From positions 82,001 to 146,000 of the forward strand of contig JAKOMT010000004.1 in NCBI GenBank assembly GCA_022241475.1: a stretch of DNA of 64,000 nt. Direction: 5' to 3'. The notes below the pieces were generated by a model. That model was not told the origin of the DNA and made no database searches. It saw only the letters and a program-made list of their open reading frames with translations. Below are positions 1-64,000 of the stretch, piece after piece. Origin of the DNA: Microvirga sp. Its GTDB lineage: Bacteria > Pseudomonadota > Alphaproteobacteria > Rhizobiales > Beijerinckiaceae. The position numbers and the translations under genes were made by a program. The stretch's first letter is position 1; every line of letters starts with the position of its first letter.

Positions 1-155
1 ATCGATCCATGCAATTCGCCGGCCGTCTTTAACGCCTCGTTAACCCTCTGATCCGCATCATTTCGGCACAGACGTCCCTCGGCGGAACGGTCGGCCGAGC
101 CAGTCGTCGCAATCTCTAATTGACGTCCGCGCCAGCGGCGAGAAGGAAGTGGGAC

Positions 156-1856
156 ATGTCGGACGACAGGGGCAAGAGGCGCGAAGCCGATTCGGTCTCC
201 GCCTCGGCGGAACCCGCGCGCGTGTTCGACCCCCGGGCCGTCCTGACCTCGATCGGCGAGGCGATCTACGACTGGAACATCGAAACCGACGCCATCGCCT
301 GGAGCGCCAACGCCGGCGAGGTGCTGGGCGCGGCGCCGTCGGAGCTGGCGAGCGGCGAGGCCTACGGGCTGCTCGTCGAGGCCGGCAGCGGCATCAGCCG
401 GAACGAGACGATCACGCTCTCGCGCGGCGTCGATTCGGGCGTCGGCGCGCCCTACCGCACCCGATACGATCTTCGCCTGCCGGACGGGCGGCGGGTCGCC
501 GTCGAGGATTCCGGGCGGTGGTACGCCGGACCCGCCGGACAGCCCGTCTCGGCTCACGGCGTGGTGCGCGTCGAGGCCGCCGACTCGTCCGCCATGCGGA
601 CCGGCGACCGCGGCGCCTTTCTCGACTACATCGCCGGCGACGTGATCGAGACCGCCCGCTCCCAGCGGCGCGTCACCATCATGGTCGCCGCGATCGACAA
701 TCTGGAGCGGATCAACGACGAGGTCGGCTATGACGGCGGTGATCTCGTCATCGAGGAGGTCGCGCGCCGGATTCGTCAGGTCCTGCGCACCCGCGACAAG
801 GTCGTCCGCTACGCCAGCAACCGCTTCGCCGTCGCGATGATGTCCTGCTCGCCGGAGCAGGCTCCGATCGCCGCGATGCGACTGCGCGATGCGGTGTCGG
901 CGACGCCTGTCGCGACCGCCGCCGGCGCCTTCCCGGTGATGATGCGGATCGGGGCGGCCTGCGCCCCGGAGCACGCGCGCGACGCGGCGTCGCTGATGCG
1001 CCGCGCCGAAGACGCGCTCGCCCGCGCGAAGGACGCGCCGCACGCGCCGCTGGTCATGCACGATCTCAAATGCGAGGCGCGGCTGCGGGCCGAGCCCTCC
1101 ATGTCCGGCCACGAGATCATCGCCGCCCTGAACGAACGCCGGCTCACTTTCGCGCGCCAGCCCGTCGTCTGCGCGCGCACCCGCGAAGTCGCCTTCTGCG
1201 AGGCGCTGGCGCGGCTCGAGCGGCCCGACATGCCCCTGCTCGCCGCAGGCCAGATCGTCCCCTCCGTCGAGCGGGCCGGGCTGATGGGGCTTCTCGACGC
1301 GCGCATGCTCGAATTGTCGACGGCCTGGCTCGCCGCCAATCCGTCCGAACGGCTCTCGATCAACCTGTCGCCCTCGACTCTGGAGCGGCCCGACTGGATG
1401 CTCGCGCTGAAAGCGCATCTGGGCTCGAATCCCGGCGTCGCCGAGCGGCTCATCGTCGAAATCACCGAGACCGCCGCCGTCAGAGACCCGGCGCAGACGA
1501 AAATCCAGCTGGAGACGATGAAGGCGCTCGGCGTCTCCATCGCCATCGACGATTTCGGCGCGGGGCACACCTCCTTCCGCCACCTGCGCAGCTTTCCCGT
1601 CGACATCCTCAAGATCGACGGAGTCTTCGTCCAGAATCTGGCCCGCTCGGCCGACGATCGCTTCTTCGTGCGCACCCTCGTCGAGCTCGCCGTCAATCTC
1701 GGCGTCCGGACCGTCGCCGAATGGGTCGAGGACGAGGAAACCGCGCGGATGCTCGCCGAATGGGGCGTGGATTATCTCCAGGGCGACCATTGCGGGAAGC
1801 CGGCGCTGGCGTCGAAAGCCGCCGCGATTGACGGGCGGCGCAGCGCCGTCGCCTGA
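156..1856 (+). CDS. PAS-GGDEF(degenerate)-EAL cyclic-di-GMP phosphodiesterase
   Basis: A soluble three-part signalling protein of 566 aa with no membrane segments. A PAS-like sensor occupies about residues 25-140, a GGDEF fold about 160-310, and an EAL domain about 325-555. The GGDEF signature is replaced by ASNRF (near residue 220), so cyclase activity is probably lost. The EAL half keeps its metal and catalytic positions: EAL near 348, INLS, EITE, DDFGAG near 464, LKID and LQGDHCGKP. It is therefore likely to hydrolyse cyclic di-GMP to pGpG. The ATG at 156 is chosen over an upstream TTG at 120 because AAGGAAG lies about 7 bases before it. It sits upstream of murJ in the same direction, but no functional link is evident. 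Confidence 0.88.
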   Translation: MSDDRGKRREADSVSASAEPARVFDPRAVLTSIGEAIYDWNIETDAIAWSANAGEVLGAAPSELASGEAYGLLVEAGSGISRNETITLSRGVDSGVGAPYRTRYDLRLPDGRRVAVEDSGRWYAGPAGQPVSAHGVVRVEAADSSAMRTGDRGAFLDYIAGDVIETARSQRRVTIMVAAIDNLERINDEVGYDGGDLVIEEVARRIRQVLRTRDKVVRYASNRFAVAMMSCSPEQAPIAAMRLRDAVSATPVATAAGAFPVMMRIGAACAPEHARDAASLMRRAEDALARAKDAPHAPLVMHDLKCEARLRAEPSMSGHEIIAALNERRLTFARQPVVCARTREVAFCEALARLERPDMPLLAAGQIVPSVERAGLMGLLDARMLELSTAWLAANPSERLSINLSPSTLERPDWMLALKAHLGSNPGVAERLIVEITETAAVRDPAQTKIQLETMKALGVSIAIDDFGAGHTSFRHLRSFPVDILKIDGVFVQNLARSADDRFFVRTLVELAVNLGVRTVAEWVEDEETARMLAEWGVDYLQGDHCGKPALASKAAAIDGRRSAVA

Positions 1857-1914
1857 ACCGGCGGAAGCGCCCGCGCCGCATCCTGGCGGGATGCGCGATG
1901 AGAGGTATGGCGCG

Positions 1915-3498
1915 ATGACCCGGCCCGCCGCCGACCGATCCTCGCTTCTGCGCGCCGGCGCTGGAATCGGCCTCGCCGCCATGCTCTCGCGCGTCCTCGG
2001 TTTCGTGCGCGACGTGCTCCTCGCCGCGACGCTCGGCGCCGGCCCCGTGGCAGACGCGCTCCTCGCCGCGTTGCGCCTGCCCAATCTGCTGCGTCGCATG
2101 CTCTCGGAGGGCGCGGTGAACGCCGGCTTCGTGCCGCTCCACGCGCGCATCGCGGCCGAGCGCGGCGAGGCGGAGGCCGCGCGGTTCGCGCAGAACGCGC
2201 TTTCGGGCCTCGGCGCCGCGCTGATCGTCCTCGTCGCGCTGAGCCAACTCGTCGCGGGCCCGCTCGTGCTCGCCATGGCGGCGGGCTACGCCGCCGATCC
2301 GGAGACCTACGCGCTCGCCACGCTCCTCAACCGGCTGGCCCTGCCGGCGGTGGGCCTGCTCACGCTCGCGGCGGTCGCGGGCGCGATACTCAACGCGCGC
2401 GGCCGCTTCCGCGCGGCGGCGCTGGCGCCGCTCGTCGTCAACGGGGCGATGATCCTCGTCCTGTGCGCGCCGCTCGCGGGCGCCCGCATCGACCCCGTCC
2501 ACCTCGCCATGGCGCTCGCGGCCGCCTTCAGCCTCGGCGGCGCGGCGCAGCTCGCGCTTCTGCTGCGCGTTCTGGCGGCGGAGCGGCGCGGACGCGGCGA
2601 GCGGCTGCGCGTCGCCCGGCCGCGCCTCGATCCGGAGATGCGCCGACTCCTCGCCCTCGGCCTGCCGGCGCTGCTCGCCGCGGGCGCCTCGCAGCTCGTC
2701 CTGCTCGCGGCGTTTCAGGCGGCCTCGTTCACGCCGTCCGGCGTGGCGCATCTGCACTACGCCGACCGGCTTTTCCAGTTGCCGCTCGGGTTGCTGGCCG
2801 CTGGCGTCGGGATCGCGCTGCTGCCGGCGGTCGCCGCCCGCTGGCGCGCCGGCGACAGGGAGGGGGGCGTGGCGGCGCTCAACCGCGCCATGGAGGCCGC
2901 CCTCCTCGTCGCCCTGCCCGCCGGGCTGGCGCTCGCCCTGATCGCCGATCCGATCGTCGCCGTCTTGTTCGAGCGGGGCGCCTTCGGAGCGCAGGACCGC
3001 GCGGCAACCGCCGCCACTCTCGCGGGCCTCGCCGTCGGTCTTCCGTTCGCAGCCGCGGCGAAAGTTCTGGGGCAGGCGCTGTTCGCCGGCGAGCGAATGC
3101 GCGCCGCCGCGCTGACGACGGTCTTCGCGTTCCTCGTCGCGCTCGCAGCCTGCGCGCTTCTCGGGGCGCGCTGGGGCGGTCTCGGGATCGGGCTCGGGGC
3201 GGCTCTCGCCTTCGCCGCGCACGCGGCGGCGCTCGCGGCGCTTCTCGTCGCGCGGGGCGAGTGGGCGCCGGACCGGCGGCTGATCGGGAGGCTCGCGCGC
3301 GCCACGCCGGCGCTCGCGGCGCTCGGTCTCGCGCTGCTGGCGGCGCGCGGGCTCCCGGCGTCGGGGAGCCCGCTGCTCCTGGCTCTCGTCTGTCTCGGCG
3401 GCGCGGCGCTGTACGGCGCCGTGGCGCTCCTGTGCGGAGCGATCCGGCGCGAGGATCTGCGGGCGTTGCTCGGAGCCCGTGAGGAAAGCGCCGGCTGA
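1915..3498 (+). CDS. murJ: Lipid II flippase MurJ (MviN family)
   Basis: A 527-aa polytopic inner-membrane protein of the MurJ/MviN branch of the MOP superfamily, which flips the peptidoglycan precursor lipid II to the periplasm. The N-terminal block with [13 protein letters not shown] and the following [20 protein letters not shown] stretch are family hallmarks. About 14 hydrophobic segments follow, and the length is typical. The frame is open upstream to 1828 and also has an ATG at 1891, but the ATG at 1915 gives the usual short cytoplasmic N-terminus. murJ followed by trpS is common in Hyphomicrobiales. Essential in most bacteria. Confidence 0.95.
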
Positions 3499-3557
3499 GG
3501 CCTTGCATAAGGCGCGCGCTTGCCATATGGCCCGGCGAAGCGCGAAAGGGACGGATC

Positions 3558-4598
3558 ATGGCCGCATTCAAGGAGCTGGTTTTCTCGGGGGTTCAGCCGA
3601 CCGGAAACCTGCATCTGGGCAATTATCTCGGCGCGATCAGCCGCTTCGTGACGATGCAGGAGACGCATGACTGCATCTATTGCGTCGTCGACCTGCACGC
3701 GATCACGGTGCCGCAGGATCCGCGCGAACTCGCGCGGCAGATCCGCGAGGTCACGGCCGCCTTCATCGCCGCCGGCATCGATCCGACGAAGAACATCGTC
3801 TTCAACCAGTCGCAGGTTCCCCAGCACGCCGAGCTGGCCTGGATCTTCAACTGCGTCGCGCGCATGGGCTGGCTCAACCGCATGACCCAGTTCAAGGAGA
3901 AGGCCGGCAAGGACCGCGAGAACGCCTCCGTCGGCCTTTTCGCCTATCCGACGCTGATGGCCGCCGACATCCTGGCCTACCGCGCCACCCACGTGCCGGT
4001 GGGCGACGACCAGAAGCAGCACCTCGAACTGTCCCGCGACATCGCCCAGAAATTCAACAACGACTGGGCCGAGTCGATCGCGGAGCGCGGCCACGGCGAC
4101 GCGTTCTTCCCGCTGCCCGAGCCGCTGATCCAGGGGCCGGCCACCCGAGTCATGAGCCTGCGCGACGGATCGAAGAAGATGTCGAAATCGGATCCCTCCG
4201 ACTATTCGCGCATCAATCTGACCGACGACGCAGACGCGATCGCGCAAAAGGTGCGCAAGGCCAAGACCGATCCCGAGCCCCTTCCCGGCGAACCGGCGGG
4301 CCTTGCGGGACGCCCGGAAGCCGAGAACCTCGTCGGCATCTTCGCCGCGCTGAAGAGCGTCACGCGCGAGGACGTCCTCGCCGAATTCGGCGGGGCGCAG
4401 TTCTCCGCGTTCAAGAGCGCGCTCGTGGATCTCGCCGTCGAGCGGCTGGCGCCGATCGCCGGCGAGATGAAGCGACTGACCCAGGACCCCGGCTATATCG
4501 ACGCCGTGCTGGCCGACGGCGCAGCGCGCGCGCGGGCCGTCGCCGAGCCGAATATCGACGCGGTCAAGGACATTCTGGGCTTCGTTCGAGGGCGCTGA
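3558..4598 (+). CDS. trpS: Tryptophanyl-tRNA synthetase
   Basis: A class I aminoacyl-tRNA synthetase of 346 aa that charges tRNA-Trp with tryptophan. The HIGH-type signature [10 protein letters not shown] lies at residues 14-23, and the KMSKS loop ([10 protein letters not shown]) begins near residue 206. Length and motif spacing match bacterial TrpS. It starts about 60 bases after murJ and is probably expressed with it. Assignment is secure. Confidence 0.97.
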
Positions 4599-4672
4599 GG
4601 CGCCCATTCATTGCGCTTGCTCGCTCGCGCGTTCGCGGGCAGCATCGCCCGGCGGCGGACCGGAGGCGATCC

Positions 4673-5173
4673 ATGCCCTATTCAAGGCGACGATCCTACG
4701 AGGCGGGGCACCGCCCGAAATTCCTCGTGGTCGTCGACGAGACGCTGGAATGCGAACGCGCCGTGCGCTTCGCCGCCCGCCGCGTGGCGCGCCTCGGCGC
4801 CAAGCTCGTGCTCCTGTCCGTGTCCGAGCCGCCCGACGGCTTCGAATGGCTCGGCGTCGGCGACATGATGCGCGCCGAAGCCGAGGAGGAGGCGCAGGAT
4901 CGTTTGGAGACTGCGGCCGAACTCGCTCGCGACGCCGCGGGCGTCCAGGCCGAGCTGATCGTGCGGATCGGCGTTCGCACCGACGAGATCCTCAAGCTGA
5001 TCGAGCAGGACGAGGATATCTCCTTCCTCGTCCTCGCAGCCGGAACCGCGTCGGAAGGTCCCGGTCCGCTCGTCAGCGGCCTCGCCGGCAAGACCGCCTC
5101 CACATACCCCGTGCCCGTCGTGATCGTGCCGGGCGGGCTCACGGACGAAGAGATCGACGCCATCGCCGGATGA
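4673..5173 (+). CDS. Universal stress protein family (UspA-like)
   Basis: A 166-aa cytoplasmic Usp-fold protein beginning MPYSRRRSYEAGH. The core shows the alternating strands of the family (FLVVVDETLECERAVRFA, then VPVVIVPGG at the end). The typical ATP-binding G-x2-G-x9-G(S/T) loop is only loosely preserved (AGTASEGPGPLVSGLAGKTAS). It lies downstream of murJ-trpS, a familiar arrangement in Hyphomicrobiales, and converges on the OmpA-like gene with only 6 bases between the stops. The precise role is unknown; Usp proteins are usually linked to stress survival. Confidence 0.85.
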   Translation: MPYSRRRSYEAGHRPKFLVVVDETLECERAVRFAARRVARLGAKLVLLSVSEPPDGFEWLGVGDMMRAEAEEEAQDRLETAAELARDAAGVQAELIVRIGVRTDEILKLIEQDEDISFLVLAAGTASEGPGPLVSGLAGKTASTYPVPVVIVPGGLTDEEIDAIAG

Positions 5174-5179
5174 GGCGCG

Positions 5180-6196
5180 TCAACGCTCCGTCAGCTTGAA
5201 CTCGATGCGCCGGTTGCGGTCGTAGGCCTCGGGCGTCGTCCCCGGATCGAGCGGCTGGAACTCGCCGAACCCTGCGGCGAGCAGGTTTTCCGGCCGCACC
5301 CCTTGCGTGATGAGGTAGCGCACGACGGCGGTGGCGCGCCCGGTCGAGAGATCCCAGTTCGACGGAAACCGCGCCGTGGCGATGGGCTGGGCGTCGGTAT
5401 GGCCGTCGACCCGCAGCACCCACGGGATGTCGGGCGGGATCTCCTGCGCCAATTCACGGATCGCCGAGGCTATGCGGTCGAGTTCGGGCTGCGGCCCCGG
5501 GCGCAGCTCCGCCTGCCCGAGCGGGAAGAGCACCTCCGACTGGAAGACGAAGCGGTCGCCGACGATGCGGACGTCCTCGCGCGCGCCGAGGATCTGCCGC
5601 AGCCGGCCGAAGAAGTCCGAACGGAACCGCGCCAGCTCCTGCACCCGCTGCGCCAGCGCGACGTTGAGCCGGCTACCGAGGTCGGCGATCCGCGTCTGGC
5701 TCTCGCGGTCGCGGGCTTCGCTGGCTTCGAGCGCGGCCTCCAGCGCGCCGATCTGGCGGCGCAGGGCGGCGATCTGCTGATTGAGGATGTCGATCTGGTT
5801 GAGCGCGCGCGAGGCGGCCTGCTGCTCGCCTTGGAGCGCCGAGGCGAGTTCGTCCGCGCGCTCGGCCGCGCCGGCGCCGGTGTCGAGCAGCGCCTGCAGC
5901 CGCGCCTGCTCGGCCTGCGCCGCGTCGAGCGTGGTCTCGAGCGAGCCGAGGCTGAGCTCGAGATCGCGCCGCGAGGACCGCTCGAGCGCGAGGAGGTCCG
6001 TCAGTTCGGCGATCTGGCGGTTCAGCCGGTCGAGCACGGTGTCGCGGCCAGAGATCTCCTGCGAGAGGAAGAACTGCGCCAGCATGAAGATCGAGAGCAG
6101 GAAGACGATGACGAGAAGCAGGGTCGAGAGCGCGTCGACATAGCCCGGCCAGTAATTCAGGCTCCGGTCGCGCCGGCCGCGGGACGTGAGCGCCAT
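5180..6196 (-). CDS. OmpA/MotB-type peptidoglycan-binding membrane protein
   Basis: 338 aa with one N-terminal membrane helix (about residues 22-45, containing YVDALSTLLLVIVF with a buried Asp like the proton-binding Asp of MotB). A long coiled coil follows (about 45-180, rich in Leu/Gln/Ala heptads), then a C-terminal OmpA-like peptidoglycan-binding domain (VDGHTDAQPI near 270, then NWDLSTGRA and NRRIEFKL). It starts 4 bases after the stop of the MotA-like gene, so the two are one operon and probably one stator-like complex. No flagellar genes are nearby, so a flagellar role is not supported. A proton-driven envelope complex similar in architecture to MotAB, TolQR or ExbBD is inferred. Confidence 0.85.
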   Translation of the reverse strand: MALTSRGRRDRSLNYWPGYVDALSTLLLVIVFLLSIFMLAQFFLSQEISGRDTVLDRLNRQIAELTDLLALERSSRRDLELSLGSLETTLDAAQAEQARLQALLDTGAGAAERADELASALQGEQQAASRALNQIDILNQQIAALRRQIGALEAALEASEARDRESQTRIADLGSRLNVALAQRVQELARFRSDFFGRLRQILGAREDVRIVGDRFVFQSEVLFPLGQAELRPGPQPELDRIASAIRELAQEIPPDIPWVLRVDGHTDAQPIATARFPSNWDLSTGRATAVVRYLITQGVRPENLLAAGFGEFQPLDPGTTPEAYDRNRRIEFKLTER

Positions 6197-6200
6197 GGCG

Positions 6201-7187
6201 TCACGTCCTTTCTTGCGCGAGGCGCTCGAGCACGGCCTTCAGATCCTTCTCGCGCGCGGCCTGGGCCTCGACCCAGTCGCGGATCATTTGCTGCTCGGCG
6301 CGCATGTGCTGGACGAGCCCCTGCACGCCCTCGGCGAGGCTCGCCATGGCCTGCGTCGCCTGACGCCCGCCGCCGCCCTCGTTGACCGCCGTGGTGAGCT
6401 TGGCGAGCGCCGCCGTGATCTCCGACGAGGAGACGCCAGTCGAGGGCAGGCTGCGCGCGGCCGGCTGAGCCGGGGCGTCGACGGCGTGCACGGTGAGATA
6501 ATCCTCGAGCTCCATGAAGAAGCGGCTCTGGGCCTGACCCGCCTGCAGGTCGAGGAAGCCGACGACGAGGGAGCTGCCGAGGCCGAAGAGGGACGAGGAG
6601 AAGGCGATGCCGATGCCGACCAGCGGCGAGGCGAGCGAGCTCTTCAGCTCGTCGAAGAGGACCGCCGCGTCGCCCCCGCTCGGAAGGCCGCCGATGTTGC
6701 GCCCCACGGAGCCGACGGTCTCGATCAGGCCCCAGAAGGTGCCGAGCAGGCCGAGCAGGATCAGCAGACCCGCGATGTAGCGCACCATCTCGCGGCTCTC
6801 GTCGAGGCGGGCCCCGATCGTGTCGAGGAGCGTGCGCATGGTGGTGGTCGAGATGGCGATCTGCCCCGAGCCCGCGCGGGTCTCGACGGCGAGGGCGATC
6901 GGCGCGAGGAGAACCGGACCCCGGTCGGATGACGCGCCTTCGTGGAGGTCGAGCCCGTTGATCCAGCGAACTTCGCGGAAGAGCCGGGCCACCTGGCGCA
7001 GGGCGAGAATGGCGCCGACGAGCAGCACGCCGACGATCAGGCCGTTGAGCCCGGGATTGCTCAGGAAGGCCGTCCAGATCGGCTCGTAGAGGATGAAGGC
7101 CAGGAACCCCGCAAGAACGAGGAACACCACCATCCGGATCATGTAAATCCTTGGCGGCGTCAGGGGCTTACGGGTCTCTGCCTGCAT
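6201..7187 (-). CDS. MotA/TolQ/ExbB-family proton channel protein
   Basis: 328 aa. Two membrane helices lie near the N-terminus (about 15-35 and 45-65), a cytoplasmic segment follows, and a second hydrophobic pair (near 170-190 and 225-250, including YIAGLLILLGLLGTFWGLIE) carries the MotA/TolQ/ExbB signature. The C-terminal 70 residues are charged and amphipathic. The ATG at 7187 is preferred: it begins MQAETRKPLTPPR directly before the first helix, while the upstream in-frame extension is Arg-rich. It precedes and is probably coupled to the OmpA-like partner gene. Confidence 0.83.
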   Translation of the reverse strand: MQAETRKPLTPPRIYMIRMVVFLVLAGFLAFILYEPIWTAFLSNPGLNGLIVGVLLVGAILALRQVARLFREVRWINGLDLHEGASSDRGPVLLAPIALAVETRAGSGQIAISTTTMRTLLDTIGARLDESREMVRYIAGLLILLGLLGTFWGLIETVGSVGRNIGGLPSGGDAAVLFDELKSSLASPLVGIGIAFSSSLFGLGSSLVVGFLDLQAGQAQSRFFMELEDYLTVHAVDAPAQPAARSLPSTGVSSSEITAALAKLTTAVNEGGGGRQATQAMASLAEGVQGLVQHMRAEQQMIRDWVEAQAAREKDLKAVLERLAQERT

Positions 7188-7328
7188 GTCTTCCCCGTCG
7201 GGCTGCGTATCCGGGCCGCGATTCCAGCGCCGGGCGCGCCGACGCAGGATGCGTTTAGCATGCACGGGGCGGGGTTGACCATCAAGTTGGCCATCCGGAC
7301 GCCCGGCCGCAAGCCGGAAACGGCGGCC

Positions 7329-8150
7329 TCAGCCGGCTTCGGCGGCGGCGGCGCGCTCGCGACCCGCCTTGCGCACGATCTTGAGGAGTTCGCGCTGGAC
7401 GAATTCGTTGCCGCACACGACGGAGCCCTTGGTCAGCATGTCGGCCCCGCCGTCCGCGTCGGTGACGTAGCCGCCCGCCTCGCGCACGAGGATGATCCCG
7501 GCGGCGATGTCGTAGCTCGAAAGGTTGCGCTCCCAGTAGCCGTCGACGCGGCCGGAGGCGACCCAGGCCAGATCGAGCGCGGCCGAGCCCATGCGGCGAA
7601 CGCCGGCGGTGACGCCCATCACGGCGCCCAGCTCCGAGAGGAACAGCGGATGATCGCCGCGCCCGATGAAGGGAATGCCGCAGGCGACCACGGATTCGAT
7701 CATCTCGTTGCGGGCCGCGACGCGCAGGCGCCGGTTGTTCATGAACGCGCCCTGCCCCTTCTCCGCTGCGTAGAGCTCGTCCTTGATCGGATCGTAAACG
7801 ACGCCGGCGACGATCTGCCCCTCGCGCTCGAGCGCGATCGAGATCGCGAAATGCGGAATGCCGTGCAGGAAGTTGGTCGTTCCGTCGAGCGGATCGACAT
7901 GCCAGGTGTTGGAACGGTCGGTTCCCTCGACCACGCCGCCTTCCTCCAGCCTGAACCCGTAGCCGGGGCGCGCTTTCGCCAGGATTTCGCGTAGGGTCTG
8001 CTCAGCCTTGCGGTCGGCGATCGAGACGAAGTCGCCGGGCCCCTTGCGGGAGACCTGCAGGTTTTCGACCTCGCCGTAATCGCGCTTCAATCCGCGCGAG
8101 GCCTTCATCACGGCGTCGAGCATCACTGTCATCAGGGGCGAGCGGATCAT
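7329..8150 (-). CDS. suhB: Inositol monophosphatase family protein (SuhB-like)
   Basis: 273-aa Mg-dependent, Li-sensitive phosphatase family member. Metal-binding motifs are intact: EE at 69-70, the WxDPLDGT motif at 83-91 (WHVDPLDGTTNF), and a second motif with SSYDIAAGIILVREAGG toward the C-terminus. Likely substrates are inositol phosphates or related sugar phosphates. In enterobacteria SuhB also assists rRNA antitermination, but that is not shown here. The ATG at 8150 (MIRSPLMTVMLDAV) fits the family start; the upstream in-frame extension is Arg-rich and unlikely to be translated. Confidence 0.9.
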   Translation of the reverse strand: MIRSPLMTVMLDAVMKASRGLKRDYGEVENLQVSRKGPGDFVSIADRKAEQTLREILAKARPGYGFRLEEGGVVEGTDRSNTWHVDPLDGTTNFLHGIPHFAISIALEREGQIVAGVVYDPIKDELYAAEKGQGAFMNNRRLRVAARNEMIESVVACGIPFIGRGDHPLFLSELGAVMGVTAGVRRMGSAALDLAWVASGRVDGYWERNLSSYDIAAGIILVREAGGYVTDADGGADMLTKGSVVCGNEFVQRELLKIVRKAGRERAAAAEAG

Positions 8151-8367
8151 GGGGCGCTTTCGTGCGTTTTCGGGCGGCGGGCCGGCATCGGCTCCGCTGC
8201 GCATCGTATCGTGTGAGCTGGTTCCTGCTCGAAAACCACGCCGGGCCCGGCGCGTCAAGCGTTCTGCGCCCGCCCGGCATTGCGCGCCCGCCGGCTCCCG
8301 TGCTTAAGGAAAGCGGCCGTCCGGGAAACACGCGGGGGCGGGGGCGGGTCGAGACGAGGGGCTGCGA

Positions 8368-9456
8368 ATGGCTTTGCGCGATGGAATCCAGTCCGCGAGA
8401 ACGATCGCCGCGCTCACGCAGGCGGGCGCGATCCTGCCGGCGACGCCCTACGCCGGGGACCAGATCCAGCCGGCGAGCCTCGACCTGCGTCTGGGCGCCC
8501 GCGCCTGGCGCGTCCGGGCGAGCTTCCTGCCCGGCCCGCATCGCGACGTGCGCGACCGGCTCGCCCACCTCGAACTCCATGAACTCGACCTGACGAGGCC
8601 CGTCCTGCTCGAGACCGGTTGCGTCTATATCGCCGAATTGCAGGAAAGCCTCGCCCTTCCGGCCGATCTCGCGGCGTCGGCCAATCCCAAGAGCTCGACG
8701 GGACGCATCGACGTCTTCACCCGCGTGATCACCGATCGCGCACGCGAATTCGACACGATCGAAGCGGGATACCACGGCCCGCTCTACGCCGAGATTTCGC
8801 CGCGCACCTTTCCGGTGCGCGTGCGGATGGGCTCGCGGCTGTCGCAACTGCGCCTGCGCAAGGGCGAATGCCGCCTGACAGATGACGAACTGAGGGCCCT
8901 GCACGCGCGCGAAACCCTCGTCGCGTCGGCCGCCCCGTCGATCCAGGACGGCGTCGCGGTGAGCGTCGATCTCGCCGGGTTCGGGCCGGAGCGGCTCGTC
9001 GGCTACCGGGCGAAGCGCCACACGGCGCTCGTTGACGTCGACGCGCCGGGATCCTGCGCCGTCGCGGATTTCTGGGAGCCGATCCACGGCTCCGGCAGGC
9101 CCGAGCTGATCCTCGATCCCGGGCAGTTCTACATCCTCGCCTCCAAGGAAGCCGTGCACGTGCCGCCGGATTACGCCGCCGAGATGGTCCCCTTCGATCC
9201 GCTCGTCGGGGAATTCCGCGTGCATTACGCCGGCTTCTTCGATCCGGGTTTCGGCCATTCCGGGGCCGGCGGAGCGGGGGCTCGCGCGGTGCTCGAAGTG
9301 CGCTCGCGCGACGTGCCCTTCATTCTCGAAGACGGTCAGATCGTCGGACGCCTCGTCTACGAGCGCATGGCCGAGCGTCCCGAGGTGCTCTACGGCGCGG
9401 GCGCGGGCTCGAACTATCAGGCGCAGGGCCTGAAGCTTTCCAAGCACTTCGTCTGA
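8368..9456 (+). CDS. dcd: 2'-deoxycytidine 5'-triphosphate deaminase, long form
   Basis: Deaminates dCTP to dUTP, feeding thymidylate synthesis. At 362 aa it is about twice the length of the ordinary single-domain Dcd. The first half carries the trimeric dUTPase/Dcd-like nucleotide loop (ANPKSSTGRIDVFTRVI near residues 109-125). The second half repeats the jelly-roll (DPGQFYILASKEAVHVP, then FDPGFG). This two-domain form is widespread in alphaproteobacteria. The start is an ATG with GACGAGGGGC upstream. It diverges from the suhB-like gene. Confidence 0.88.
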   Translation: MALRDGIQSARTIAALTQAGAILPATPYAGDQIQPASLDLRLGARAWRVRASFLPGPHRDVRDRLAHLELHELDLTRPVLLETGCVYIAELQESLALPADLAASANPKSSTGRIDVFTRVITDRAREFDTIEAGYHGPLYAEISPRTFPVRVRMGSRLSQLRLRKGECRLTDDELRALHARETLVASAAPSIQDGVAVSVDLAGFGPERLVGYRAKRHTALVDVDAPGSCAVADFWEPIHGSGRPELILDPGQFYILASKEAVHVPPDYAAEMVPFDPLVGEFRVHYAGFFDPGFGHSGAGGAGARAVLEVRSRDVPFILEDGQIVGRLVYERMAERPEVLYGAGAGSNYQAQGLKLSKHFV

Positions 9457-9466
9457 ACCGGCGCCC

Positions 9467-10192
9467 CTAGCGCAGGAAGACGTAGATGAAGACGACGAGG
9501 GCGGGGTCGCGTTCGTCGGCCGCGCCGACGACGTATTCCTCGACGAAATTCTCCTGCGCCTCGAACCCCTCGGCTTCGAGGTGGCTGGTGATCAGGTCAT
9601 AGGTCGCGTCGATGTCGATGAAGGGTCCGGCGTGGACGAAGCGCAGGGCGTGGCCGGACGGGCTCTCGCCCTCTTCGAGCCCGATCGTGGCGAGTTCCGG
9701 CGCGTCGTCCCCGACTGGGAGCATGGCCGAGAAGCGAAAGCCCCGGTCGTCGGTCTTCGTGAACAGCATGAAGGGCCGGCCGACCGGCGCGACGCCGGCT
9801 TCGGCGGTGCGGCGCTCCAGCAGGGCGAAGGCCTCCTTCAGCGCGGTGAACCCGTCGTCCCATTCGCCAGAACCCCGAAAGACCGCCGCGCGCCGCGGCG
9901 TCAGCCGCACCGCGTCGATCCTGTCCACCGAGGCGGGCGGCGGGGCGAGCGTCGGCGCGTCGCCGGGGAGGTTGAACGGGCGGGGAAGGGCGAACGCTCC
10001 CGAGCCGTCGGGCAGGATCGGCGAGCGCAGCGCGCCTGAGCCGCTCTCCTCGCGCAGTTCGTCGGGCAGGTCGGGGCGCGCATAGGCGAGGGCGGGCGCC
10101 GCGCCGTCCGGGGCGACCAGGAGCGCCAGCACGAGGGCGAGCGCGCCGATACGGCCAGCCGCTCCCGCGCGTCGAGCCCCTACCAATCGCAT
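9467..10192 (-). CDS. Exported GyrI-like (AraC effector-binding fold) protein
   Basis: 241 aa with an N-terminal signal peptide (Arg-rich n-region, hydrophobic core [12 protein letters not shown], probable cleavage after ALA near residue 36). The mature part carries a GyrI-like/SOUL-type small-molecule binding domain from about residue 90. It shows the family pattern of a [13 protein letters not shown] strand, FRFSAMLPV, and an [15 protein letters not shown] helix. GyrI-like domains are normally cytoplasmic, so the signal peptide is unusual and suggests binding of a periplasmic ligand. Its stop faces the dcd stop. No pathway partner is obvious. Confidence 0.7.
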
Positions 10193-10287
10193 CCGCCCCC
10201 TCCCGATCTTGCGCTGAAGGGCGATATACCCGATATGCCGGGCGGGATCGAGCGCATGGCGCGCGCCCGCAGCGGAGAAGCGAACCG

Positions 10288-11184
10288 ATGGGCGGTCTGG
10301 CGGGCAGGCGTTTCCTCAAGATGAACGGCCTCGGCAACGAGATCACCCTGCTTGACCTGCGCGGGACGAAGATCGCGGTGGCGCCGCGCGAGGCGCGCGC
10401 GCTCGCCGCCGATCCCCGCTCCCGCTTCGACCAGCTGATGATCCTGCACGATCCGACGGAGCCCGGCGTCGACGCCGATATCCGCATCCTCAACGCCGAC
10501 GGCTCGGAGGCGGGCGCCTGCGGCAACGGCATGCGCTGCGTCGCCTGGGCCATGACCGTTGACCCCGCGATGTCGGGCGGTCTCGATCGCGAGACGCTGC
10601 GCCTGCGCACCCGCGCCGGCGTGCTCTCGGCAGCCAAGCTCGACGAGACCACGTTCACCGTGGACATGGGCGCGCCGCGCCTCGCCTGGGACGAGATCCC
10701 CCTGCGCGATCGCTTCCCGGACACCCGCCGCATCGAGTTGCAGATCGGGCCGATCGACGCGCCGATCCTGCATTCGCCTGCGGCGGTGAACATGGGCAAT
10801 CCGCATGCGATCTTCTTCGTCGAGGACGTCGACGGCTACGATCTGGGGAGGATCGGCCCGCTTCTCGAAAACCACCCGATCTTTCCGGAGCGCGCCAACA
10901 TTTCGCTCGCGCAGGTTCTCGCGCCCGACCATATCCGCCTGCGCGTCTGGGAGAGGGGCGCGGGGCTGACGAAGGCCTGCGGCTCGGCCGCGTGCGCAGC
11001 GCTCGTCGCGGCCGCGCGCCTGCGCCTCACGGGCCGCGAGGCGATCGTGTCGCTGCCGGGCGGCGACCTGCGCATCGCCTGGCGGGAAAGCGATTCGCAT
11101 GTGCTGATGACCGGCCCGGTGGAGCTGGAACACGAAGGCCGCATCGATCCCGACCTTTTCGTCGCTGCGGACGCGACGGGATGA
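10288..11184 (+). CDS. dapF: Diaminopimelate epimerase
   Basis: 298 aa; interconverts LL- and meso-diaminopimelate in lysine and peptidoglycan synthesis. Both catalytic cysteines are present in their motifs: Cys78 in GACGNGMRC and Cys231 in [10 protein letters not shown]. The N-terminal [10 protein letters not shown] is the usual family opening. The stop overlaps the start of mtaB in ATGA, so the two are translationally coupled, as in many alphaproteobacteria. Secure. Confidence 0.96.
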
Positions 11185-12434
11185 GCGTCGAGACGATCAC
11201 GTTCGGTTGCCGGCTCAATATCAACGAGTCGGAAGCTATGGAGCGGCAGGCCGCCGAAGCCGGGCTGTCCGACGTCGTGATCGTCAACACCTGCGCCGTC
11301 ACCGCCGAGGCGACGCGGCAGGCCCGGCAGGCGATCCGCCGCGCGGCCCGCGAGAAGCCGGGCGCGCGCATCGTCGTGACCGGCTGCGCGGCTCAGATCG
11401 ATCCCTCCGCCTTCGCGGCGATGCCGGAAGTCGCGCAGGTGCTCGGCAACCACGAGAAGACGCAAGCGCAGTCGTGGCGGCGCCTCGCCGATTTCGGCGT
11501 GTCGGAAACCGAGCGCGTTCGGGTCGACGACATCATGGCGGTGCGCGAGACGGCGTCGCACCTGATCGACGGAATGCGCGGCCACACGCGCGCCTTCGTG
11601 CAGGTTCAGAACGGCTGCGACCATCGCTGCACCTTCTGCGTCATTCCCTACGGCCGCGGCAATTCGCGCTCCGTGCCGGCCGGCGTCGTCGTCGACCAGA
11701 TCCGCGCGCTCGTCGAAAACGGGGCGAAGGAGGTCGTGATCAGCGGCGTCGACGTCACGAGCTGGGGCCGTGACCTGCCGGGGGCGCCGGCCTTCGGGGC
11801 GCTGGTCAAGGCGATCCTGCGCCATATCCCGGACCTGCCGCGCCTGCGCCTCTCGTCGATCGATTCCGTCGAGGCCGACGACGATCTTCTCGACGCGATC
11901 GCCAGCGACCCGCGCCTGATGCCGCATCTGCACCTCTCGCTGCAGGCGGGCGACGATCTCGTCCTCAAGCGCATGAAGCGCCGGCATTCTCGCGCCGACG
12001 CGATCCGATTCTGCGCGGACGTGCGCCGCTTGCGGCCGGACGTCGTCTTCGGCGCGGACGTCATCGCCGGCTTTCCGACCGAGGACGAGGCGATGTTCGG
12101 CCGCTCCCTCGACCTCGTCGAGGAATGCGGGCTCACGCACCTGCACGTCTTCCCGTATTCGCCCCGTCCCGGCACGCCGGCGGCGCGGATGCCGCAGGTC
12201 GCGCGGGAGATCGTGAAGGACCGCGCCGCGCGTCTGCGCGCCGCCGGGGAGCGCTCGCTTCGCCGGCATCTCGACGGGGAGGCGGGTCTCGTGCGCCGCG
12301 TGCTGACCGAGCGCGGCGGCGTCGGCCGAACGGAGGCCTTCACGGCGGTGCGTTTTCCCGACCGCGTCGAGGCGGGCGCGATCCTCGACGTGCCCATCGC
12401 GGGCCATGACGGGCGTATGCTGATCGCGGCCTGA
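11181..12434 (+). CDS. mtaB: tRNA (N6-threonylcarbamoyladenosine(37)-C2)-methylthiotransferase MtaB
   Basis: 417-aa radical-SAM enzyme that adds a methylthio group to t6A37 of ANN-decoding tRNAs. It has the MTTase N-terminal domain ([12 protein letters not shown], Cys10) with further cluster cysteines in the first 80 residues. The radical-SAM CxxxCxxC follows (Cys146, Cys150, Cys153; [10 protein letters not shown]), then a TRAM-like C-terminus. The ATG overlaps the dapF stop by four bases. Length and motifs match MtaB better than MiaB. Confidence 0.93.
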
Positions 12435-12511
12435 AAGGGAGTAGACAGTCGCAATTGAACGGCGCTAAGACGGGATTTCTCGTATTTGGCGTTGCGCGGA
12501 AGGGGTTTGCT

Positions 12512-13183
12512 GTGCCGACGTTTCCGGATCGCTTGGCGGAAGGCTATGACGCGTTCCTTTCGGGACGCTTCGAACGCGAGCGCGCGCGCTATCGCGAACT
12601 CGCCTCGCGCGGCCAGACCCCGGAGATCATGCTGATCGGCTGCTGCGATTCGCGCGTCGCGCCCGAAGCGATCTTCGACGCCGCTCCGGGCGAGATGTTC
12701 GTCACCCGCAACGTCGCCAATCTCGTGCCGCCCTATCAGCCCGACGGCGAGAACCACGGCACCAGCGCCGCGCTCGAATACGCCGTGCAGGTGCTGCGCG
12801 TGAAGCACATCGTCGTCCTCGGCCACGCCCAGTGCGGCGGCGTCGCCGCGCACGCAGCCGAGGGCGAGCCGCTCTCGCCGGGCGACTTTATCGGCAAATG
12901 GATCGCCACGATCGACCCGGCGGCCGCGACGATCCCGCCCTCGCAGCGCAACCGGCCCGATTACCAGCGGCTCCTGGAGCTGGCCTCGGTGCGCCAGAGC
13001 CTGCGCAACCTGATGTCCTTTCCCTGCGTGCGCATTCTCGTCGAGCGCGGCAAGCTTCAGCTTCACGGCGCCTATTTCGGCGTCTCGGACGGTCGGCTCC
13101 TCGCGCTCGACAACGAGACGGGCGAGTTCGCGCCGGTGGCGGATTCGGGCGGCGCTCGCCCGAGCCTGATGCGCTGCGACTGA
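12512..13183 (+). CDS. Beta-class carbonic anhydrase
   Basis: 223 aa; hydrates CO2 to bicarbonate. Zinc ligands and the Asp-Arg dyad are visible: Cys44 with Asp46/Arg48 in GCCDSRV, and His105/Cys108 in GHAQCGG. This residue pattern is the beta-CA signature; the second Cys replaces the usual Ser of CSDSR. The GTG at 12512 is chosen because GGAAGGGG lies just upstream and gives the short family N-terminus (PTFPDRLAEGYDAFL). A TTG at 12455 would add 19 residues with no homology support. Confidence 0.92.
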   Translation: MPTFPDRLAEGYDAFLSGRFERERARYRELASRGQTPEIMLIGCCDSRVAPEAIFDAAPGEMFVTRNVANLVPPYQPDGENHGTSAALEYAVQVLRVKHIVVLGHAQCGGVAAHAAEGEPLSPGDFIGKWIATIDPAAATIPPSQRNRPDYQRLLELASVRQSLRNLMSFPCVRILVERGKLQLHGAYFGVSDGRLLALDNETGEFAPVADSGGARPSLMRCD

Positions 13184-13248
13184 GGCGTCGCTCCGCTTCG
13201 GAAATCCCCTTGCCCTGCCCCCCGCAGCGCGTCTATGGATAGGGCGTT

Positions 13249-13323
13249 GCGGGCGTAGTTCAGTGGTAGAACGTCAGCTTCCCAAGCTGAATGTCGTCGG
13301 TTCGATCCCGATCGCCCGCTCCA
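13249..13323 (+). tRNA. tRNA-Gly (anticodon CCC)
   Basis: A 75-nt cloverleaf with encoded CCA. Acceptor GCGGGCG pairs with CGCCCGC, the anticodon stem TCAGC/GCTGA encloses TTCCCAA (anticodon CCC), and the T-loop is TTCGATC. Reads GGG glycine codons. Confidence 0.96.
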
Positions 13324-13386
13324 GATCGCCTGATAATCGACGCCCGGACGCGCCGCCAAACTGCGGCGCGGCGCTCGCGCGCGTTC

Positions 13387-14406
13387 TCACGTCGGGGGTC
13401 TCGCGACGATCCGCTCGACCGAAACCTCGTGCAGGGCGCGGCCGCCTTCGGCGAACGCCGTGACGTTGCCGATGGTCGTCTGGGCGATGTTGAGCATCGC
13501 CTCGGCGGTGAAGAAGGCCTGATGGCCGGTGATCAGGACATTGGGAAACGTCAAAAGGCGCGCGAACACGTCGTCCGGGATGAACCGGTTCGAGAGATCC
13601 TCGAAGAACAGGTCCGATTCCTCCTCGTAGACGTCGAGTCCGAGGCTGCCGATGATCCCCTCCTTCAGGCCGCGAATCGCCGCGCGCGTGTCGATCACCG
13701 CGCCGCGGCTGGTGTTGATCAGCATCACGCCACGCTTCATCTGGCGCAGGCAGGCCGCGTCGACGAGGTGACGCGTGTCCGGGGTGAGCGGACAGTGCAG
13801 GGTGACGACGTCGCAAGAGCCGAACAGTTCCTCGCGGTCGACGTAGCGCACGCCGAGCGCGACGCAGGCCGGGTTCGGAACCGGATCATGAGCCAGCACG
13901 ACGCAGCCGAAACCCGTGAGGATGCGCGCGACGACCGCGCCGATCTGGCCCGTGCCGACGACGCCCGCGGTCTTGCCGTTCAGATCGAAGCCCAGCAGTC
14001 CTTCGAGCGCGAAATTGCCCTCGCGCACGCGGTTATAGGCCCGGTGGGTCTTGCGGTTGAGCGTCAGGATCAGGGCGAGCGCGTGTTCCGCCACCGCGTG
14101 AGGCGAATAGGCCGGCACGCGCGCGACGACGAGGCCGAGCTCCCGCGCCGCCTCGATGTCCACATGGTTGAACCCCGCGCTGCGCAGCACGACGAGGCGC
14201 ACGCCGCGCCCCGCGAGGTCCTGCAGGGCGGCGCGGTCGAGCTCGTCGTTGACGAAGGCGCAGACCGCCTCCGCGCCTTGCGCCAGGGCCGCCGTCTCGG
14301 CCGAGAGCCGCACGTCGAGGTAATGCAACTCGTGCTTTCCCTCGGCGTTGGCGGCGTCGAGGAACTGGCGATCGTAAGACTTCGTGCTGAACACCGCCAT
14401 TTTCAT
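13387..14406 (-). CDS. D-2-hydroxyacid dehydrogenase (D-lactate dehydrogenase-like)
   Basis: 339-aa NAD-dependent 2-hydroxyacid dehydrogenase. The Rossmann motif GVVGTGQIGAVVARIL (about residues 146-161), the substrate Arg in the VTLHCPLTPDTRHLV region, and the closing GHQAFFTAEA with the catalytic His fit the LdhA branch, which reduces pyruvate to D-lactate. The opening MKMAVFSTKSYDRQFLD is typical of LdhA. The start at 14406 has GGGAGCAGG upstream. The exact substrate cannot be fixed from sequence. Confidence 0.88.
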   Translation of the reverse strand: MKMAVFSTKSYDRQFLDAANAEGKHELHYLDVRLSAETAALAQGAEAVCAFVNDELDRAALQDLAGRGVRLVVLRSAGFNHVDIEAARELGLVVARVPAYSPHAVAEHALALILTLNRKTHRAYNRVREGNFALEGLLGFDLNGKTAGVVGTGQIGAVVARILTGFGCVVLAHDPVPNPACVALGVRYVDREELFGSCDVVTLHCPLTPDTRHLVDAACLRQMKRGVMLINTSRGAVIDTRAAIRGLKEGIIGSLGLDVYEEESDLFFEDLSNRFIPDDVFARLLTFPNVLITGHQAFFTAEAMLNIAQTTIGNVTAFAEGGRALHEVSVERIVARPPT

Positions 14407-14529
14407 CGCCTGCTCCCTCGCCGGTTCGCGGACCCGATCGACCGCCGGAGGCCGGAAGGCCGACCGCAGCAAGGCATACAGCAAGAGCGGGTCCGGCCCT
14501 AGCCGACCGGCGCGCCGACCGGTTCTTGC

Positions 14530-16689
14530 CTACCCTTCCGCGGAAAGCACAGCGCGCGTCGTTTCTCCGACGACGTCGACATGGGTGAGGGCCTCGCGCA
14601 GGCGGTCGCGGTCGATCGGGTCGAGGCTTTTGACGGCGACGCGGGTCGAGGGTTTGCGCCCCGCCGCGAGGTCGCCGATCTGCTGGGCCAGCACGAGACG
14701 GGCGACGAAGGCGTGGATGTCGGCGAGCATGCGAGCGTCCGCCTCGCCCGCGCCGGCGCGTCGCGTGGCCTCGCGCAGCCGCTCCGCCGTCGCCGTGGAG
14801 GCCACGCCGTGGCGCAACGCCATGGCGCGCGCGCCCGCGACGATCGGGAAGAGCGCTCCTGCCTTGAGATCGACGCGCCCCGTCTCGTCCGTGCGCACGC
14901 GTCCGAACAGGGTGAGCGGCGCGCGCCGGGCGATGGCCTGCTCGGCGAGGAAGCGCGTCAGGCCGGGGCTGCGCCGGGCCGTGGCGGTGGCGTGGTCGCG
15001 CAGCGCCGCAGCCAGCCCCTCCGCGCCGGCCCCGCCGCCCGCCGCGGCGGCGACGAAATCGTAGAAGATGTCGACGTTGAGCAGCGCCTCCGGCTCGGGC
15101 CGCGCGGCCCAGGCGTCGAGCTGCGCCGTCCATTCGGACAGCCGCCGCCGAAAGGCGCGCTCGCCCGCCATGACGCCGCCCTTGCACAGGGGCACGCCCG
15201 CGCTGTCGAGGATGGCGTTGATCCGCGCGCCGAACTCAGTGAACCAGTCTTGCGGCGCATCGAGATCGCCGGCGTAGGAATCCTCCACGATGAGCGCGTT
15301 GTCCTGGTCCGGGGCGAGGAGGCTCTCCCCGCGTCCGCCCGAGCCGAGGACGAGGAGGCACCACCGCGCCGGGGCCGGTCCGCGCCCCGCCGAAGCGAGC
15401 TCCGCTTCGGCGAATTCCGCCGCGCGGGCCGCCATGGCCCGGTTCTCCGCCGAGATCACCGTCGAGACGCCCGTCGAATCCATGCCGTCGGCGAGGAGCG
15501 AGGCGGCGAGCGGCGTGAGCGCGGCCTGCGCGGACGCGAGATCCTCGGCGGAACGCGCCTGAGCGATCTCGTCGCCGACGGTGAGCGTCGCAAGCGCGCG
15601 CTCGCGCAGCAGCGTGCGCAGGGTGAAGATTCCGCAGATCGCGCCGTTCGGATCCGTGACGGGAAGGTAGCGCAGGTTGCGGCGCGCCATGAGGCCGAGC
15701 GCCCGATAGAGCAGCGTGTCCTGCGGCGCGGCGATGACCGGGGCGCTCATCACCGCCGACACGGGCAGCGCCGCCGCGTCCGCGCCCGCCTTGCCCATCG
15801 CGCGCAGGACGTCGCGCTCGGTGACGATCCCCGCCCTGCCAGCCGCCAGCGGCTCGACGAGGAGGCATCCGATCCCCGCCGCGATCATGCGCGCGGAGGC
15901 GTCGCCGAGGCTGACGTCCGTCGACACGGCGCGCGCGGGCGAGGTCATGACCTCCGACAGCCGGTGCCGGTAGAGAAACCCGTCGATGGCGCGGCTGGCG
16001 CCGAGCGGGATGGCGCCGTCGGTGAAATCGGGCTTGCCGCCGGGGCGGTCGAACCAGCCCGCCTTCTCCTGTCGGGCGACGAGGTCGCGCGGCCGTCGCG
16101 AGGCGGCCTCGGCTTGCGCGAGCGTGCGCAGGCCCGCTGCGATCCAGTCCGGCCCGACGGCCGCGAACACCTCCGCGCAGGCGCGCGCGTCTCCGAGCGC
16201 CGTGTGTCGGCCCTCGATCACGACGCCCGCGGCCGCAGCCAGAGCCTCGAGCGACGGCTCGGCGAAGGTGTGGTCGAGCCCGGCGGCGACGAGCCCGATA
16301 TCGAGGCTGCGCGGCTCCCGCCAGACGACGCCGGCGCGCGCCGCCTCAAAGCGCAGCACGGCGAGATCGAAGGCGATGGAATGGCCGATGACGACTGCGT
16401 CGCCGATGTAATGGGCGAGCTCCGCCAGCGCCTCGGCGATCGTCGGCGCGCCCGCCACGTCGGCGTCGGCGATTCCATGGATGCGGGTGGCGAGCGGCGG
16501 AATCGGTCTCTGTGGATCGACGAGGCGCAGGAGCGGCGCGTCGGGCGAGAGCATGAAGCCGGCCATGCGCACGGCGCCGATCTGCACCACGCGATCGCGG
16601 CGCACGTCGAGGCCCGTGGTCTCGAGATCCAGCGCGACGAAACGGCGATCGGCGAGGAAATCGCCCGTCCGCCCCGCCCCGCTTCTCAC
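14530..16689 (-). CDS. Exonuclease-CBS-DUF294 nucleotidyltransferase fusion protein
   Basis: A 719-aa multidomain protein. Residues 15-175 are a DEDDh 3'-5' exonuclease (DnaQ-like) with all catalytic residues: Asp21, Glu23, Asp108, His162, Asp167. Residues about 245-365 are two CBS domains, usual sensors of adenine nucleotides. Residues about 375-515 are a DUF294/GlnD-like nucleotidyltransferase with LGSGGRGES followed by DQDNAL (near 446-464). The rest is the helical DUF294 C-terminal domain. CBS-DUF294 proteins commonly neighbour the DUF4212/symporter pair found divergently here; the nuclease fusion is less usual. It is coupled to the upstream unknown gene by an ATGA overlap. A regulatory role is inferred and the substrate is unknown. 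Confidence 0.85.
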   Translation of the reverse strand: MRSGAGRTGDFLADRRFVALDLETTGLDVRRDRVVQIGAVRMAGFMLSPDAPLLRLVDPQRPIPPLATRIHGIADADVAGAPTIAEALAELAHYIGDAVVIGHSIAFDLAVLRFEAARAGVVWREPRSLDIGLVAAGLDHTFAEPSLEALAAAAGVVIEGRHTALGDARACAEVFAAVGPDWIAAGLRTLAQAEAASRRPRDLVARQEKAGWFDRPGGKPDFTDGAIPLGASRAIDGFLYRHRLSEVMTSPARAVSTDVSLGDASARMIAAGIGCLLVEPLAAGRAGIVTERDVLRAMGKAGADAAALPVSAVMSAPVIAAPQDTLLYRALGLMARRNLRYLPVTDPNGAICGIFTLRTLLRERALATLTVGDEIAQARSAEDLASAQAALTPLAASLLADGMDSTGVSTVISAENRAMAARAAEFAEAELASAGRGPAPARWCLLVLGSGGRGESLLAPDQDNALIVEDSYAGDLDAPQDWFTEFGARINAILDSAGVPLCKGGVMAGERAFRRRLSEWTAQLDAWAARPEPEALLNVDIFYDFVAAAAGGGAGAEGLAAALRDHATATARRSPGLTRFLAEQAIARRAPLTLFGRVRTDETGRVDLKAGALFPIVAGARAMALRHGVASTATAERLREATRRAGAGEADARMLADIHAFVARLVLAQQIGDLAAGRKPSTRVAVKSLDPIDRDRLREALTHVDVVGETTRAVLSAEG

Positions 16690-17408
16690 GGCGCGACCGA
16701 GGCCCGCGCCGCGATGGCCCCGGCCACCGCGTCATAGTCGATATCCTCGCGCATCCGGCGCTTGTAGTCGACGAAGCGGAAGGCGACGTTGTTGAGCACC
16801 ATCCCGATATCCGAAACGCGGATCGCCTCCTCGACGGGGGCGTGCCGCATCAGGCGGCGCGCCGTCGCCCCGCTGATCTCCTCGGCCTTGCGCGGCGGCG
16901 CGGCCAACGCGTCGGCGAGGCGTCCGCGAAACTCCGCCACGACGTCGCTCCAGCCCTCGTCGGCGCGGTGCGCGGGCGCGGGCTCTCGCGCCAGCGCCGC
17001 CTCGTAGAGCGCCACGAGCGCGTCCTCCAATCCCTCCCGCGGGCCGAGAGGACGATCGCGCAGATCGCCCTCGAGGATCAGGATCAGATCCTGCGCGGCG
17101 CAGGCGAAGCCCTCCCATTTGCAGATGTCGAGCGCGAAGGCGAAACCCTCGTCCTGGAACAGGCGTGGACCCGCCATGCCGGTGCGGGCGCGCAGATAGG
17201 AATAGACCGAGCCCTGGGCGAGATAGGCCGCGCCGGAGCGGATCGCCTCGGTCGCGCCGTCCCAATCCGTCGCGCGCGGGCGCTCGACGCCCGTCAGCGT
17301 CTCGGAGACGCGCCGGCGCGCCGCCTCGATGAAGCGCGCCAGGCGGCCTCCCTCCCGCTCACGGGCGCGCGGGCATTGCGGGGAAGGTCTCGTCATCGCG
17401 TCGCTCAT
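16686..17408 (-). CDS. Conserved protein of unknown function coupled to the DUF294 fusion
   Basis: 240 aa, predicted soluble, helical, no signal peptide and no catalytic motif I recognise. Features include QGSVYSYLRARTG, a central DEGFAFALDICKWEGF and a Lys/Arg-rich C-terminus (VDYKRRMREDIDYD). Its stop overlaps the start of the exonuclease-CBS-DUF294 gene, implying a stable partnership. It starts about 210 bases from the divergent DUF4212/symporter operon. The function is not assigned. Confidence 0.72.
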   Translation of the reverse strand: MSDAMTRPSPQCPRAREREGGRLARFIEAARRRVSETLTGVERPRATDWDGATEAIRSGAAYLAQGSVYSYLRARTGMAGPRLFQDEGFAFALDICKWEGFACAAQDLILILEGDLRDRPLGPREGLEDALVALYEAALAREPAPAHRADEGWSDVVAEFRGRLADALAAPPRKAEEISGATARRLMRHAPVEEAIRVSDIGMVLNNVAFRFVDYKRRMREDIDYDAVAGAIAARASVAP

Positions 17409-17616
17409 CGAATCGTCCGCCTATCGTAGCATTGACGGTTAACAGGCTTTGGATGACGAATACTACGCTCGACCGCTCATGTATAGCGAATCGGGCGTCA
17501 CCTGTTCGTCGAAGACGCCGTATCAGAGCGTCGAGCGAAAGAGGTTCCTGGGGAGGATAACGTCGTCGCCCGCCGGTGATGCGAACACTTCTCCCTGTCT
17601 CTAAGGGAGGTCTTCA

Positions 17617-17883
17617 ATGGCAAACAAGATCACGCCTGAAGTCGGGCGCGCTCACTGGGCGAAAACACGATCCCTCATGTTCGTGACCCTCGCAATCTGG
17701 GCGTTCTTCAGCTTCTTCATCCACTTTTTCGCCGTTCCCTTGAACTCCATTGTCATCTTCGGCTTTCCGCTGGGGTATTACATGGCCGCTCAAGGATCAC
17801 TGATCATCTTCGTCATTCTGATTTTCTGGTTCTGCTCGAAGCAAAATCAGATCGACGAGGAATTCGGCGTCGCCGAAGACTGA
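17617..17883 (+). CDS. DUF4212 small subunit of a solute:sodium symporter
   Basis: An 88-aa protein with two membrane helices (about residues 20-42 and 50-75). It matches the DUF4212 (TIGR03647) small-subunit family in length and pattern (HWAKTRSLMF, FPLGYYMAAQGSLIIFV). These always sit before a VC_2705-type symporter, as here (13-base gap). A strong ribosome-binding site, AAGGGAGG, precedes the ATG. It probably assembles with the large subunit in the inner membrane. Confidence 0.92.
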   Translation: MANKITPEVGRAHWAKTRSLMFVTLAIWAFFSFFIHFFAVPLNSIVIFGFPLGYYMAAQGSLIIFVILIFWFCSKQNQIDEEFGVAED

Positions 17884-17896
17884 ACGGGAGGTTGAC

Positions 17897-19744
17897 ATGG
17901 CGGCTTCAATGAAAGGCGACTTCGTCGACAACCTCGGCAAAGTCTACGGAATTTACGTCGGCGGCTTCGCCGCTTTCGTCGTTCTCATGATGATCTTCAC
18001 GGCGCTCGGCGTGCCCGACCGCGTCATCCTGTGGTGCTACATCGGCGCCACGATCGGCATCTACGCCTTCATCGGCATCATGTCTCGAACGAGCGCGGTG
18101 TCCGAGTATTACGTCGCCGGCCGTCGCGTTCCGGCGATCTACAACGGCATGGCGACGGGCGCCGACTGGATGTCGGGCGCGAGCTTCGTCGGCATGGCCG
18201 GGACGCTCTTCGTGCTCGGCTACGACGGTCTCGCCTTCGTGCTCGGCTGGACGGGCGGCTACGTGCTCGTCGCGGTGCTTCTCGCGCCGTACCTGCGCAA
18301 GTTCGGGGCCTATACGGTTCCCGACTTCCTCGGCACCCGTTACGGCGGCAACATGGCGCGGTTCGTCGGAATTCTCGTGCTCTTCGCCTGCTCCTTCACC
18401 TACGTGACGGCGCAGATCTACGCCTCGGGCATCATCGCCTCGCAGTTCCTCGATATCGACTTCAACTACGCCGTGTTCGCCGGTCTCGCCGGCATTCTGG
18501 TCTGCTCGATGCTCGGCGGCATGCGCGCGGTGACCTGGACGCAGGTGGCGCAGTACATCGTGCTGATCGTCGCCTATCTTCTGCCGGCCATCTGGATGTC
18601 GACCGTCCGCACGGGCGTTCCCATTCCGCAATTGATGTACGGCACGGTTCTCACCGACATCGGGGCCTATGAACAGTTGCTCGGCGTCGCGCAGTCCCAC
18701 GTCGCGCCGTTCACGAACATGTCGCCGATGGACTACTTCTTCCTGATCTTCTGTCTGATGGTCGGCACGGCGTCGCTGCCGCACATCCTGATGCGCTTCT
18801 TCACGACCCCCACGGTCCGCGAGGCGCGCAAGTCGGTCGGCTGGTCGCTGTTCTTCATCTTCCTCCTGTACTTCACGGCGCCGGCCTACGCGGCGTTCTC
18901 GAAGTACAATCTCATGGACCTGTTCGTGAACAGTCCGGACTACCTGCTTCCCTACACGGCCATCCCGGCGTGGATGATCGAATGGGGATCGATCCAGGGC
19001 CACCAGCTCGTCACGATCTGCGGCATCAAGGCCGAGACGGTCATGGCGATCCAGGCGGCCTGCGAAGCGAAGGGTCACGTCGGCGGCTTCCCCTATTCGG
19101 AGCTGCGCCTGAACAACGACATGATCGTTCTCTCGACGCCCTCGATCGCCGGCATGCCCATCTGGGTGGTCGGTCTCGTCGGCGCGGGCGGCTTCGCCGC
19201 GGCGCTCTCGACCGCCGACGGTTTGCTGCTCGCCATCGCCAACGCCCTCAGCCACGACATCTACTACAAGATGATCAACCCCAAGGCCGACACGAAGACC
19301 CGCCTCACCATCGCGAAGGTGCTGCTGGTCGTCGTCGCGGTCGCGGCGGCGCTGCTGGCGCAGACGAAGCCCTCCGACATCCTGTCGATGGTGGCCTGGG
19401 CCTTCTCGATCGCGGCGGCCGGTCTCTTCGCGCCGCTGGTGATGGGCGTCTGGTGGAGCCGCACGACGAGCGCGGGCGCGATCGCGGGCATGATCGCCGG
19501 CTTCGGCATCACGATGATCTACCTGCTCGGCTCCAAGTACGGGCTGTTCATCGGCGAGCCGTGGGGCGAAGGCGCCTGGTTCGGCGTCAAGAGCATCTCG
19601 TCCGGCGTCTTCGGCGTGCCGCTGGCCTTCGCTGTCACCTACGTCGTCTCGCTGATGACGCCGGAACCGAGCCCCGAAATGCAGGATTTCGTCAACAACC
19701 TTCGCATGCCCTCGGGCGGCGCGATGATTGAACAGACGGCCTGA
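17897..19744 (+). CDS. Solute:sodium symporter family protein (VC_2705 subfamily)
   Basis: A 615-aa polytopic transporter of the SSS family, closest in organisation to the VC_2705 (TIGR03648) group, related to acetate permease ActP. About 13 hydrophobic helices are visible. The family signature ALSTADGLLLAIANALSHDI lies near residues 435-455 and GADWMSGASFVGMAG near 88-102. It is likely to import a small monocarboxylate with Na+; the substrate is inferred only from family. It forms an operon with the DUF4212 gene and ends at a strong terminator (19799-19824). Confidence 0.92.
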   Translation: MAASMKGDFVDNLGKVYGIYVGGFAAFVVLMMIFTALGVPDRVILWCYIGATIGIYAFIGIMSRTSAVSEYYVAGRRVPAIYNGMATGADWMSGASFVGMAGTLFVLGYDGLAFVLGWTGGYVLVAVLLAPYLRKFGAYTVPDFLGTRYGGNMARFVGILVLFACSFTYVTAQIYASGIIASQFLDIDFNYAVFAGLAGILVCSMLGGMRAVTWTQVAQYIVLIVAYLLPAIWMSTVRTGVPIPQLMYGTVLTDIGAYEQLLGVAQSHVAPFTNMSPMDYFFLIFCLMVGTASLPHILMRFFTTPTVREARKSVGWSLFFIFLLYFTAPAYAAFSKYNLMDLFVNSPDYLLPYTAIPAWMIEWGSIQGHQLVTICGIKAETVMAIQAACEAKGHVGGFPYSELRLNNDMIVLSTPSIAGMPIWVVGLVGAGGFAAALSTADGLLLAIANALSHDIYYKMINPKADTKTRLTIAKVLLVVVAVAAALLAQTKPSDILSMVAWAFSIAAAGLFAPLVMGVWWSRTTSAGAIAGMIAGFGITMIYLLGSKYGLFIGEPWGEGAWFGVKSISSGVFGVPLAFAVTYVVSLMTPEPSPEMQDFVNNLRMPSGGAMIEQTA

Positions 19745-19798
19745 TGGGCTCATCATCGACGCGCGGGGCTCTTCGGACTCCGCGCGTCCCGGACTGGC

Positions 19799-19824
19799 GG
19801 GGCGCTGCGGCGCCCCGATTTTTT
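19799..19824 (+). terminator. Rho-independent terminator of the symporter operon
   Basis: A perfect 7-bp stem GGGGCGC/GCGCCCC with a TGCG loop, followed by GA and six T. It lies 54 bases after the symporter stop. Confidence 0.9.
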
Positions 19825-19882
19825 GGAGAACCGGGGTTCCGGCCATGACGGGGATCGCGCGGCGATCCGGGAGGAGGGTGAG

Positions 19883-20299
19883 GTGGAATCGACCGGTCCG
19901 ATCAACGCGAGCCCGCTGCGCGGCGTCCTCGTCCTCTGCATCGCCTTCGTGCTCGGCGTCGGCGCCTTCGCCTTCGGGGGGCACACGCCGATCGCGGCGA
20001 CCTATTCCGGCGGCTCCTACGCGCTGTCGGCGCTGGCCGCGTTGCTGTTTTCGCGCGGCGTCCTCGAGTTCTTCATCGGCGTCGACCGCGACATCGCTTT
20101 CTTCATCGTGATGCGCAAGATCACGGACCCGCTGCTGGCCCTGTTCGCGCCGCTGACGCCCGGGTTCCTCCTGCCCTTCGCGGCATCGCTCTACGTGGCC
20201 TTTCTGATCTATTTCCTGAAGGTCTTCCTCTTCGGCGACATCGTGCTGGGCCTGCCGCCGCTCTTCATCCTGCTCTGGATCCTGATCGCCGCCGCTTGA
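19883..20299 (+). CDS. Small integral membrane protein of unknown function
   Basis: 138 aa with about four hydrophobic segments (GVLVLCIAFVLGVGAFAFGG, YALSALAALLFSRGVLEFF, then a pair at the C-terminus ending LFILLWILIAAA). The GTG at 19883 is favoured because GAGGAGGG lies directly upstream; an ATG at 19823 would begin inside the preceding terminator and is unlikely. It lies after the symporter terminator, so it probably has its own promoter. I do not recognise a family. Confidence 0.62.
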   Translation: MESTGPINASPLRGVLVLCIAFVLGVGAFAFGGHTPIAATYSGGSYALSALAALLFSRGVLEFFIGVDRDIAFFIVMRKITDPLLALFAPLTPGFLLPFAASLYVAFLIYFLKVFLFGDIVLGLPPLFILLWILIAAA

Positions 20300-20356
20300 C
20301 CGCCGTCGCCGTTGCGCCATCATCATGCGATGAAGGCGGCGTGCGGAGTGCGGCGC

Positions 20357-20731
20357 ATGGATCGGATCGGTCAGCTGGCGGCTTTGAGCGTCTTGCGCGC
20401 GACCGGTTTCGCGACCCTCGCCATCGGCCTCGCGATGGCCACCCTCGCCTTCGATCCGGCGTTGTCGCTCCAGGTCGGGGGTATCTTCTTTCTCCTCCTC
20501 GCCGTCGTCATGGATTACCGGGCCCGAGTCTACCCGCGCAAGCGGCGCATCCGCGAGAGCGAGGTCTGGATCATGCTGGCCGACGACCAGCGCCCACCGG
20601 AGGCGCTCGCCCGTCGGTTGATCGTGCCGGCCATGCAGCGTGAACTGCGCGAGAAGGGCTTGTGGGTCGCGAGCGTTTCCGCCGCCTGCCTCGGCCTCTC
20701 CGTGCTGACGACGCTCACGGGCGTCGCCTGA
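20357..20731 (+). CDS. Small membrane protein of unknown function
   Basis: 124 aa with two N-terminal hydrophobic helices (LAALSVLRATGFATLAIGLA and LQVGGIFFLLLAVVM), a basic linker (RARVYPRKRRIRESE), and a C-terminal hydrophobic segment. The ATG at 20357 has GGAG upstream; an ATG at 20330 is possible. It follows the preceding membrane gene by 57 bases in the same direction and may be co-transcribed. No known family was identified. Confidence 0.55.
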   Translation: MDRIGQLAALSVLRATGFATLAIGLAMATLAFDPALSLQVGGIFFLLLAVVMDYRARVYPRKRRIRESEVWIMLADDQRPPEALARRLIVPAMQRELREKGLWVASVSAACLGLSVLTTLTGVA

Positions 20732-20841
20732 ACCGTCACGCGGGACAGCTTGAGTCGGGCGTCGATTTCGCCTAACCCCGAGCGGTTCCTCAGCGACCCT
20801 CCGGGGAGCGGCTCGCAGCCGGCTCCGCACCGGGAGCCATC

Positions 20842-21912
20842 ATGCGCCTCGCCGTCGTCCTGCCCCGAAACATGCGCTACGGCCCCGACGGCGCCACCTC
20901 GATCGACCTGTGCGCCCGCGACGCCGCGCTCCATTCCCGACACCGCGCCGGCATGACCGTCCTCTGCGAGGAGTCTCCGGGTCTGTTCGGCGACGGTCCC
21001 GTCGCCACGTTCCGCGCCCGCACGACCTTCGGGCGCGTGCGCGAGATCGCGCGACTCGCGCGCGGCCTCGCCCCCGATCTCGTGGTGGCGCACCAGCATC
21101 TGCCGACGGCGGCAGGACTCGCCGCGCGCCTGCCGGACACGCCGACGCTTCTCTACATGCACGGCATGCCGCGTCCCGCGAGCGGCTGGCGGCGCTGGCT
21201 CAAGGCGCGCCGGCATGATCGGCTCGCGGGCCTGATCTTCGTCAGCAGCGCCGCGCGCGACGCCTTCGCCGCCCTCTATCCGGACGTCGCCGCCCCCTCC
21301 TTCGTCGTCCCGAACGGGCTCGATCCGGCGCCCTGGCGGCCCGAACCCGGGCGCGCCGACGAGATCGTCTGCGTCGGCCGCATCGAGCCCGAGAAAGGCT
21401 CGCTCGAGATCGCCCGGGCGCTCGCCGACGCGCTGCCCGATCATCCCGGCTGGCGGGCGCGCTTCGTCGGGCCGGCGAGCCGCGATCCCGCCTACTCCCG
21501 CGCCTTCGCCGAAGCGATCGCCGTCTGCCCCGCGGTCACGTGGGAGGGCGCTCTGCCGTTCGAGAGGATGCGCGAGATCGCGCTCGGCGCGCGCATCGCC
21601 GTCGTCGCCTCGCGCAGCGAGGGCTTCGGGCGCGTCGCCATCGAGGCCTTCGCCGCCGGGCTCGCCCTGATCTCGACGCGCGCCGGCGGCCTCGACGAGG
21701 TGATCGGCGATTGCGCGCTGTCGCTCGCGCGCGGCGACCGCGATGAGATCGCGCAGGCGCTGCGGCGGCTGATCGCGGACGCGGCGCTTCGCGAAGACCT
21801 CGGCGCGCGCGGACGGGCGCGGTTCGAGGCCAATTTCACCATCGACGCCTTCGCCTCCGCCTTCGACGCGGCGGTCGAGAGCGTCGTCTCCGGCCGGAAG
21901 ATCGAACAATGA
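20842..21912 (+). CDS. Glycosyltransferase family 4 (GT-B fold)
   Basis: 356 aa. The C-terminal nucleotide-sugar domain is clear: VCVGRIEPEKGSLEIARAL near 170-190 and the EX7E-type region SEGFGRVAIEAFAAGLALI near 253-271, followed by STRAGGLDEVI. The N-terminal acceptor domain begins MRLAVVLPRNMRYGPDGATS. It probably adds a sugar to a lipid or polysaccharide. It overlaps the FkbM methyltransferase start in ATGA, so both likely act on the same glycan. Confidence 0.88.
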   Translation: MRLAVVLPRNMRYGPDGATSIDLCARDAALHSRHRAGMTVLCEESPGLFGDGPVATFRARTTFGRVREIARLARGLAPDLVVAHQHLPTAAGLAARLPDTPTLLYMHGMPRPASGWRRWLKARRHDRLAGLIFVSSAARDAFAALYPDVAAPSFVVPNGLDPAPWRPEPGRADEIVCVGRIEPEKGSLEIARALADALPDHPGWRARFVGPASRDPAYSRAFAEAIAVCPAVTWEGALPFERMREIALGARIAVVASRSEGFGRVAIEAFAAGLALISTRAGGLDEVIGDCALSLARGDRDEIAQALRRLIADAALREDLGARGRARFEANFTIDAFASAFDAAVESVVSGRKIEQ

Positions 21913-22697
21913 GCCATCCGCAAGAACCCGTCCCGGTCCCGCGCAGCCATATCCGCAGCCATGCGCGCAGCCATTCCTGGGCGCGCCGCCAATGGGGAGC
22001 GCTGCGCAAGCGCTGGCTGCGCCTGCGGCATGGCGAGGCGGAGTTCGTCGCGGAGTATTTCGGCGCGCGCTTCGCCTGCCGGCTCGCCGACGGCGTCGGC
22101 AAGGGCGTCGCGCTCAACACCTACGACCATCGCCAGCTGAGCCTGATGCTGGACGTCGCGCGCCGCGAGCCGCCGGACCTGTTCCTCGACATCGGCGCGA
22201 ATTTCGGCCTCTACGCCTGCGTTCTCGCGGCGAACGGGGTCGTTTCGCGCGCCGTCGCCTTCGAGCCCGATCGCCGCAACGAGGCGCAGTTGCGCGCCAA
22301 CATCGCGCGTAACGGTCTCGACGGGATCATCGCCGTCCAACCCGTCGCGCTCGGGCCGCAGACGGGCGAGGCCCGCCTCGCGGAGGGGCCGGCGAGCAAC
22401 CGCGGCGCCTCGCGTCTCGTCGACGGCGCAGGGGAGGAAGAGAGCGCGGCCTACACGGTGCCCGTGCGCCGGCTCGACGATCTCGTCCCGCTGTCGGGCG
22501 CCCGCATCCTCGCCAAGATCGACGTCGAGGGCCGCGAGGCGGGCGTGCTCGCTGGCATGGAGAGGGTGCTGCGCGAGAACCGCTGCTTCCTCCAGATCGA
22601 GGCCTTTTCCGATACCCATGTCGCGACGCTCGAAGCCTGCGGCTACCGGCCTCTCGGGACGATCGCCAACGATCAGTTCTGGGCGCGCCGGGACTGA
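21909..22697 (+). CDS. FkbM family SAM-dependent methyltransferase
   Basis: 262 aa with the class I methyltransferase fold. Motif I FLDIGANFGLYACVLAANG is near residues 97-115, AFEPDRRNEAQLRANI follows, and KIDVEGREAGVLAGM near 200 is the FkbM signature. FkbM enzymes O-methylate sugars or polyketide tailoring sites. Coupling to the GT4 gene suggests methylation of a surface-glycan sugar. The N-terminus is His/Arg-rich (PRSHIRSHARSHSWARR). Confidence 0.88.
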   Translation: MSHPQEPVPVPRSHIRSHARSHSWARRQWGALRKRWLRLRHGEAEFVAEYFGARFACRLADGVGKGVALNTYDHRQLSLMLDVARREPPDLFLDIGANFGLYACVLAANGVVSRAVAFEPDRRNEAQLRANIARNGLDGIIAVQPVALGPQTGEARLAEGPASNRGASRLVDGAGEEESAAYTVPVRRLDDLVPLSGARILAKIDVEGREAGVLAGMERVLRENRCFLQIEAFSDTHVATLEACGYRPLGTIANDQFWARRD

Positions 22698-22737
22698 GCG
22701 ATTGCTCGGCCGCCGTCACGAACGGTCGGGATCGTGA

Positions 22738-23904
22738 TCAGTCCGGATCGCGTTCATGCGCGCCGAGCGCTGGCGCGCCGATTGGCTCGCCGGGAGGCGC
22801 CCGGAATTGCGGATCGAGCGGCAGCGGCAGGGCCGGCATCGACCGCCCGTCCTCGCCCGCGAGCGTATGCGCGAAGACGCCGCGTTCGCGGAAATGCGCA
22901 TCCGCCAGCGCCTCCTCGAGGGTGGCGACGATCGTGCAGCAGCAATCGACGCCGGCGAACCGGGCCGCCCAGTCCGAGGCGCTCGCTCCGAGGATGATCT
23001 GCGCCACCCCGGCGCGCGTCGCCGCAGGATCGCGCGAATCGTCGCGCAGCGCCTCGTCGAGGCCGATGATCGCGCAGAACGCGTCCCAGAATTTCCGCTC
23101 GATCGGCGCGGCGGCGACGAGCCTGCCGTCGGCCGTCGGATAGAGCGCGTAGCGCGGGCTCCCGCCGGTGAGCAGCGCGTCGCCCCCTCCCGGCCACCGT
23201 CCCGTGGAGAAGCCCGCCCCGAGCGCCCAGAAGGCGAAGGGGAACAGGTTCTCGGTCATCGCCACGTCGAGACGCCGGCCCCGCCCCATGCGGGCGCGGT
23301 CCTGCAGCGCGAGCAGGATGTTGATCACGGCCGGATAGGCTCCGCCCGCGACGTCCGCGACGAGCGCGGGCGGCACGACGGGCGCGCCCGTCGGCCCCGG
23401 CGAGAGCGAGAGCAGCCCCGAATCGCCCATGTAATTGAGATCGTGCCCGGCGGAGCCGGCCTTCGGTCCGGTCTGTCCGTAGCCCGTGATCGAGCAATAG
23501 ATCAGGCCCGGATTGACGCGCGCGAGGCTTTCGAAATCGAGCCCGAGCCGCGCCATCACGCCCGGCCGGAATTGCTCGACGATGACGTCGGCGCGCGCGA
23601 TCAGCGGATCGAGGCGGGCGCGGTCGGCCGGGTCCTTGAGATCGAGGGCGAGGCTCGTCTTGCCCCGGTTGAGCAGCGCGAAATTCGCGCTGTCGCGCCC
23701 CCAGCGCGGCGCATAGGCGCGCATGTCCTCGCCGGTTCCCGGCCGCTCGATCTTGACGACCTCCGCGCCCGCCTCGGCGAGGATCAGGGTCGCCATCGGG
23801 CCGGGCAGGAGCGTGGAGAAGTCGAGGACGAGGAGGCCGTCGAGGGGACGCGCGCTCCGATCGGGAGCGGGACCAGGCTCGGAAGGCGGCACGGCGTCCG
23901 TCAT
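22738..23904 (-). CDS. CaiB/BaiF family CoA transferase (class III)
   Basis: 388 aa. The N-terminal GLLVLDFSTLLPGPMATLIL and EAGAEVVKIERPGTGED are diagnostic of family III CoA transferases and alpha-methylacyl-CoA racemases. The catalytic Asp is in AGHDLNYMG (about residue 150). It moves CoA between organic acids or epimerises 2-methylacyl-CoA; the substrate is not determinable from sequence. It stands alone next to tRNA-Arg. Confidence 0.9.
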   Translation of the reverse strand: MTDAVPPSEPGPAPDRSARPLDGLLVLDFSTLLPGPMATLILAEAGAEVVKIERPGTGEDMRAYAPRWGRDSANFALLNRGKTSLALDLKDPADRARLDPLIARADVIVEQFRPGVMARLGLDFESLARVNPGLIYCSITGYGQTGPKAGSAGHDLNYMGDSGLLSLSPGPTGAPVVPPALVADVAGGAYPAVINILLALQDRARMGRGRRLDVAMTENLFPFAFWALGAGFSTGRWPGGGDALLTGGSPRYALYPTADGRLVAAAPIERKFWDAFCAIIGLDEALRDDSRDPAATRAGVAQIILGASASDWAARFAGVDCCCTIVATLEEALADAHFRERGVFAHTLAGEDGRSMPALPLPLDPQFRAPPGEPIGAPALGAHERDPD

Positions 23905-23923
23905 GGCGGCGCTCCGGCGCTGC

Positions 23924-24000
23924 TGGTGACCCCGACAGGACTTGAACCTGTGACCTACGGTTTAGGAAACCGTCGCTCTATCCGGCTGAGCTACGGGGCC
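23924..24000 (-). tRNA. tRNA-Arg (anticodon CCT)
   Basis: 77 nt with encoded CCA. Acceptor GGCCCCG pairs with CGGGGTC, stem ACGGT/ACCGT encloses TTCCTAA (anticodon CCT), and the T-loop is TTCAAGT. Reads AGG codons. Confidence 0.96.
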
Positions 24001-24082
24001 GTCAACGCCCGATTATCACGGAGACGCGCGCCGCGCCATAGGGGGCGGCGCGCGTTGGATGGTGATGTGATCAGGGCGCGGA

Positions 24083-25078
24083 TCACGTCGGCCAGGGCAG
24101 GCGCTCGAAGTCGAAGCCCTCGCCGTCGCGGCGCACGTGGCCCACATTCGGGAAGCCCCAATGGTAGCCGGCCACCAGCATCCGGTCGGCCGCGGCCATG
24201 TCGAGCAGGCGGATGCGGGTCTCCACCGCCATCTCACGGTCCATGTCGAACATCACAGACCAGCCGGGATTGCGCACGAACAGGAAGGGCAGGTGCGCCG
24301 CGTCCGAGACGAGCAGCAATTGAGCGTCGCCCGAATGCACGCGGAAGGCCATGTGGCCTGGCGCGTGCCCATAGGCGGCGACGGCGACGATCCCCGGCGC
24401 GAGCTCGTCGCCGTCGCCGTAGGGCCGGACGGACAGCGCGCCCGGGCCGCCCTGCGCGAAGATGCGCTGCGCCGCCGCGAAGCCGCCCCGGCGGTTCTCC
24501 GGCGCGCGTGAGGCTTCGCCCTCGTCGAGCCAGAAGTCCATCTCGGCCTGCGGCGCGAGAACCTCGGCGTTGGGGTAGATCGGCGCGCCGTTCGCGTCCT
24601 TGAGGCCGGAAATGTGGTCGCCGTGGAAATGCGAGATAATCACCATGTCGATGTCGCCCGGCTGCACGCCGATCGCGGCGAGGCCCGGCACGAGCCGCCC
24701 GAGCGGCGCGTCGGCGCCCGGGCCGAATCCGGTGTCGATGAGCACGAGCCGGTCGCCGGTGCGGATCAGCGTCACGGTGAAGGGGTTCTCCAGCGTGTCC
24801 TCCGGGCGCTGCGCGGCGGCCAGCGCGGCGCGGACCTCCTCGATCGGGGCGTTGGCCACGAATCCGTCCTGCAACGGCCCGCCGCGCACGCCCTCGAGCA
24901 TGGCGACGACGTCGATGTCGCCGACGGCGTAGCGATAGGCGCCGCCGATATCGGCGAAGGAGCGGGCGCCTTGCGCGCGCGCCGGCGTCACGCCGAACCC
25001 GAGGCCCGCGCCGCCCGCGAGCGCCGCCAGCGACAGGCCCGAGAGGGCGAGAAGTTCACGTCGGTTCTGTTTGATCAT
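24083..25078 (-). CDS. Tat-exported MBL-fold metallohydrolase
   Basis: 331 aa. The N-terminus has a twin-arginine signal (NRRELLALSGLSLAAL, cleavage likely after ARAQ near 36), implying folded export to the periplasm. The metallo-beta-lactamase fold shows HxHxDH at His150-His155 (SHFHGDH), further metal ligands in YGHAPGHMAF and VSDAAH, and a late His in AGYHWGFPN. It resembles lactonase/glyoxalase-II-like hydrolases. The substrate is unknown. Confidence 0.9.
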   Translation of the reverse strand: MIKQNRRELLALSGLSLAALAGGAGLGFGVTPARAQGARSFADIGGAYRYAVGDIDVVAMLEGVRGGPLQDGFVANAPIEEVRAALAAAQRPEDTLENPFTVTLIRTGDRLVLIDTGFGPGADAPLGRLVPGLAAIGVQPGDIDMVIISHFHGDHISGLKDANGAPIYPNAEVLAPQAEMDFWLDEGEASRAPENRRGGFAAAQRIFAQGGPGALSVRPYGDGDELAPGIVAVAAYGHAPGHMAFRVHSGDAQLLLVSDAAHLPFLFVRNPGWSVMFDMDREMAVETRIRLLDMAAADRMLVAGYHWGFPNVGHVRRDGEGFDFERLPWPT

Positions 25079-25203
25079 GCGGATGGTCCCCTTTTTCAGA
25101 ACGAATGAATCCGTCGAATGGTGACCGGCTAGATGGCGGAGGCCCAGCCCGCGAGAAGGCCGCCGGTTTCACGTTCGTGTGAGAAGTCGGGGGACGCCCA
25201 AAC

Positions 25204-25228
25204 AAAAAAGGCCCCGGGGACCGGAGCC
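25204..25228 (-). terminator. Rho-independent terminator after tRNA-Ala
   Basis: On the minus strand a GC-rich hairpin (GGCTCCGG / CCGGGGCC arms, one wobble) is followed by six T. It lies about 48 bases beyond the 3' end of tRNA-Ala. Confidence 0.82.
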
Positions 25229-25275
25229 TCGCATCGGGCGTTTCCCGAACGGAAGAAGCCTGAATTTCGGGAATT

Positions 25276-25351
<76 letters not shown>

Positions 25352-25443
25352 ACTTTTCAACCGCAGCTTTGGGGAGCCGCGGGTCCTGCGCATCACCGTC
25401 GCCGGCGATGTGGAGCGCCTGTTTAACCGGGCGCCCTACGAAG

Positions 25444-25830
25444 TCAAGTGTCTTCTTCGTCGTCGATGTCGCCGTCGATCAGATCGGAGACGTCGTCGTC
25501 GCTTTCCTCGTCGTCGGGCAGGAACGCGTCGTCCGTGTCGTCGTCCTCGATCTCGATGTCGTCGTCGTCCACCGTGGCGGCCGCCTTCTCGTCGGCGCCG
25601 TCCGCCTCCTCGAGCGGCACGAGCACGACGTCGTCGGCGACGACCTCGTCTTCTTCCGCTTCGACTGCCGCCTCGACGACGACCGGGCGAGCTTTCACGA
25701 CGCCCTCGAAATACGACAGCGGGTAGGACGCGCCCGTGTAGGGCGACACGATCGGGTCGCGGTTGAGGTCGTAGAACTTGCGCCCTGTCTCGGGGCAGGT
25801 CCGCTTTGTGCCGAGTTCCGTTTTGGCCAC
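25444..25830 (-). CDS. TIGR02300 family protein (FYDLN acid protein)
   Basis: 128 aa. The conserved N-terminal half reads TELGTKRTCPETGRKFYDLN and continues RDPIVSPYTGASYP, the diagnostic block of this alphaproteobacterial family. The C-terminal half is extremely Asp/Glu-rich and likely disordered. The function is unknown. It is transcribed divergently from aroA, a standard neighbour in Hyphomicrobiales. Confidence 0.93.
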   Translation of the reverse strand: MAKTELGTKRTCPETGRKFYDLNRDPIVSPYTGASYPLSYFEGVVKARPVVVEAAVEAEEDEVVADDVVLVPLEEADGADEKAAATVDDDDIEIEDDDTDDAFLPDDEESDDDVSDLIDGDIDDEEDT

Positions 25831-25924
25831 GGGTCGAACCCTTCGATTGCTCGCGGTAATGGATTGCGCTGCGTTTGTCGCGGATCGTCCGACTTGTCAA
25901 ATGGGAAATGCGCCGGGCGGGTGA

Positions 25925-28044
<2,120 letters not shown>

Positions 28045-28215
28045 CGCCGTTCACGCGATCGTGACGGGGTCCCGGTCGTGGCTGCGTACCGGCTTGAGGG
28101 GACGGGGCGCCGCGCACGCGATGTAACGGACTTGCGCGCTCCTCGAGCGCCACGCACTCTGGTTGCGTGGGAAGGCGACCGCATCCCCGGACGCCGCGAG
28201 CACAGGACGACGCGC

Positions 28216-29034
28216 ATGCTGCGGAACCTGCTCCCGCGCCGGATCGGGGTCGTCATCGCTCCCCTGGCGTTCTGCCTGTCCATCACGGCCGCATCCGGCG
28301 CGCGCGCGCAGACCGAGGTCGACGTGGCCCTCGTCCTCGCGGTCGACATTTCCTTCTCGATGAGCATGGACGAGCTGGCGCTGCAGCGTGACGGCTTCGT
28401 CTCGGCCTTCCGTTCGCAAGACGTGCACGACGCCATCGCCAACGGGCTGACCGGGCGCATCGCGGTGACCTACATGGAATGGGCCGGCGCCGGGGGAGCG
28501 CCGGCGCTCGCGCCCTGGGCCGTGATCGAGGACGCGGCCGGCGCCGAGGCCTTCGCCGCCGAGATCGAACGGCGTCCCCTGCGGCGCATGCGCCGCACCT
28601 CGATCTCGGCCGCCATCGACCGCGCGGTCGACGCATTGTCCGCCAGCGGCGTGCTGGCGATCCGCGAGGTGATCGATATTTCGGGCGACGGCCCCAACAA
28701 CGAAGGCCGCCTCGTCGAGGCCGCGCGGGACGCGGCGCTCGACCGTGGCGTCGTCATCAACGGCCTGCCGATCATGATCGACCGGCCGGGCTCGATCGAC
28801 ATCGCGGCGCTCGACGCCTATTTCGTCGGATGCGTCATCGGCGGACCGGGCGCCTTCGTCATCCCGGTGCGGGCGGCCGACCAGTTCGCCGAATCGATCC
28901 GGCGCAAGCTCGTGCTGGAGATCGCGGGGCTCGAGCCGGAGCCGGAGCTCGTCCGTCGGGTCGACGATTCACCCCCCGTCGATTGCCTCGTCGGCGAGAC
29001 GCTCTGGATGCAGCGGCGCGGCTTCGCGCCCTGA
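28216..29034 (+). CDS. Exported DUF1194 (von Willebrand A-like) protein
   Basis: 272 aa with an N-terminal signal peptide (IGVVIAPLAFCLSITAASGARA, cleavage near residue 31). The DUF1194 domain follows with a MIDAS-like metal site DISFSMSMDE and IDISGDGPNNEG. The family resembles von Willebrand type A domains and is periplasmic or envelope-associated with unknown role. The ATG at 28216 is the first giving a clean signal sequence. Confidence 0.87.
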   Translation: MLRNLLPRRIGVVIAPLAFCLSITAASGARAQTEVDVALVLAVDISFSMSMDELALQRDGFVSAFRSQDVHDAIANGLTGRIAVTYMEWAGAGGAPALAPWAVIEDAAGAEAFAAEIERRPLRRMRRTSISAAIDRAVDALSASGVLAIREVIDISGDGPNNEGRLVEAARDAALDRGVVINGLPIMIDRPGSIDIAALDAYFVGCVIGGPGAFVIPVRAADQFAESIRRKLVLEIAGLEPEPELVRRVDDSPPVDCLVGETLWMQRRGFAP

Positions 29035-29056
29035 TCCGCGCGAGGGCGGGGGACTT

Positions 29057-29839
29057 CTAATCCGCAAGCACCGCGTAGACGTCGCCGGAATTGGCGTCGT
29101 GCGGCAGCGCATCGATCCGGCGGGCCACGGTTTGCGCGTCGAGCCATTCGCCCGCCTCGAGGCGCTGCGTCTCGCCGAGCGCGAGGTCGAAGCGATAGCG
29201 CCCGAGCGCCGCCAGTCGCGCGAGGCAGGCATGCGCAACATCGCGCTGGATCGTCGTGAATTCGAAGGACAGCGCCGGCGGCGCCTGCGTCAGTCCGGCG
29301 AGGACGCGGTCCTCGAAGCCTTCCACGTCGATCTTGACGAAATCGGGCGCGCCGAACTCCGCGATGAGCGAATCGAGTGTGCGCACCGGCGCCGTGATCC
29401 TGTGATCCCAGGTCTGCCCCTCCCAGCCCGCCGCGCCCGCCGCGGCGCGCAGGAAGTCGGCGGAGGCCGTGGTCACGGTGGGGTTTTCGCTGTTGACGTG
29501 CAGTTCGATCTCGCCGGGGCGATCGCCGGCCGCCGCCGCGAGCAGGCTCACGTCCGGGTCGCGGCCATGGAGGAGGCGCAAAGCGCGCATCGCGCCGGGC
29601 TGCGGCTCGAGCGCCACCACGCGCGCCCCGAGCCGGCGGAAGCTGGCGACGCGGTCGCCCACATGCGCGCCGACGTCGAAGGCCAGCGCGCCCGGCCCTA
29701 CGAACCGGCCATAGAGGGCGTCCATGGCGGCTGCGCGCTCGCCGTCGCCGCGATAGAGGCGCAGCGAGCGGCCGATGGCCCGCGCCGTCCCGCGCGGCCG
29801 CAGCCCCTGTTTCGTCGCGTCGATCGTTTCGCTCGCCAT
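29057..29839 (-). CDS. FkbM family SAM-dependent methyltransferase
   Basis: 260 aa. Motif I LAFDVGAHVGDRVASFRRLG lies at about residues 52-71, then VVALEPQPGAMRAL, and the FkbM signature FVKIDVEGFEDRVLAGL lies near 165-181. It is a likely O-methyltransferase. It is distinct in sequence from the FkbM protein at 21.9 kb and has no glycosyltransferase partner, so the acceptor is unknown. It is convergent with the DUF1194 gene. Confidence 0.86.
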   Translation of the reverse strand: MASETIDATKQGLRPRGTARAIGRSLRLYRGDGERAAAMDALYGRFVGPGALAFDVGAHVGDRVASFRRLGARVVALEPQPGAMRALRLLHGRDPDVSLLAAAAGDRPGEIELHVNSENPTVTTASADFLRAAAGAAGWEGQTWDHRITAPVRTLDSLIAEFGAPDFVKIDVEGFEDRVLAGLTQAPPALSFEFTTIQRDVAHACLARLAALGRYRFDLALGETQRLEAGEWLDAQTVARRIDALPHDANSGDVYAVLAD

Positions 29840-30020
29840 CCCGCAATCCTCGCCTTTATTTCTCGCATCGCCGCCCGATAATGGTCCGTCCCTCCATCAG
29901 GCGCGTATCTTGACGGTCGTTCGTAGCGTTCCGCCGCCGGATGCGCCAAAACGAACCCAGACCTGCCGCGCCCGGTCCCGCCCTCGTGGAACCGCTCGGG
30001 CGCAGCGCCATTGACAGAGC

Positions 30021-31043
30021 ATGATGACCGACCTCGCGCCGATCTCCGACATCCCCACCCGCGCCGACCGCCCGGGCGACGCCGACGCTCTGTTCTACGC
30101 GGGACGGCGCTCAGCGGTTCTGCGGTCCGTCCCCCTGAGCGCGCCCGAGCCCGGCGAGGCCCTCGTGCGCACGCTCTGGAGCGCGCCGAGCCGAGGCACG
30201 GAGCGCCTTGTTTTCGAAGGCCGCGTCCCCGCCGACGAGCGCGACCGGATGCGCGCGCCGTTTCAGGAGGGCGATTTCCCCTTCCCCGTGAAATACGGCT
30301 ATTGCGCGGTCGGCGTGGTCGAGGAGGGCTCGGCGGATCTGCTCGGGCGAACCGTCTTTTGCCTGCATCCGCATCAGACGCGTTTCGTCGTCCCCGAGAG
30401 CGCGCTCGCGCTGGTGCCCGACAAGGTGCCCGCGCGGCGAGCGGTGCTTGCGGCGAACATGGAGACGGCGCTCAACGCGGTCTGGGATTCGGGCGTCGCG
30501 CCCGGCGCGCGGGCGATGGTGGTGGGCGGCGGCGTCCTCGGGCTGCTGGTCTGCGCCCTGATCGGGCGGATGCCTGGCGTCGAGGCGACGCTCGTCGACG
30601 TCGATCCCGCGCGCGCGCCGCTCGCCGCCGCGCTCGGCTGCGGCTTCTCGAAGCCGCTCGACGCGCCCGGCGAGATGGACGTCGTGTTCCACGCCTCGGC
30701 AAATCCGGCCGGTCTGTCCTGCGCGCTCGCCTGCGCCGGGGACGAGGCGCGCATCGTCGAGATGAGCTGGTACGGCTCGCAGCCCGCGCCCGTGCCGCTC
30801 GGCCTCGCCTTCCACAGCCGCCGGCTGCAGATCGTGTCGAGCCAGGTGGGGCGCATCGCGCCCCTGATGCGCCCGCGCTGGGATTACGCCCGACGCCTCG
30901 CCAAGGCGCTCGACCTGCTCGACGATCCCCGCCTCGACGCGCTGATCACCCACGAGATCGCCTTCGCCGACCTCCCCGCCGCGCTGCCCGCCCTGCTCGC
31001 CCCCGGCGCGCCGGGCCTGTGCGTCGCCGTTTCCTACGCGTAA
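30021..31043 (+). CDS. MDR-superfamily dehydrogenase without zinc ligands
   Basis: 340 aa. Medium-chain dehydrogenase/reductase fold: a GroES-like N-terminal half with the SAPSRGTERLVFEG segment (reminiscent of the GTE motif of BchC-type dehydrogenases), then a Rossmann dinucleotide loop VVGGGVLGLL near residues 170-180. The usual catalytic and structural zinc cysteines are not seen. It opens the gene run at 30-33.4 kb, 24 bases before the PTPS-like gene, and probably oxidises or reduces a hydroxyl/keto group on that pathway's intermediate. Confidence 0.82.
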   Translation: MMTDLAPISDIPTRADRPGDADALFYAGRRSAVLRSVPLSAPEPGEALVRTLWSAPSRGTERLVFEGRVPADERDRMRAPFQEGDFPFPVKYGYCAVGVVEEGSADLLGRTVFCLHPHQTRFVVPESALALVPDKVPARRAVLAANMETALNAVWDSGVAPGARAMVVGGGVLGLLVCALIGRMPGVEATLVDVDPARAPLAAALGCGFSKPLDAPGEMDVVFHASANPAGLSCALACAGDEARIVEMSWYGSQPAPVPLGLAFHSRRLQIVSSQVGRIAPLMRPRWDYARRLAKALDLLDDPRLDALITHEIAFADLPAALPALLAPGAPGLCVAVSYA

Positions 31044-31067
31044 CCGCTTTCCTTGGAGTACCTGCCC

Positions 31068-31469
31068 ATGTTCGCCGTCGAAGTCCGCGACCACGTCATG
31101 ATCGCCCACAGCTTCCGGGGAGACCTGTTCGGCCCCGCCCAGAAGCTGCACGGCGCCACCTTCGTCATCGACGTGGCCTTCTTCCGCCGCGAACTCGGCC
31201 CGGACGGCGTCGTCGTCGATATCGGCCGCGCCCATGACGCGCTGAAGGCGACGCTCGGGCCGCTGAACTACCGCAACCTCGACGAAGTTCCGGAATTCGC
31301 CGGCGTCAACACGACGACCGAATTCCTCTGCAAGCACATCTTCGACGCCATGGCGGCGGCCGCGCGCAGCGGCGAACTGGGGCCGGGCTCGAAGGAGATC
31401 GCGCGCATCCGCGTGCTGATCGGCGAATCGCACGTGGCGCGCGCCTGGTACGAGGCGGATCTGGCGTGA
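31068..31469 (+). CDS. Degenerate 6-pyruvoyl-tetrahydropterin synthase (PTPS/QueD-fold) protein
   Basis: 133 aa with the T-fold of PTPS/QueD. Recognisable blocks are MIAHSF, KLHGATFVIDVAF, GVVVDIGRAHDAL and NTTTEFLCKHIFDAM. Several catalytic features are lost: the nucleophile Cys position reads GPAQ, the third zinc His of HGH is Ala (HGAT), and the Asp-His pair of LDHxNL reads LNYRNL. The base-binding Glu (IGESHVARAWY) remains. It likely still binds a pterin or aminopyrimidine but does different chemistry. It overlaps the GT4 gene start in GTGA. Confidence 0.8.
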   Translation: MFAVEVRDHVMIAHSFRGDLFGPAQKLHGATFVIDVAFFRRELGPDGVVVDIGRAHDALKATLGPLNYRNLDEVPEFAGVNTTTEFLCKHIFDAMAAAARSGELGPGSKEIARIRVLIGESHVARAWYEADLA

Positions 31470-32542
31470 GCGAGAGGGCCATGGTCCGGGCCGCATTCGC
31501 GATCCCGGGCGATCTTGCGAGCCCGACGGGCGGCTACGCCTACGCGCGGCGCATACTGCCGCTGCTGGCGGGCGAGGGCGTGAGCGTGACGCATCTCGCC
31601 CTGCCGGCCGCGTTTCCGCATCCCGACGAGGCCGACCTCGCGCGGACGCAGGCCCTGCTGAGCGAGGCCGCGCGCGAAAACGTGCTGCTCGTCGACGGTC
31701 TGGCGCTCGGCGCGATCCCGCCGGGGCTGATCGCGGAGATCGCTCCGCGCATCGTCGCGCTGGTGCATCATCCGCTCGGGCTCGAGACTGGCCTTTCCGA
31801 AGAACGCGCCGCGGAGCTTCTCGCCAACGAGGCGGCGGTGCTGGCGCTCTGCCCCCGGATCGTCGCGACAAGCCCCACAACTGCGCGAACGCTCGTCGCC
31901 GATTTCGGCGTCGCCGCATCCCGGATCGGCGTGGCCGAGCCGGGAACGGATGCGGCGCCGCCCGCCCGTGGCGGGCCGCCCGGCGCTCCGCCGGCGCTTC
32001 TGGCGGTCGGATCGGTGTCGCCGCGCAAGGGCCAGCGACTCCTTGTCGAGGCTTTGGCGGGTCTTCCCGCATCGCTCGAATGGCGCCTCGTCATCGCCGG
32101 GGCGAATCGCGACGCGGACGAGGCCGCCGCCCTGCGCGCGCTGATCGCCGAACGCGGCCTCGGCGCGCGGATCGATCTCGTCGGGGCCGTCTCCGAAGAC
32201 GCCCTCGCGGACCTCTACGCCGGCGCGGACCTCTTCGTGTCGGCCTCGCTCTACGAGGGCTATGGCATGGTGCTCGCGGAAGCCATGGCGCGCGGCCTGC
32301 CGATGGTGGTCTCGACGGGCGGCGCGGCGGCGCAGACGGTCCCGGACGGAGCGGCTCTGAAGGTCCCGCCGGGCGACGTCGCGGCGCTTCGCGAGGCGCT
32401 GGAGCGCGCGATCTGCGACGAGACCCTGCGGGCGCGCCTCGCGGCGGAATCGGCCCGGGCGGGAGCGGCGCTGCCCCGCTGGGAGGACGCCGCGCGCGTC
32501 GTGGCGCGGGCGATCATGGACATTGGACGAGAGAGAGCGTGA
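31466..32542 (+). CDS. Glycosyltransferase family 4
   Basis: 358 aa, GT-B fold. The donor-binding domain has LLAVGSVSPRKGQRLLVEAL near 170-190 and the diagnostic EGYGMVLAEAMARGLPMVVS near 263-282. The N-terminal GGYAYARRILPLL fits an acceptor domain. The GTG at 31466 overlaps the PTPS-like stop; an ATG at 31481 is an alternative. It is sandwiched between pterin-type and methyltransferase genes, so the acceptor may be a pterin/pyrimidine-derived molecule rather than a polysaccharide (inference). Confidence 0.87.
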   Translation: MSERAMVRAAFAIPGDLASPTGGYAYARRILPLLAGEGVSVTHLALPAAFPHPDEADLARTQALLSEAARENVLLVDGLALGAIPPGLIAEIAPRIVALVHHPLGLETGLSEERAAELLANEAAVLALCPRIVATSPTTARTLVADFGVAASRIGVAEPGTDAAPPARGGPPGAPPALLAVGSVSPRKGQRLLVEALAGLPASLEWRLVIAGANRDADEAAALRALIAERGLGARIDLVGAVSEDALADLYAGADLFVSASLYEGYGMVLAEAMARGLPMVVSTGGAAAQTVPDGAALKVPPGDVAALREALERAICDETLRARLAAESARAGAALPRWEDAARVVARAIMDIGRERA

Positions 32543-33384
32543 TGAGTGGATTTTCGGTCGACTGGCTTTCCCTGCGCGAGGGCGCGGACCACCGTTCGCG
32601 CGATCGCGCGCTTCTCGCCGCGCTTTCGGCGGCTTTCGCCGGCCGCCAGGAGATCGACGTGGTCGATCTCGGCTGCGGCTCCGGCTCGAACCTGCGCGCG
32701 CTCGCCGCGCATCTGCCGGCGCGGCAGAACTGGCGGCTCGTCGATCACGACGCGGCGCTGCTCGCAGCCGCGCGCGAGACGATCGCGGACTGGGCCGACG
32801 AGGCGCGCCGCGACGGCGACAATCTCGAGGTCGAGACGGACGGCAAGCGTCTGCGCGTTTCGTTCGTGCAGGCCGACCTCGCCCGCGACGTCGACGCCGT
32901 GCTCGATCCGACCCCCGCCCTCGTCACGGCGGCCGCCCTGTTCGATCTCTGCTCGCGCGACTGGATCGCCCGCTTCGCGGCGGCCGTAGCGAAACGGGGC
33001 GCGGCCTTCTACACCGCGCTGACCTATGACGGGCGCGAGACCTGGGAGCCGCCGCACCCGGCCGACGCCGCGGTGCTCGCGGCGTTCCATGCGCATCAGG
33101 CGAGCGACAAGGGCTTCGGCCTGTCCGCGGGGCCGCAGGCGACGCAAGTTCTGGCGCAGGCTTTCGCCTCGGCCGGCTACCGGGTGGAGACGGGCGACAG
33201 CCCGTGGCGTCTCGGCTCGGACGACGCGGCCCTGATCGCCGCTCTCGCGAACGGCGCGGCGCAGGCCGTCGCCGAGACGGGCGACCTGCCGGCGGCCGAT
33301 GTCGAGAGCTGGCGCGCGGCGCGGACGAAGGCGGGCGTCTCCTGTCTCGTCGGTCACGCGGACCTGCTAGCGCACCCGGCCTGA
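32542..33384 (+). CDS. Class I SAM-dependent methyltransferase
   Basis: 280 aa. Motif I VVDLGCGSGSNLRALAAHLP lies at residues 39-58, an acidic WRLVDHD strand follows, and post-I features SFVQADLARD are present. The start shares bases with the GT4 stop (TGATG), so expression is coupled. The acceptor is unknown, inferred to be the product of the upstream glycosyltransferase/PTPS-like enzymes. Its 3' end overlaps the convergent cytochrome b561 gene by 18 bases. Confidence 0.84.
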   Translation: MSGFSVDWLSLREGADHRSRDRALLAALSAAFAGRQEIDVVDLGCGSGSNLRALAAHLPARQNWRLVDHDAALLAAARETIADWADEARRDGDNLEVETDGKRLRVSFVQADLARDVDAVLDPTPALVTAAALFDLCSRDWIARFAAAVAKRGAAFYTALTYDGRETWEPPHPADAAVLAAFHAHQASDKGFGLSAGPQATQVLAQAFASAGYRVETGDSPWRLGSDDAALIAALANGAAQAVAETGDLPAADVESWRAARTKAGVSCLVGHADLLAHPA

Positions 33385-33936
33385 GCCGGGCAGCATCCGG
33401 CGCAAGGTCGCGTCGCGCAGCGCGTAATGGTGATGCAGCGCCGCCGCCGCGTGCAGGAGCAGCAGGGCGGCGAGCATGACGGCGAAGATCTTGTGCGCCA
33501 CGAAGATCGGCTCGGCGACGGGGAAGCCGCCGCTGATCGGCAGGGTGAGCGGGACGCTCCAGAACAGGTTCACCGGGGCGCAGCAGGCGGACGTCGCGGC
33601 CCAGCCGGCGAGCGGCGTCAGAAGCATCAGGGCGTAGAGCAGGATGTGCGTCGCCTTGGCCGCGACGCGCTTGATGGCCGGCATCGGCACGAGCGGCGGG
33701 GCGCCCGCGACCCAGCGCGTGGCGAGGCGGATCACGGTCAGGCCGACGACGATCAGGCCGAAGGATTTATGCAGTTCGTAGAGCAGGTTCACGAGCGGCG
33801 AGGGATCGAGACTGGTCATCACGAGGCCGGTCGGGATCATCCCGAGAATGATGATCGCCGTCGCCCAGTGCAGGGCGATCTGAAGGCCCGAATAGCGCTC
33901 CGGCCGCGTTCGCGCCGGCGAGGTCACGGTCGTCAT
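33367..33936 (-). CDS. Cytochrome b561 family membrane protein
   Basis: 189 aa with four membrane helices and helix-borne histidines suited to two b hemes: IALHWATAI, LHKSFGLIVVGL, ATHILLYALMLLTPLAGW and VAHKIFAVMLAALLLLHAAA. This is the bacterial b561/superoxide oxidase type, moving electrons to or from quinone. The start has GGAGG upstream and overlaps the RibD-like stop (ATGA), placing it in that unit. An electron-transfer role for a reduced pathway product is possible but unproven. Confidence 0.85.
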   Translation of the reverse strand: MTTVTSPARTRPERYSGLQIALHWATAIIILGMIPTGLVMTSLDPSPLVNLLYELHKSFGLIVVGLTVIRLATRWVAGAPPLVPMPAIKRVAAKATHILLYALMLLTPLAGWAATSACCAPVNLFWSVPLTLPISGGFPVAEPIFVAHKIFAVMLAALLLLHAAAALHHHYALRDATLRRMLPGSGRVR

Positions 33937-34661
33937 GGGCCCTCCTTCGTCAACTCGTTCCCGGCTCCCGCGCTCCCGGCTCCCGCGCGCAGGTCGCAAT
34001 CGAACAGGACGTCGCCGCCGTCGAGTAGAAACGTCCGCGTGGCCGGGCGCAAGGCGCCCGACAGGGTTTCGATGACGGGCAGTTCGAGCCCGGGCTTGCC
34101 CGAGCCGATCAGCACGGGCGCGACGAGCATGTGCAGCCGGTCCACGCAGCCCGAGGCGAGGAAATCCGACACCGTGCGCGCCCCGCCCTCGATCAGCACG
34201 CGCGCGAAACCGGCCCGCCCCAGCGCCGCGACGATCTCCCCCGGAGCGATGAGCCCGTCCGCCCCGCGCTCGACGCGCAGGAATTCGACTCCGTCGGGCG
34301 GCGCGCCCGGGCGGTCGGACCCGCCGATCACGATCCTGCGAGCCCCGTCATCCGCGAAACAGACCGCGCCGGCCGGCGCCCGGCCCGAGGGGTCGATCAC
34401 GACGCGCGCGGGAGACGCGCCCGGAGCGCGGCGCACCGTCAGCATCGGATCATCCGCGATCACCGTTCCGACGCCCACGACGACGGCGTCGACATGGGCG
34501 CGGATGGCGTGGAGATGGTCCAGAGCCGCCTCGCCGTTGATGTATTTCGAATCCCCCGTGACGGTCGCGATGCGCCCGTCGAGGGACTGCCCCAGCTGGG
34601 CCACGACGAAGGGCCGCGAGGTCGTCCCGGAACCAAAGCAGGCGAAACAGGGTTTCATCAT
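33933..34661 (-). CDS. RibD C-terminal (dihydrofolate-reductase-fold) reductase
   Basis: 242 aa with only the reductase half of RibD; no deaminase domain. Conserved blocks: FVVAQLGQSLDGRIAT, DAVVVGVGTVIADDPMLTVR, PARVVIDPSGR, and VLIEGGARTVSDFLASGCVD. These bind NADPH and a ribosylaminopyrimidine-type substrate in the family. It begins MMKPCFACFGSG at 34661. It is divergent from ribA across about 210 bases. Encoded beside GTP cyclohydrolase II it may reduce a GTP-derived intermediate, either in riboflavin synthesis or in a separate pathway. Confidence 0.85.
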   Translation of the reverse strand: MMKPCFACFGSGTTSRPFVVAQLGQSLDGRIATVTGDSKYINGEAALDHLHAIRAHVDAVVVGVGTVIADDPMLTVRRAPGASPARVVIDPSGRAPAGAVCFADDGARRIVIGGSDRPGAPPDGVEFLRVERGADGLIAPGEIVAALGRAGFARVLIEGGARTVSDFLASGCVDRLHMLVAPVLIGSGKPGLELPVIETLSGALRPATRTFLLDGGDVLFDCDLRAGAGSAGAGNELTKEGP

Positions 34662-34782
34662 TGATCTATGGCCACTTTGCCGTCGTAGAACCGTTGCATC
34701 CACGAAGCGTTCGACCGATATCGGCAGGGCGATGGTCGAGTGGTCGGTCGCTTCGGATGCGTGGGGGGATATTTAGCGCTCG

Positions 34783-34844
34783 GTGGGGCCTTGAACAGTG
34801 CGATATGATCCGCACGCGTTCGTAAGGTTTCATCCGGGCCCCAC
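34783..34844 (+). promoter_or_regulatory. Inverted repeat in the ribA leader / divergent promoter region
   Basis: GTGGGGCC at 34783-34790 and its exact complement GGCCCCAC at 34837-34844 enclose 46 bases, ending 26 bases before the ribA ATG. It could be an RNA stem in the leader or a spaced operator. It does not match the FMN riboswitch consensus as far as can be judged by eye. Confidence 0.3.
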
Positions 34845-34870
34845 TCGTCACCGATAGGAAGCCCAGTTCC

Positions 34871-35983
34871 ATGATGCGTCTTGTTCTTGGTTACTCCGGC
34901 GATCCGGGTCTGATGAGCGTCGAACGCGCGATCGCCGAGTTTCGCCTCGCCCGTCCCTTGCTCGTCTCCGACGGCGGCGTGGACGCGCTCGTCATCGGCG
35001 TCGAGGACGTCGACGCCGAGCTGTGCCGTCGGCTCGACGTCGTCGCCGGCGGCCGCGCCCGTCTCATTCTCACCGGCCCGCGCCTGCGCCGGCTCGGCCT
35101 CGACCGCGAGGATCACGGCGCCGTGGCGCTGCCCGTCGTCGATCCCGCGCGCGTCGAGGCGCTCGCCCGCCGCATCGACGCGCGCATCGACGCGCCGGTG
35201 CGCGCCGTCTCGCAGATCGATCTCGACGGGCTGGAGCTCGCGCGTCTCGCGCTGGTGTCGCCAGCGGTGATCGTCATTCCGCTCCCCGACGAGATGGAGC
35301 GCGAGCCGTCGATCCTGACCGTCACCGGCGAGGATCTGCGCGCCTATCGCCGCAAGGAGGCGACGCGCCTGCGCATCGCCAGCCGCGCGCCGGTGCCGCT
35401 CGAAGGCGCGCCGGACAGCGAGTTCGTGGTGTTCCGCGGCGGCGAGGGCATGCGCGACCAGGTCGCGATCATCGTCGGCAAGCCCGATCTCACAAAGCCC
35501 GTCTTCGTGCGGCTGCATTCGGCCTGCCTGACGGGAGATCTCTTCGGCTCGCTGAAATGCGATTGCGGCGACCAACTGCGCGGCGCCGTGCGGGCCATGA
35601 CCGAGGGCGAGGGCGGCATCCTGCTCTATCTCGACCAGGAAGGCCGCGGCAACGGGATCGCCAACAAGATCCGCGCCTACAAGATGCAGTCGGAGGGCTT
35701 CGACACCTACGACGCCGACGAGGCGATGGGCTTCGGGCTCGACCAGCGCCGCTTCGATTTCGCCGCCCGCATGCTGATCCAGCTCGGCGTGGCGAGCGTC
35801 AGGGTGCTGACCAACAACCCGCTCAAGATCGGAGCGCTTCAGGAGGCCGGGCTCACCGTGGTGGCCGAGCGCTCGATCGGGCGCGCCCATCCGGAGAACC
35901 TGCGCTATCTCGCGTCCAAGCGCGACCGCGCGGGGCACATGATCGACCTCGACGCGGTGCTCGCCGCGCCGCATCAGGATTGA
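34871..35983 (+). CDS. ribA: GTP cyclohydrolase II
   Basis: 370 aa. It opens GTP to 2,5-diamino-6-ribosylamino-4-pyrimidinone phosphate. The C-terminal 200 residues are a standard GCH II: zinc cysteines in HSACLTGDLFGSLKCDC, substrate loop LDQEGRGNGIANKIRAYK, and LTNNPLKI. The N-terminal 165 residues are a diverged, probably inactive DHBP-synthase-like region, common in alphaproteobacterial RibA. It neighbours the RibD-like reductase and PTPS-like genes. It may serve riboflavin, the adjacent tailoring pathway, or both. Confidence 0.92.
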   Translation: MMRLVLGYSGDPGLMSVERAIAEFRLARPLLVSDGGVDALVIGVEDVDAELCRRLDVVAGGRARLILTGPRLRRLGLDREDHGAVALPVVDPARVEALARRIDARIDAPVRAVSQIDLDGLELARLALVSPAVIVIPLPDEMEREPSILTVTGEDLRAYRRKEATRLRIASRAPVPLEGAPDSEFVVFRGGEGMRDQVAIIVGKPDLTKPVFVRLHSACLTGDLFGSLKCDCGDQLRGAVRAMTEGEGGILLYLDQEGRGNGIANKIRAYKMQSEGFDTYDADEAMGFGLDQRRFDFAARMLIQLGVASVRVLTNNPLKIGALQEAGLTVVAERSIGRAHPENLRYLASKRDRAGHMIDLDAVLAAPHQD

Positions 35984-36014
35984 CGGGCGCTTTCGATCTC
36001 GCGCCCGCCGAGGA

Positions 36015-36053
36015 GACGCCGTCCCGTCGAGACCCGGGGCGGCGTCTTTTTTT
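36015..36053 (+). terminator. Rho-independent terminator of ribA
   Basis: Stem GACGCCG (36015-36021) with CGGCGTC (36040-36046), an inner CCCG/CGGG pairing in the loop, then seven T. About 30 bases after the ribA stop. Confidence 0.85.
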
Positions 36054-36064
36054 GTCCCGCTTCG

Positions 36065-36979
36065 CTATTGCGCCGACCATGCGAGAATGCGCCGCGCCGT
36101 CTCCGGGCCGCGCGCCTGTGAGGCGATGCCGTAATGCTCGGCGAGCCGTCCGAGCGCGCGGGCGATCACCACCTTCGCCGAGCGCGCCGGCCAGCCGCGC
36201 TCGCGCTCGATCTCCGCGATCGGTTTGAGAAAGCCGCAAAGATCGACGAGCAGGTCGGCGTCCTCGCCCCCCAGACGGTCGACGATTCGCGCCAGGCGCT
36301 GGCGGGCGGCGATGCGGGTCTCGGTCGGATCGGCCGCCCGCGCGCCGGAGCCTCCCCCCGCCCCGGCGCCGAAGCGGTCCCAGTCGAGCCCGATCCCCGG
36401 CATGATTCCCGCGAGCGTCAGATCGCGCCGCAGCCGCTCGCCGGCCTCCAGCCTCGCCGCGTCGATGAGCGGATCGCCCTTCGGGCCGCGCCGCGAGGCG
36501 AGCCAGGCGAGCGGGCTCTCGTCGCGGTTGACCCGCGCGCGGGCGCCGTCGTCGAGCGTGACGGTCCGCGACCGACGGTGTTGCGCGGCGAAGCCCTCCG
36601 TCGCGTCCAGCCCCTCCGCCCGCGCCGCCGCCCGCCGCAACAGCGCCCGCCCGGCTTTCGAGATCACCATATCCGCGCCCCGCGCCTCGACGAGATCGCG
36701 CGCGAGAAGCGCGTCGAGCGCGGCGAGCGGATGCTCCCCGCCCCCCAGCGACACCCGCGCCGGGCCGTCATTCGTCGCCACGCCCGCTTCCGCGCCCGCC
36801 GATGCGCAAGCGCTCCCGCGCGCTTTTCGAACGACGACCCGCCCCTCCTCGAACGGATGCGCCCGCGCCGCCGCCCCCGCGCCGTCGAGGGCCTTCAGGA
36901 GCCGCATGGCGGGTCGGCCGGGGGCCTCGGCGGGAGAAAGGGGGGACTTGGAGAGCGAAATGTTCATGAAATTTTCCAA
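36065..36979 (-). CDS. DUF6456 domain protein
   Basis: 304 aa. The C-terminal domain (about 130-290) carries the family blocks DESPLAWLASRRGPKGDPLI, DAARLEAGERLRRDLT, and LAEHYGIASQ. It resembles a helix-turn-helix regulator with winged-helix-like N-terminal residues 80-115. Hyphomicrobiales-specific and of unknown role. A TTGACA lies at 37042-37037 on this strand, and the IS1595 element is inserted just beyond it, so expression may have been altered. Confidence 0.82.
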   Translation of the reverse strand: MENFMNISLSKSPLSPAEAPGRPAMRLLKALDGAGAAARAHPFEEGRVVVRKARGSACASAGAEAGVATNDGPARVSLGGGEHPLAALDALLARDLVEARGADMVISKAGRALLRRAAARAEGLDATEGFAAQHRRSRTVTLDDGARARVNRDESPLAWLASRRGPKGDPLIDAARLEAGERLRRDLTLAGIMPGIGLDWDRFGAGAGGGSGARAADPTETRIAARQRLARIVDRLGGEDADLLVDLCGFLKPIAEIERERGWPARSAKVVIARALGRLAEHYGIASQARGPETARRILAWSAQ

Positions 36980-37043
36980 TCGCGACGATCTGGAGTAGAA
37001 TGATCAGGCGGCGATGGAAGCGCGGGGAGTGGCGATTGTCAAG

Positions 37044-37051
37044 AAAATATT
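37044..37051. repeat. Left target-site duplication of the IS1595 element
   Basis: AAAATATT, directly abutting the left inverted repeat. The identical octamer abuts the right end at 39238-39245. Eight bases is the duplication size of the IS1595 family. Confidence 0.93.
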
Positions 37052-37064
37052 CCTAATTATATAC

Positions 37065-37093
37065 TTGACAAAGTACATGCCGCTTCATAGGTT
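37065..37093 (+). promoter_or_regulatory. Candidate transposase promoter in the left IS end
   Basis: TTGACA (37065-37070), exactly 17 bases, then TAGGTT (37088-37093), 22 bases before the transposase ATG. The -35 box lies in the inverted repeat itself. Confidence 0.5.
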
Positions 37094-37115
37094 TGGCCAT
37101 CGAAGGGACCAAGCC

Positions 37116-38087
37116 ATGAAACTCGATAGCCCGATCTTTCAGGACGCCGACAAAGCCCGCGAGCATCTTGAGGCTCAGCGCTGGCCGAATGGCCCCATTT
37201 GCCCGCATTGCGGCAATGCCAACGGCGACCGCATCACCAAGATGCAAGGGAAAGCGCACCGTCCCGGCCTCTACAACTGCATGGAATGCCGCGAGCAGTT
37301 TTCCGTCACCGTGGGGACGGTGTTCGAGCGCTCCAAGATCGCCTTGAACAAGTGGCTGTTGGCTACGTTCCTTCTCACGTCCTCCAAGAAGGGCATGAGC
37401 GCGCACCAGCTGCACCGCATGCTTGGCGTTACCTACAAGACCGCTTGGTTCATGGCCCATCGTATCCGCGAGGCCATGAAAGAGGACGTGTCCACTTCCG
37501 GCCCGCTTGGCGGCGAAGGCAAGACCATCGAAGCCGACGAAATGTATCACGGTCGCCGTGAGGACGGGTACGTGTCCCCCCAGCGCAAGGGTAAGCCATA
37601 CCTCAAGCGCAAGAAGCCCCTCAAGCGCACGGTCGTCGGCCTTGTCGAGCGCGGCGGACAGGTCCGCACCTTCCATGTCCAGCACGCGACCAAGGCGTCC
37701 GTGCGCGACATTCTCGTCCAGAACGCCGATCGTCAGTCAACGCTCTATACTGACGAATCGAACCTGTATCCGGTCACCGGCAAGGAGTTCGGCGCGCACC
37801 GCACGGTCAAGCATTCTGCGAAAGAGTATGCCCGCCGCGAGGGCGACGTGGTTGTCCACACCAACACGATCGAGAACGTCTTTTCGATCTTCAAGCGCGG
37901 CATGGTTGGCGTCTATCAGCATTGCGGCGAAGCGCACCTTCACCGCTACCTCGCCGAATTCGATTTTCGCTACAATCGCCGCACGGCGCTCAAGGTGACC
38001 GATACCGAGCGCCACAACGATCTGCTTTCCATGATCGGAGGGAAGCGCCTCACCTATCGGCGGCTTGACGACGCCGCGCACGCTTAA
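37116..38087 (+). CDS. IS1595-family (ISXO2-like) transposase
   Basis: 323 aa, starting MKLDSPIFQDADKARE. An N-terminal zinc ribbon (CPHCGN, then YNCMECREQF) lies at about residues 28-65. The catalytic core shows the first Asp in IEADEMYHGRR, the second in LYTDESNLYP, and the IS1595-type Asn/Lys in HTNTIENVFSIFKRGMVG. The tail HRYLAEFDFRYN is characteristic. The frame is complete, so the element may be active. An in-frame upstream codon at 37014 lies outside the element and is not the start. Confidence 0.95.
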   Translation: MKLDSPIFQDADKAREHLEAQRWPNGPICPHCGNANGDRITKMQGKAHRPGLYNCMECREQFSVTVGTVFERSKIALNKWLLATFLLTSSKKGMSAHQLHRMLGVTYKTAWFMAHRIREAMKEDVSTSGPLGGEGKTIEADEMYHGRREDGYVSPQRKGKPYLKRKKPLKRTVVGLVERGGQVRTFHVQHATKASVRDILVQNADRQSTLYTDESNLYPVTGKEFGAHRTVKHSAKEYARREGDVVVHTNTIENVFSIFKRGMVGVYQHCGEAHLHRYLAEFDFRYNRRTALKVTDTERHNDLLSMIGGKRLTYRRLDDAAHA

Positions 38088-38240
38088 GCAGAAGGCGCGG
38101 AAGCTGTTGAGAGCGCGCAAGCGCCAACTCGACTCACAGTAGATTTAGCCGAGATAATACGCCGCGCACCTGATTCGCATTCCTTCCGGACCTAAGCCTT
38201 TGACGCCGGGCAACTGGCCCGGGAAGGGAGGTGATAGCCA

Positions 38241-38360
38241 ATGGCTAAGCGCATTGGTCGAAGCGCCATTACGGGGCGCTTCACTACGGTCAAGACGGCG
38301 AAGTCAAAACCAAGGACTCACGTCGTTGAAACCAGAAAGCCGACCAAGAAGGGCTGCTAG
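38241..38360 (+). CDS. 39-aa basic passenger protein
   Basis: A 39-residue protein rich in Lys/Arg/Thr, beginning MAKRIGRSAITGRFTTVK and containing HVVETRKPTKKGC. It has one of the best ribosome-binding sites in the window (GGGAGGTGAT). Short proteins with the GRSA-x-TGRF ... VET pattern are widespread in Proteobacteria and often misannotated; from memory they recur beside IS1595-type transposases. Its stop codon lies inside the loop of a terminator hairpin. The function is unknown. Confidence 0.7.
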   Translation: MAKRIGRSAITGRFTTVKTAKSKPRTHVVETRKPTKKGC

Positions 38361-38368
38361 CCCTTTTT
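38351..38368 (+). terminator. Terminator overlapping the stop of the 39-aa gene
   Basis: GGGCT/AGCCC stem with a GCT loop, then five T. The TAG stop spans loop and stem. On the minus strand the same hairpin is followed by TTCTT, so it may serve both convergent small genes. Confidence 0.75.
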
Positions 38369-38533
38369 GACGGCGGGGCGGCGGTGAGTGTCAGGCTCTC
38401 CGTCGCCTTCCTTCTTCTCGCGCCGTTTGGTTAACGGAGCCTTAACGCCATGCTTCTTCGGCGGCGTATCGAGCATCCGCTTCAGCGTCTGGTTGAAGCT
38501 ATCTTCGTCACTATTTCTATCGGCTCCAGACAT
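38357..38533 (-). CDS. 58-aa passenger protein (TPPKxH-type small protein)
   Basis: 58 residues beginning MSGADRNSDEDSFNQTLKRM and continuing LDTPPKKHG, then a Lys/Arg-rich tail. The F-x2-(T/A)L-(K/R)-x-ML-x-TPPK-x-H pattern recalls common short alphaproteobacterial proteins. It converges on the 39-aa gene with overlapping stops, and its ATG overlaps the HEPN-gene ATG on the other strand (CATG). No strong ribosome-binding site is seen. Coding status is probable, function unknown. Confidence 0.5.
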   Translation of the reverse strand: MSGADRNSDEDSFNQTLKRMLDTPPKKHGVKAPLTKRREKKEGDGEPDTHRRPAVKKG

Positions 38534-39119
38534 GGCTTTTTCTGACGACCCCCTAAATCAGCGGCGCTTCGGCACAGCCGACGAAATTTATGCAATTGGC
38601 GCCGTGATTGTAGCCTGGAACCTCTGCGAAGGCGTGCTCGAAATGTTGATCAGGAGAGTGGTCAAACTCGACTGGAAAACAGCCCGACTCGTGTTCAACA
38701 TGCTTGGCAACAGTTCCCGCCAGGACCTTCTCCGCCTCGAAGCATCAGCGAGACTCACCGAAGAAGAAATTCAGCGTGTTGAAAATTTCCTATCGGCCTA
38801 CTCGATATGTTTAGAAAATAGAAACCTGATCGCACACAGCCAGATTGGCATGAACGCGGTGGAGGGCGGGCTGAATTTGACGAAGGCGTCGGGCCGGGGC
38901 AGGCTTTCACCCAACCGATACACGGTGCCCACCGCCACCATGATAGAAGTGGCAACGACTACTCATAGCCTCGCCCAATGGGGCTTCTCTCTTCAGATGG
39001 CGATTTGGGCAGGGCCGAGCAGGATGCTAACCTCTGGCGGGAAGCCTTTTCCTGCTCCATTGCCCGATAAATTTCCTCGGCCAAATAAGCTGAGCCCGCG
39101 TGCCCCTGAAGATCGTTGA
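38532..39119 (+). CDS. HEPN-like passenger protein
   Basis: 195 aa. An alpha-helical region (residues 18-110) has EIYAIGAVIVAWNLCEGVLE, then ENRNLIAHS, which contains the R-x4-H motif of HEPN nucleases (RNLIAH, about residues 98-103). HEPN domains are often RNases in toxin or defence systems, but non-catalytic scaffolds also exist, and no antitoxin or MNT partner is present. The C-terminal third is Pro/Arg-rich and overlaps the antisense 82-aa gene. An in-frame GTG at 38388 would add 48 residues encoded over the antisense 58-aa gene and is less likely. Confidence 0.6.
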   Translation: MAFSDDPLNQRRFGTADEIYAIGAVIVAWNLCEGVLEMLIRRVVKLDWKTARLVFNMLGNSSRQDLLRLEASARLTEEEIQRVENFLSAYSICLENRNLIAHSQIGMNAVEGGLNLTKASGRGRLSPNRYTVPTATMIEVATTTHSLAQWGFSLQMAIWAGPSRMLTSGGKPFPAPLPDKFPRPNKLSPRAPEDR

Positions 39120-39207
39120 GGCGCTCAATGCCCGCCCCGATCATCTCTGGCGTGATCCCGATATCGCGTAACTCTATGCCGGCCTGTCGATTCTCTGGAT
39201 CGCACAT
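38959..39207 (-). CDS. 82-aa passenger protein (ITPEMI-type small protein)
   Basis: 82 aa beginning MCDPENRQAGIELRDIG, followed by ITPEMIGAGIERL and AYLAEEIYRAMEQE. The ITPEMI-x-AG-x2-(R/A)L pattern is one I associate with short, functionally unknown proteobacterial proteins. The ATG is only 30 bases from the right tip of the IS. Its 3' two-thirds is antisense to the end of the HEPN-like gene. Confidence 0.55.
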   Translation of the reverse strand: MCDPENRQAGIELRDIGITPEMIGAGIERLNDLQGHAGSAYLAEEIYRAMEQEKASRQRLASCSALPKSPSEERSPIGRGYE

Positions 39208-39237
39208 GATTCTTGCTTTGTCACGTATATAATTAGG

Positions 39238-39245
39238 AAAATATT
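39238..39245. repeat. Right target-site duplication of the IS1595 element
   Basis: AAAATATT, identical to 37044-37051, directly abutting the right inverted repeat. Confidence 0.93.
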
Positions 39246-39267
39246 CCTAGTTCTCGCAGGGCGATCT

Positions 39268-39819
39268 CTATCCGGACCTCAAGCGACCCACCGGCAATTC
39301 TTGCGCACGCGGACCGACCTCAGCGAGCGCGACCGCGACCTCAGGCTTCATTGTCCAGCGGCTATCGGCAGAAATGTTTGCGAGGATGCAACTATAGAAA
39401 TCGGTGGCTCTGACTTCAGATTTTGGCGCAGGCCATAGGTAGACCGCGCGCTCTGCGCACATGGCGCCGAAGTGCATATGCCATGATTGAGCGCCCCAAC
39501 CGAGGGCCTGCGAAAGCTCGGCGGATGTCGAGTTCGGATTATCGAGCAAGGCCTGAGTGATCTTGATTTCGGTTTCCGTCATAGGGAACACTCGAAACGC
39601 TTCGATGACGCGCGCGGATACTTCCAATCCATTCAGCCGATTGACAAGTTCGCTGTGCTCCGATGCTTCGAGCTCTCCGAGGGCCTTGATAACTCTCGCA
39701 GCTGCAAGCGCCTTGTCGGAATCGCCGGATGCCGCGAGTTTTTCTGCATTGGCCCGAACGCCTTCGCGCTCCTGATGTGACATACCGGGCAGCGCCGATA
39801 TAATCCTTTCAACGTTCAC
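39268..39819 (-). CDS. Hypothetical protein with winged-helix-like region
   Basis: 183 aa, soluble. The first third is helical and Ala/Glu-rich (SHQEREGVRANAEKLAASGD). The middle, TETEIKITQALLDNPNSTSA followed by ELSQALGWG, looks like a winged helix-turn-helix of about 50 residues. The C-terminus has no recognised domain. The stop lies 23 bases beyond the IS1595 right duplication, so the gene was not interrupted. Base composition is lower in GC than the flanking genes, suggesting acquired DNA. Function unknown. Confidence 0.6.
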   Translation of the reverse strand: MNVERIISALPGMSHQEREGVRANAEKLAASGDSDKALAAARVIKALGELEASEHSELVNRLNGLEVSARVIEAFRVFPMTETEIKITQALLDNPNSTSAELSQALGWGAQSWHMHFGAMCAERAVYLWPAPKSEVRATDFYSCILANISADSRWTMKPEVAVALAEVGPRAQELPVGRLRSG

Positions 39820-39954
39820 CGCCCAACTCCTGATGGCCGAACTTTCGACAGGATAACCATATGGCGGGCGATGAACATACCCGGGCTCGCGAAAGATCTA
39901 AGCACATGAGATCGCCGACACGTTGACGCGACGCTCGCAGGTGAGCGAGCCTGC

Positions 39955-41124
39955 TCACGCCGCCGTCGCCTGCACGATCCGGTTGCGCCCGTTGCGCTTG
40001 GCCTCATAGAGGCTGTCGTCGACGGCGCGCATGAGGACGTCGAGGGTGATGGCGTCGGAGGCTTCCGCGGCGTGGTCGACCTGACGCAGGCCCGCGCTGA
40101 CGGTGAGCGTCACCTGCCGGTCGTCGATCGCGATGACGTGAGCCGCCACCGCCGCGCGGACGCGCTCGATCGTGGCGGCGGCGTCCTCCAGCGATACGTC
40201 GTCGAGGATGACGGCGAATTCCTCGCCGCCGACCCGGGCGATGACGTCGGTGGCGCGGATCTCCCGCCGGCAGGTCTCGGCGCAGGCGCGCAGGGCCGCG
40301 TCGCCCGCCGCGTGGCCGAAACGGTCGTTGATGCGCTTGAAATGGTCGATGTCGATGAGCGCGACCGCGAAGCGCCCGCTGCGGCGTTCGATGCGGTGAA
40401 GGGCGGCGGCCTCGAAGGCTCCGCGATTTTTCAGCCCGGTCAGAGAATCGTGCGTGGCCACGTGACGCAGGCGCGCCGCCCCGCGCTCATAGGCCATCGA
40501 CAGCGCGAAGGCGCCGCTGCCGACGACATGGAAGATCGCGGCCATGAGATGCACCAGCAGCATCTCCGGCTGTTGCAGCAAGCCGCCCTCGAAACGAAGG
40601 CCGCCGAAAAGCGTGAGCTGCGCCGCCCGCGCCAGAAACGACGCCGAGACGACCGCATAGGCGGCGATCAGCACGTAGCGCGACGGCAGGCCGTCGGCGC
40701 GGTCGCGCCAGAATTCGATCGCCACGGCGCCCGCGAGCGCCCCGAGCAGGAAATTGGCCCCCTTGAAGATCTCCCCCGGCAGCCCGGCGAGGACGGGCCC
40801 GGCGCAGATCGCCGCAAGCGCCGCGAGCGGCGCGTAGACGATCGCGGCCGGCGCGGATCGGCCCGAGAACTGGCGCGCGGCGCGCAGGCGCAACGAGAAG
40901 CCGAGCACGAGGAGCCCGTTGGCGAGGGTCGCCACGAGCATCGGCGGCAATCGGCTCTGGAAGAGATAGACGATGACGGCGCCCGCCAGCAGCAGGTTCG
41001 CCACGCACCAGGAGCCCCAGTACGATTCGCCGTTCTCGCGCCTGCCCGCCAGAAAGAAAGCGCCGGCCATGACGACGAGGATCATGGCCATGGCGGTGAG
41101 CAGCGATGTCGCGTTCGGCCCCAA
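39955..41124 (-). CDS. Membrane-bound diguanylate cyclase (GGDEF)
   Basis: 389 aa. Six or seven membrane helices fill residues 5-215, forming a MASE-like sensor. The GGDEF domain spans about 225-385 with an active GGEEF (VARVGGEEF region) and an inhibitory I-site RATD five residues upstream. It should make cyclic di-GMP from two GTP with product inhibition. Other landmarks are THDSLTGLKNRGAFE and DIDHFKRINDRFGH. It is monocistronic. Confidence 0.93.
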   Translation of the reverse strand: MGPNATSLLTAMAMILVVMAGAFFLAGRRENGESYWGSWCVANLLLAGAVIVYLFQSRLPPMLVATLANGLLVLGFSLRLRAARQFSGRSAPAAIVYAPLAALAAICAGPVLAGLPGEIFKGANFLLGALAGAVAIEFWRDRADGLPSRYVLIAAYAVVSASFLARAAQLTLFGGLRFEGGLLQQPEMLLVHLMAAIFHVVGSGAFALSMAYERGAARLRHVATHDSLTGLKNRGAFEAAALHRIERRSGRFAVALIDIDHFKRINDRFGHAAGDAALRACAETCRREIRATDVIARVGGEEFAVILDDVSLEDAAATIERVRAAVAAHVIAIDDRQVTLTVSAGLRQVDHAAEASDAITLDVLMRAVDDSLYEAKRNGRNRIVQATAA

Positions 41125-41264
41125 GCGCCCCCCTCCACTGCGGCTTTTCGACCGCTCAGGAGTAGAGCACCGGAAACTTGACGATTGGGTTAGCCGGCAT
41201 GGTTACCGGTTCGTTTCGAGCGAGATTAATTCCGATACGGCCCGAAGCGTGGGACCGCCGTCGC

Positions 41265-41483
41265 CTAGGCGTGGGCTGTCTTCAGGCCGAGCCGCGACAG
41301 CACCGCCTCGGGCGAGGCGTAGGGCTCCTGTCGCTCGACGCTCCAATAGCGCAGGCGGTCGAGCGGGATGGGCTCGCCGGTGACGGCGCAGCGCACGAAT
41401 CGGCCGGGGGAGACGACGCGGATCGAGGCGTCCAGATATTCGAGCTTGGCTTCGTGCCCGAAGCGGTCCTGCCGGTTCAACAT
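41265..41483 (-). CDS. DUF2093 protein
   Basis: 72 aa, starting MLNRQDRFGHEAKLEYLD. The body contains VVSPGRFVRCAVTGEPIPLD and LRYWSVERQEPYASPEA, which define DUF2093. Unknown function; the family regularly sits directly downstream of xseA in Hyphomicrobiales, as here. Confidence 0.88.
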   Translation of the reverse strand: MLNRQDRFGHEAKLEYLDASIRVVSPGRFVRCAVTGEPIPLDRLRYWSVERQEPYASPEAVLSRLGLKTAHA

Positions 41484-41551
41484 GCGCGTTCTCCCTAGCC
41501 GCATGGATAGGCGAGGCGCGAGCGCCGTTCAAGACGCGTTCGTTGCGCGTC

Positions 41552-43102
41552 TCATGGATCGAACAGCGTGCCCTGGCCCGCGCGCGAGCCGCCCTCCGGC
41601 GCCTTGCGCGGTCGCCGTTGCGGTCGAGGCGCCGGCGCGTCGGCGCCTCCCGAACTCCGCGCGTCGCCGCCTCCCGAACCCCGCGCGTCGCCCTCGATCG
41701 TCGCGCCGACGCCGCCGTCCCGGAAGACCAGCTCGACCCGTTCGCCCGCCGACAGGGCCGCGCGCTGGCGCACCGGCGCGCCCGTGGCGTCGCGCACGAT
41801 GGCGAAGCCGCGCGCCAGCGTCGCGTTGTGGCTGAGCGCGTGCGCCTGTCGCCAGAGCCCGTCCAGCCGCGCGCGCCGCTCGCGCAGGGCCGCCTCGAAG
41901 ACGTAGGCGAGGCGCGCTCCGAGATCGGTCAGGCGCGGGCGCTGGCGGGCGGCGAGGGTCGCGAGCGCGTTGCGCGGCCGCTCCCCGATCGCGTCGAGCC
42001 GGGACCGGGCGCGGGCGATCGCGACGCGCGGGGAGGCGCGCTCCAGCCGACGTGACGCCTGCGACAGCCGCGTCTCGCTGGCGCGGGCGGCGGCGCGCAG
42101 GGCGGCGGGCAATCGCGCGGCGGCGAGGTCGAGGCGCTGGCGCTTGGCGGCGAGGATCGCGTCCGGCGTCGGCAGCGCCCGCGCCGCCGAGCGCAGATCC
42201 GCCCGCAGCCGCTCCACGCGCCGCAGCATCGCCTCCTCTCGCCGCCGCGCGAGCCCGTTCACCGCGGCGACCAGCTCCGAGCGCACCGGCACCGCCATCT
42301 CCGCCGCGCCCGTGGGCGTGGGGGCGCGCACGTCCGCCGCGAGATCGATCAGCGTCCAGTCGGTCTCGTGGCCGACGGCCGAGATCACCGGGATGGCGCT
42401 CTCGACCACGGCGCGCACGAGATCCTCGTCGTTGAAGCCCCACAGGTCCTCGATCGAACCGCCGCCGCGCGCGACGATGATCACGTCCGGGCGCGGGATG
42501 GGGCCGCCGGGTTCGAGCGCGTTGAAGCCGCGCACGCCCGCCGCCACCTCCTGCGCGCAGGTCTCGCCCTGCACCCGCGCCGGCCAGACGAGGACATGGC
42601 GGGGGAAACGGTCTTCGAGCCGGTGCAGGATGTCGCGGATCACGGCGCCCGTCGGAGAGGTGACGACGCCGATGACGCGGGGCAGATAGGGCAGGGGCCG
42701 CTTGCGCTCGGTCGCGAACAGACCTTCCGCCGCGAGCTTGCGCTTGCGCTCCTCGACGAGCGCCATGAGCGCGCCGATCCCCGCCGGCTCGATCGAATCG
42801 ATGACGATCTGGTAGCTCGACTTGCCGGGAAAGGTCGTGATCTTGCCCGTCGCGACGACTTCGAGCCCCTCTTGCGGCTTCACCCGCAGGCGCGCGTAGG
42901 TCCCGCGCCAGATGATGGCGTCGATGCGCGCGTTTTCGTCCTTGAGCGAGAAATAGCAATGGCCGGACGAGTGCGGCCCCCGGAAGCCCGAAATCTCGCC
43001 GCGCAGGCGCACATAGCCGAACGCGTCCTCGATCGTGCGGCGAAGCGCCCCCGACAGTTCGGAGACGGTGAATTCGGCGGCGTTCGACGGCTGTTCGCTC
43101 AT
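41552..43102 (-). CDS. xseA: Exodeoxyribonuclease VII large subunit
   Basis: 516 aa; catalytic subunit of exonuclease VII, which degrades single-stranded DNA. N-terminal OB fold ([19 protein letters not shown], then [20 protein letters not shown]), central catalytic domain ([54 protein letters not shown]), then a long coiled coil and an ARGFAIVRD tail. The start is [11 protein letters not shown] at 43102. The C-terminal 50 residues are Gly/Arg/Pro-rich and low in complexity. Confidence 0.95.
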
Positions 43103-43231
43103 GCGCGCGACCATAAGGCGGGACGCGGCGATTGGGGAGGGGGGGGCGCGCCCGGAGACGGAGCGAGCGCATCACGATGCGCCGAGGCTGATTACGGCGA
43201 ACCGGGCGGAGGGGCGGACATGACGCCGGGG

Positions 43232-43825
43232 TCAGCTGCAGTTGTTGTGGCGCCGCCACATCTCGGGATTATGCCCTTCCGGGACGTTGGCGCAGGGATC
43301 GGCGCCATAGCCCCGCAATGCGTTGTAACGGGCGATCTGATCCGCTCTCAGCAGCGGCGGCGTCGAGAGATGCCGCGAGAGATGGATGAAACGAAGCTCG
43401 GCCCTCGCCGCCTCGGCCTCGGCGATCAGCGCGCGCAGGCGTTCGTCGTTCAGCCCGCCTGCCCGAAAGGCCGTCTCGATCGCCTCCTCCGCCTCGATCA
43501 GGCGGGCGCCGGCCGCGACGGCTTCGCTCTTCATCTCGTCGAAGATCGCCTGGATGGCCGCCGCCTGACCGGCGCCGAGGGAGATTTCATCGCGCAGTTC
43601 CAGCAGATGCGCCGGCCCCGGAACCCCGTTCAGCTCGGCGGCGAGTGCGAGGCCCCAGCCGCCGCCGCGACGCAATTCCTCGAGATCGGTCTCAGACAGG
43701 CTCTTGATCGCACGGGTCTCGAAACCGGCATAGGGCGACGCGTGCCCGGAGTGGCCCTGCGCGAGGACGACGGCCGGGCTGACGGTCAAGGCAAAGCCAA
43801 GCAACAGAATGCGCAGGGATATCAT
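43232..43825 (-). CDS. Spy/CpxP-like periplasmic protein
   Basis: 197 aa with a signal peptide (ILLLGFALTVSPAVVLAQ, cleavage near 22) followed by a His-containing mature start (GHSGHASPYAGFE). The rest is helical: SLSETDLEELRRGGGWGLAL, then LRDEISLGAGQAAAIQAIFD, and ends with a single Cys pair (DPCANVPEG ... NNCS). The layout fits Spy/CpxP-type chaperones or metal sensors. It is divergent from a Crp/Fnr regulator 70 bases away, which likely controls it. Confidence 0.72.
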   Translation of the reverse strand: MISLRILLLGFALTVSPAVVLAQGHSGHASPYAGFETRAIKSLSETDLEELRRGGGWGLALAAELNGVPGPAHLLELRDEISLGAGQAAAIQAIFDEMKSEAVAAGARLIEAEEAIETAFRAGGLNDERLRALIAEAEAARAELRFIHLSRHLSTPPLLRADQIARYNALRGYGADPCANVPEGHNPEMWRRHNNCS

Positions 43826-43895
43826 GGGTTGTGCTTCTCCAGATCATTAACCATCCGAATGGCATGTCCGGCGCCATCCACGTATGATACCGATC

Positions 43896-44435
43896 ATGTC
43901 AAATGCTCTGTCCTGTCTCTTCAAAGACGCCGAGCCGCGCCGGATCGATGCCGGGGCGCGGCTCTTTCACGGAGGCGACCTGGTCCAGAGCATGTATCTG
44001 GTCGCGGAGGGCGCGGTCGATCTGACCCGCGTGACCGCCGCCGGGGCGCCTGTCATCCTGCAAAGGGCGCGACCGCGACAGGTGCTGGCCGAGGCATCGG
44101 CCTACTCGGCGAACTATCATTGCGATGCGCAGGCAATCACCCCGGCCTTGGTGCATTCCATCCCTCTCCAGGAGTTTCGCGCGCGGCTGACAGCCGATCC
44201 CGCGCTTGCCGAGCGCTGGGCCGCGCATCTGGCGCATGCCGTGCAGACCGCCAGGCTCCGCGCGGAAATCCGGACCCTGCGGACCGTCGCCGAACGTCTG
44301 GACGCCTGGCTGGGAGAGGGAGGCGGCTTGCCTGCCAAGGGCGCATGGCAGGACCTCGCCGCCGAACTCGGGGTCTCCCGCGAAGCGCTCTATCGGGAAC
44401 TGTCGAGACGTCGTCGGAAACGTCACCGAGGCTGA
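43896..44435 (+). CDS. Crp/Fnr-family transcriptional regulator
   Basis: 179 aa. A cyclic-nucleotide-binding-like beta roll (LFHGGDLVQSMYLVAEGAVD) lies at residues 25-100 and a short C-terminal winged helix at 135-175 (WQDLAAELGVSREALYRELS). It lacks the Fnr N-terminal cysteine set. The effector is unknown. The start at MSNALSCLF (43896) is preferred to a preceding ATG at 43884. Divergent placement suggests regulation of the Spy/CpxP-like gene. Confidence 0.83.
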   Translation: MSNALSCLFKDAEPRRIDAGARLFHGGDLVQSMYLVAEGAVDLTRVTAAGAPVILQRARPRQVLAEASAYSANYHCDAQAITPALVHSIPLQEFRARLTADPALAERWAAHLAHAVQTARLRAEIRTLRTVAERLDAWLGEGGGLPAKGAWQDLAAELGVSREALYRELSRRRRKRHRG

Positions 44436-44759
44436 TGGTCGGCGCGCGTGCGCGATGCGCGCGGACTTGATGAAAGTGAACGCCCCTGGATTTCCGGACG
44501 CCTGACGTCGCCCCTCCGACCAAATCCAGCGTGGCGTTCGTTCGTGCCGCATCGAAAGAACCGCAGGATCAAGCCTCCGCCCGGGAAGGCGGGCCTCGCT
44601 CCGCTCCCGACTATGCCCTGTGGATAACGGGGATATCGGGGAGCGTGCGAAAAAGACACGCCGACGTCATCGCGCCGCCCGGCGTGAGGGCGAATCGTTC
44701 ATCGGGCGCGTGGAGCATACGAGGGCGAAACGGTCAGGGTGAACGAACGGAGGCGTTCC
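44436..44759. other. Non-coding interval with a single DnaA-box-like 9-mer
   Basis: 324 bases with no convincing gene. TGTGGATAA at 44619-44627 is a perfect match to the complement of the DnaA box TTATCCACA, but it stands alone. The 3' part provides the ribosome-binding site of the following gene. Confidence 0.5.
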
Positions 44760-45146
44760 GTGGGCGCGCATTTCATCCATTGCAGCGACGGCGTCGATCT
44801 GGTGATCGACCGCGTCCCGCACAGATTCAGACGCATCGGCGAGGCGGTCGAGGCGGCGCGCCGCCGCGCCCGCGAGCTGATCGCCGCCATCCCCGGCCAC
44901 CGGGATTGGGACGACTGGTCGGCTTACGTCTATGACGACGCCGGCGAGGTCGCGCGGGTGTCCTTCTCGGCGATCCTCGCCGAGGACGCCCTCAGAAGAC
45001 GCATTCCGAAAAGGCCGGCTCGACCGAGCCTCTCCATCGTCCGTGATACAGGGCCAGCAGCTCCTGAGCGCGCGTCGTGCCGCGCGCCACGATCTCTTCC
45101 AGAGGATCGAGATAACGCGTTTCATCTCGTCCTCGAGCATCCCTGA
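44760..45146 (+). CDS. DUF6894-family small protein
   Basis: 128 aa. The opening GAHFIHCSDGVDLVIDR and the later DDWSAYVYDDAGEVARVSF follow the DUF6894 pattern. The C-terminal 50 residues are Arg/Pro-rich and lie antisense over the last 155 bases of gshA, so only the first 80 residues are likely conserved. The GTG at 44760 has GGAGGCG upstream and gives the family start. The role is unknown. Confidence 0.62.
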   Translation: MGAHFIHCSDGVDLVIDRVPHRFRRIGEAVEAARRRARELIAAIPGHRDWDDWSAYVYDDAGEVARVSFSAILAEDALRRRIPKRPARPSLSIVRDTGPAAPERASCRAPRSLPEDRDNAFHLVLEHP

Positions 45147-46362
45147 CCGCGCGCGCCGCAAGTCCGCGTCGCGCCAGCCGCAGGGTCTCGCCGGCGATCT
45201 CGCGGACGCTGCGTCCGGCGATCCGCGCGTCGAGGCCTTCGCGGGGAACGGCGTCGCGCAGGGACTGGCGCTGTTCGGCGCTCCATCCCTTCACGAGGTC
45301 CCAGGCCGCGTCGAGGGTCGACTGGTCGTAGAGAAGCCCCGTCCAGTAGGCCGGCAGGGCCACCAGATGCGAGCGCGGCCCGGCGTCCGCGCCCCGCATC
45401 TCGAGGAAGCGCTTCACGCGCACTTCGGGGAAAACGGTCGAGACGTGGTTCGCCCAGTCGGAGCGGCTCGCGCGCACGCCCGGCAATTGCGGCAGCCGGC
45501 CTTCCATCAGGTCGCGGAAGCTCTCCCCCGCGACGTCGTGATAGACGCCGTCGCGCATCACGAAATACATCGGCACGTCGAGCGCCCAGTCGACGTAGCG
45601 CTCGTATCCGAACCCGTCCTCGAACGCCCAGGGCGTCATGCCGGTGCGGTGCGGATCGGTGTCCGTCCAGATCTGCGAGCGCATGGACTGGAAGCCGTTC
45701 GGCTTGCCGTCGGTGAAGGGCGAATTGGCGAAGAGCGCGGTGGCGACCGGCTGGAGCGCCGTGGAGACGCGCAGCTTGCGCACCATGTCGGCTTCGCTTG
45801 CGAAATCGAGGTTCACCTGCACGGTCGCCGTGCGCAGCATCATGTCGAGACCGAGCGAGCCGACCTTGGGCATGTAGCCCATCATGATCCGGTAGCGGCT
45901 TTTCGGCATGACCGGCGTCTGCTCGCGCGACCAGAGCGGGCTCATGCCGAGATCGAGGAAGCCCATCCCGAGCGGACCGGCCACCTTGGCGACGGCGGCG
46001 AGATGCGCGTCGAGCTCCGCCTGCGTCTCGTGCAGATCGGATACGAGCCCTCCCGACAATTCGAACTGGCCGCCGGGCTCGAGCGAGATCGCGCCGCCGC
46101 CCTCGCCCTCGAACAGGCCGATCAGATTGCCCGAATCGGTGATCGGCTCCCAGCCGGTCTCGCTGCGCAGACCCTCGATCAGGGCGCGAATCCCGCGTTC
46201 TCCGGCGAAGGGGACCGGGGAATGATCGGCGCGGTAGAAGGGGACTTTCTCGTGTTCGGTGCCGATCCGCCATTGCGCCTTCGGCTTCTCGCCGGCGGCG
46301 ACCCAGGCGACGAGTTCGTCGCGCGATTCGAGCGGCGTCGCGTCTGATACGTCTCGGGCCAT
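44992..46362 (-). CDS. gshA: Glutamate-cysteine ligase (plant/alphaproteobacterial type)
   Basis: 456 aa; first step of glutathione synthesis. The GCS2-type blocks are clear: KAQWRIGTEHEKVPFYR near residues 25-41, GEGGGAISLEPGGQFELSG near 85-103, and PKSRYRIMMGYMPKVGS near 150. The C-terminus HGRWRGSVEPAFSECVF is the usual family end, fixing the stop. The start at MARDVSDATPLES (46362) is chosen; the long in-frame upstream extension is not family-like. Convergent and overlapping with the DUF6894 gene. Confidence 0.94.
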   Translation of the reverse strand: MARDVSDATPLESRDELVAWVAAGEKPKAQWRIGTEHEKVPFYRADHSPVPFAGERGIRALIEGLRSETGWEPITDSGNLIGLFEGEGGGAISLEPGGQFELSGGLVSDLHETQAELDAHLAAVAKVAGPLGMGFLDLGMSPLWSREQTPVMPKSRYRIMMGYMPKVGSLGLDMMLRTATVQVNLDFASEADMVRKLRVSTALQPVATALFANSPFTDGKPNGFQSMRSQIWTDTDPHRTGMTPWAFEDGFGYERYVDWALDVPMYFVMRDGVYHDVAGESFRDLMEGRLPQLPGVRASRSDWANHVSTVFPEVRVKRFLEMRGADAGPRSHLVALPAYWTGLLYDQSTLDAAWDLVKGWSAEQRQSLRDAVPREGLDARIAGRSVREIAGETLRLARRGLAARAVRDARGRDETRYLDPLEEIVARGTTRAQELLALYHGRWRGSVEPAFSECVF

Positions 46363-46489
46363 TCTTCGTTCTTTCTTCGGCGCGGCGCCTGTCCGCCTTG
46401 CTAGATAGGCGCGCGGCGCGATCCGGGCAATCGCGTCGCGGCGCATTTTTTCCCATCCCGGACGCGTCGCGGGGAGGCCGCCGCGCGCG

Positions 46490-47206
46490 TCAGACCGGCC
46501 AGTCCTCGAGCCGGTAGGCGCTGTCCCAGAACAGATATTCGAGCTGGGAGGCCCGGGTGTAGGCGCCATGCATCCGCTCGGTCAGACCCGGCGCGGCGCC
46601 CGCCGCGGCCTCGTCCGTGGCGACGATCACCTGCCGCACCGCTTCGTGGAACTCCTCGCCGGCATAGGTGTCGATCCAGGCCCGGTAGGGATTGTCGCCG
46701 CCCGCGCGGGCGTGAATGTCGCGTCCGATCTCGGCGTAGATCCAGAAGCAGGGCAGGAGCGCGGCGAGCACGACCTCGTAGGGCTCGCCCCATGCGGTGG
46801 CCATCAGGTAGGAGACGTAATGGCTGCATCCGGGAGAGACCGGGGTCTCTTCGAATTGCTCCTGCGTGATCCCGAACGCCTCGAAGAACGACCCGTGCAG
46901 CGAGCGCTCGACGACGATCGCGACCTCCGCCCCTTTGGCGAACTGGACGATCCGGTCGGGATGGGGCGCTTTCGCCGCGGCGATCGCCAGCGCCCGGCCG
47001 AAGCCGATGAGGTAGTGCGCGTCCTGCACCACGTATTGCGTGAAGCGCTCGCGCGAGAGCGTCCCCGCCGCCAGCTCCGCATTGAAGGGCATGGCGCGGA
47101 TCGTCTCGTAGAGCGCGAGATTGCGGCGCCAAGCCTGCGTTGAGAAGTCGCCCTCGCGCAGGGGCGAGAGCGGCGCGGTCGCCGCAATTTTCGTCGAAAG
47201 CGTCAT
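46490..47206 (-). CDS. tenA: Aminopyrimidine aminohydrolase (thiaminase II, TenA)
   Basis: 238 aa; hydrolyses aminopyrimidine from degraded thiamine for salvage. The catalytic Cys is in ALLPCFWIYAEIG, and SQLEYLFWDSAY holds the C-terminal Glu. YVVQDAHYLIGFGRALA is typical of the helical TenA fold. The start at 47206 gives MTLSTKIAATAPLSPLREGD. No other thi genes lie in the window. Same strand as the dehydrogenase 40 bases upstream. Confidence 0.93.
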   Translation of the reverse strand: MTLSTKIAATAPLSPLREGDFSTQAWRRNLALYETIRAMPFNAELAAGTLSRERFTQYVVQDAHYLIGFGRALAIAAAKAPHPDRIVQFAKGAEVAIVVERSLHGSFFEAFGITQEQFEETPVSPGCSHYVSYLMATAWGEPYEVVLAALLPCFWIYAEIGRDIHARAGGDNPYRAWIDTYAGEEFHEAVRQVIVATDEAAAGAAPGLTERMHGAYTRASQLEYLFWDSAYRLEDWPV

Positions 47207-47247
47207 CAATCGGACCCTTTGCAAAGGCGAATCGTGAAAATGCGCCC

Positions 47248-48315
47248 TCAGATGGCCTCTTCGACCGCTTTTCCGCAAGCCTGAGTGTCGGCGTTCCCGC
47301 CGAGATCGCGCGTGCGCAGGGTCTTCTCGGCGAGCACCCGCTCGATCCCCGCGACGATCTCCGCCGCCGCCTGCCGCTCTCCGAGATGGTCGAGCATCAT
47401 GGCGCCGGACCAGATCTGCCCGATCGGATTGGCGACGCCCTGGCCGGCGATGTCGGGCGCGGAGCCGTGGACGGGCTCGAACAGCGAGGGGTGGTCGCCC
47501 TCGGGGTTGATGTTGCCCGACGGCGCGATGCCGATCGTTCCGGTGCAGGCGGGGCCGAGATCGGAGAGGATGTCGCCGAACAGGTTCGAGGCGACGACGA
47601 CGTCGAACCAGTCCGGATGCAGGACGAAATGCGCCGTGAGAATGTCGATGTGGAACTTGTCGACCGCGATCTCGGGATAGCTCTTCGCCATCGCCTCGAC
47701 CCGCTCGTCCCAATAGGGCATCGTGATCGCGACGCCGTTCGACTTCGTGGCCGAGGTCAGGCGCTTGCGCGGGCGCCGGCTCGCCAGCTCGAAGGCGTAG
47801 CGCAACACCCTGTCGACGCCGATGCGCGTCATCACGGTTTCCTGGATCACGAGCTCGCGGTCCGTGCCGGGGAACATCCGCCCGCCGATCGAGGTGTATT
47901 CGCCTTCCGTGTTCTCGCGGACGACGAAGAAGTCGATGTCGCCCGGCTCGCGGCCCGCGAGCGGCGTCGGGACGCCCGGCATCAGGCGCACGGGGCGCAG
48001 GTTGACGTACTGGTCGAATTCGCGCCGGAACTGCAGCAGCGAGCCCCAGAGGGAGACGTGGTCGGGGACCGTGTCGGGCCATCCCACGGCGCCGAAGTAG
48101 ATCGCGTCGTGACCGCCGATCTGCGACTTCCAGTCCTCCGGCATCATCCGGCCGTGCTTGGCGTAGTAATCGCACGAGGCGAAGTCGAACCACTCGAACT
48201 CCAGCGCGAAGCCGTGCCGCTTGGCGGCCTTCTCGAGGACGCGCACGCCTTCCGGAACGACTTCCTTGCCGATCCCGTCGCCGGGGATCACCGCGATTCG
48301 ATAGGTTCTCGTCAT
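47248..48315 (-). CDS. Tartrate/D-malate dehydrogenase (isocitrate/isopropylmalate dehydrogenase family)
   Basis: 355 aa. N-terminal IAVIPGDGIGKEVVPEGVRV, the GREPGDIDFFVVRENTEGEY block, DILTAHFVLHPDWFDVVVAS and NINPEGDHPSLFEPVHGSAP place it in the NAD-dependent beta-decarboxylating dehydrogenases. The FDQYVNLRPVRLMPGVPTPL segment fits tartrate/D-malate dehydrogenase rather than LeuB. Substrate preference is inferred. Confidence 0.9.
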   Translation of the reverse strand: MTRTYRIAVIPGDGIGKEVVPEGVRVLEKAAKRHGFALEFEWFDFASCDYYAKHGRMMPEDWKSQIGGHDAIYFGAVGWPDTVPDHVSLWGSLLQFRREFDQYVNLRPVRLMPGVPTPLAGREPGDIDFFVVRENTEGEYTSIGGRMFPGTDRELVIQETVMTRIGVDRVLRYAFELASRRPRKRLTSATKSNGVAITMPYWDERVEAMAKSYPEIAVDKFHIDILTAHFVLHPDWFDVVVASNLFGDILSDLGPACTGTIGIAPSGNINPEGDHPSLFEPVHGSAPDIAGQGVANPIGQIWSGAMMLDHLGERQAAAEIVAGIERVLAEKTLRTRDLGGNADTQACGKAVEEAI

Positions 48316-48475
48316 TCAAAGCCTCCCGCCCGCGGGCCGGCGCGGCGCGCGGGACCCGGGGTCCTGTAACCCCGAATCCTGTATACGACACGAGGCGGCG
48401 CGACGCGACGCCTCGACGCGCAGACCGGAATGGGCGCGCGGAACCGGATGCGGCGCTTCGTGGCGGGAGGGACGG

Positions 48476-48598
48476 TCAGCGGTTCGGCTGCGGCGCGGTG
48501 GTCACTTCCGTGCGCACATAGCCCGACGTCGTGACGGTGCACGCGGCCAAAGCCAGCGCCGCGCAGACGAGGAGAACGGTTCGGGCGGTGCGGGGCAT
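48476..48598 (-). CDS. Small lipoprotein
   Basis: 40 aa: a basic start (MPRTART), a hydrophobic stretch, and a lipobox LAAC with the lipidated Cys at position 20. Only about 20 residues follow (TVTTSGYVRTEVTTAPQPNR). A good ribosome-binding site (GGGAGGAAG) precedes the ATG at 48598. Function unknown; too short for most gene finders. Confidence 0.68.
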   Translation of the reverse strand: MPRTARTVLLVCAALALAACTVTTSGYVRTEVTTAPQPNR

Positions 48599-48679
48599 GG
48601 TCAGGCTTCCTCCCGGCTTCGGCGAATGCGCGCCGAGCGGAAAGCGATCGGCGGCGTCGGGGAGCGTCGGGAGGGCGAA

Positions 48680-48756
48680 TGGTACAGCTGGGTGGGCTCG
48701 AACCACCGACCTTCGGAGCCACAATCCGACGCTCTAACCAACTGAGCTACAGCTGC
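48680..48756 (-). tRNA. tRNA-His (anticodon GTG), alphaproteobacterial type
   Basis: 77 nt with encoded CCA. The anticodon loop TTGTGGC gives GTG. Acceptor GCAGCTG pairs with CAGCTGT, so pair 1-72 is G:U. The base before G1 is T, so no G-1 is encoded, and the discriminator is A73. These are the unusual histidine identity elements known in a subset of alphaproteobacteria with divergent HisRS. Confidence 0.95.
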
Positions 48757-48866
48757 ACGACGTGCCGGCGGGCCGGCCCGGTCGCCCGTGGGCTGACGGG
48801 TAGATGACGCATCCGGGGAAATTTCGCAAGCCCCCGGATGGGGTTCTTTTCGTGAGCGGCGCCGGC

Positions 48867-50069
48867 TCAGCGGCCGTCGAAAGTCGAGCGGATCGGCTTG
48901 GCGGTCTCGTCCGCCACGCGACGCGCCGTCTCGGCGATCGCCTTCAGATGCGCGGCCGACGTCTCGTAGGCGTGCCGCACGCCGCTCGTCTGGGCCTTGA
49001 CGGCTTCCGACATGGACGGCGCCGCGATCGTCGAGCGCCAGATGCCGAGAGCGGCGTCGCTCTGGGCGCGCATCAGATCCAGCCATTGCGCGTTGAGCGC
49101 GAGGAAGCCCTTCGAGGCGGCGTCGGCGCTCTTCACGCAGGCGCCCTGGAAGGTCTCGCTGGTCTCCTGCGCCTGCGCGTAGGCGCGGCGCGCGTTCTCC
49201 ACTCCGATGTCGAGCGCGGCGCGCAGAGGAGTCGCGACGGTGTCGCCCTTCGGCAGCAGCGTGAAGGCGGCTTCGAACGCGGGGGCGGGCTTGCCGGGCT
49301 TCTGCGCGATCGCCGCGACCTTGTCGACGACGGACTTTGGCGCAGCGGCCCCGGCGCCGACGGGCTTGGTCTCGACGGCCTTGAGCTCCACGGCTTTCGG
49401 CTGCCCGGCTTTGATCAGGGCCGGCTGGGCGACGCTGGCCTTCGAGGCCTGAGCCGTAGGAGCGGGAGACCTGGAGGCCTGAACCTTGGAAGCCTGAGTC
49501 TTGGAAGCCTGAGAGCTGGAGGCCTGAGACTTGGACAGCGCGGGTTTCGTCGAGGCGGCCGGCCTGGACGCCGTCGCCGTCCTGGCGGGCGCGGGCTCAG
49601 CCGGCGCGATCTTGGCCGCGGCGGGCTTGGACGCGACGGGCTTGGCCTCGACGGGCTTGGACGCGACAGGCTTGGCCGCGACGGGCTCGGGCTTCGTCAC
49701 GACCGGCGCGGGCTTGCTGGCCGCGGGCTTCACGGCGACGGGCTCCGGCGACGTCTTCGGAACAACCTTCGGGGCCTCGGCCTTGGCGACGTCAGCCTTG
49801 GCGGCTTCGGCCTTCGGAGCGTCGGCCTTCGGAGCGTCGGCCTTGGGAGCCTCGACCTTGGGAGCCTCGACCTTCGCGGCCTCGACCTTGGGCTGGGCGG
49901 CCTTCGGAGGCTCCGCCGTGACCGGCGCGAATTTCATCGGAGCCGGCTGCGCCTTGACGACCGGCGCAGGCGCGGGAGCCGCGGCCTTGGCCGGAGCTGC
50001 GTTGACGTCAGTCGCCGGCTTGGGCGCGCCGGACTGCGCGGATTTCGTGTCGGTCACCGTGTTCTCCAT
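48867..50069 (-). CDS. Phasin with long Pro/Ala/Lys-rich N-terminal arm
   Basis: 400 aa. Residues 270-400 are a phasin domain (AAFTLLPKGDTVATPLRAAL, then FLALNAQWLDLMRAQSDAAL), predicted to coat polyhydroxyalkanoate granules. The N-terminal 250 residues are low-complexity and strongly basic: eight 5-residue units of the K-(V/A)-(E/D)-A-(P/A) type (61-100), then KPVASKP-like units and SQAS-like units. Similar PAKP tails mediate DNA binding in some granule proteins. It lies just downstream of the ordinary phasin gene. Confidence 0.83.
   Translation of the reverse strand: MENTVTDTKSAQSGAPKPATDVNAAPAKAAAPAPAPVVKAQPAPMKFAPVTAEPPKAAQPKVEAAKVEAPKVEAPKADAPKADAPKAEAAKADVAKAEAPKVVPKTSPEPVAVKPAASKPAPVVTKPEPVAAKPVASKPVEAKPVASKPAAAKIAPAEPAPARTATASRPAASTKPALSKSQASSSQASKTQASKVQASRSPAPTAQASKASVAQPALIKAGQPKAVELKAVETKPVGAGAAAPKSVVDKVAAIAQKPGKPAPAFEAAFTLLPKGDTVATPLRAALDIGVENARRAYAQAQETSETFQGACVKSADAASKGFLALNAQWLDLMRAQSDAALGIWRSTIAAPSMSEAVKAQTSGVRHAYETSAAHLKAIAETARRVADETAKPIRSTFDGR
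49770..49889 (-). repeat. 15-bp tandem repeat encoding KxEAP units
   Basis: Eight consecutive degenerate 15-bp units in the phasin arm (residues 61-100), consistent with expansion by slippage or unequal exchange. Confidence 0.75.
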
Positions 50070-50130
50070 CCCGTATCGGGCGCGGCGGGCCGGCGGGGAT
50101 TACCCGCCGCCGGCCCTCGCGCGCGGCGCA

Positions 50131-50544
50131 TCACTTCTTCGGCGTGGCGGCCTTGGCGACGTCCTTGGCCGCTTCGGAAACGCCCGCCTGAGCGGCGGAC
50201 CCGAACTCGGCCATCTGCTTGCGCATCTCTTCGAACTGCGCCTGCATGAACTCGCCCTGGAGGCGCATGGCCTCGGTCGGGTCCTTGGCGCGAACCAGCT
50301 TCTGCGCGTGGTCGAACGCGGCCTGAAGATTCTTCTCCGCATAGGCGAAGCTCTTCGCGCGCATGTCCTTCATGCTGGCGCCGGCCGTCGAGGCGGAACC
50401 GTCCAGCGTGTCGAAGGCCTTGCCGGCGGCGGCGACGAAGCCGTCCATCGCCTTGCGGGCCTGCTCGACGCTGCGCTCGGCGATTTCGCGAACCTCGGTC
50501 GGGACTTCGAAGGGCGGCATCTTGTCGTTGGGCTTGTTGTTCAT
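50131..50544 (-). CDS. Phasin
   Basis: 137-aa helical phasin: VREIAERSVEQARKAMDGFV at 18-37, then ASMKDMRAKSFAYAEKNLQA and HAQKLVRAKDPTEAMRLQGE, the conserved Phasin_2 layout. It binds PHA granule surfaces. A GGAG precedes the ATG, and a promoter with an overlapping palindrome lies upstream. The adjacent long phasin suggests a local granule cluster. Confidence 0.92.
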   Translation of the reverse strand: MNNKPNDKMPPFEVPTEVREIAERSVEQARKAMDGFVAAAGKAFDTLDGSASTAGASMKDMRAKSFAYAEKNLQAAFDHAQKLVRAKDPTEAMRLQGEFMQAQFEEMRKQMAEFGSAAQAGVSEAAKDVAKAATPKK

Positions 50545-50593
50545 GGCGAAACTCCAAGGGTGTTTGAGAGCCGGACCATTTGCTCAGCTCATG

Positions 50594-50604
50594 TTGCAGC
50601 GCAA
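50594..50604. promoter_or_regulatory. Candidate repressor operator of the phasin promoter
   Basis: TTGCAGCGCAA, a palindrome with TTGC/GCAA arms and a 3-base centre, overlapping the -10 box. TGC-spaced palindromes are the type bound by the PHA-responsive repressor PhaR in relatives. Confidence 0.4.
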
Positions 50605-50631
50605 TATACACATTGTGCATTGCGAGATCAA
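50603..50631 (-). promoter_or_regulatory. Sigma-70-type promoter of the phasin gene
   Basis: On the minus strand TTGATC, exactly 17 bases, then TATATT, about 60 bases before the ATG. Both hexamers are close to consensus. Confidence 0.6.
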
Positions 50632-50733
50632 CCGTCGTCGGAACGGCGTTAAGGTTGATGAAAGGTTACGCCGGCGACAAGGGATGCGTTCCATGGATCG
50701 ATCGGTTAATCATTGGTTACCGTATCCGGAGCA

Positions 50734-53700
50734 ATGCATCCCGTGTCGACGCCGAGCCGCGCAGAGATCGAATCGACGCTTGCCTCACTCGTGTCGAGCG
50801 GGGCGGCGCCGGAGCTCGGCCGGCCCGACGTCGCCGCCCTTCTCTGGATCGCCTCGCCCCTGCGTCTGATCTGGGCGTCGTCCGCCGCCGCCGATATTCC
50901 GGCCGCGCTGATTGTGGACGGAGCGGGAGCGGTCGCCTCCTCGCTGCCGGCGTCCGAGCGGCTGACGGCGCTCGCCGGCGGGCTCGCCCCGCGCGATCGC
51001 ACCCGCCTCGAGAAGTTGCGCTTCGAATCGAGCGCGTTCGCGCCGCTCTCCACCTGCGCCTGCCGCCTCGTCGCCCTGCCCGACGGAACCCAGGCGCTCC
51101 TGACGATCTTCGTCGACCGGCTTCCGCGCCTGCGCGTCCAGCCGCGCCCGTCGCCTCTGCGCGATACGGCGCGCGACGTCGCGCAGGAGCCCGCCGCGCC
51201 GACCGCGGCGGAGATTGCGTCAGGGCCCGCGCCTGACGTCGCCCCCGCGCCCTCGCCTCAATCCGCCTCGCTCGACGCGTCGGCCGCGGTTCCCGCGCCG
51301 CCCTCGACGATCCGCTTTCTCTGGGAGGCCGGGGCCGACGGTCGCGTCACCCGGGTCACCGAGGGGCTCGCGGACGCGGTCGGACCGGTCGCGGCCGACA
51401 TCGTGGGCCGCAGCTTCGCCGAGCTCCTGCGCGAGCGCGTTCATGACCCCAAGGACATCGTCGCCGAGTTGATCGCGCGCGGCGAGACCTTCTCGGGACG
51501 CTCGCTCCACTGGCGGATCGGGGATAGCGACGAGGCCGTGCCGGTCGATCTGGCGGGTCTGCCAGTGCGCGACCGGGACCGCGGCGTCGTCGGCTATCGC
51601 GGCTTCGGCCTATGCCGCCCGCAGCATCGCCTGCCATGGACGGCGCCGACGCCGGAGCCCGTCTCCGACGGCGGGGCCGATGATCGACCCGCGCTCGCCG
51701 ACGCCGGCTCCCCCGATCCGCTGGCGCCGATCGCGCCATACGAAGATCTCGCGCCGTCGGAAGAGCTCGCGTCGGCTCATGAGCCCGAGAACGTCGCGGA
51801 AGCCGCCGATGACGCGGTCGTCTCCGAGGACGACTCGCCGGAGGCGCCCCCGCAAGAGCCCGGCGCCCCCGCGCCTTCAGTCTTCGGATCGTTGTCGACC
51901 GAGGTCGAGGCGGCGTTCGACGCGACCCAGGCCGCGCCCGCTTCTCTGGACCCCTCCCTCCCGCAGCACGCCATTCCGGCCGGCGACGATATCGGCAAGA
52001 TCGCGGACCGGGCGGACGGCGCGGCGCCTGCGGCGCCGGGCAAGTCCGCCTTGACGGACGCCGAACGCAAGGCCTTTCGCGAGATCGCCCAGGCGCTCGG
52101 CGCGCGCCTTCCGCGCGACGCGGATGCGGATCGCGCCGAAGGCGTTCCCCCGTCCCCCGAAACCGCCGGGCCTCGCGACGCGGATATCGGCGCCGACCCC
52201 GAAGCGGATTCGGTGGCGGAGTGGTTCGAGGATTCTCGACGCGATTCCGTCGACGGGCCCGTCGCGACCGCCGGCGACGCTGACGAGGCGTCCGGAGGCG
52301 GCCTCGCGCGGGTCGTCCTGCGGCCCGCCAACGATCTCGCGCCCGACAGCCGCGCAGTCCTCGACAGGCTGCCGGCGGGCGTCGTCGTGCATCGCGGCGA
52401 ACGCGCGATCTTCGCCAACCGCTATCTGCTCGACCTTCTCGGCTATCCCGATCTCGACGCGTTCCAGCGCGACGGCGGGCTCGCGCGGTTGTTGCGGGGC
52501 CGACCGGGCGCGCTCGAAGGAGCCGTCGAGGATTCGACCGCGCCGCTCTCGATCGCGACCCGCGAAGGCGAGACGATCGCCATCGAGATCCGGTTGACCA
52601 ATGTCGAATGGTCAGGCTCCCCCGCCTCGATGCTGATGCTGCGCAAGATGACCGAGGCCGATCCGGCGCAGCGGTTGCGCGCGATGGAGCTCGACCTTCG
52701 CGCCCGCGAGGAAAGCCTGCGCGAGCAGGCGGCGATCCTCGACACGGCGACGGACGGCGTCGTCCTGCTCGACCAGGGCGGGCGCATCCTCTCGCTCAAC
52801 CGCGCCGCGGAGGCCTTGTTCGGCTACGACCAGCGCGAGGTCGCGGGCGAGCCGTTCACGCTGCTGCTTCAAACCGAGAGCCACGTGGCCGCGCTCGGCT
52901 ACCTCGACGCCATGCGCGGGGAGGGATTCGGAGCGCTGTTGAACGACGGCCGCGACGTCCTCGGGCGCGAGCGCCAGGGCGGAGCGATTCCCCTGTTCAT
53001 GACCCTCGGCGTCGTCGGCGAAGGGCCGGAGCGCAAGTTCTGCGCCGTCCTGCGCGATATGACGGCCTTCAAGCAGGCGGAGGGCGAACTGATCGCCGCC
53101 CGACGCGCGGCCGAACGGTCGAGCGCCCAGAAATCCGATTTTCTCGCGACGATCAGCCACGAGATCCGGACGCCGCTGAACGCCATCATCGGGTTCGCCG
53201 AGGTCATGCTCGAGGAGCGCTTCGGACCGGTCGGCAACGAGCGCTACCGCGATTACGTCGCCGACATCCACGCTTCGGGCGTGCACGTCATCAGCCTCGT
53301 CAACGACCTGCTCGATCTCGCCAAGATCGAGGCCGGGCGGATGGAGCTGATGTTCGCGCCCGTCAAGCTCAACGAGCTCGTCGCCTCCTGCGTCGCTCTG
53401 CTTCAGCCGCAAGCGGCCCGCGACCGGATCGTTCTGCGCACGAGCTTCGCCGAGAACGTTCCGCCGGTGGAGGCGGACGAGCGCGCGCTGCGCCAGATCG
53501 TGCTCAACCTGCTCTCGAACGCGGTGAAGTTCACCGAGGCGGGCGGGCAGGTGATCGTCTCGACGGCGCTCAGCGGGGCGGGCGAAGTCGTCTTCCGCGT
53601 GCGCGACACCGGGATCGGCATGAACGAAGCGGAGATCGAGACGGCGCTGGAGCCGTTCCGCCAGCTCGCGACCTCGCGCAAGGGCGGCGGAACCGGGCTC

Positions 53701-53823
53701 GGCCTGCCTCTCACCAAGGCGCTGGTCGAAGCCAATCGCGGATATATGAAGATCACCTCGCGACGCGACGAGGGCACCCTCGTCGAGGTGGCGCTGCCGA
53801 AGACGTCGATCTCCGTGCGTTGA
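50734..53823 (+). CDS. Large cytoplasmic PAS sensor histidine kinase (PdhS/CbrA-like)
   Basis: 1029 aa with no membrane helix. Residues 1-200 are a weakly conserved N-terminus. A long acidic low-complexity linker covers about 300-520. PAS domains are near 545-650 and 660-775 (ILDTATDGVVLLDQGGRILS). The HisKA box FLATISHEIRTPLNAIIGF has the phospho-acceptor His at 809, and the ATPase domain carries NLLSNAVKFT and RKGGGTGLGLPLTKAL. The length and soluble architecture recall PdhS/CbrA, which feed the DivK-CtrA cell-cycle circuit in Hyphomicrobiales. That role is inferred. Confidence 0.87.
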   Translation: MHPVSTPSRAEIESTLASLVSSGAAPELGRPDVAALLWIASPLRLIWASSAAADIPAALIVDGAGAVASSLPASERLTALAGGLAPRDRTRLEKLRFESSAFAPLSTCACRLVALPDGTQALLTIFVDRLPRLRVQPRPSPLRDTARDVAQEPAAPTAAEIASGPAPDVAPAPSPQSASLDASAAVPAPPSTIRFLWEAGADGRVTRVTEGLADAVGPVAADIVGRSFAELLRERVHDPKDIVAELIARGETFSGRSLHWRIGDSDEAVPVDLAGLPVRDRDRGVVGYRGFGLCRPQHRLPWTAPTPEPVSDGGADDRPALADAGSPDPLAPIAPYEDLAPSEELASAHEPENVAEAADDAVVSEDDSPEAPPQEPGAPAPSVFGSLSTEVEAAFDATQAAPASLDPSLPQHAIPAGDDIGKIADRADGAAPAAPGKSALTDAERKAFREIAQALGARLPRDADADRAEGVPPSPETAGPRDADIGADPEADSVAEWFEDSRRDSVDGPVATAGDADEASGGGLARVVLRPANDLAPDSRAVLDRLPAGVVVHRGERAIFANRYLLDLLGYPDLDAFQRDGGLARLLRGRPGALEGAVEDSTAPLSIATREGETIAIEIRLTNVEWSGSPASMLMLRKMTEADPAQRLRAMELDLRAREESLREQAAILDTATDGVVLLDQGGRILSLNRAAEALFGYDQREVAGEPFTLLLQTESHVAALGYLDAMRGEGFGALLNDGRDVLGRERQGGAIPLFMTLGVVGEGPERKFCAVLRDMTAFKQAEGELIAARRAAERSSAQKSDFLATISHEIRTPLNAIIGFAEVMLEERFGPVGNERYRDYVADIHASGVHVISLVNDLLDLAKIEAGRMELMFAPVKLNELVASCVALLQPQAARDRIVLRTSFAENVPPVEADERALRQIVLNLLSNAVKFTEAGGQVIVSTALSGAGEVVFRVRDTGIGMNEAEIETALEPFRQLATSRKGGGTGLGLPLTKALVEANRGYMKITSRRDEGTLVEVALPKTSISVR

Positions 53824-53829
53824 GGCCCG

Positions 53830-54297
53830 TCAGGTCCAGCGCCCCAGCGCGGCCTCGTCCTCGTCCTTCGCGTCGACCCAGGCCCCGGGGCCGCCTTCGC
53901 GCGGATGCTCGCGCTTCCAGAACGGCGCGCGGCTCTTGAGGAAATCCATCATGAAATCGGCCGCCTCGAAGGCGGCGCGGCGATGCGTCGAGGCGGCGAC
54001 GACGAGGACGATGTTCTCGCCCGGACGGATCAGCCCGAACCGGTGGACCGCCACGAGCCCCGAAAGGGGCCAGCGCCGTGCGGCCTCCCCGGCCACGCGC
54101 GCGATCTCGCCCTCGGCCATGCCCGGATAATGTTCGAGCTCGAGCGCCTCGAGCCGCCCGCCCTCGTCGCGACAGAGCCCGGTGAACGTGACGATCGCGC
54201 CGATGTCGGTCCGGCCCCGCGCGAGCGCGGCGATTTCCGCGGCGGCGTCGAAATCCTCGCGCTGAACGCGAATCACGGGGATGGCCGGGGCGCTCAT
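53830..54297 (-). CDS. moaE: Molybdopterin synthase catalytic subunit
   Basis: 155 aa; inserts sulfur into cyclic pyranopterin to make molybdopterin. The IVTFTGLCRDEG block, ELEHYPGMAEGEI, HRFGLIRPGENIV and the active-site Lys segment SRAPFWKREH are canonical. It follows moaD by 15 bases on the same strand and forms the enzyme with it. Confidence 0.95.
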   Translation of the reverse strand: MSAPAIPVIRVQREDFDAAAEIAALARGRTDIGAIVTFTGLCRDEGGRLEALELEHYPGMAEGEIARVAGEAARRWPLSGLVAVHRFGLIRPGENIVLVVAASTHRRAAFEAADFMMDFLKSRAPFWKREHPREGGPGAWVDAKDEDEAALGRWT

Positions 54298-54312
54298 GCG
54301 GCTCGTCCCCCG

Positions 54313-54570
54313 TCAGCCGCCGGTCATCGGCGGGAAAAAGGCGATTTCGCGCGCGCCGGCGATCGGCGCGTCGGGCCGCGCGTGAACCTGGTCGATCGCG
54401 GCGCGCACGATCCCCGGGTTCTCGAAGGCGTAGGCGTATTCCTCGCCCATTCCGGCGAGATGGGCGGCGAGATCGGCGACCGTCGCGACGCCGGCCGGCG
54501 GGTCGATCGTCTCGTCGGTCTTCCCGATGCGCTCGCGCAGCCAGGCGAAATAGACGACCCGGAGGCTCAT
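54313..54570 (-). CDS. moaD: Molybdopterin synthase sulfur-carrier subunit
   Basis: 85-aa ubiquitin-fold protein ending MTGG, the Gly-Gly tail that carries the thiocarboxylate. The start MSLRVVYFAWLRERIGK is typical. It lies between pgsA (13 bases upstream) and moaE. Confidence 0.94.
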   Translation of the reverse strand: MSLRVVYFAWLRERIGKTDETIDPPAGVATVADLAAHLAGMGEEYAYAFENPGIVRAAIDQVHARPDAPIAGAREIAFFPPMTGG

Positions 54571-54583
54571 TCGATCACGCTCC

Positions 54584-55219
54584 CTAATCGACCATGTGGC
54601 GCAGGCTCGCGCGCATGTAGTCCCATCCGGTATAAATGGTGAGGATCGCCGAAATCCAAAGCAGGATCGTGCCGATGAGCGTCGTGCCCGGCAGGACCAT
54701 GTCCCCCGCCGGCCCCGCCACGAGAAATCCGACGGCGACGAGCTGGACGGTGGTCTTCCATTTCGCGAGCGCGCTCACCGGCACGCTCACCTTCAGGCCC
54801 GCGAGATATTCGCGCAGGCCCGAGACGAGGATCTCCCGGCACAGGATGACGATCGCCGCCCAGATGGTGAAGCTCTCGATCGTGCCGTCGCGAACAAGCA
54901 TGAACAGCACGGCCGCGACGAGGAGTTTGTCGGCGATCGGATCGAGCATCCGCCCCAGAGCCGATTGCTGGTTCCAGGCGCGGGCGAGATAGCCGTCGAA
55001 GTAATCGGTCACCGCAGCCGCCACGAAGATCCCGAGCGCCCACCAGCGCGCGCCGTGATTGTCCGACCAGAACAGGAGCGCCACCACGGCCGGCACGGCG
55101 AAGCAGCGTCCGTAGGTGAGCAAGTTCGGCAGCGCGAGAAGGTTGTTTCGTCGCATGTCGGGAAAACAATTTTCGAGGTTACGGGGCGAAGCAGGCCCGC
55201 TCGGGGAATGATCGCTCAT
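54584..55219 (-). CDS. pgsA: CDP-diacylglycerol-glycerol-3-phosphate 3-phosphatidyltransferase
   Basis: 211 aa; commits CDP-diacylglycerol to phosphatidylglycerol. The CDP-alcohol phosphotransferase motif is intact: TDYFDGYLARAWN followed by ALGRMLDPIADKL. About five membrane helices are seen. The ATG at 55219 is chosen for its GGGAGG; the ATG at 55156 (MRRNNLLALPNLLTYGR) would give the usual shorter protein and cannot be excluded. Same strand and order as moaD-moaE. Confidence 0.92.
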   Translation of the reverse strand: MSDHSPSGPASPRNLENCFPDMRRNNLLALPNLLTYGRCFAVPAVVALLFWSDNHGARWWALGIFVAAAVTDYFDGYLARAWNQQSALGRMLDPIADKLLVAAVLFMLVRDGTIESFTIWAAIVILCREILVSGLREYLAGLKVSVPVSALAKWKTTVQLVAVGFLVAGPAGDMVLPGTTLIGTILLWISAILTIYTGWDYMRASLRHMVD

Positions 55220-55409
55220 CCGCCTCCCGAGTAGCACCAATGCCGCCGGCCTGTAAATCGCCCAGTCCCGATCCGGCCCCGCCCGAAACCCGCCGCCGCG
55301 CGCAACAGAACTTTACAATCCGCCGGACGCAGCGAAACGAACGGGCGTTATCTCTCGAGGACGGACGGGAGCGGCTGACAATCGGCCGCCCCGGAACAGG
55401 AGAGAGACC

Positions 55410-55985
55410 ATGAGCATCCACCCCGAGAACGGCTCCCCCGAGAACGCCTCCCCCGAGAATCCTTCCCCCGAGCAGGCTTCCCCCTCGGCCGCCAACCCGC
55501 GCAAGTCCCGCGCCTGGCGCTACGCCGCGATCGGCGGCGTCGCGATCGCGGCCGTCGCCGGCGCCAATGTCGCATTGTCGAGCGGGTCGCCCGGCTGGGG
55601 CGGGCACGCTCGCGGCCAGTCCATGATGAGCGGCATGGGGCTCGACTTCGCTGAATGGCGCGTGCAGCGCGCCCTCACGGAGGCCGGAACGGCGCGCGAA
55701 ACCGCGGAGGAGGTCGCCGCCGTCATGCGGGGCGCCGCGGACGACATCCTGCCCATCGTGCTGGAAATGCGCGACACCCGCGAGCAGGCGATCGCCATCC
55801 TCACCGCGCCGACGATCGATCGGGAGGCGGCCGAAACGCTTCGCCGGACGAGGTTCGAGAGCGTAGAGGAAGCGTCGCGCCTGGCGCTCGCCGGATTGCT
55901 CGACGCGGCCGAGAAACTCACCGTCGAGGAGCGCAAGGCGCTGATCGACAATCTGGCCGAGGCGCGCCATCGTCGGCGCTGGTGA
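55410..55985 (+). CDS. Spy/CpxP-like membrane-anchored protein
   Basis: 191 aa. A cytoplasmic N-terminus with four PENxS repeats precedes one membrane helix (YAAIGGVAIAAVAGANVAL, residues 39-57). The periplasmic part is helical: FAEWRVQRALTEAGTARETA and LTVEERKALIDNLAEAR. This resembles periplasmic metal-sensor or Spy/CpxP proteins. It is followed by a response regulator (29-base gap) and a kinase, so it probably acts as that system's periplasmic accessory or target. Confidence 0.72.
   Translation: MSIHPENGSPENASPENPSPEQASPSAANPRKSRAWRYAAIGGVAIAAVAGANVALSSGSPGWGGHARGQSMMSGMGLDFAEWRVQRALTEAGTARETAEEVAAVMRGAADDILPIVLEMRDTREQAIAILTAPTIDREAAETLRRTRFESVEEASRLALAGLLDAAEKLTVEERKALIDNLAEARHRRRW
55422..55481 (+). 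repeat. Four 15-bp tandem repeats encoding PENxS
   Basis: Four units of the CCCGAGAACGCCTCC type at the 5' end of the Spy-like gene; the copies differ at a few positions. Each encodes P-E-(N/Q)-x-S. Confidence 0.85.
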
Positions 55986-56014
55986 AACAGGGCGTCCGCG
56001 GAGAGATATCGGGC

Positions 56015-56710
56015 ATGGCCGACAGGGTCTTGATCATCGACGACGACGCCCGGCTGTCGGCCATGCTGGTGGATTATCTCTCGCAGGAGGGGCTCGAGGC
56101 GCGCCGCGCGGCGGACGGAGAAGCCGGGCTGCAGGCGCTGAGCCGCGACCCGCCCGACATCGTCGTCCTGGATCTGATGATGCCCGGCATCGACGGGCTC
56201 GAAGTCTGCCGCCGCATTCGGGCGCGGCACGACCTGCCCATCCTGATGCTGACGGCCAAGGGCGACGAGACCGACCGGATCGTCGGCCTCGAACTCGGCG
56301 CGGACGATTACCTCACCAAGCCCTTCAACCCGCGCGAATTGCTGGCGCGGCTGAAGGCGATCCTGCGCCGACGCCATGCGCCGGCGTCGGCGCGCGTCAC
56401 GCGTTTCGGCCGGCTCGAGATCGACGAGGGAGCGCGCGCCGTCCGCGTTCACGGCGAAGACAAGCCGCTGACGAGCTATCAGTTCGACCTGCTCGTCGCC
56501 TTCGCCGCCCATGCCGGGCGCGTGATGAGCCGGGAACAGCTTCTGGATCTCGTCAAGGGCGAGGAGCTGGAGGCTTTCGACCGGTCGATCGACGTCCACA
56601 TCTCCCGCATCCGGGCGGCGATCGAGGAAGATCCGCGCAAGCCGAAGCGGATACTCACCGTCCGTGGGTCGGGCTACGTCTTCGCCCGTCGCCAGGACGG
56701 CGAAGGATAA
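56015..56710 (+). CDS. OmpR-family response regulator
   Basis: 231 aa. Receiver domain with the acidic pair in LIIDDDARLS, phospho-acceptor Asp in PDIVVLDLMMPG (about residue 52), Thr in LMLTAKGDE and Lys in LTKPFNPRELL. The winged-helix DNA-binding domain ends SIDVHISRIRAAIEEDPRKP with GSGYVF. It is transcribed with the Spy-like gene and the kinase 10 bases downstream. Likely controls envelope stress or metal response. Confidence 0.95.
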   Translation: MADRVLIIDDDARLSAMLVDYLSQEGLEARRAADGEAGLQALSRDPPDIVVLDLMMPGIDGLEVCRRIRARHDLPILMLTAKGDETDRIVGLELGADDYLTKPFNPRELLARLKAILRRRHAPASARVTRFGRLEIDEGARAVRVHGEDKPLTSYQFDLLVAFAAHAGRVMSREQLLDLVKGEELEAFDRSIDVHISRIRAAIEEDPRKPKRILTVRGSGYVFARRQDGEG

Positions 56711-56720
56711 GGATTGGCGC

Positions 56721-58010
56721 ATGCGCAGCCGGCTGTTCTGGAAAGTCTACCTGACGATCATCGCGTCCCTCGTGCTCGTCGTGGCGGCGGGCGTGGGCCT
56801 TTTCCGGTTGGGCGCGGGGGCGGACGGGTTCGACTGGAGCGAACGTCGGCAGCATTTCGTCCAGACCTATTTCAGCGCGCCCGGGGGTCCCGGGAGCCGT
56901 GACCGCGAGAGCCTCGCCGCCGACGTCTCACGGCTCGCCGAGGCCCTGCGCGTCGATATCGCGGTCTACGACATCGATGGCGCCCTGGCCGTCTCCGCCG
57001 GAGAACCCTTCCCTCCGCTCATCGACTCGCTGCGCCGGTGGCGGGGGCTCGAGCGGGGGTATTTCCCGGCCGGGACCCTGACCGACGGGAGCCGGGTCGT
57101 CGCGCGGTTCCGGGAGCCGATCGACGGGGGCGCGTCCCGCAACCCCATTCTGCCGATCGGCGGGGCGGCCATCGTGATCGGGCTCGGCGCCTATCCGCTG
57201 GTGCGCAGCCTGACGCGGCGGCTGGAGCGTCTGCGCGACGGCGTCGGACAATGGGGCAACGAAGCCCGGCTTCCCCGGGTGCCCGTCGAGGGCAAGGACG
57301 AAATCGCATCGCTCGCGAGCAGCTTCAACCTCGCCGCCGAGCGCATCGAGCGCCTGATCGAGGCGCATCGCAGCCTTCTCGCCAACGCCAGCCACGAATT
57401 GCGCTCGCCGCTCGCCCGGCTGCGGCTCGCGGTGGACCGGCAGGCGGAGCAGCCGAGCGCGGCGCTGCGGGCGGAGATCGACCGCAATCTCGCGGAGGTG
57501 GACGAACTCGTCGACGAAATCCTGCTGGCGAGCCGGCTCGACCGGCTCGATGCGCCGGAGCATCGCGAGCCCGTCGACCTCGTGGGGCTCTGCGCCGAGG
57601 AGGCGGCTTTCGCGGACCTTCGCGAGGGCGACGTCGCCGTGAGCGGCGCCTGCCCCCTGGTTCAGGGCGACGAGCGCCTGCTGCGGCGCATGATCCGGAA
57701 CCTGATCCTCAACGCCGTCCGCCACGGCGCGCCGCCGATCGATATCGCGCTCTCGCAGGAGGCGGGATTTGCGATCATCCTCGTTCGCGATCACGGCCCC
57801 GGATTGCCCGCGGGCGCGGAGGAGCGTGTCTTCGAGCGCTTTTTCCGCCCGAAAGAGGCTTCGGAAGCGGCCGGCGGCTGGGGGCTCGGGCTTTCGCTCG
57901 TGCGACAGATCGCCGAAAAGCACGGCGGCTCCGTCCGGCTGCTGCGCGAAGGGGCGGGCGAGTGCGCCGGCGCCCGGTTCGAGGCGCGGCTTCCGATCGG
58001 GAGCGCCTGA
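56721..58010 (+). CDS. Membrane sensor histidine kinase (partner of the OmpR-type regulator)
   Basis: 429 aa. Two membrane helices (about 8-30 and 148-165) flank a periplasmic sensor of about 115 residues. HAMP and HisKA follow (LLANASHELRSPLARLRLAV, phospho-His near 228), then the ATPase domain (NLILNAVRHG, DHGPGLPAG, GWGLGLSLVRQIAEKHGG). The layout is CpxA-like, matching the Spy/CpxP-like gene upstream. Its stop lies 5 bases from the uvrC stop on the other strand. Confidence 0.93.
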   Translation: MRSRLFWKVYLTIIASLVLVVAAGVGLFRLGAGADGFDWSERRQHFVQTYFSAPGGPGSRDRESLAADVSRLAEALRVDIAVYDIDGALAVSAGEPFPPLIDSLRRWRGLERGYFPAGTLTDGSRVVARFREPIDGGASRNPILPIGGAAIVIGLGAYPLVRSLTRRLERLRDGVGQWGNEARLPRVPVEGKDEIASLASSFNLAAERIERLIEAHRSLLANASHELRSPLARLRLAVDRQAEQPSAALRAEIDRNLAEVDELVDEILLASRLDRLDAPEHREPVDLVGLCAEEAAFADLREGDVAVSGACPLVQGDERLLRRMIRNLILNAVRHGAPPIDIALSQEAGFAIILVRDHGPGLPAGAEERVFERFFRPKEASEAAGGWGLGLSLVRQIAEKHGGSVRLLREGAGECAGARFEARLPIGSA

Positions 58011-58015
58011 ACCTC

Positions 58016-60049
58016 TCAGCCGCCCCCTTCGTGAAAGAAGTCATGCACCGCGCGGGCGGTCGCCTCGTTGACCCCGGGCGTGCGCATCAGGTCCTCAAGC
58101 GACGCGCGGCGAATGGCCTTCACGGTGCCGAAATGATGCAGAAGCGCGCGTTTGCGCGTCGGCCCGATCCCGGCGATCTCGTCGAGCGGGTTCTTCGACA
58201 ATTCGCGCTTGCGCTTGGCGCGGTGCGCGCCGATGGCGAAGCGATGCGCCTCGTCGCGCAGGCGCTGGATGAAATAGAGCGCCGGGTCGCGCGGCGGCAG
58301 GCGGAAGGGCGCTTTTCCCTCGACGAAGATGGTCTCGCGCCCCGCCTCACGGTCCTGTCCCTTGGCGACGCCGATCACCGGCACGTCCCCCGCGCCGAGT
58401 TCCGCGAGGATCGCGCGCACGCCCGAGACCTGCCCCTGCCCGCCGTCGATCAGGACGAGGTCGGGCCAGGCGGGGAATTCGTCGCCGCTCTCCTCCTCCC
58501 AGCCGGCCTCCTCGACGGGGGCGTCGGGGGCGCCGGCGGCCGGAGCCTCGTGCGCCGCCGACGGGCGCGGGGCTTCCTTGAGCAGCCGCGAGAAACGCCG
58601 GCGCAGCATTTCGCGCATCATGGCGAAATCGTCTCCTGCGGCGACTTTCTCCAGCGGCATGTTGAACGTGCGGTAATGCGTCTTCATGAAGCCCGCCGCG
58701 CCGGCGACGATCATCGCGCCGACGGCGTTCGCGCCCGAAATGTGGGAATTGTCGTAGACCTCGACCCGGCGCGGGCCCCGGGAGAGGCCGAGCGCGTCGG
58801 CGAGGAGGTCGAGCAGGCGCTGCTGCGAGGCCGTGTCGGCGAGACGGCGCCCCAGAGCCTCGCGGGCGTTGCGCTGCGCGTTCTCGACGATCTGCCGGCG
58901 CTCGCCGCGTTTGGGCGCGATCACCTCGACCTTCGAGCCGGCCCGCACCGACAGCGCGGCGGCGACGACGGCGCATTCCTCGATATCCTGCGAGATCAGC
59001 ACCTGCCGCGGCGGCGGCTTGTCGGAATAGAACTGCACGAGGAAGGCGGTGAGCACCTCCTCTGTCGAGAGCGACTTGTCGGCCTTCGGGAAATAGGCCC
59101 GGTTTCCCCAGTTCTGCCAGTTGCGGAAGAAGAACACCTCGACGCAGAACTGCCCGCCCTCCTCGGCGATGGCGACGACGTCGGCCTCCTCGACGCTCTG
59201 CGTGTTCACGCCCTGCGTCGACTGGATGGCGGAGAGCGCCGCGAGACGGTCGCGGCAGCGCGCCGCCCGTTCGAATTCGAGCGCGTCGGACGCCGCCTGC
59301 ATGTCCGCGGCGAGACGCTCCTTCACCTTCGAGCTCTTGCCCGCCAGAAAGTCGCGCGCCTCGCCCGCGAGCGCGGCGTAATCCTCCTTCGCGATTTCGC
59401 CCGTGCAGGGGCCGGAGCAGCGCTTGATCTGGAAGAGCAGGCACGGGCGCGTGCGGTTGTCGAAATACGAATCGGAGCAGGTGCGCAGGAGAAAGGCGCG
59501 CTGCAGCGCGGTCATGGTGCGGTTGACGGCCCAGACGCTGGCGAAGGGGCCGAAATACGCGCCCTTGCGGTTGCGCGCGCCGCGATGCTTGGTGAGTTGC
59601 GGCCCCCGCTCGTCCTCGGTGACGAGGATGTAGGGCAGGGACTTGTCGTCGCGCAGGAGCACGTTGTAGCGCGGGCGAAGCTGCTTGATCAGGTTGGCTT
59701 CGAGCAGCAGCGCCTCGGATTCCGTGCTCGTCGTCACGAACTCCATCTGCACCGTATCGGCGATCATCCGCGCGATCCGGTTCGAATGGGCCTGGCCGCG
59801 GGCGTAGGAGCCGACGCGGGCCTTCAGGCTCCTGGCCTTGCCGACGTAGAGCACCTCGCCCGAGGCGTCGATCATGCGGTAGACGCCGGGCGCGTTCGGC
59901 AGCGTCGTCCAGAACTGGCGGATCACCTCCATGCCGGCCGGCTCGCCCGCAGGGTCGCGCGTCCGCGCGTCGCCGTCGATCAGGATCCCCGACGGGTCGG
60001 CGGGCGTCTGTTCGTCCGTGTCGGAGGGCTCTGCGCTCATGAGGGCCAT
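58016..60049 (-). CDS. uvrC: Excinuclease ABC subunit C
   Basis: 677 aa; makes both incisions in nucleotide excision repair. GIY-YIG domain ([20 protein letters not shown] near 53-72), a cysteine region ([13 protein letters not shown]), the UVR region, and the endonuclease domain ([20 protein letters not shown] and [11 protein letters not shown]). The C-terminal helix-hairpin-helix pair is [17 protein letters not shown] plus [17 protein letters not shown]. It has a Pro/Ala-rich insertion of about 35 residues before LVLIDGG. Secure. Confidence 0.96.
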
Positions 60050-60361
60050 TTAGGCGATGCCGAGCCCGGACGGAAGCTCTCGACGCCGCGCCGCTGGCGC
60101 GCGATTTGCCGCGCGCTCGCGCCGGCGCTCTCCGCCGGACGGAAACGTCCCGCTCCGGGGCGGATATATCCAGCCTTGAGACATGTATTAAACGAGAATA
60201 TTGACGTAAATCGAACTACAATTTTACTCAAAACAACAGATCAACAGTCATCGGTCAGAAACGTGAATTTTTGATTGCCGGCCTCCCGGCGAAACTCAAA
60301 GATCCTCCTCGTCCATAGCGATTCGAAGTCGAGAGAGAGCGCGGCGCTCGGGGAGAAATCC
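60050..60361. other. Intergenic region with an AT-rich core
   Basis: 312 bases between divergent uvrC and a small unknown gene. 60170-60280 is clearly AT-rich compared with the rest of the window and likely contains promoters for one or both genes. No confident -35/-10 pair with 16-18 spacing was found. Confidence 0.5.
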
Positions 60362-60685
60362 ATGTCGATACTGGATCTGTTCAGGTGGCGGACGGGGCGA
60401 CGGCGCGTCGCCGCGACGGCGCGCGATCTTCTCGACGCCCATGGGGATCGGGCCTTCTTCGAGAGCCACGAAGCGGCGTGGCGCGCCGCGGGCGACGGGC
60501 GCGACCGGGAGGCGCGATTCCATCGCGCCGTGTCTCTGGAGATCTCCCGCGTGCTCCAGCGCCGGGCGATTCTCGAAGCCATCATGGCCCCGTCGCGACC
60601 CGCCCGTCCCTCGCCCCGGCGAGCGCAGTCGCGAAGAGCGGCGCCGGCGCAGCTTTTCGTTGACATGAACCGGGTTGCGCGCTAG
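60362..60685 (+). CDS. Small hypothetical protein
   Basis: 107 aa, basic (many Arg), beginning [20 protein letters not shown]. An amphipathic helical middle ([20 protein letters not shown]) precedes an Arg/Pro-rich tail. GGGGAG lies before the ATG at 60362. No family recognised; no membrane segment. Confidence 0.5.
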
Positions 60686-60842
60686 TCCCCACCATCCTGC
60701 AAATCAACCTGCAGAAAACGCCCGCGTTGCGTCCTCGACGAGGTCACGCGCGGGATGCCGGAAACTGCAAAGAAGCCGGCCCCGGCGCGTTCGATATTTC
60801 GAGCGACGGCGGAGAGCCGGAACGAACACGAGGATGAAAACG

Positions 60843-61256
60843 ATGTTCGCAGTGATCAAGACCGGCGGCAAGCAGTACCGCGTGGCCGCCGACGATGTGA
60901 TTACGATTCAGCGCCTCTCCGGTGAGCCGGGCGAGAGCGTGACCCTTGGCGAAGTGCTGCTGCTCTCCAGCGGCGACGACGTGAAGGTCGGAGCGCCGCT
61001 CGTCGCGGGCGCCTCGGTCATCGCCGAGATCGTCGAGGCGACGCGCGGACCGAAGGTCATCGCCTTCAAGAAGCGCCGCCGCCAGAACTCGAAGCGCAAG
61101 CGCGGTCATCGTCAGGATCTGACGACGATTCGCATCGTCGAGATTCTCGCCGACGGCGAGAAGGCGTCGGGCGAGAAGAAGGCGAAGGCCAAGAAGGCTC
61201 CTGCGAAAGCCAAGGCCGAGCCGGACGCCGCTGCGGCGGAAGCCGCCGCCGAGTGA
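60843..61256 (+). CDS. rplU: 50S ribosomal protein L21
   Basis: 137 aa. [20 protein letters not shown] is the L21 start, and [15 protein letters not shown] is the rRNA-binding signature. The C-terminal 30 residues are an Ala/Lys-rich extension typical of alphaproteobacteria. The ATG at 60843 is preferred because AGGA lies 8 bases upstream; an ATG at 60834 is nine bases earlier. In operon with rpmA. Confidence 0.96.
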
Positions 61257-61319
61257 TCATCATTCATGCGACGCGCGCCCGGCGCCGTCGCAAGACAGTC
61301 GTTTTAGGGGAGTAGACCC

Positions 61320-61586
61320 ATGGCACACAAAAAGGCAGGCGGCTCATCCCGCAACGGTCGCGATTCCGCAGGCCGTCGCCTCGGCGTCAAGAAGTTCGGC
61401 GGCGAGCGCGTCATCGCCGGCAACATCATCGTTCGCCAGCGGGGCACCAAGGTGCATCCGGGCGTGAATGTCGGCGTCGGCAAGGATCACACCATCTTCG
61501 CGCTTTGCGAGGGCGCAGTGTTGTTCGGCAAACGGCTCGGCCGATCGGTCGTATCCGTGATCCCGGCCCAGGAGGCCGCAGAGTAA
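61320..61586 (+). CDS. rpmA: 50S ribosomal protein L27
   Basis: 88 aa. [20 protein letters not shown] is the invariant opening near the peptidyl-transferase centre; no N-terminal pro-sequence is present. RBS TTTAGGGGAG precedes it. It ends the L21-L27 unit, followed by a hairpin at 61695. Confidence 0.98.
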
Positions 61587-61694
61587 AACCGGCGAGAGCG
61601 CGACTGACGAAGGAGCTCCCGCCGGGTCCCGTCGACCCCCGGCGGTCGAAGCTCCCGAGGCGGCACGCGTCTCAAGAGCTCCGACAAGGCCCCG

Positions 61695-61730
61695 GGGGGA
61701 AGCGGAACACGCTTCCCCCTTCGTCGTTTC
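61695..61730 (+). terminator. Terminator-like hairpin after rpmA
   Basis: A perfect 10-bp stem GGGGGAAGCG/CGCTTCCCCC with loop GAACA, followed by a modest T-rich stretch (TTCGTCGTTT). Confidence 0.72.
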
Positions 61731-61779
61731 TGCGGGATGATTCCCACAGCAGGAATGTCCCCGAGATCGGAGCCGAACC

Positions 61780-62415
61780 ATGTTCCCCGACCTGATGCGA
61801 GACGATGTTTTCCGGCTGGAGACGGCGCGTCTCTGGCTGCGCTGGCCGCGTCAGAGCGACGCCCGCGCGGTCGCCGACATCGCCTGCGCGAAAGAGGCCG
61901 CGGACCTTTCGGCCTCGATCCCGCATCTCGCACCGCGCGGCGACGCCGACGGGTTCGTGCTTTCGGCGCGCGGCGACAACATGCAGGGCGCCCGGCTGAC
62001 GCTCGCCATCACGCCGAAGGCGCGGCCGAACGTCCTCATAGGCATGGTCGGCGTGGCGCCCGCTCAGACGCCGGGCGAGGGTGAACTGGGATACTGGATC
62101 GGCGCCCCGTGGCGCGGTTCGGGCTTTACCACCGAAGCCGTTCAGGCGCTGATCGGTGCGAGCTTCGATCTCGCGGGGCTCGAGGCGATCACCGCCGCCG
62201 TGGAGGTGGGCAACCCTGCCGCCCGGCGCGTGCTCGAGAAGTGCGGCTTCTCGCCGGACGGCGAACGGGTCCGGGAGGATTCGCGCTTCGCCGTCCTGCG
62301 CCTCGCGCGGACCGCCAGCGGGATCGTCCCCAGCGCCATCGTTCCCGTCCCCGCCGGCGCGTTGGGTACGGCGGCGACGGTGACGACGGCGGAACCGCCG
62401 CTCGCGGCCGAATGA
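61780..62415 (+). CDS. GNAT family N-acetyltransferase (RimJ/RimL type)
   Basis: 211 aa. The fold is that of RimJ/RimL-like acetyltransferases: RLETARLWLRWPRQSDARAV near 11-30, GELGYWIGAPWRGSGFTTEA (acetyl-CoA loop and GYWI segment) near 98-117, and AVEVGNPAARRVLEKCGF near 145. The substrate protein or amine is unknown. A GNAT gene between rpmA and obgE is standard in Hyphomicrobiales. Confidence 0.9.
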   Translation: MFPDLMRDDVFRLETARLWLRWPRQSDARAVADIACAKEAADLSASIPHLAPRGDADGFVLSARGDNMQGARLTLAITPKARPNVLIGMVGVAPAQTPGEGELGYWIGAPWRGSGFTTEAVQALIGASFDLAGLEAITAAVEVGNPAARRVLEKCGFSPDGERVREDSRFAVLRLARTASGIVPSAIVPVPAGALGTAATVTTAEPPLAAE

Positions 62416-62449
62416 CGCCGCCGCGCCACAGATGCGTAACAATGAGTAA

Positions 62450-63523
<1,074 letters not shown>

Positions 63524-63557
63524 CGCCGGCGCAGTGAGCGAAAGAGGATTCCAGACG

Positions 63558-64000
63558 ATGCATCGCAAGCTCACGGGCAAAGTCGTCATCGCCACGCACA
63601 ATTCCGGCAAGCTGCGCGAGATGCGCGAATTGCTCGCGCCCTTCGGCGTCGAGGCGACGTCGGCGGGCGAACTCGGGCTCCCGGTTCCGGCCGAGACCGG
63701 TCACATGTTTTCGGAGAACGCCGCGATCAAGGCCTACGCCGCCGCCAAGGCGACGGGACTGCCTGCGCTGTCGGACGATTCCGGGCTGTGCGTCGAGGCG
63801 CTGGACTGCGCGCCGGGGCTGTTTTCGGCGGACTGGGCAATCGACAAGGATTTTGGGGTCGCCATGGCGAAGGTCGAGCGCGAGCTCGGCCGTCGCGGCG
63901 TCGTCGACGCGGGCGGCAGGCGCGCCTGGTTCGTCTCGGCGCTCGTCATCGCATGGCCGGATGGCCACGAGGAGCTTTTCGAGGGCCGCGTCCACGGGCG
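63558..64000 (+). CDS. rdgB: XTP/dITP diphosphatase (RdgB/HAM1 family), 3' end beyond the window
   Basis: The first 147 residues are present; the frame runs off the window edge. [20 protein letters not shown] and [20 protein letters not shown] are the nucleotide-binding and catalytic blocks of RdgB, which cleaves non-canonical purine triphosphates (dITP, XTP). It starts 34 bases after obgE. Partial by position, not truncated. Confidence 0.92.

Follow-up and report, generated by a model that had tools for sequence, protein, structure and literature searches.

A conserved gene cluster around a PTPS-IV protein that may branch off riboflavin synthesis at its first step

We analyzed a 64,000-nucleotide stretch of Microvirga sp. 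DNA (contig JAKOMT010000004.1, positions 82,001 to 146,000; the whole stretch is called the window here), in which an initial annotation had placed seven adjacent genes at 30021-35983. All seven are real and lie where they were claimed to lie. With their upstream neighbor, they are laid out as follows:

29057-29839, minus strand: FkbM-family methyltransferase (PF05050, 64.4 bits), divergent neighbor of the MDR gene
30021-31043, plus strand: MDR-type dehydrogenase, no Pfam match, distant BchC match
31068-31469, plus strand: PTPS-IV protein (PTPS Pfam match, 72.6 bits)
31466-32542, plus strand: GT4 glycosyltransferase (Glycos_transf_1, PF00534, 109.2 bits)
32542-33384, plus strand: class I SAM methyltransferase (one Pfam cut-off passed, 30.2 versus 27)
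33367-33936, minus strand: cytochrome b561, accessory (Ni_hydr_CYTB, PF01292, 101.2 bits)
33933-34658 from an ATG, or from a GTG at 34703, minus strand: stand-alone RibD_C reductase (RibD_C, 130.6 bits)
34659-34870, strand not applicable: RibD/RibA divergent intergenic region, no Rfam element at the gathering threshold
34871-35983, plus strand: RibA, PRK08815 type (GTP_cyclohydro2, 164 bits; NCBIfam, 474.5 bits against a cut-off of 464)

As annotated, four of the genes are tightly joined: a 24-base gap separates the MDR and PTPS genes, a GTGA overlap links PTPS to GT4, and a TGATG overlap links GT4 to the methyltransferase. The other pair, joined by ATGA, consists of b561 and RibD. The b561 gene is convergent with the methyltransferase gene, their ends overlapping, and the RibA gene is divergent from the RibD gene. 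Promoter and terminator scans gave counts at the level of shuffled sequence (0 versus 0.2 and 3 versus 1.9, respectively).

PTPS and QueD enzymes carry a Cys-Asp-His triad and three zinc histidines. In alignments to 2g64 and 3i2b, the window protein lacks this set: the Cys of 2g64 aligns with A24, its Asp-His pair with N67-Y68, and the second His of its HGH with A30, positions that we take to be the catalytic and zinc residues of the solved enzymes. The description of a PTPS-fold protein without its catalytic residues was thus correct. Among 125 sequences, A24 and A30 are alanine in every one, Y68 is tyrosine in 116, and N67 is asparagine in 100 and aspartate in 5, while H14, H28, D51, D72, E85, and E120 are invariant. 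Because both the replacements and these six residues are conserved, the site is altered and fixed, not decayed. An FGPAQ signature at residues 21-25, present in 123 of the 125 sequences, assigns the protein to subgroup PTPS-IV within COG0720/IPR007115, and its nearest solved structure is 3d7j (SCO6650; E 1.3e-60). Public records label PTPS-IV proteins as 6-carboxytetrahydropterin (queuosine) or 6-pyruvoyl-tetrahydropterin synthases, names that are contradicted by the residues predicted at the site.

The two riboflavin-type proteins are also atypical. In Pfam the window RibD has RibD_C only, without a deaminase domain, and it falls under every NCBIfam cut-off: 125.5 versus 150.15 bits, 94 versus 186.45 bits for the archaeal diaminopyrimidinone reductase (TIGR01508), and 106.9 versus 156.35 bits for the riboflavin deaminase-reductase RibD. 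Its top solved relatives are 6p8c, named a diaminopyrimidinone reductase, and 2azn, both above full-length bacterial RibD, although other chains of that name (4ha7 and 9l1f) score lower than bacterial RibD. The C-terminal GTP cyclohydrolase II of the window RibA has three zinc cysteines and a tyrosine that align with E. coli RibA, the tyrosine presumably having a role in that enzyme. DHBP synthase (RibB) carries an acidic DDExxENEGD motif; the N terminus of the window RibA has the DHBP-synthase fold, and this motif pattern is absent from it.

Less can be read from the remaining core proteins. The window MDR had no Pfam match at E 1e-3 and scored 44.7 bits against BchC (TIGR01202; cut-off, 291.25), and no cysteine is among the residues kept in >70% of its relatives. 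The structures nearest to GT4 are 6kih and 7qsg. The methyltransferase model had a mean pLDDT of 97.2, and its fold search returned generic class I methyltransferases only.

This PTPS was found in 45 of 385 sampled alphaproteobacterial genomes (about 12%). The order MDR-PTPS-GT4-methyltransferase is conserved in Alphaproteobacteria and also occurs on gammaproteobacterial and actinobacterial plasmids. In this class sample, MDR accompanied PTPS in 44 of the 45 loci, GT4 in 43, the methyltransferase in 39, RibD in 36, and RibA (within about 8 kb) in only 18, counts that, like those of genomes below, ignore kinship. A phylum sample added 23 loci in which RibD again accompanied the core genes, and the arrangement recurs far above chance, though GT4 or the methyltransferase is missing from some loci. 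Failure of the families to co-occur in relatives had been named as grounds for dropping the proposal; instead, they recur together in both samples (45 and 23 loci), and the stand-alone RibD tracks PTPS-IV (see below). Genomes of 1.4-1.6 Mb (L141-L143) retain the set MDR-PTPS-GT4-methyltransferase-RibD-RibA in compact form, along with a gene of the creatininase family, which is present in 8 of the 45 class-sample loci. At a Streptomyces fungicidicus locus (L186), MDR-PTPS-GT4-methyltransferase is accompanied by a dedicated RibA in which Met replaces the Tyr, and by an adjoining creatininase-family hydrolase; as no RibD lies within 9 kb on each side, this locus is weaker support for the pathway. 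Cytochrome b561 was found in 10 of the 45 loci, which leaves its proposed membership standing as an accessory gene, not a core one. A de novo neighbor search gave six groups in at least five loci, among them YceI (7 loci; named by Pfam from one member). Groups of "upstream + strand" open reading frames near the cluster turned out to be antisense to OpgH-type genes.

The initial annotation had also counted it against the proposal if the glycosyltransferase and methyltransferase tracked surface-polysaccharide genes, and in part they do. Of the class-sample loci, 11 of 45 have an MdoH/OpgH-type glucosyltransferase close to the cluster and 7 have FkbM; in the phylum sample the counts are 9 of 24 and 7 of 24, respectively. 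MdoH is also annotated adjoining the cluster of Methylosinus trichosporium OB3b (L191), where RibD lies next to the core genes. The FkbM gene just upstream in the window probably belongs to the cluster. However, at almost every locus GT4 and the methyltransferase go with PTPS and MDR, and at a minority with OpgH, and a cluster for modifying surface or periplasmic glucan (through OpgH, FkbM, GT4, and the methyltransferase) gives no reason for PTPS, RibD, or RibA. We consider that explanation very unlikely.

The association of RibD with PTPS-IV was quantified with a type-specific profile at E 1e-70 in 36 genomes with PTPS-IV and 44 without. The stand-alone type was present in 31 of the 36 and in none of the 44 (Fisher 2.6e-17, kinship ignored); when only genomes of at least 2.8 Mb were considered, the counts were 30 of 35 and 0 of 22 (Fisher 2.3e-11). 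A weaker RibD_C match was found in 29 of the 44 genomes without PTPS-IV, nearly all in full-length frames; in one genome without PTPS-IV (G061), the match (E 1.7e-39) is in a frame of only 222 amino acids. The type is missing from 5 of the 36 PTPS-IV genomes and from 3 of 17 named-locus genomes (G008, G014, and G017). Among the 45 loci, RibD lies downstream on the opposite strand in 23 and upstream on the same strand in 13, and is absent from 9. As it occurs in two arrangements, its link to the cluster survives rearrangement.

RibA is less specific. It was found in 32 of the 36 PTPS-IV genomes and in 20 of the 44 others, so the proposed link of ribA to the run holds as enrichment but not as specificity. 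In 15 of the 17 named-locus genomes there is exactly one PF00925 match of at least 148 bits, and since this is the sole strong match, the cluster RibA very likely also serves riboflavin synthesis. The idea of RibA as a dedicated cluster enzyme is weakened by these genomes and by its occurrence without PTPS-IV. The same observations, together with a RibA-RibD pair located away from the PTPS cluster in 7 of the 17 genomes, could mean that RibA and RibD are plain riboflavin genes beside an unrelated glycosylation cluster. That reading is hard to reconcile with a RibD type seen in none of the 44 genomes without PTPS-IV, 29 of which have the weaker, mostly full-length frames, or with a second, cluster-linked RibA in three genomes (G233, G399, and G032). 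Searches of the window and of eight loci for an FMN riboswitch also found none at the Rfam gathering threshold. We judge the reading quite unlikely. At one locus (L073), the cluster RibA has a gap at the Tyr position.

An unpublished remark mentioned in PMC5041015 ties PTPS-IV to F420 synthesis, and two genomes (G263 and G343) have a CofH match at most about 10 kb away from PTPS-IV. Across 57 genomes, however, CofH does not track PTPS-IV (4 of 36 with it versus 5 of 21 without; Fisher 0.27). We rejected the link, and a role in an F420 synthesis step is hardly credible.

A cluster-type CDP-alcohol phosphatidyltransferase was confined to PTPS-IV genomes (18 of 36 versus 0 of 44), an association that is new here. 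Of the class-sample loci, 15 of 45 have it in the vicinity of the cluster, as do 11 of 24 phylum-sample loci. The iterated profile had absorbed a window gene (54584-55240) and a match at locus L069; later counts used a 200-bit limit or an alignment (A7) free of both, and the 15 class-sample matches all exceed 230 bits with the iterated profile. That window gene (176 bits) was rejected as the cluster enzyme: it is an ordinary pgsA (148 bits; cut-off, 109) and the sole superfamily member in the window, which thus has no cluster-type phosphatidyltransferase. CDP-alcohol phosphatidyltransferases share the motif DGxxARxxxxxxxxGxxxDxxxD. The relatives' enzyme, not itself a window protein, carries it, with D115, D118, G119, R123, G132, D136, and D140 invariant in 22 rows and A122 conserved in at least 90%.

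These findings bear on whether the product is a membrane lipid, in which a phosphorylated ribityl-pyrimidine or pterin would accept a phosphatidyl group from the CDP-alcohol enzyme, be glycosylated and methylated, and be moved by a flippase-like protein. Consistent with this, the phosphatidyltransferase also keeps company with riboflavin-type genes away from PTPS, lying 65 bases from RibA in two genomes (G192 and G288), while in a third (G045) RibD is 1.5 kb away; in Thiodictyon it overlaps RibD by four bases, and at two loci (L144 and L145) it is fused to FkbM. Of the 14 loci with an LPG_synthase_TM frame, 12 have it directly 3' of the methyltransferase, although it adjoins the cluster in 0 of the 45 class-sample loci. 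Against a lipid, the phosphatidyltransferase is missing from 18 of the 36 PTPS-IV genomes, including one of 1.4 Mb (G276), and from 15 of the 17 named-locus genomes, and its top matches among solved structures are weak and of mixed kinds. In two Salinarimonas genomes it is located apart from the cluster. A lipid product of this kind is rather unlikely. Alternatively, as the initial annotation read the locus, the product could be a soluble or secreted glycosylated, methylated pterin or pyrimidine with no lipid part. Other bacteria are known to make glycosylated pterins, and many genomes that lack the phosphatidyltransferase have the full core gene set, but this reading leaves the enzyme's tracking of PTPS-IV unexplained. 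We regard a soluble product as a tentative possibility.

Whatever its final form, a model in which the PTPS-IV cluster is a conserved biosynthetic pathway branching off riboflavin synthesis at its first step, with reduction first and glycosylation and methylation afterward, is one that we hold with moderate confidence. Judging from its active-site residues, RibA would open GTP to give 2,5-diamino-6-ribosylamino-4(3H)-pyrimidinone 5'-phosphate. The stand-alone RibD may then act as in archaea, reducing the ribosyl moiety to ribityl with no deamination step, so that the 2-amino group would be retained. PTPS-IV is predicted to bind the 2-amino-4-oxo heterocycle via its conserved Glu and, with MDR, may convert it by chemistry unlike that of PTPS or QueD, after which GT4 and the methyltransferase would add a sugar and a methyl group to yield a pterin-like compound. 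Synteny and co-occurrence show that the genes form one functional unit; the initial reading is thus supported in part, the chemistry being deduced from sequence. A further, unlikely extension is that the product is a new membrane lipid whose glycosylated, methylated pterin-like or ribityl-pyrimidine head group is joined by the dedicated phosphatidyltransferase and perhaps exchanges electrons with b561, with window-type genomes carrying the phosphatidyltransferase elsewhere or making an unanchored form. Were the product a pterin-type lipid or a redox carrier of the membrane, it would represent a new molecular class in membranes. Through the co-occurrence table, genes that had been misnamed come together as a single pathway that has a defined set of members, accessory partners, and a likely starting point in the GTP cyclohydrolase II product.

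Calling the cluster uncharacterized needs some correction. The window shares FGPAQ and a PF00925/PF01872 neighborhood with the PTPS-IV subgroup (PMC5041015, PMC5445326), and adjacency to these two families was published in 2017 (PMC5445326). In the available parts of the two papers, the PF00925 neighbor is called FolE2 or cyclohydrolase I, no MDR, GT4, methyltransferase, CDP-alcohol phosphatidyltransferase, or FkbM partner is named, and the product does not appear.

With the riboflavin pathway (RibBA, RibBX, and RibD), the window shares GTP cyclohydrolase II and RibD_C domains. Unlike riboflavin RibD, its RibD has no deaminase, and its RibA, which keeps the cyclohydrolase site and lost the DHBP synthase motif, is the mirror image of RibBX. 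The window differs from S. coelicolor SCO6650/SCO6655 in its RibA, which carries the Tyr and an N-terminal domain resembling DHBP synthase; SCO6655 is a GTP cyclohydrolase II paralogue, and its Tyr-to-Met change reportedly gives a formamide product. Unlike S. fungicidicus L186, the window cluster has no creatininase-family gene. The archaeal riboflavin route uses the deformylase ArfB and a diaminopyrimidinone reductase, and the window resembles it in having a reductase without deaminase nearest to 6p8c and 2azn, to which the loci with a creatininase-family gene add a further likeness. We rejected that protein as ArfB: at L186 it is nearer MftE (141 versus 37 bits, both below cut-off), and those of L141 and L154 had no ArfB match. 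By description only, the cluster can be likened to the cyanobacterial pteridine glycosyltransferase, limipterin, cyanopterin, and toxoflavin systems, in which GTP-derived heterocycles are tailored with sugar or methyl groups.

The seven adjacent genes that the initial annotation had read as one cluster were all found in the window sequence, with the positions and overlaps it had reported:

30021-35983, cluster of MDR, PTPS, GT4, methyltransferase, RibD, b561 and RibA genes
34871-35983, RibA gene, within the cluster
36065-36979, DUF6456 gene
37014-38087, IS1595-family transposase gene, just 3' of the cluster and the DUF6456 gene

An FkbM gene just upstream is divergent from MDR. The locus is Salinarimonadaceae-like; a Salinarimonadaceae MAG (L001) shares its gene order, with 93% identity in PTPS and 92% in RibA.

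The gene set is conserved, and its members co-occur. With the window PTPS as query, at least 589 stretches of genome_contigs were matched, and a relative was encoded in 503 of those listed. In the best 80 of the at least 503 PTPS-encoding stretches, many of them truncated at contig ends, a tblastn search using the window proteins gave hits for PTPS in 80/80, GT4 in 78/80, methyltransferase in 68/80, MDR in 66/80, b561 in 41/80, RibD in 38/80, RibA in 29/80 and FkbM in 19/80. An even draw of 385 alphaproteobacterial genomes, taken as less biased than these stretches, gave PTPS matches at E 1e-3 in 50 genomes. Of these matches, 45 reached ≤1e-28, and the five weaker ones (2e-5 to 8e-4) were dropped as other PTPS proteins. 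All 45 neighbourhoods (L012 and L141-L184) were read with profiles whose score limits we set, and, with several shortened by contig ends, they held MDR in 44, GT4 in 43, methyltransferase in 39, RibD in 36, RibA in 18, CDP-alcohol phosphatidyltransferase in 15, OpgH in 11, b561 in 10, a creatininase-family gene in 8 and FkbM in 7; profile search found LPG_synthase_TM in none of the 45. In 23 of these loci RibD lay downstream and on the opposite strand; in 13 it was upstream and on the same strand; 9 had none.

A draw of 398 Pseudomonadota genomes gave a PTPS match in 28 at E 1e-15 (27 at ≤1e-55). Four genomes (G004, G045, G124 and G206) were already in the class sample, leaving 23 strong loci and one weak locus (L227), at which none of the profiles matched. 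Across these 24 loci we found MDR and PTPS in 23 each, GT4 in 22, methyltransferase in 21, RibD in 20, phosphatidyltransferase and LPG_synthase_TM in 11 each, RibA in 10, OpgH in 9, FkbM in 7, b561 in 6 and the creatininase family in 5. Distances of PTPS-IV, the PTPS subgroup with the FGPAQ signature, correlate with those of GT4, methyltransferase, MDR, RibD and RibA (rho 0.68-0.86), correlations that the genomes' common ancestry by itself could produce as well.

The PTPS also matched 20 plasmid records, nine of which were read. The cluster is present on those of Streptomyces fungicidicus (L186; RibD not seen in the fetched stretch), the gammaproteobacterium Candidatus Thiodictyon (L187), Microbacterium (L188), Agrobacterium (L189), Methylosinus (L191) and Rhodobacteraceae SC52 (L192; GT4 absent), and profiles matched MDR, PTPS and GT4 in an Arthrobacter record without annotation (L190). 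Two further Streptomyces plasmids (L185, L193) carry PTPS-IV as a lone gene, with MEKHLA, cupin and MBL-fold genes nearby and MDR, GT4 and RibD not in view. A record titled Oceanobacillus (L079), possibly misnamed, holds an alphaproteobacterial-type cluster with a 74% identical PTPS. A YceI-like gene lies upstream of PTPS-IV in L167, L174, L181, L212, L214, L215 and L220 (Pfam on the L220 member only).

Co-occurrence was assessed in 36 of the 45 PTPS-IV-positive genomes and 44 of the 335 negative ones (a low-numbered part); the nine positives left out have RibD at the cluster in 8 cases. The RibD profile matched at E ≤1e-70 in 31/36 positives; 29/44 negatives gave a weaker match (best 1.3e-46 in a full-length frame; in G061, a 222-aa frame) and 15/44 gave none at 1e-20. 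Fisher's test gave 2.6e-17, or 2.3e-11 with genomes <2.8 Mb left out, both values ignoring kinship. Among 17 named genomes with the cluster, a RibD-RibA pair lies away from it in seven and inside it in six; G016 has only RibD of the pair inside, and G008, G014 and G017 have no stand-alone RibD. By sequence, the window RibD is a reductase without a deaminase domain. Its closest solved relatives are 6p8c and 2azn, the latter archaeal; bacterial RibD ranks below these, and 4ha7 and 9l1f, whose chains are also named diaminopyrimidinone reductase, score lower.

Window-type RibA is enriched with PTPS-IV (32/36 versus 20/44; Fisher 3.9e-5) but not specific to it, and G233, G399 and G032 carry a second copy at the cluster. 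The window RibA exceeds the PRK08815 cut-off (474.5 versus 464 bits). In its model (mean pLDDT 80.4, second domain low in parts), a GTP cyclohydrolase II domain comes after one with the DHBP-synthase fold. The protein lacks the DHBP synthase motif and keeps the zinc Cys and Tyr of the cyclohydrolase site. At the Microvirga aerophila cluster, RibA (L073, 13699-14805) is gapped at the conserved Tyr position, and a second strong RibA is encoded in that genome (G015). Of the 17 cluster genomes, 15 have a single PF00925 match of ≥148 bits, and G012 and G015 have two each; further matches are ≤113 bits. Eight weaker places were fetched (L228-L235): two gave a match that lacked the zinc motif, and the remaining six yielded no match. 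The motif is present at seven strong places (L236-L242) and missing from L243, a third type.

The membrane partners bear on what the product is. Cluster-type CDP-alcohol phosphatidyltransferase, whose motif residues are kept in an alignment of relatives, was found at E 1e-25 in 18/36 PTPS-IV genomes versus 0/44 others (Fisher 2.6e-8; 1.5e-5 with small genomes left out). Twelve of the 18 have it inside the fetched cluster stretch; in G192 and G288 it is more distant from the cluster yet sits 65 bases from RibA, and in G045 it sits 1.5 kb from RibD. It is fused to FkbM methyltransferase in two single proteins (L144:4662-6119, L145:4500-5954), its frame overlaps that of FkbM in L225 and L157, and LPG_synthase_TM directly follows the methyltransferase in 12 of the 14 loci having it, none in the class sample. 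This co-occurrence, fusion and adjacency are the grounds for proposing a membrane lipid made via the phosphatidyltransferase, which we consider rather unlikely: chiefly, half of the PTPS-IV genomes are without the enzyme, and of the 17 named genomes it occurs in just the two Salinarimonas, at a site away from the cluster. Any lipid link is putative.

We favor a reductase-first branch from GTP, in which RibD would act directly on the RibA product, the 2-amino group would be retained, PTPS-IV and MDR would act on the RibA/RibD-derived compound, and sugar and methyl groups would then be added. The S. fungicidicus RibA carries Met in place of the Tyr; in SCO6655 the Tyr-to-Met change reportedly gives a formamide product, which here would require a deformylase. 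A creatininase-family gene, nearer MftE than ArfB, adjoins this RibA. L141, L143 and L154 have RibA with Tyr, yet a creatininase-family gene is present, so reading it as the deformylase does not hold uniformly.

The closest solved relative of the window PTPS is SCO6650 (3d7j, E 1.3e-60), with PTPS and QueD next at 1e-7 or worse. The alignment places the Cys of 2g64 on A24, the Asp-His of 2g64 and 3i2b on N67-Y68, and the second His of HGH on A30; we take the aligned residues to be catalytic, and Glu120 to be the pterin anchor. By this alignment, the PTPS residues are lost. A24, A30, H14, H28, D51, D72, E85 and E120 are invariant over 125 sequences; Y68 is kept in 116, N67 in 100 and exact FGPAQ in 123.

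PTPS-IV is a known kind already in print. PMC5445326 gives FGPAQ as its signature and describes a 561-sequence cluster, preferentially with FGPAQ, whose neighbourhood has PF00925 and PF01872, which places the window protein in this kind. A passage of PMC5041015 states, as an unpublished result, that PTPS-IV acts in F420 synthesis; our literature search on PTPS-IV gave nothing on point beyond these papers. A CofH-type F420 gene lies ~10 kb or less from PTPS-IV in G343 (C132:8097) and G263 (C10:11909); overall, CofH does not track with PTPS-IV. PMC10012899 describes RibBX as a fusion of RibB with a dead cyclohydrolase domain. The RibBX-type protein at L233 keeps the DHBP synthase motif and has lost the zinc site, the reverse of the window RibA, and an ancestral RibBA may have split reciprocally to give the two types.
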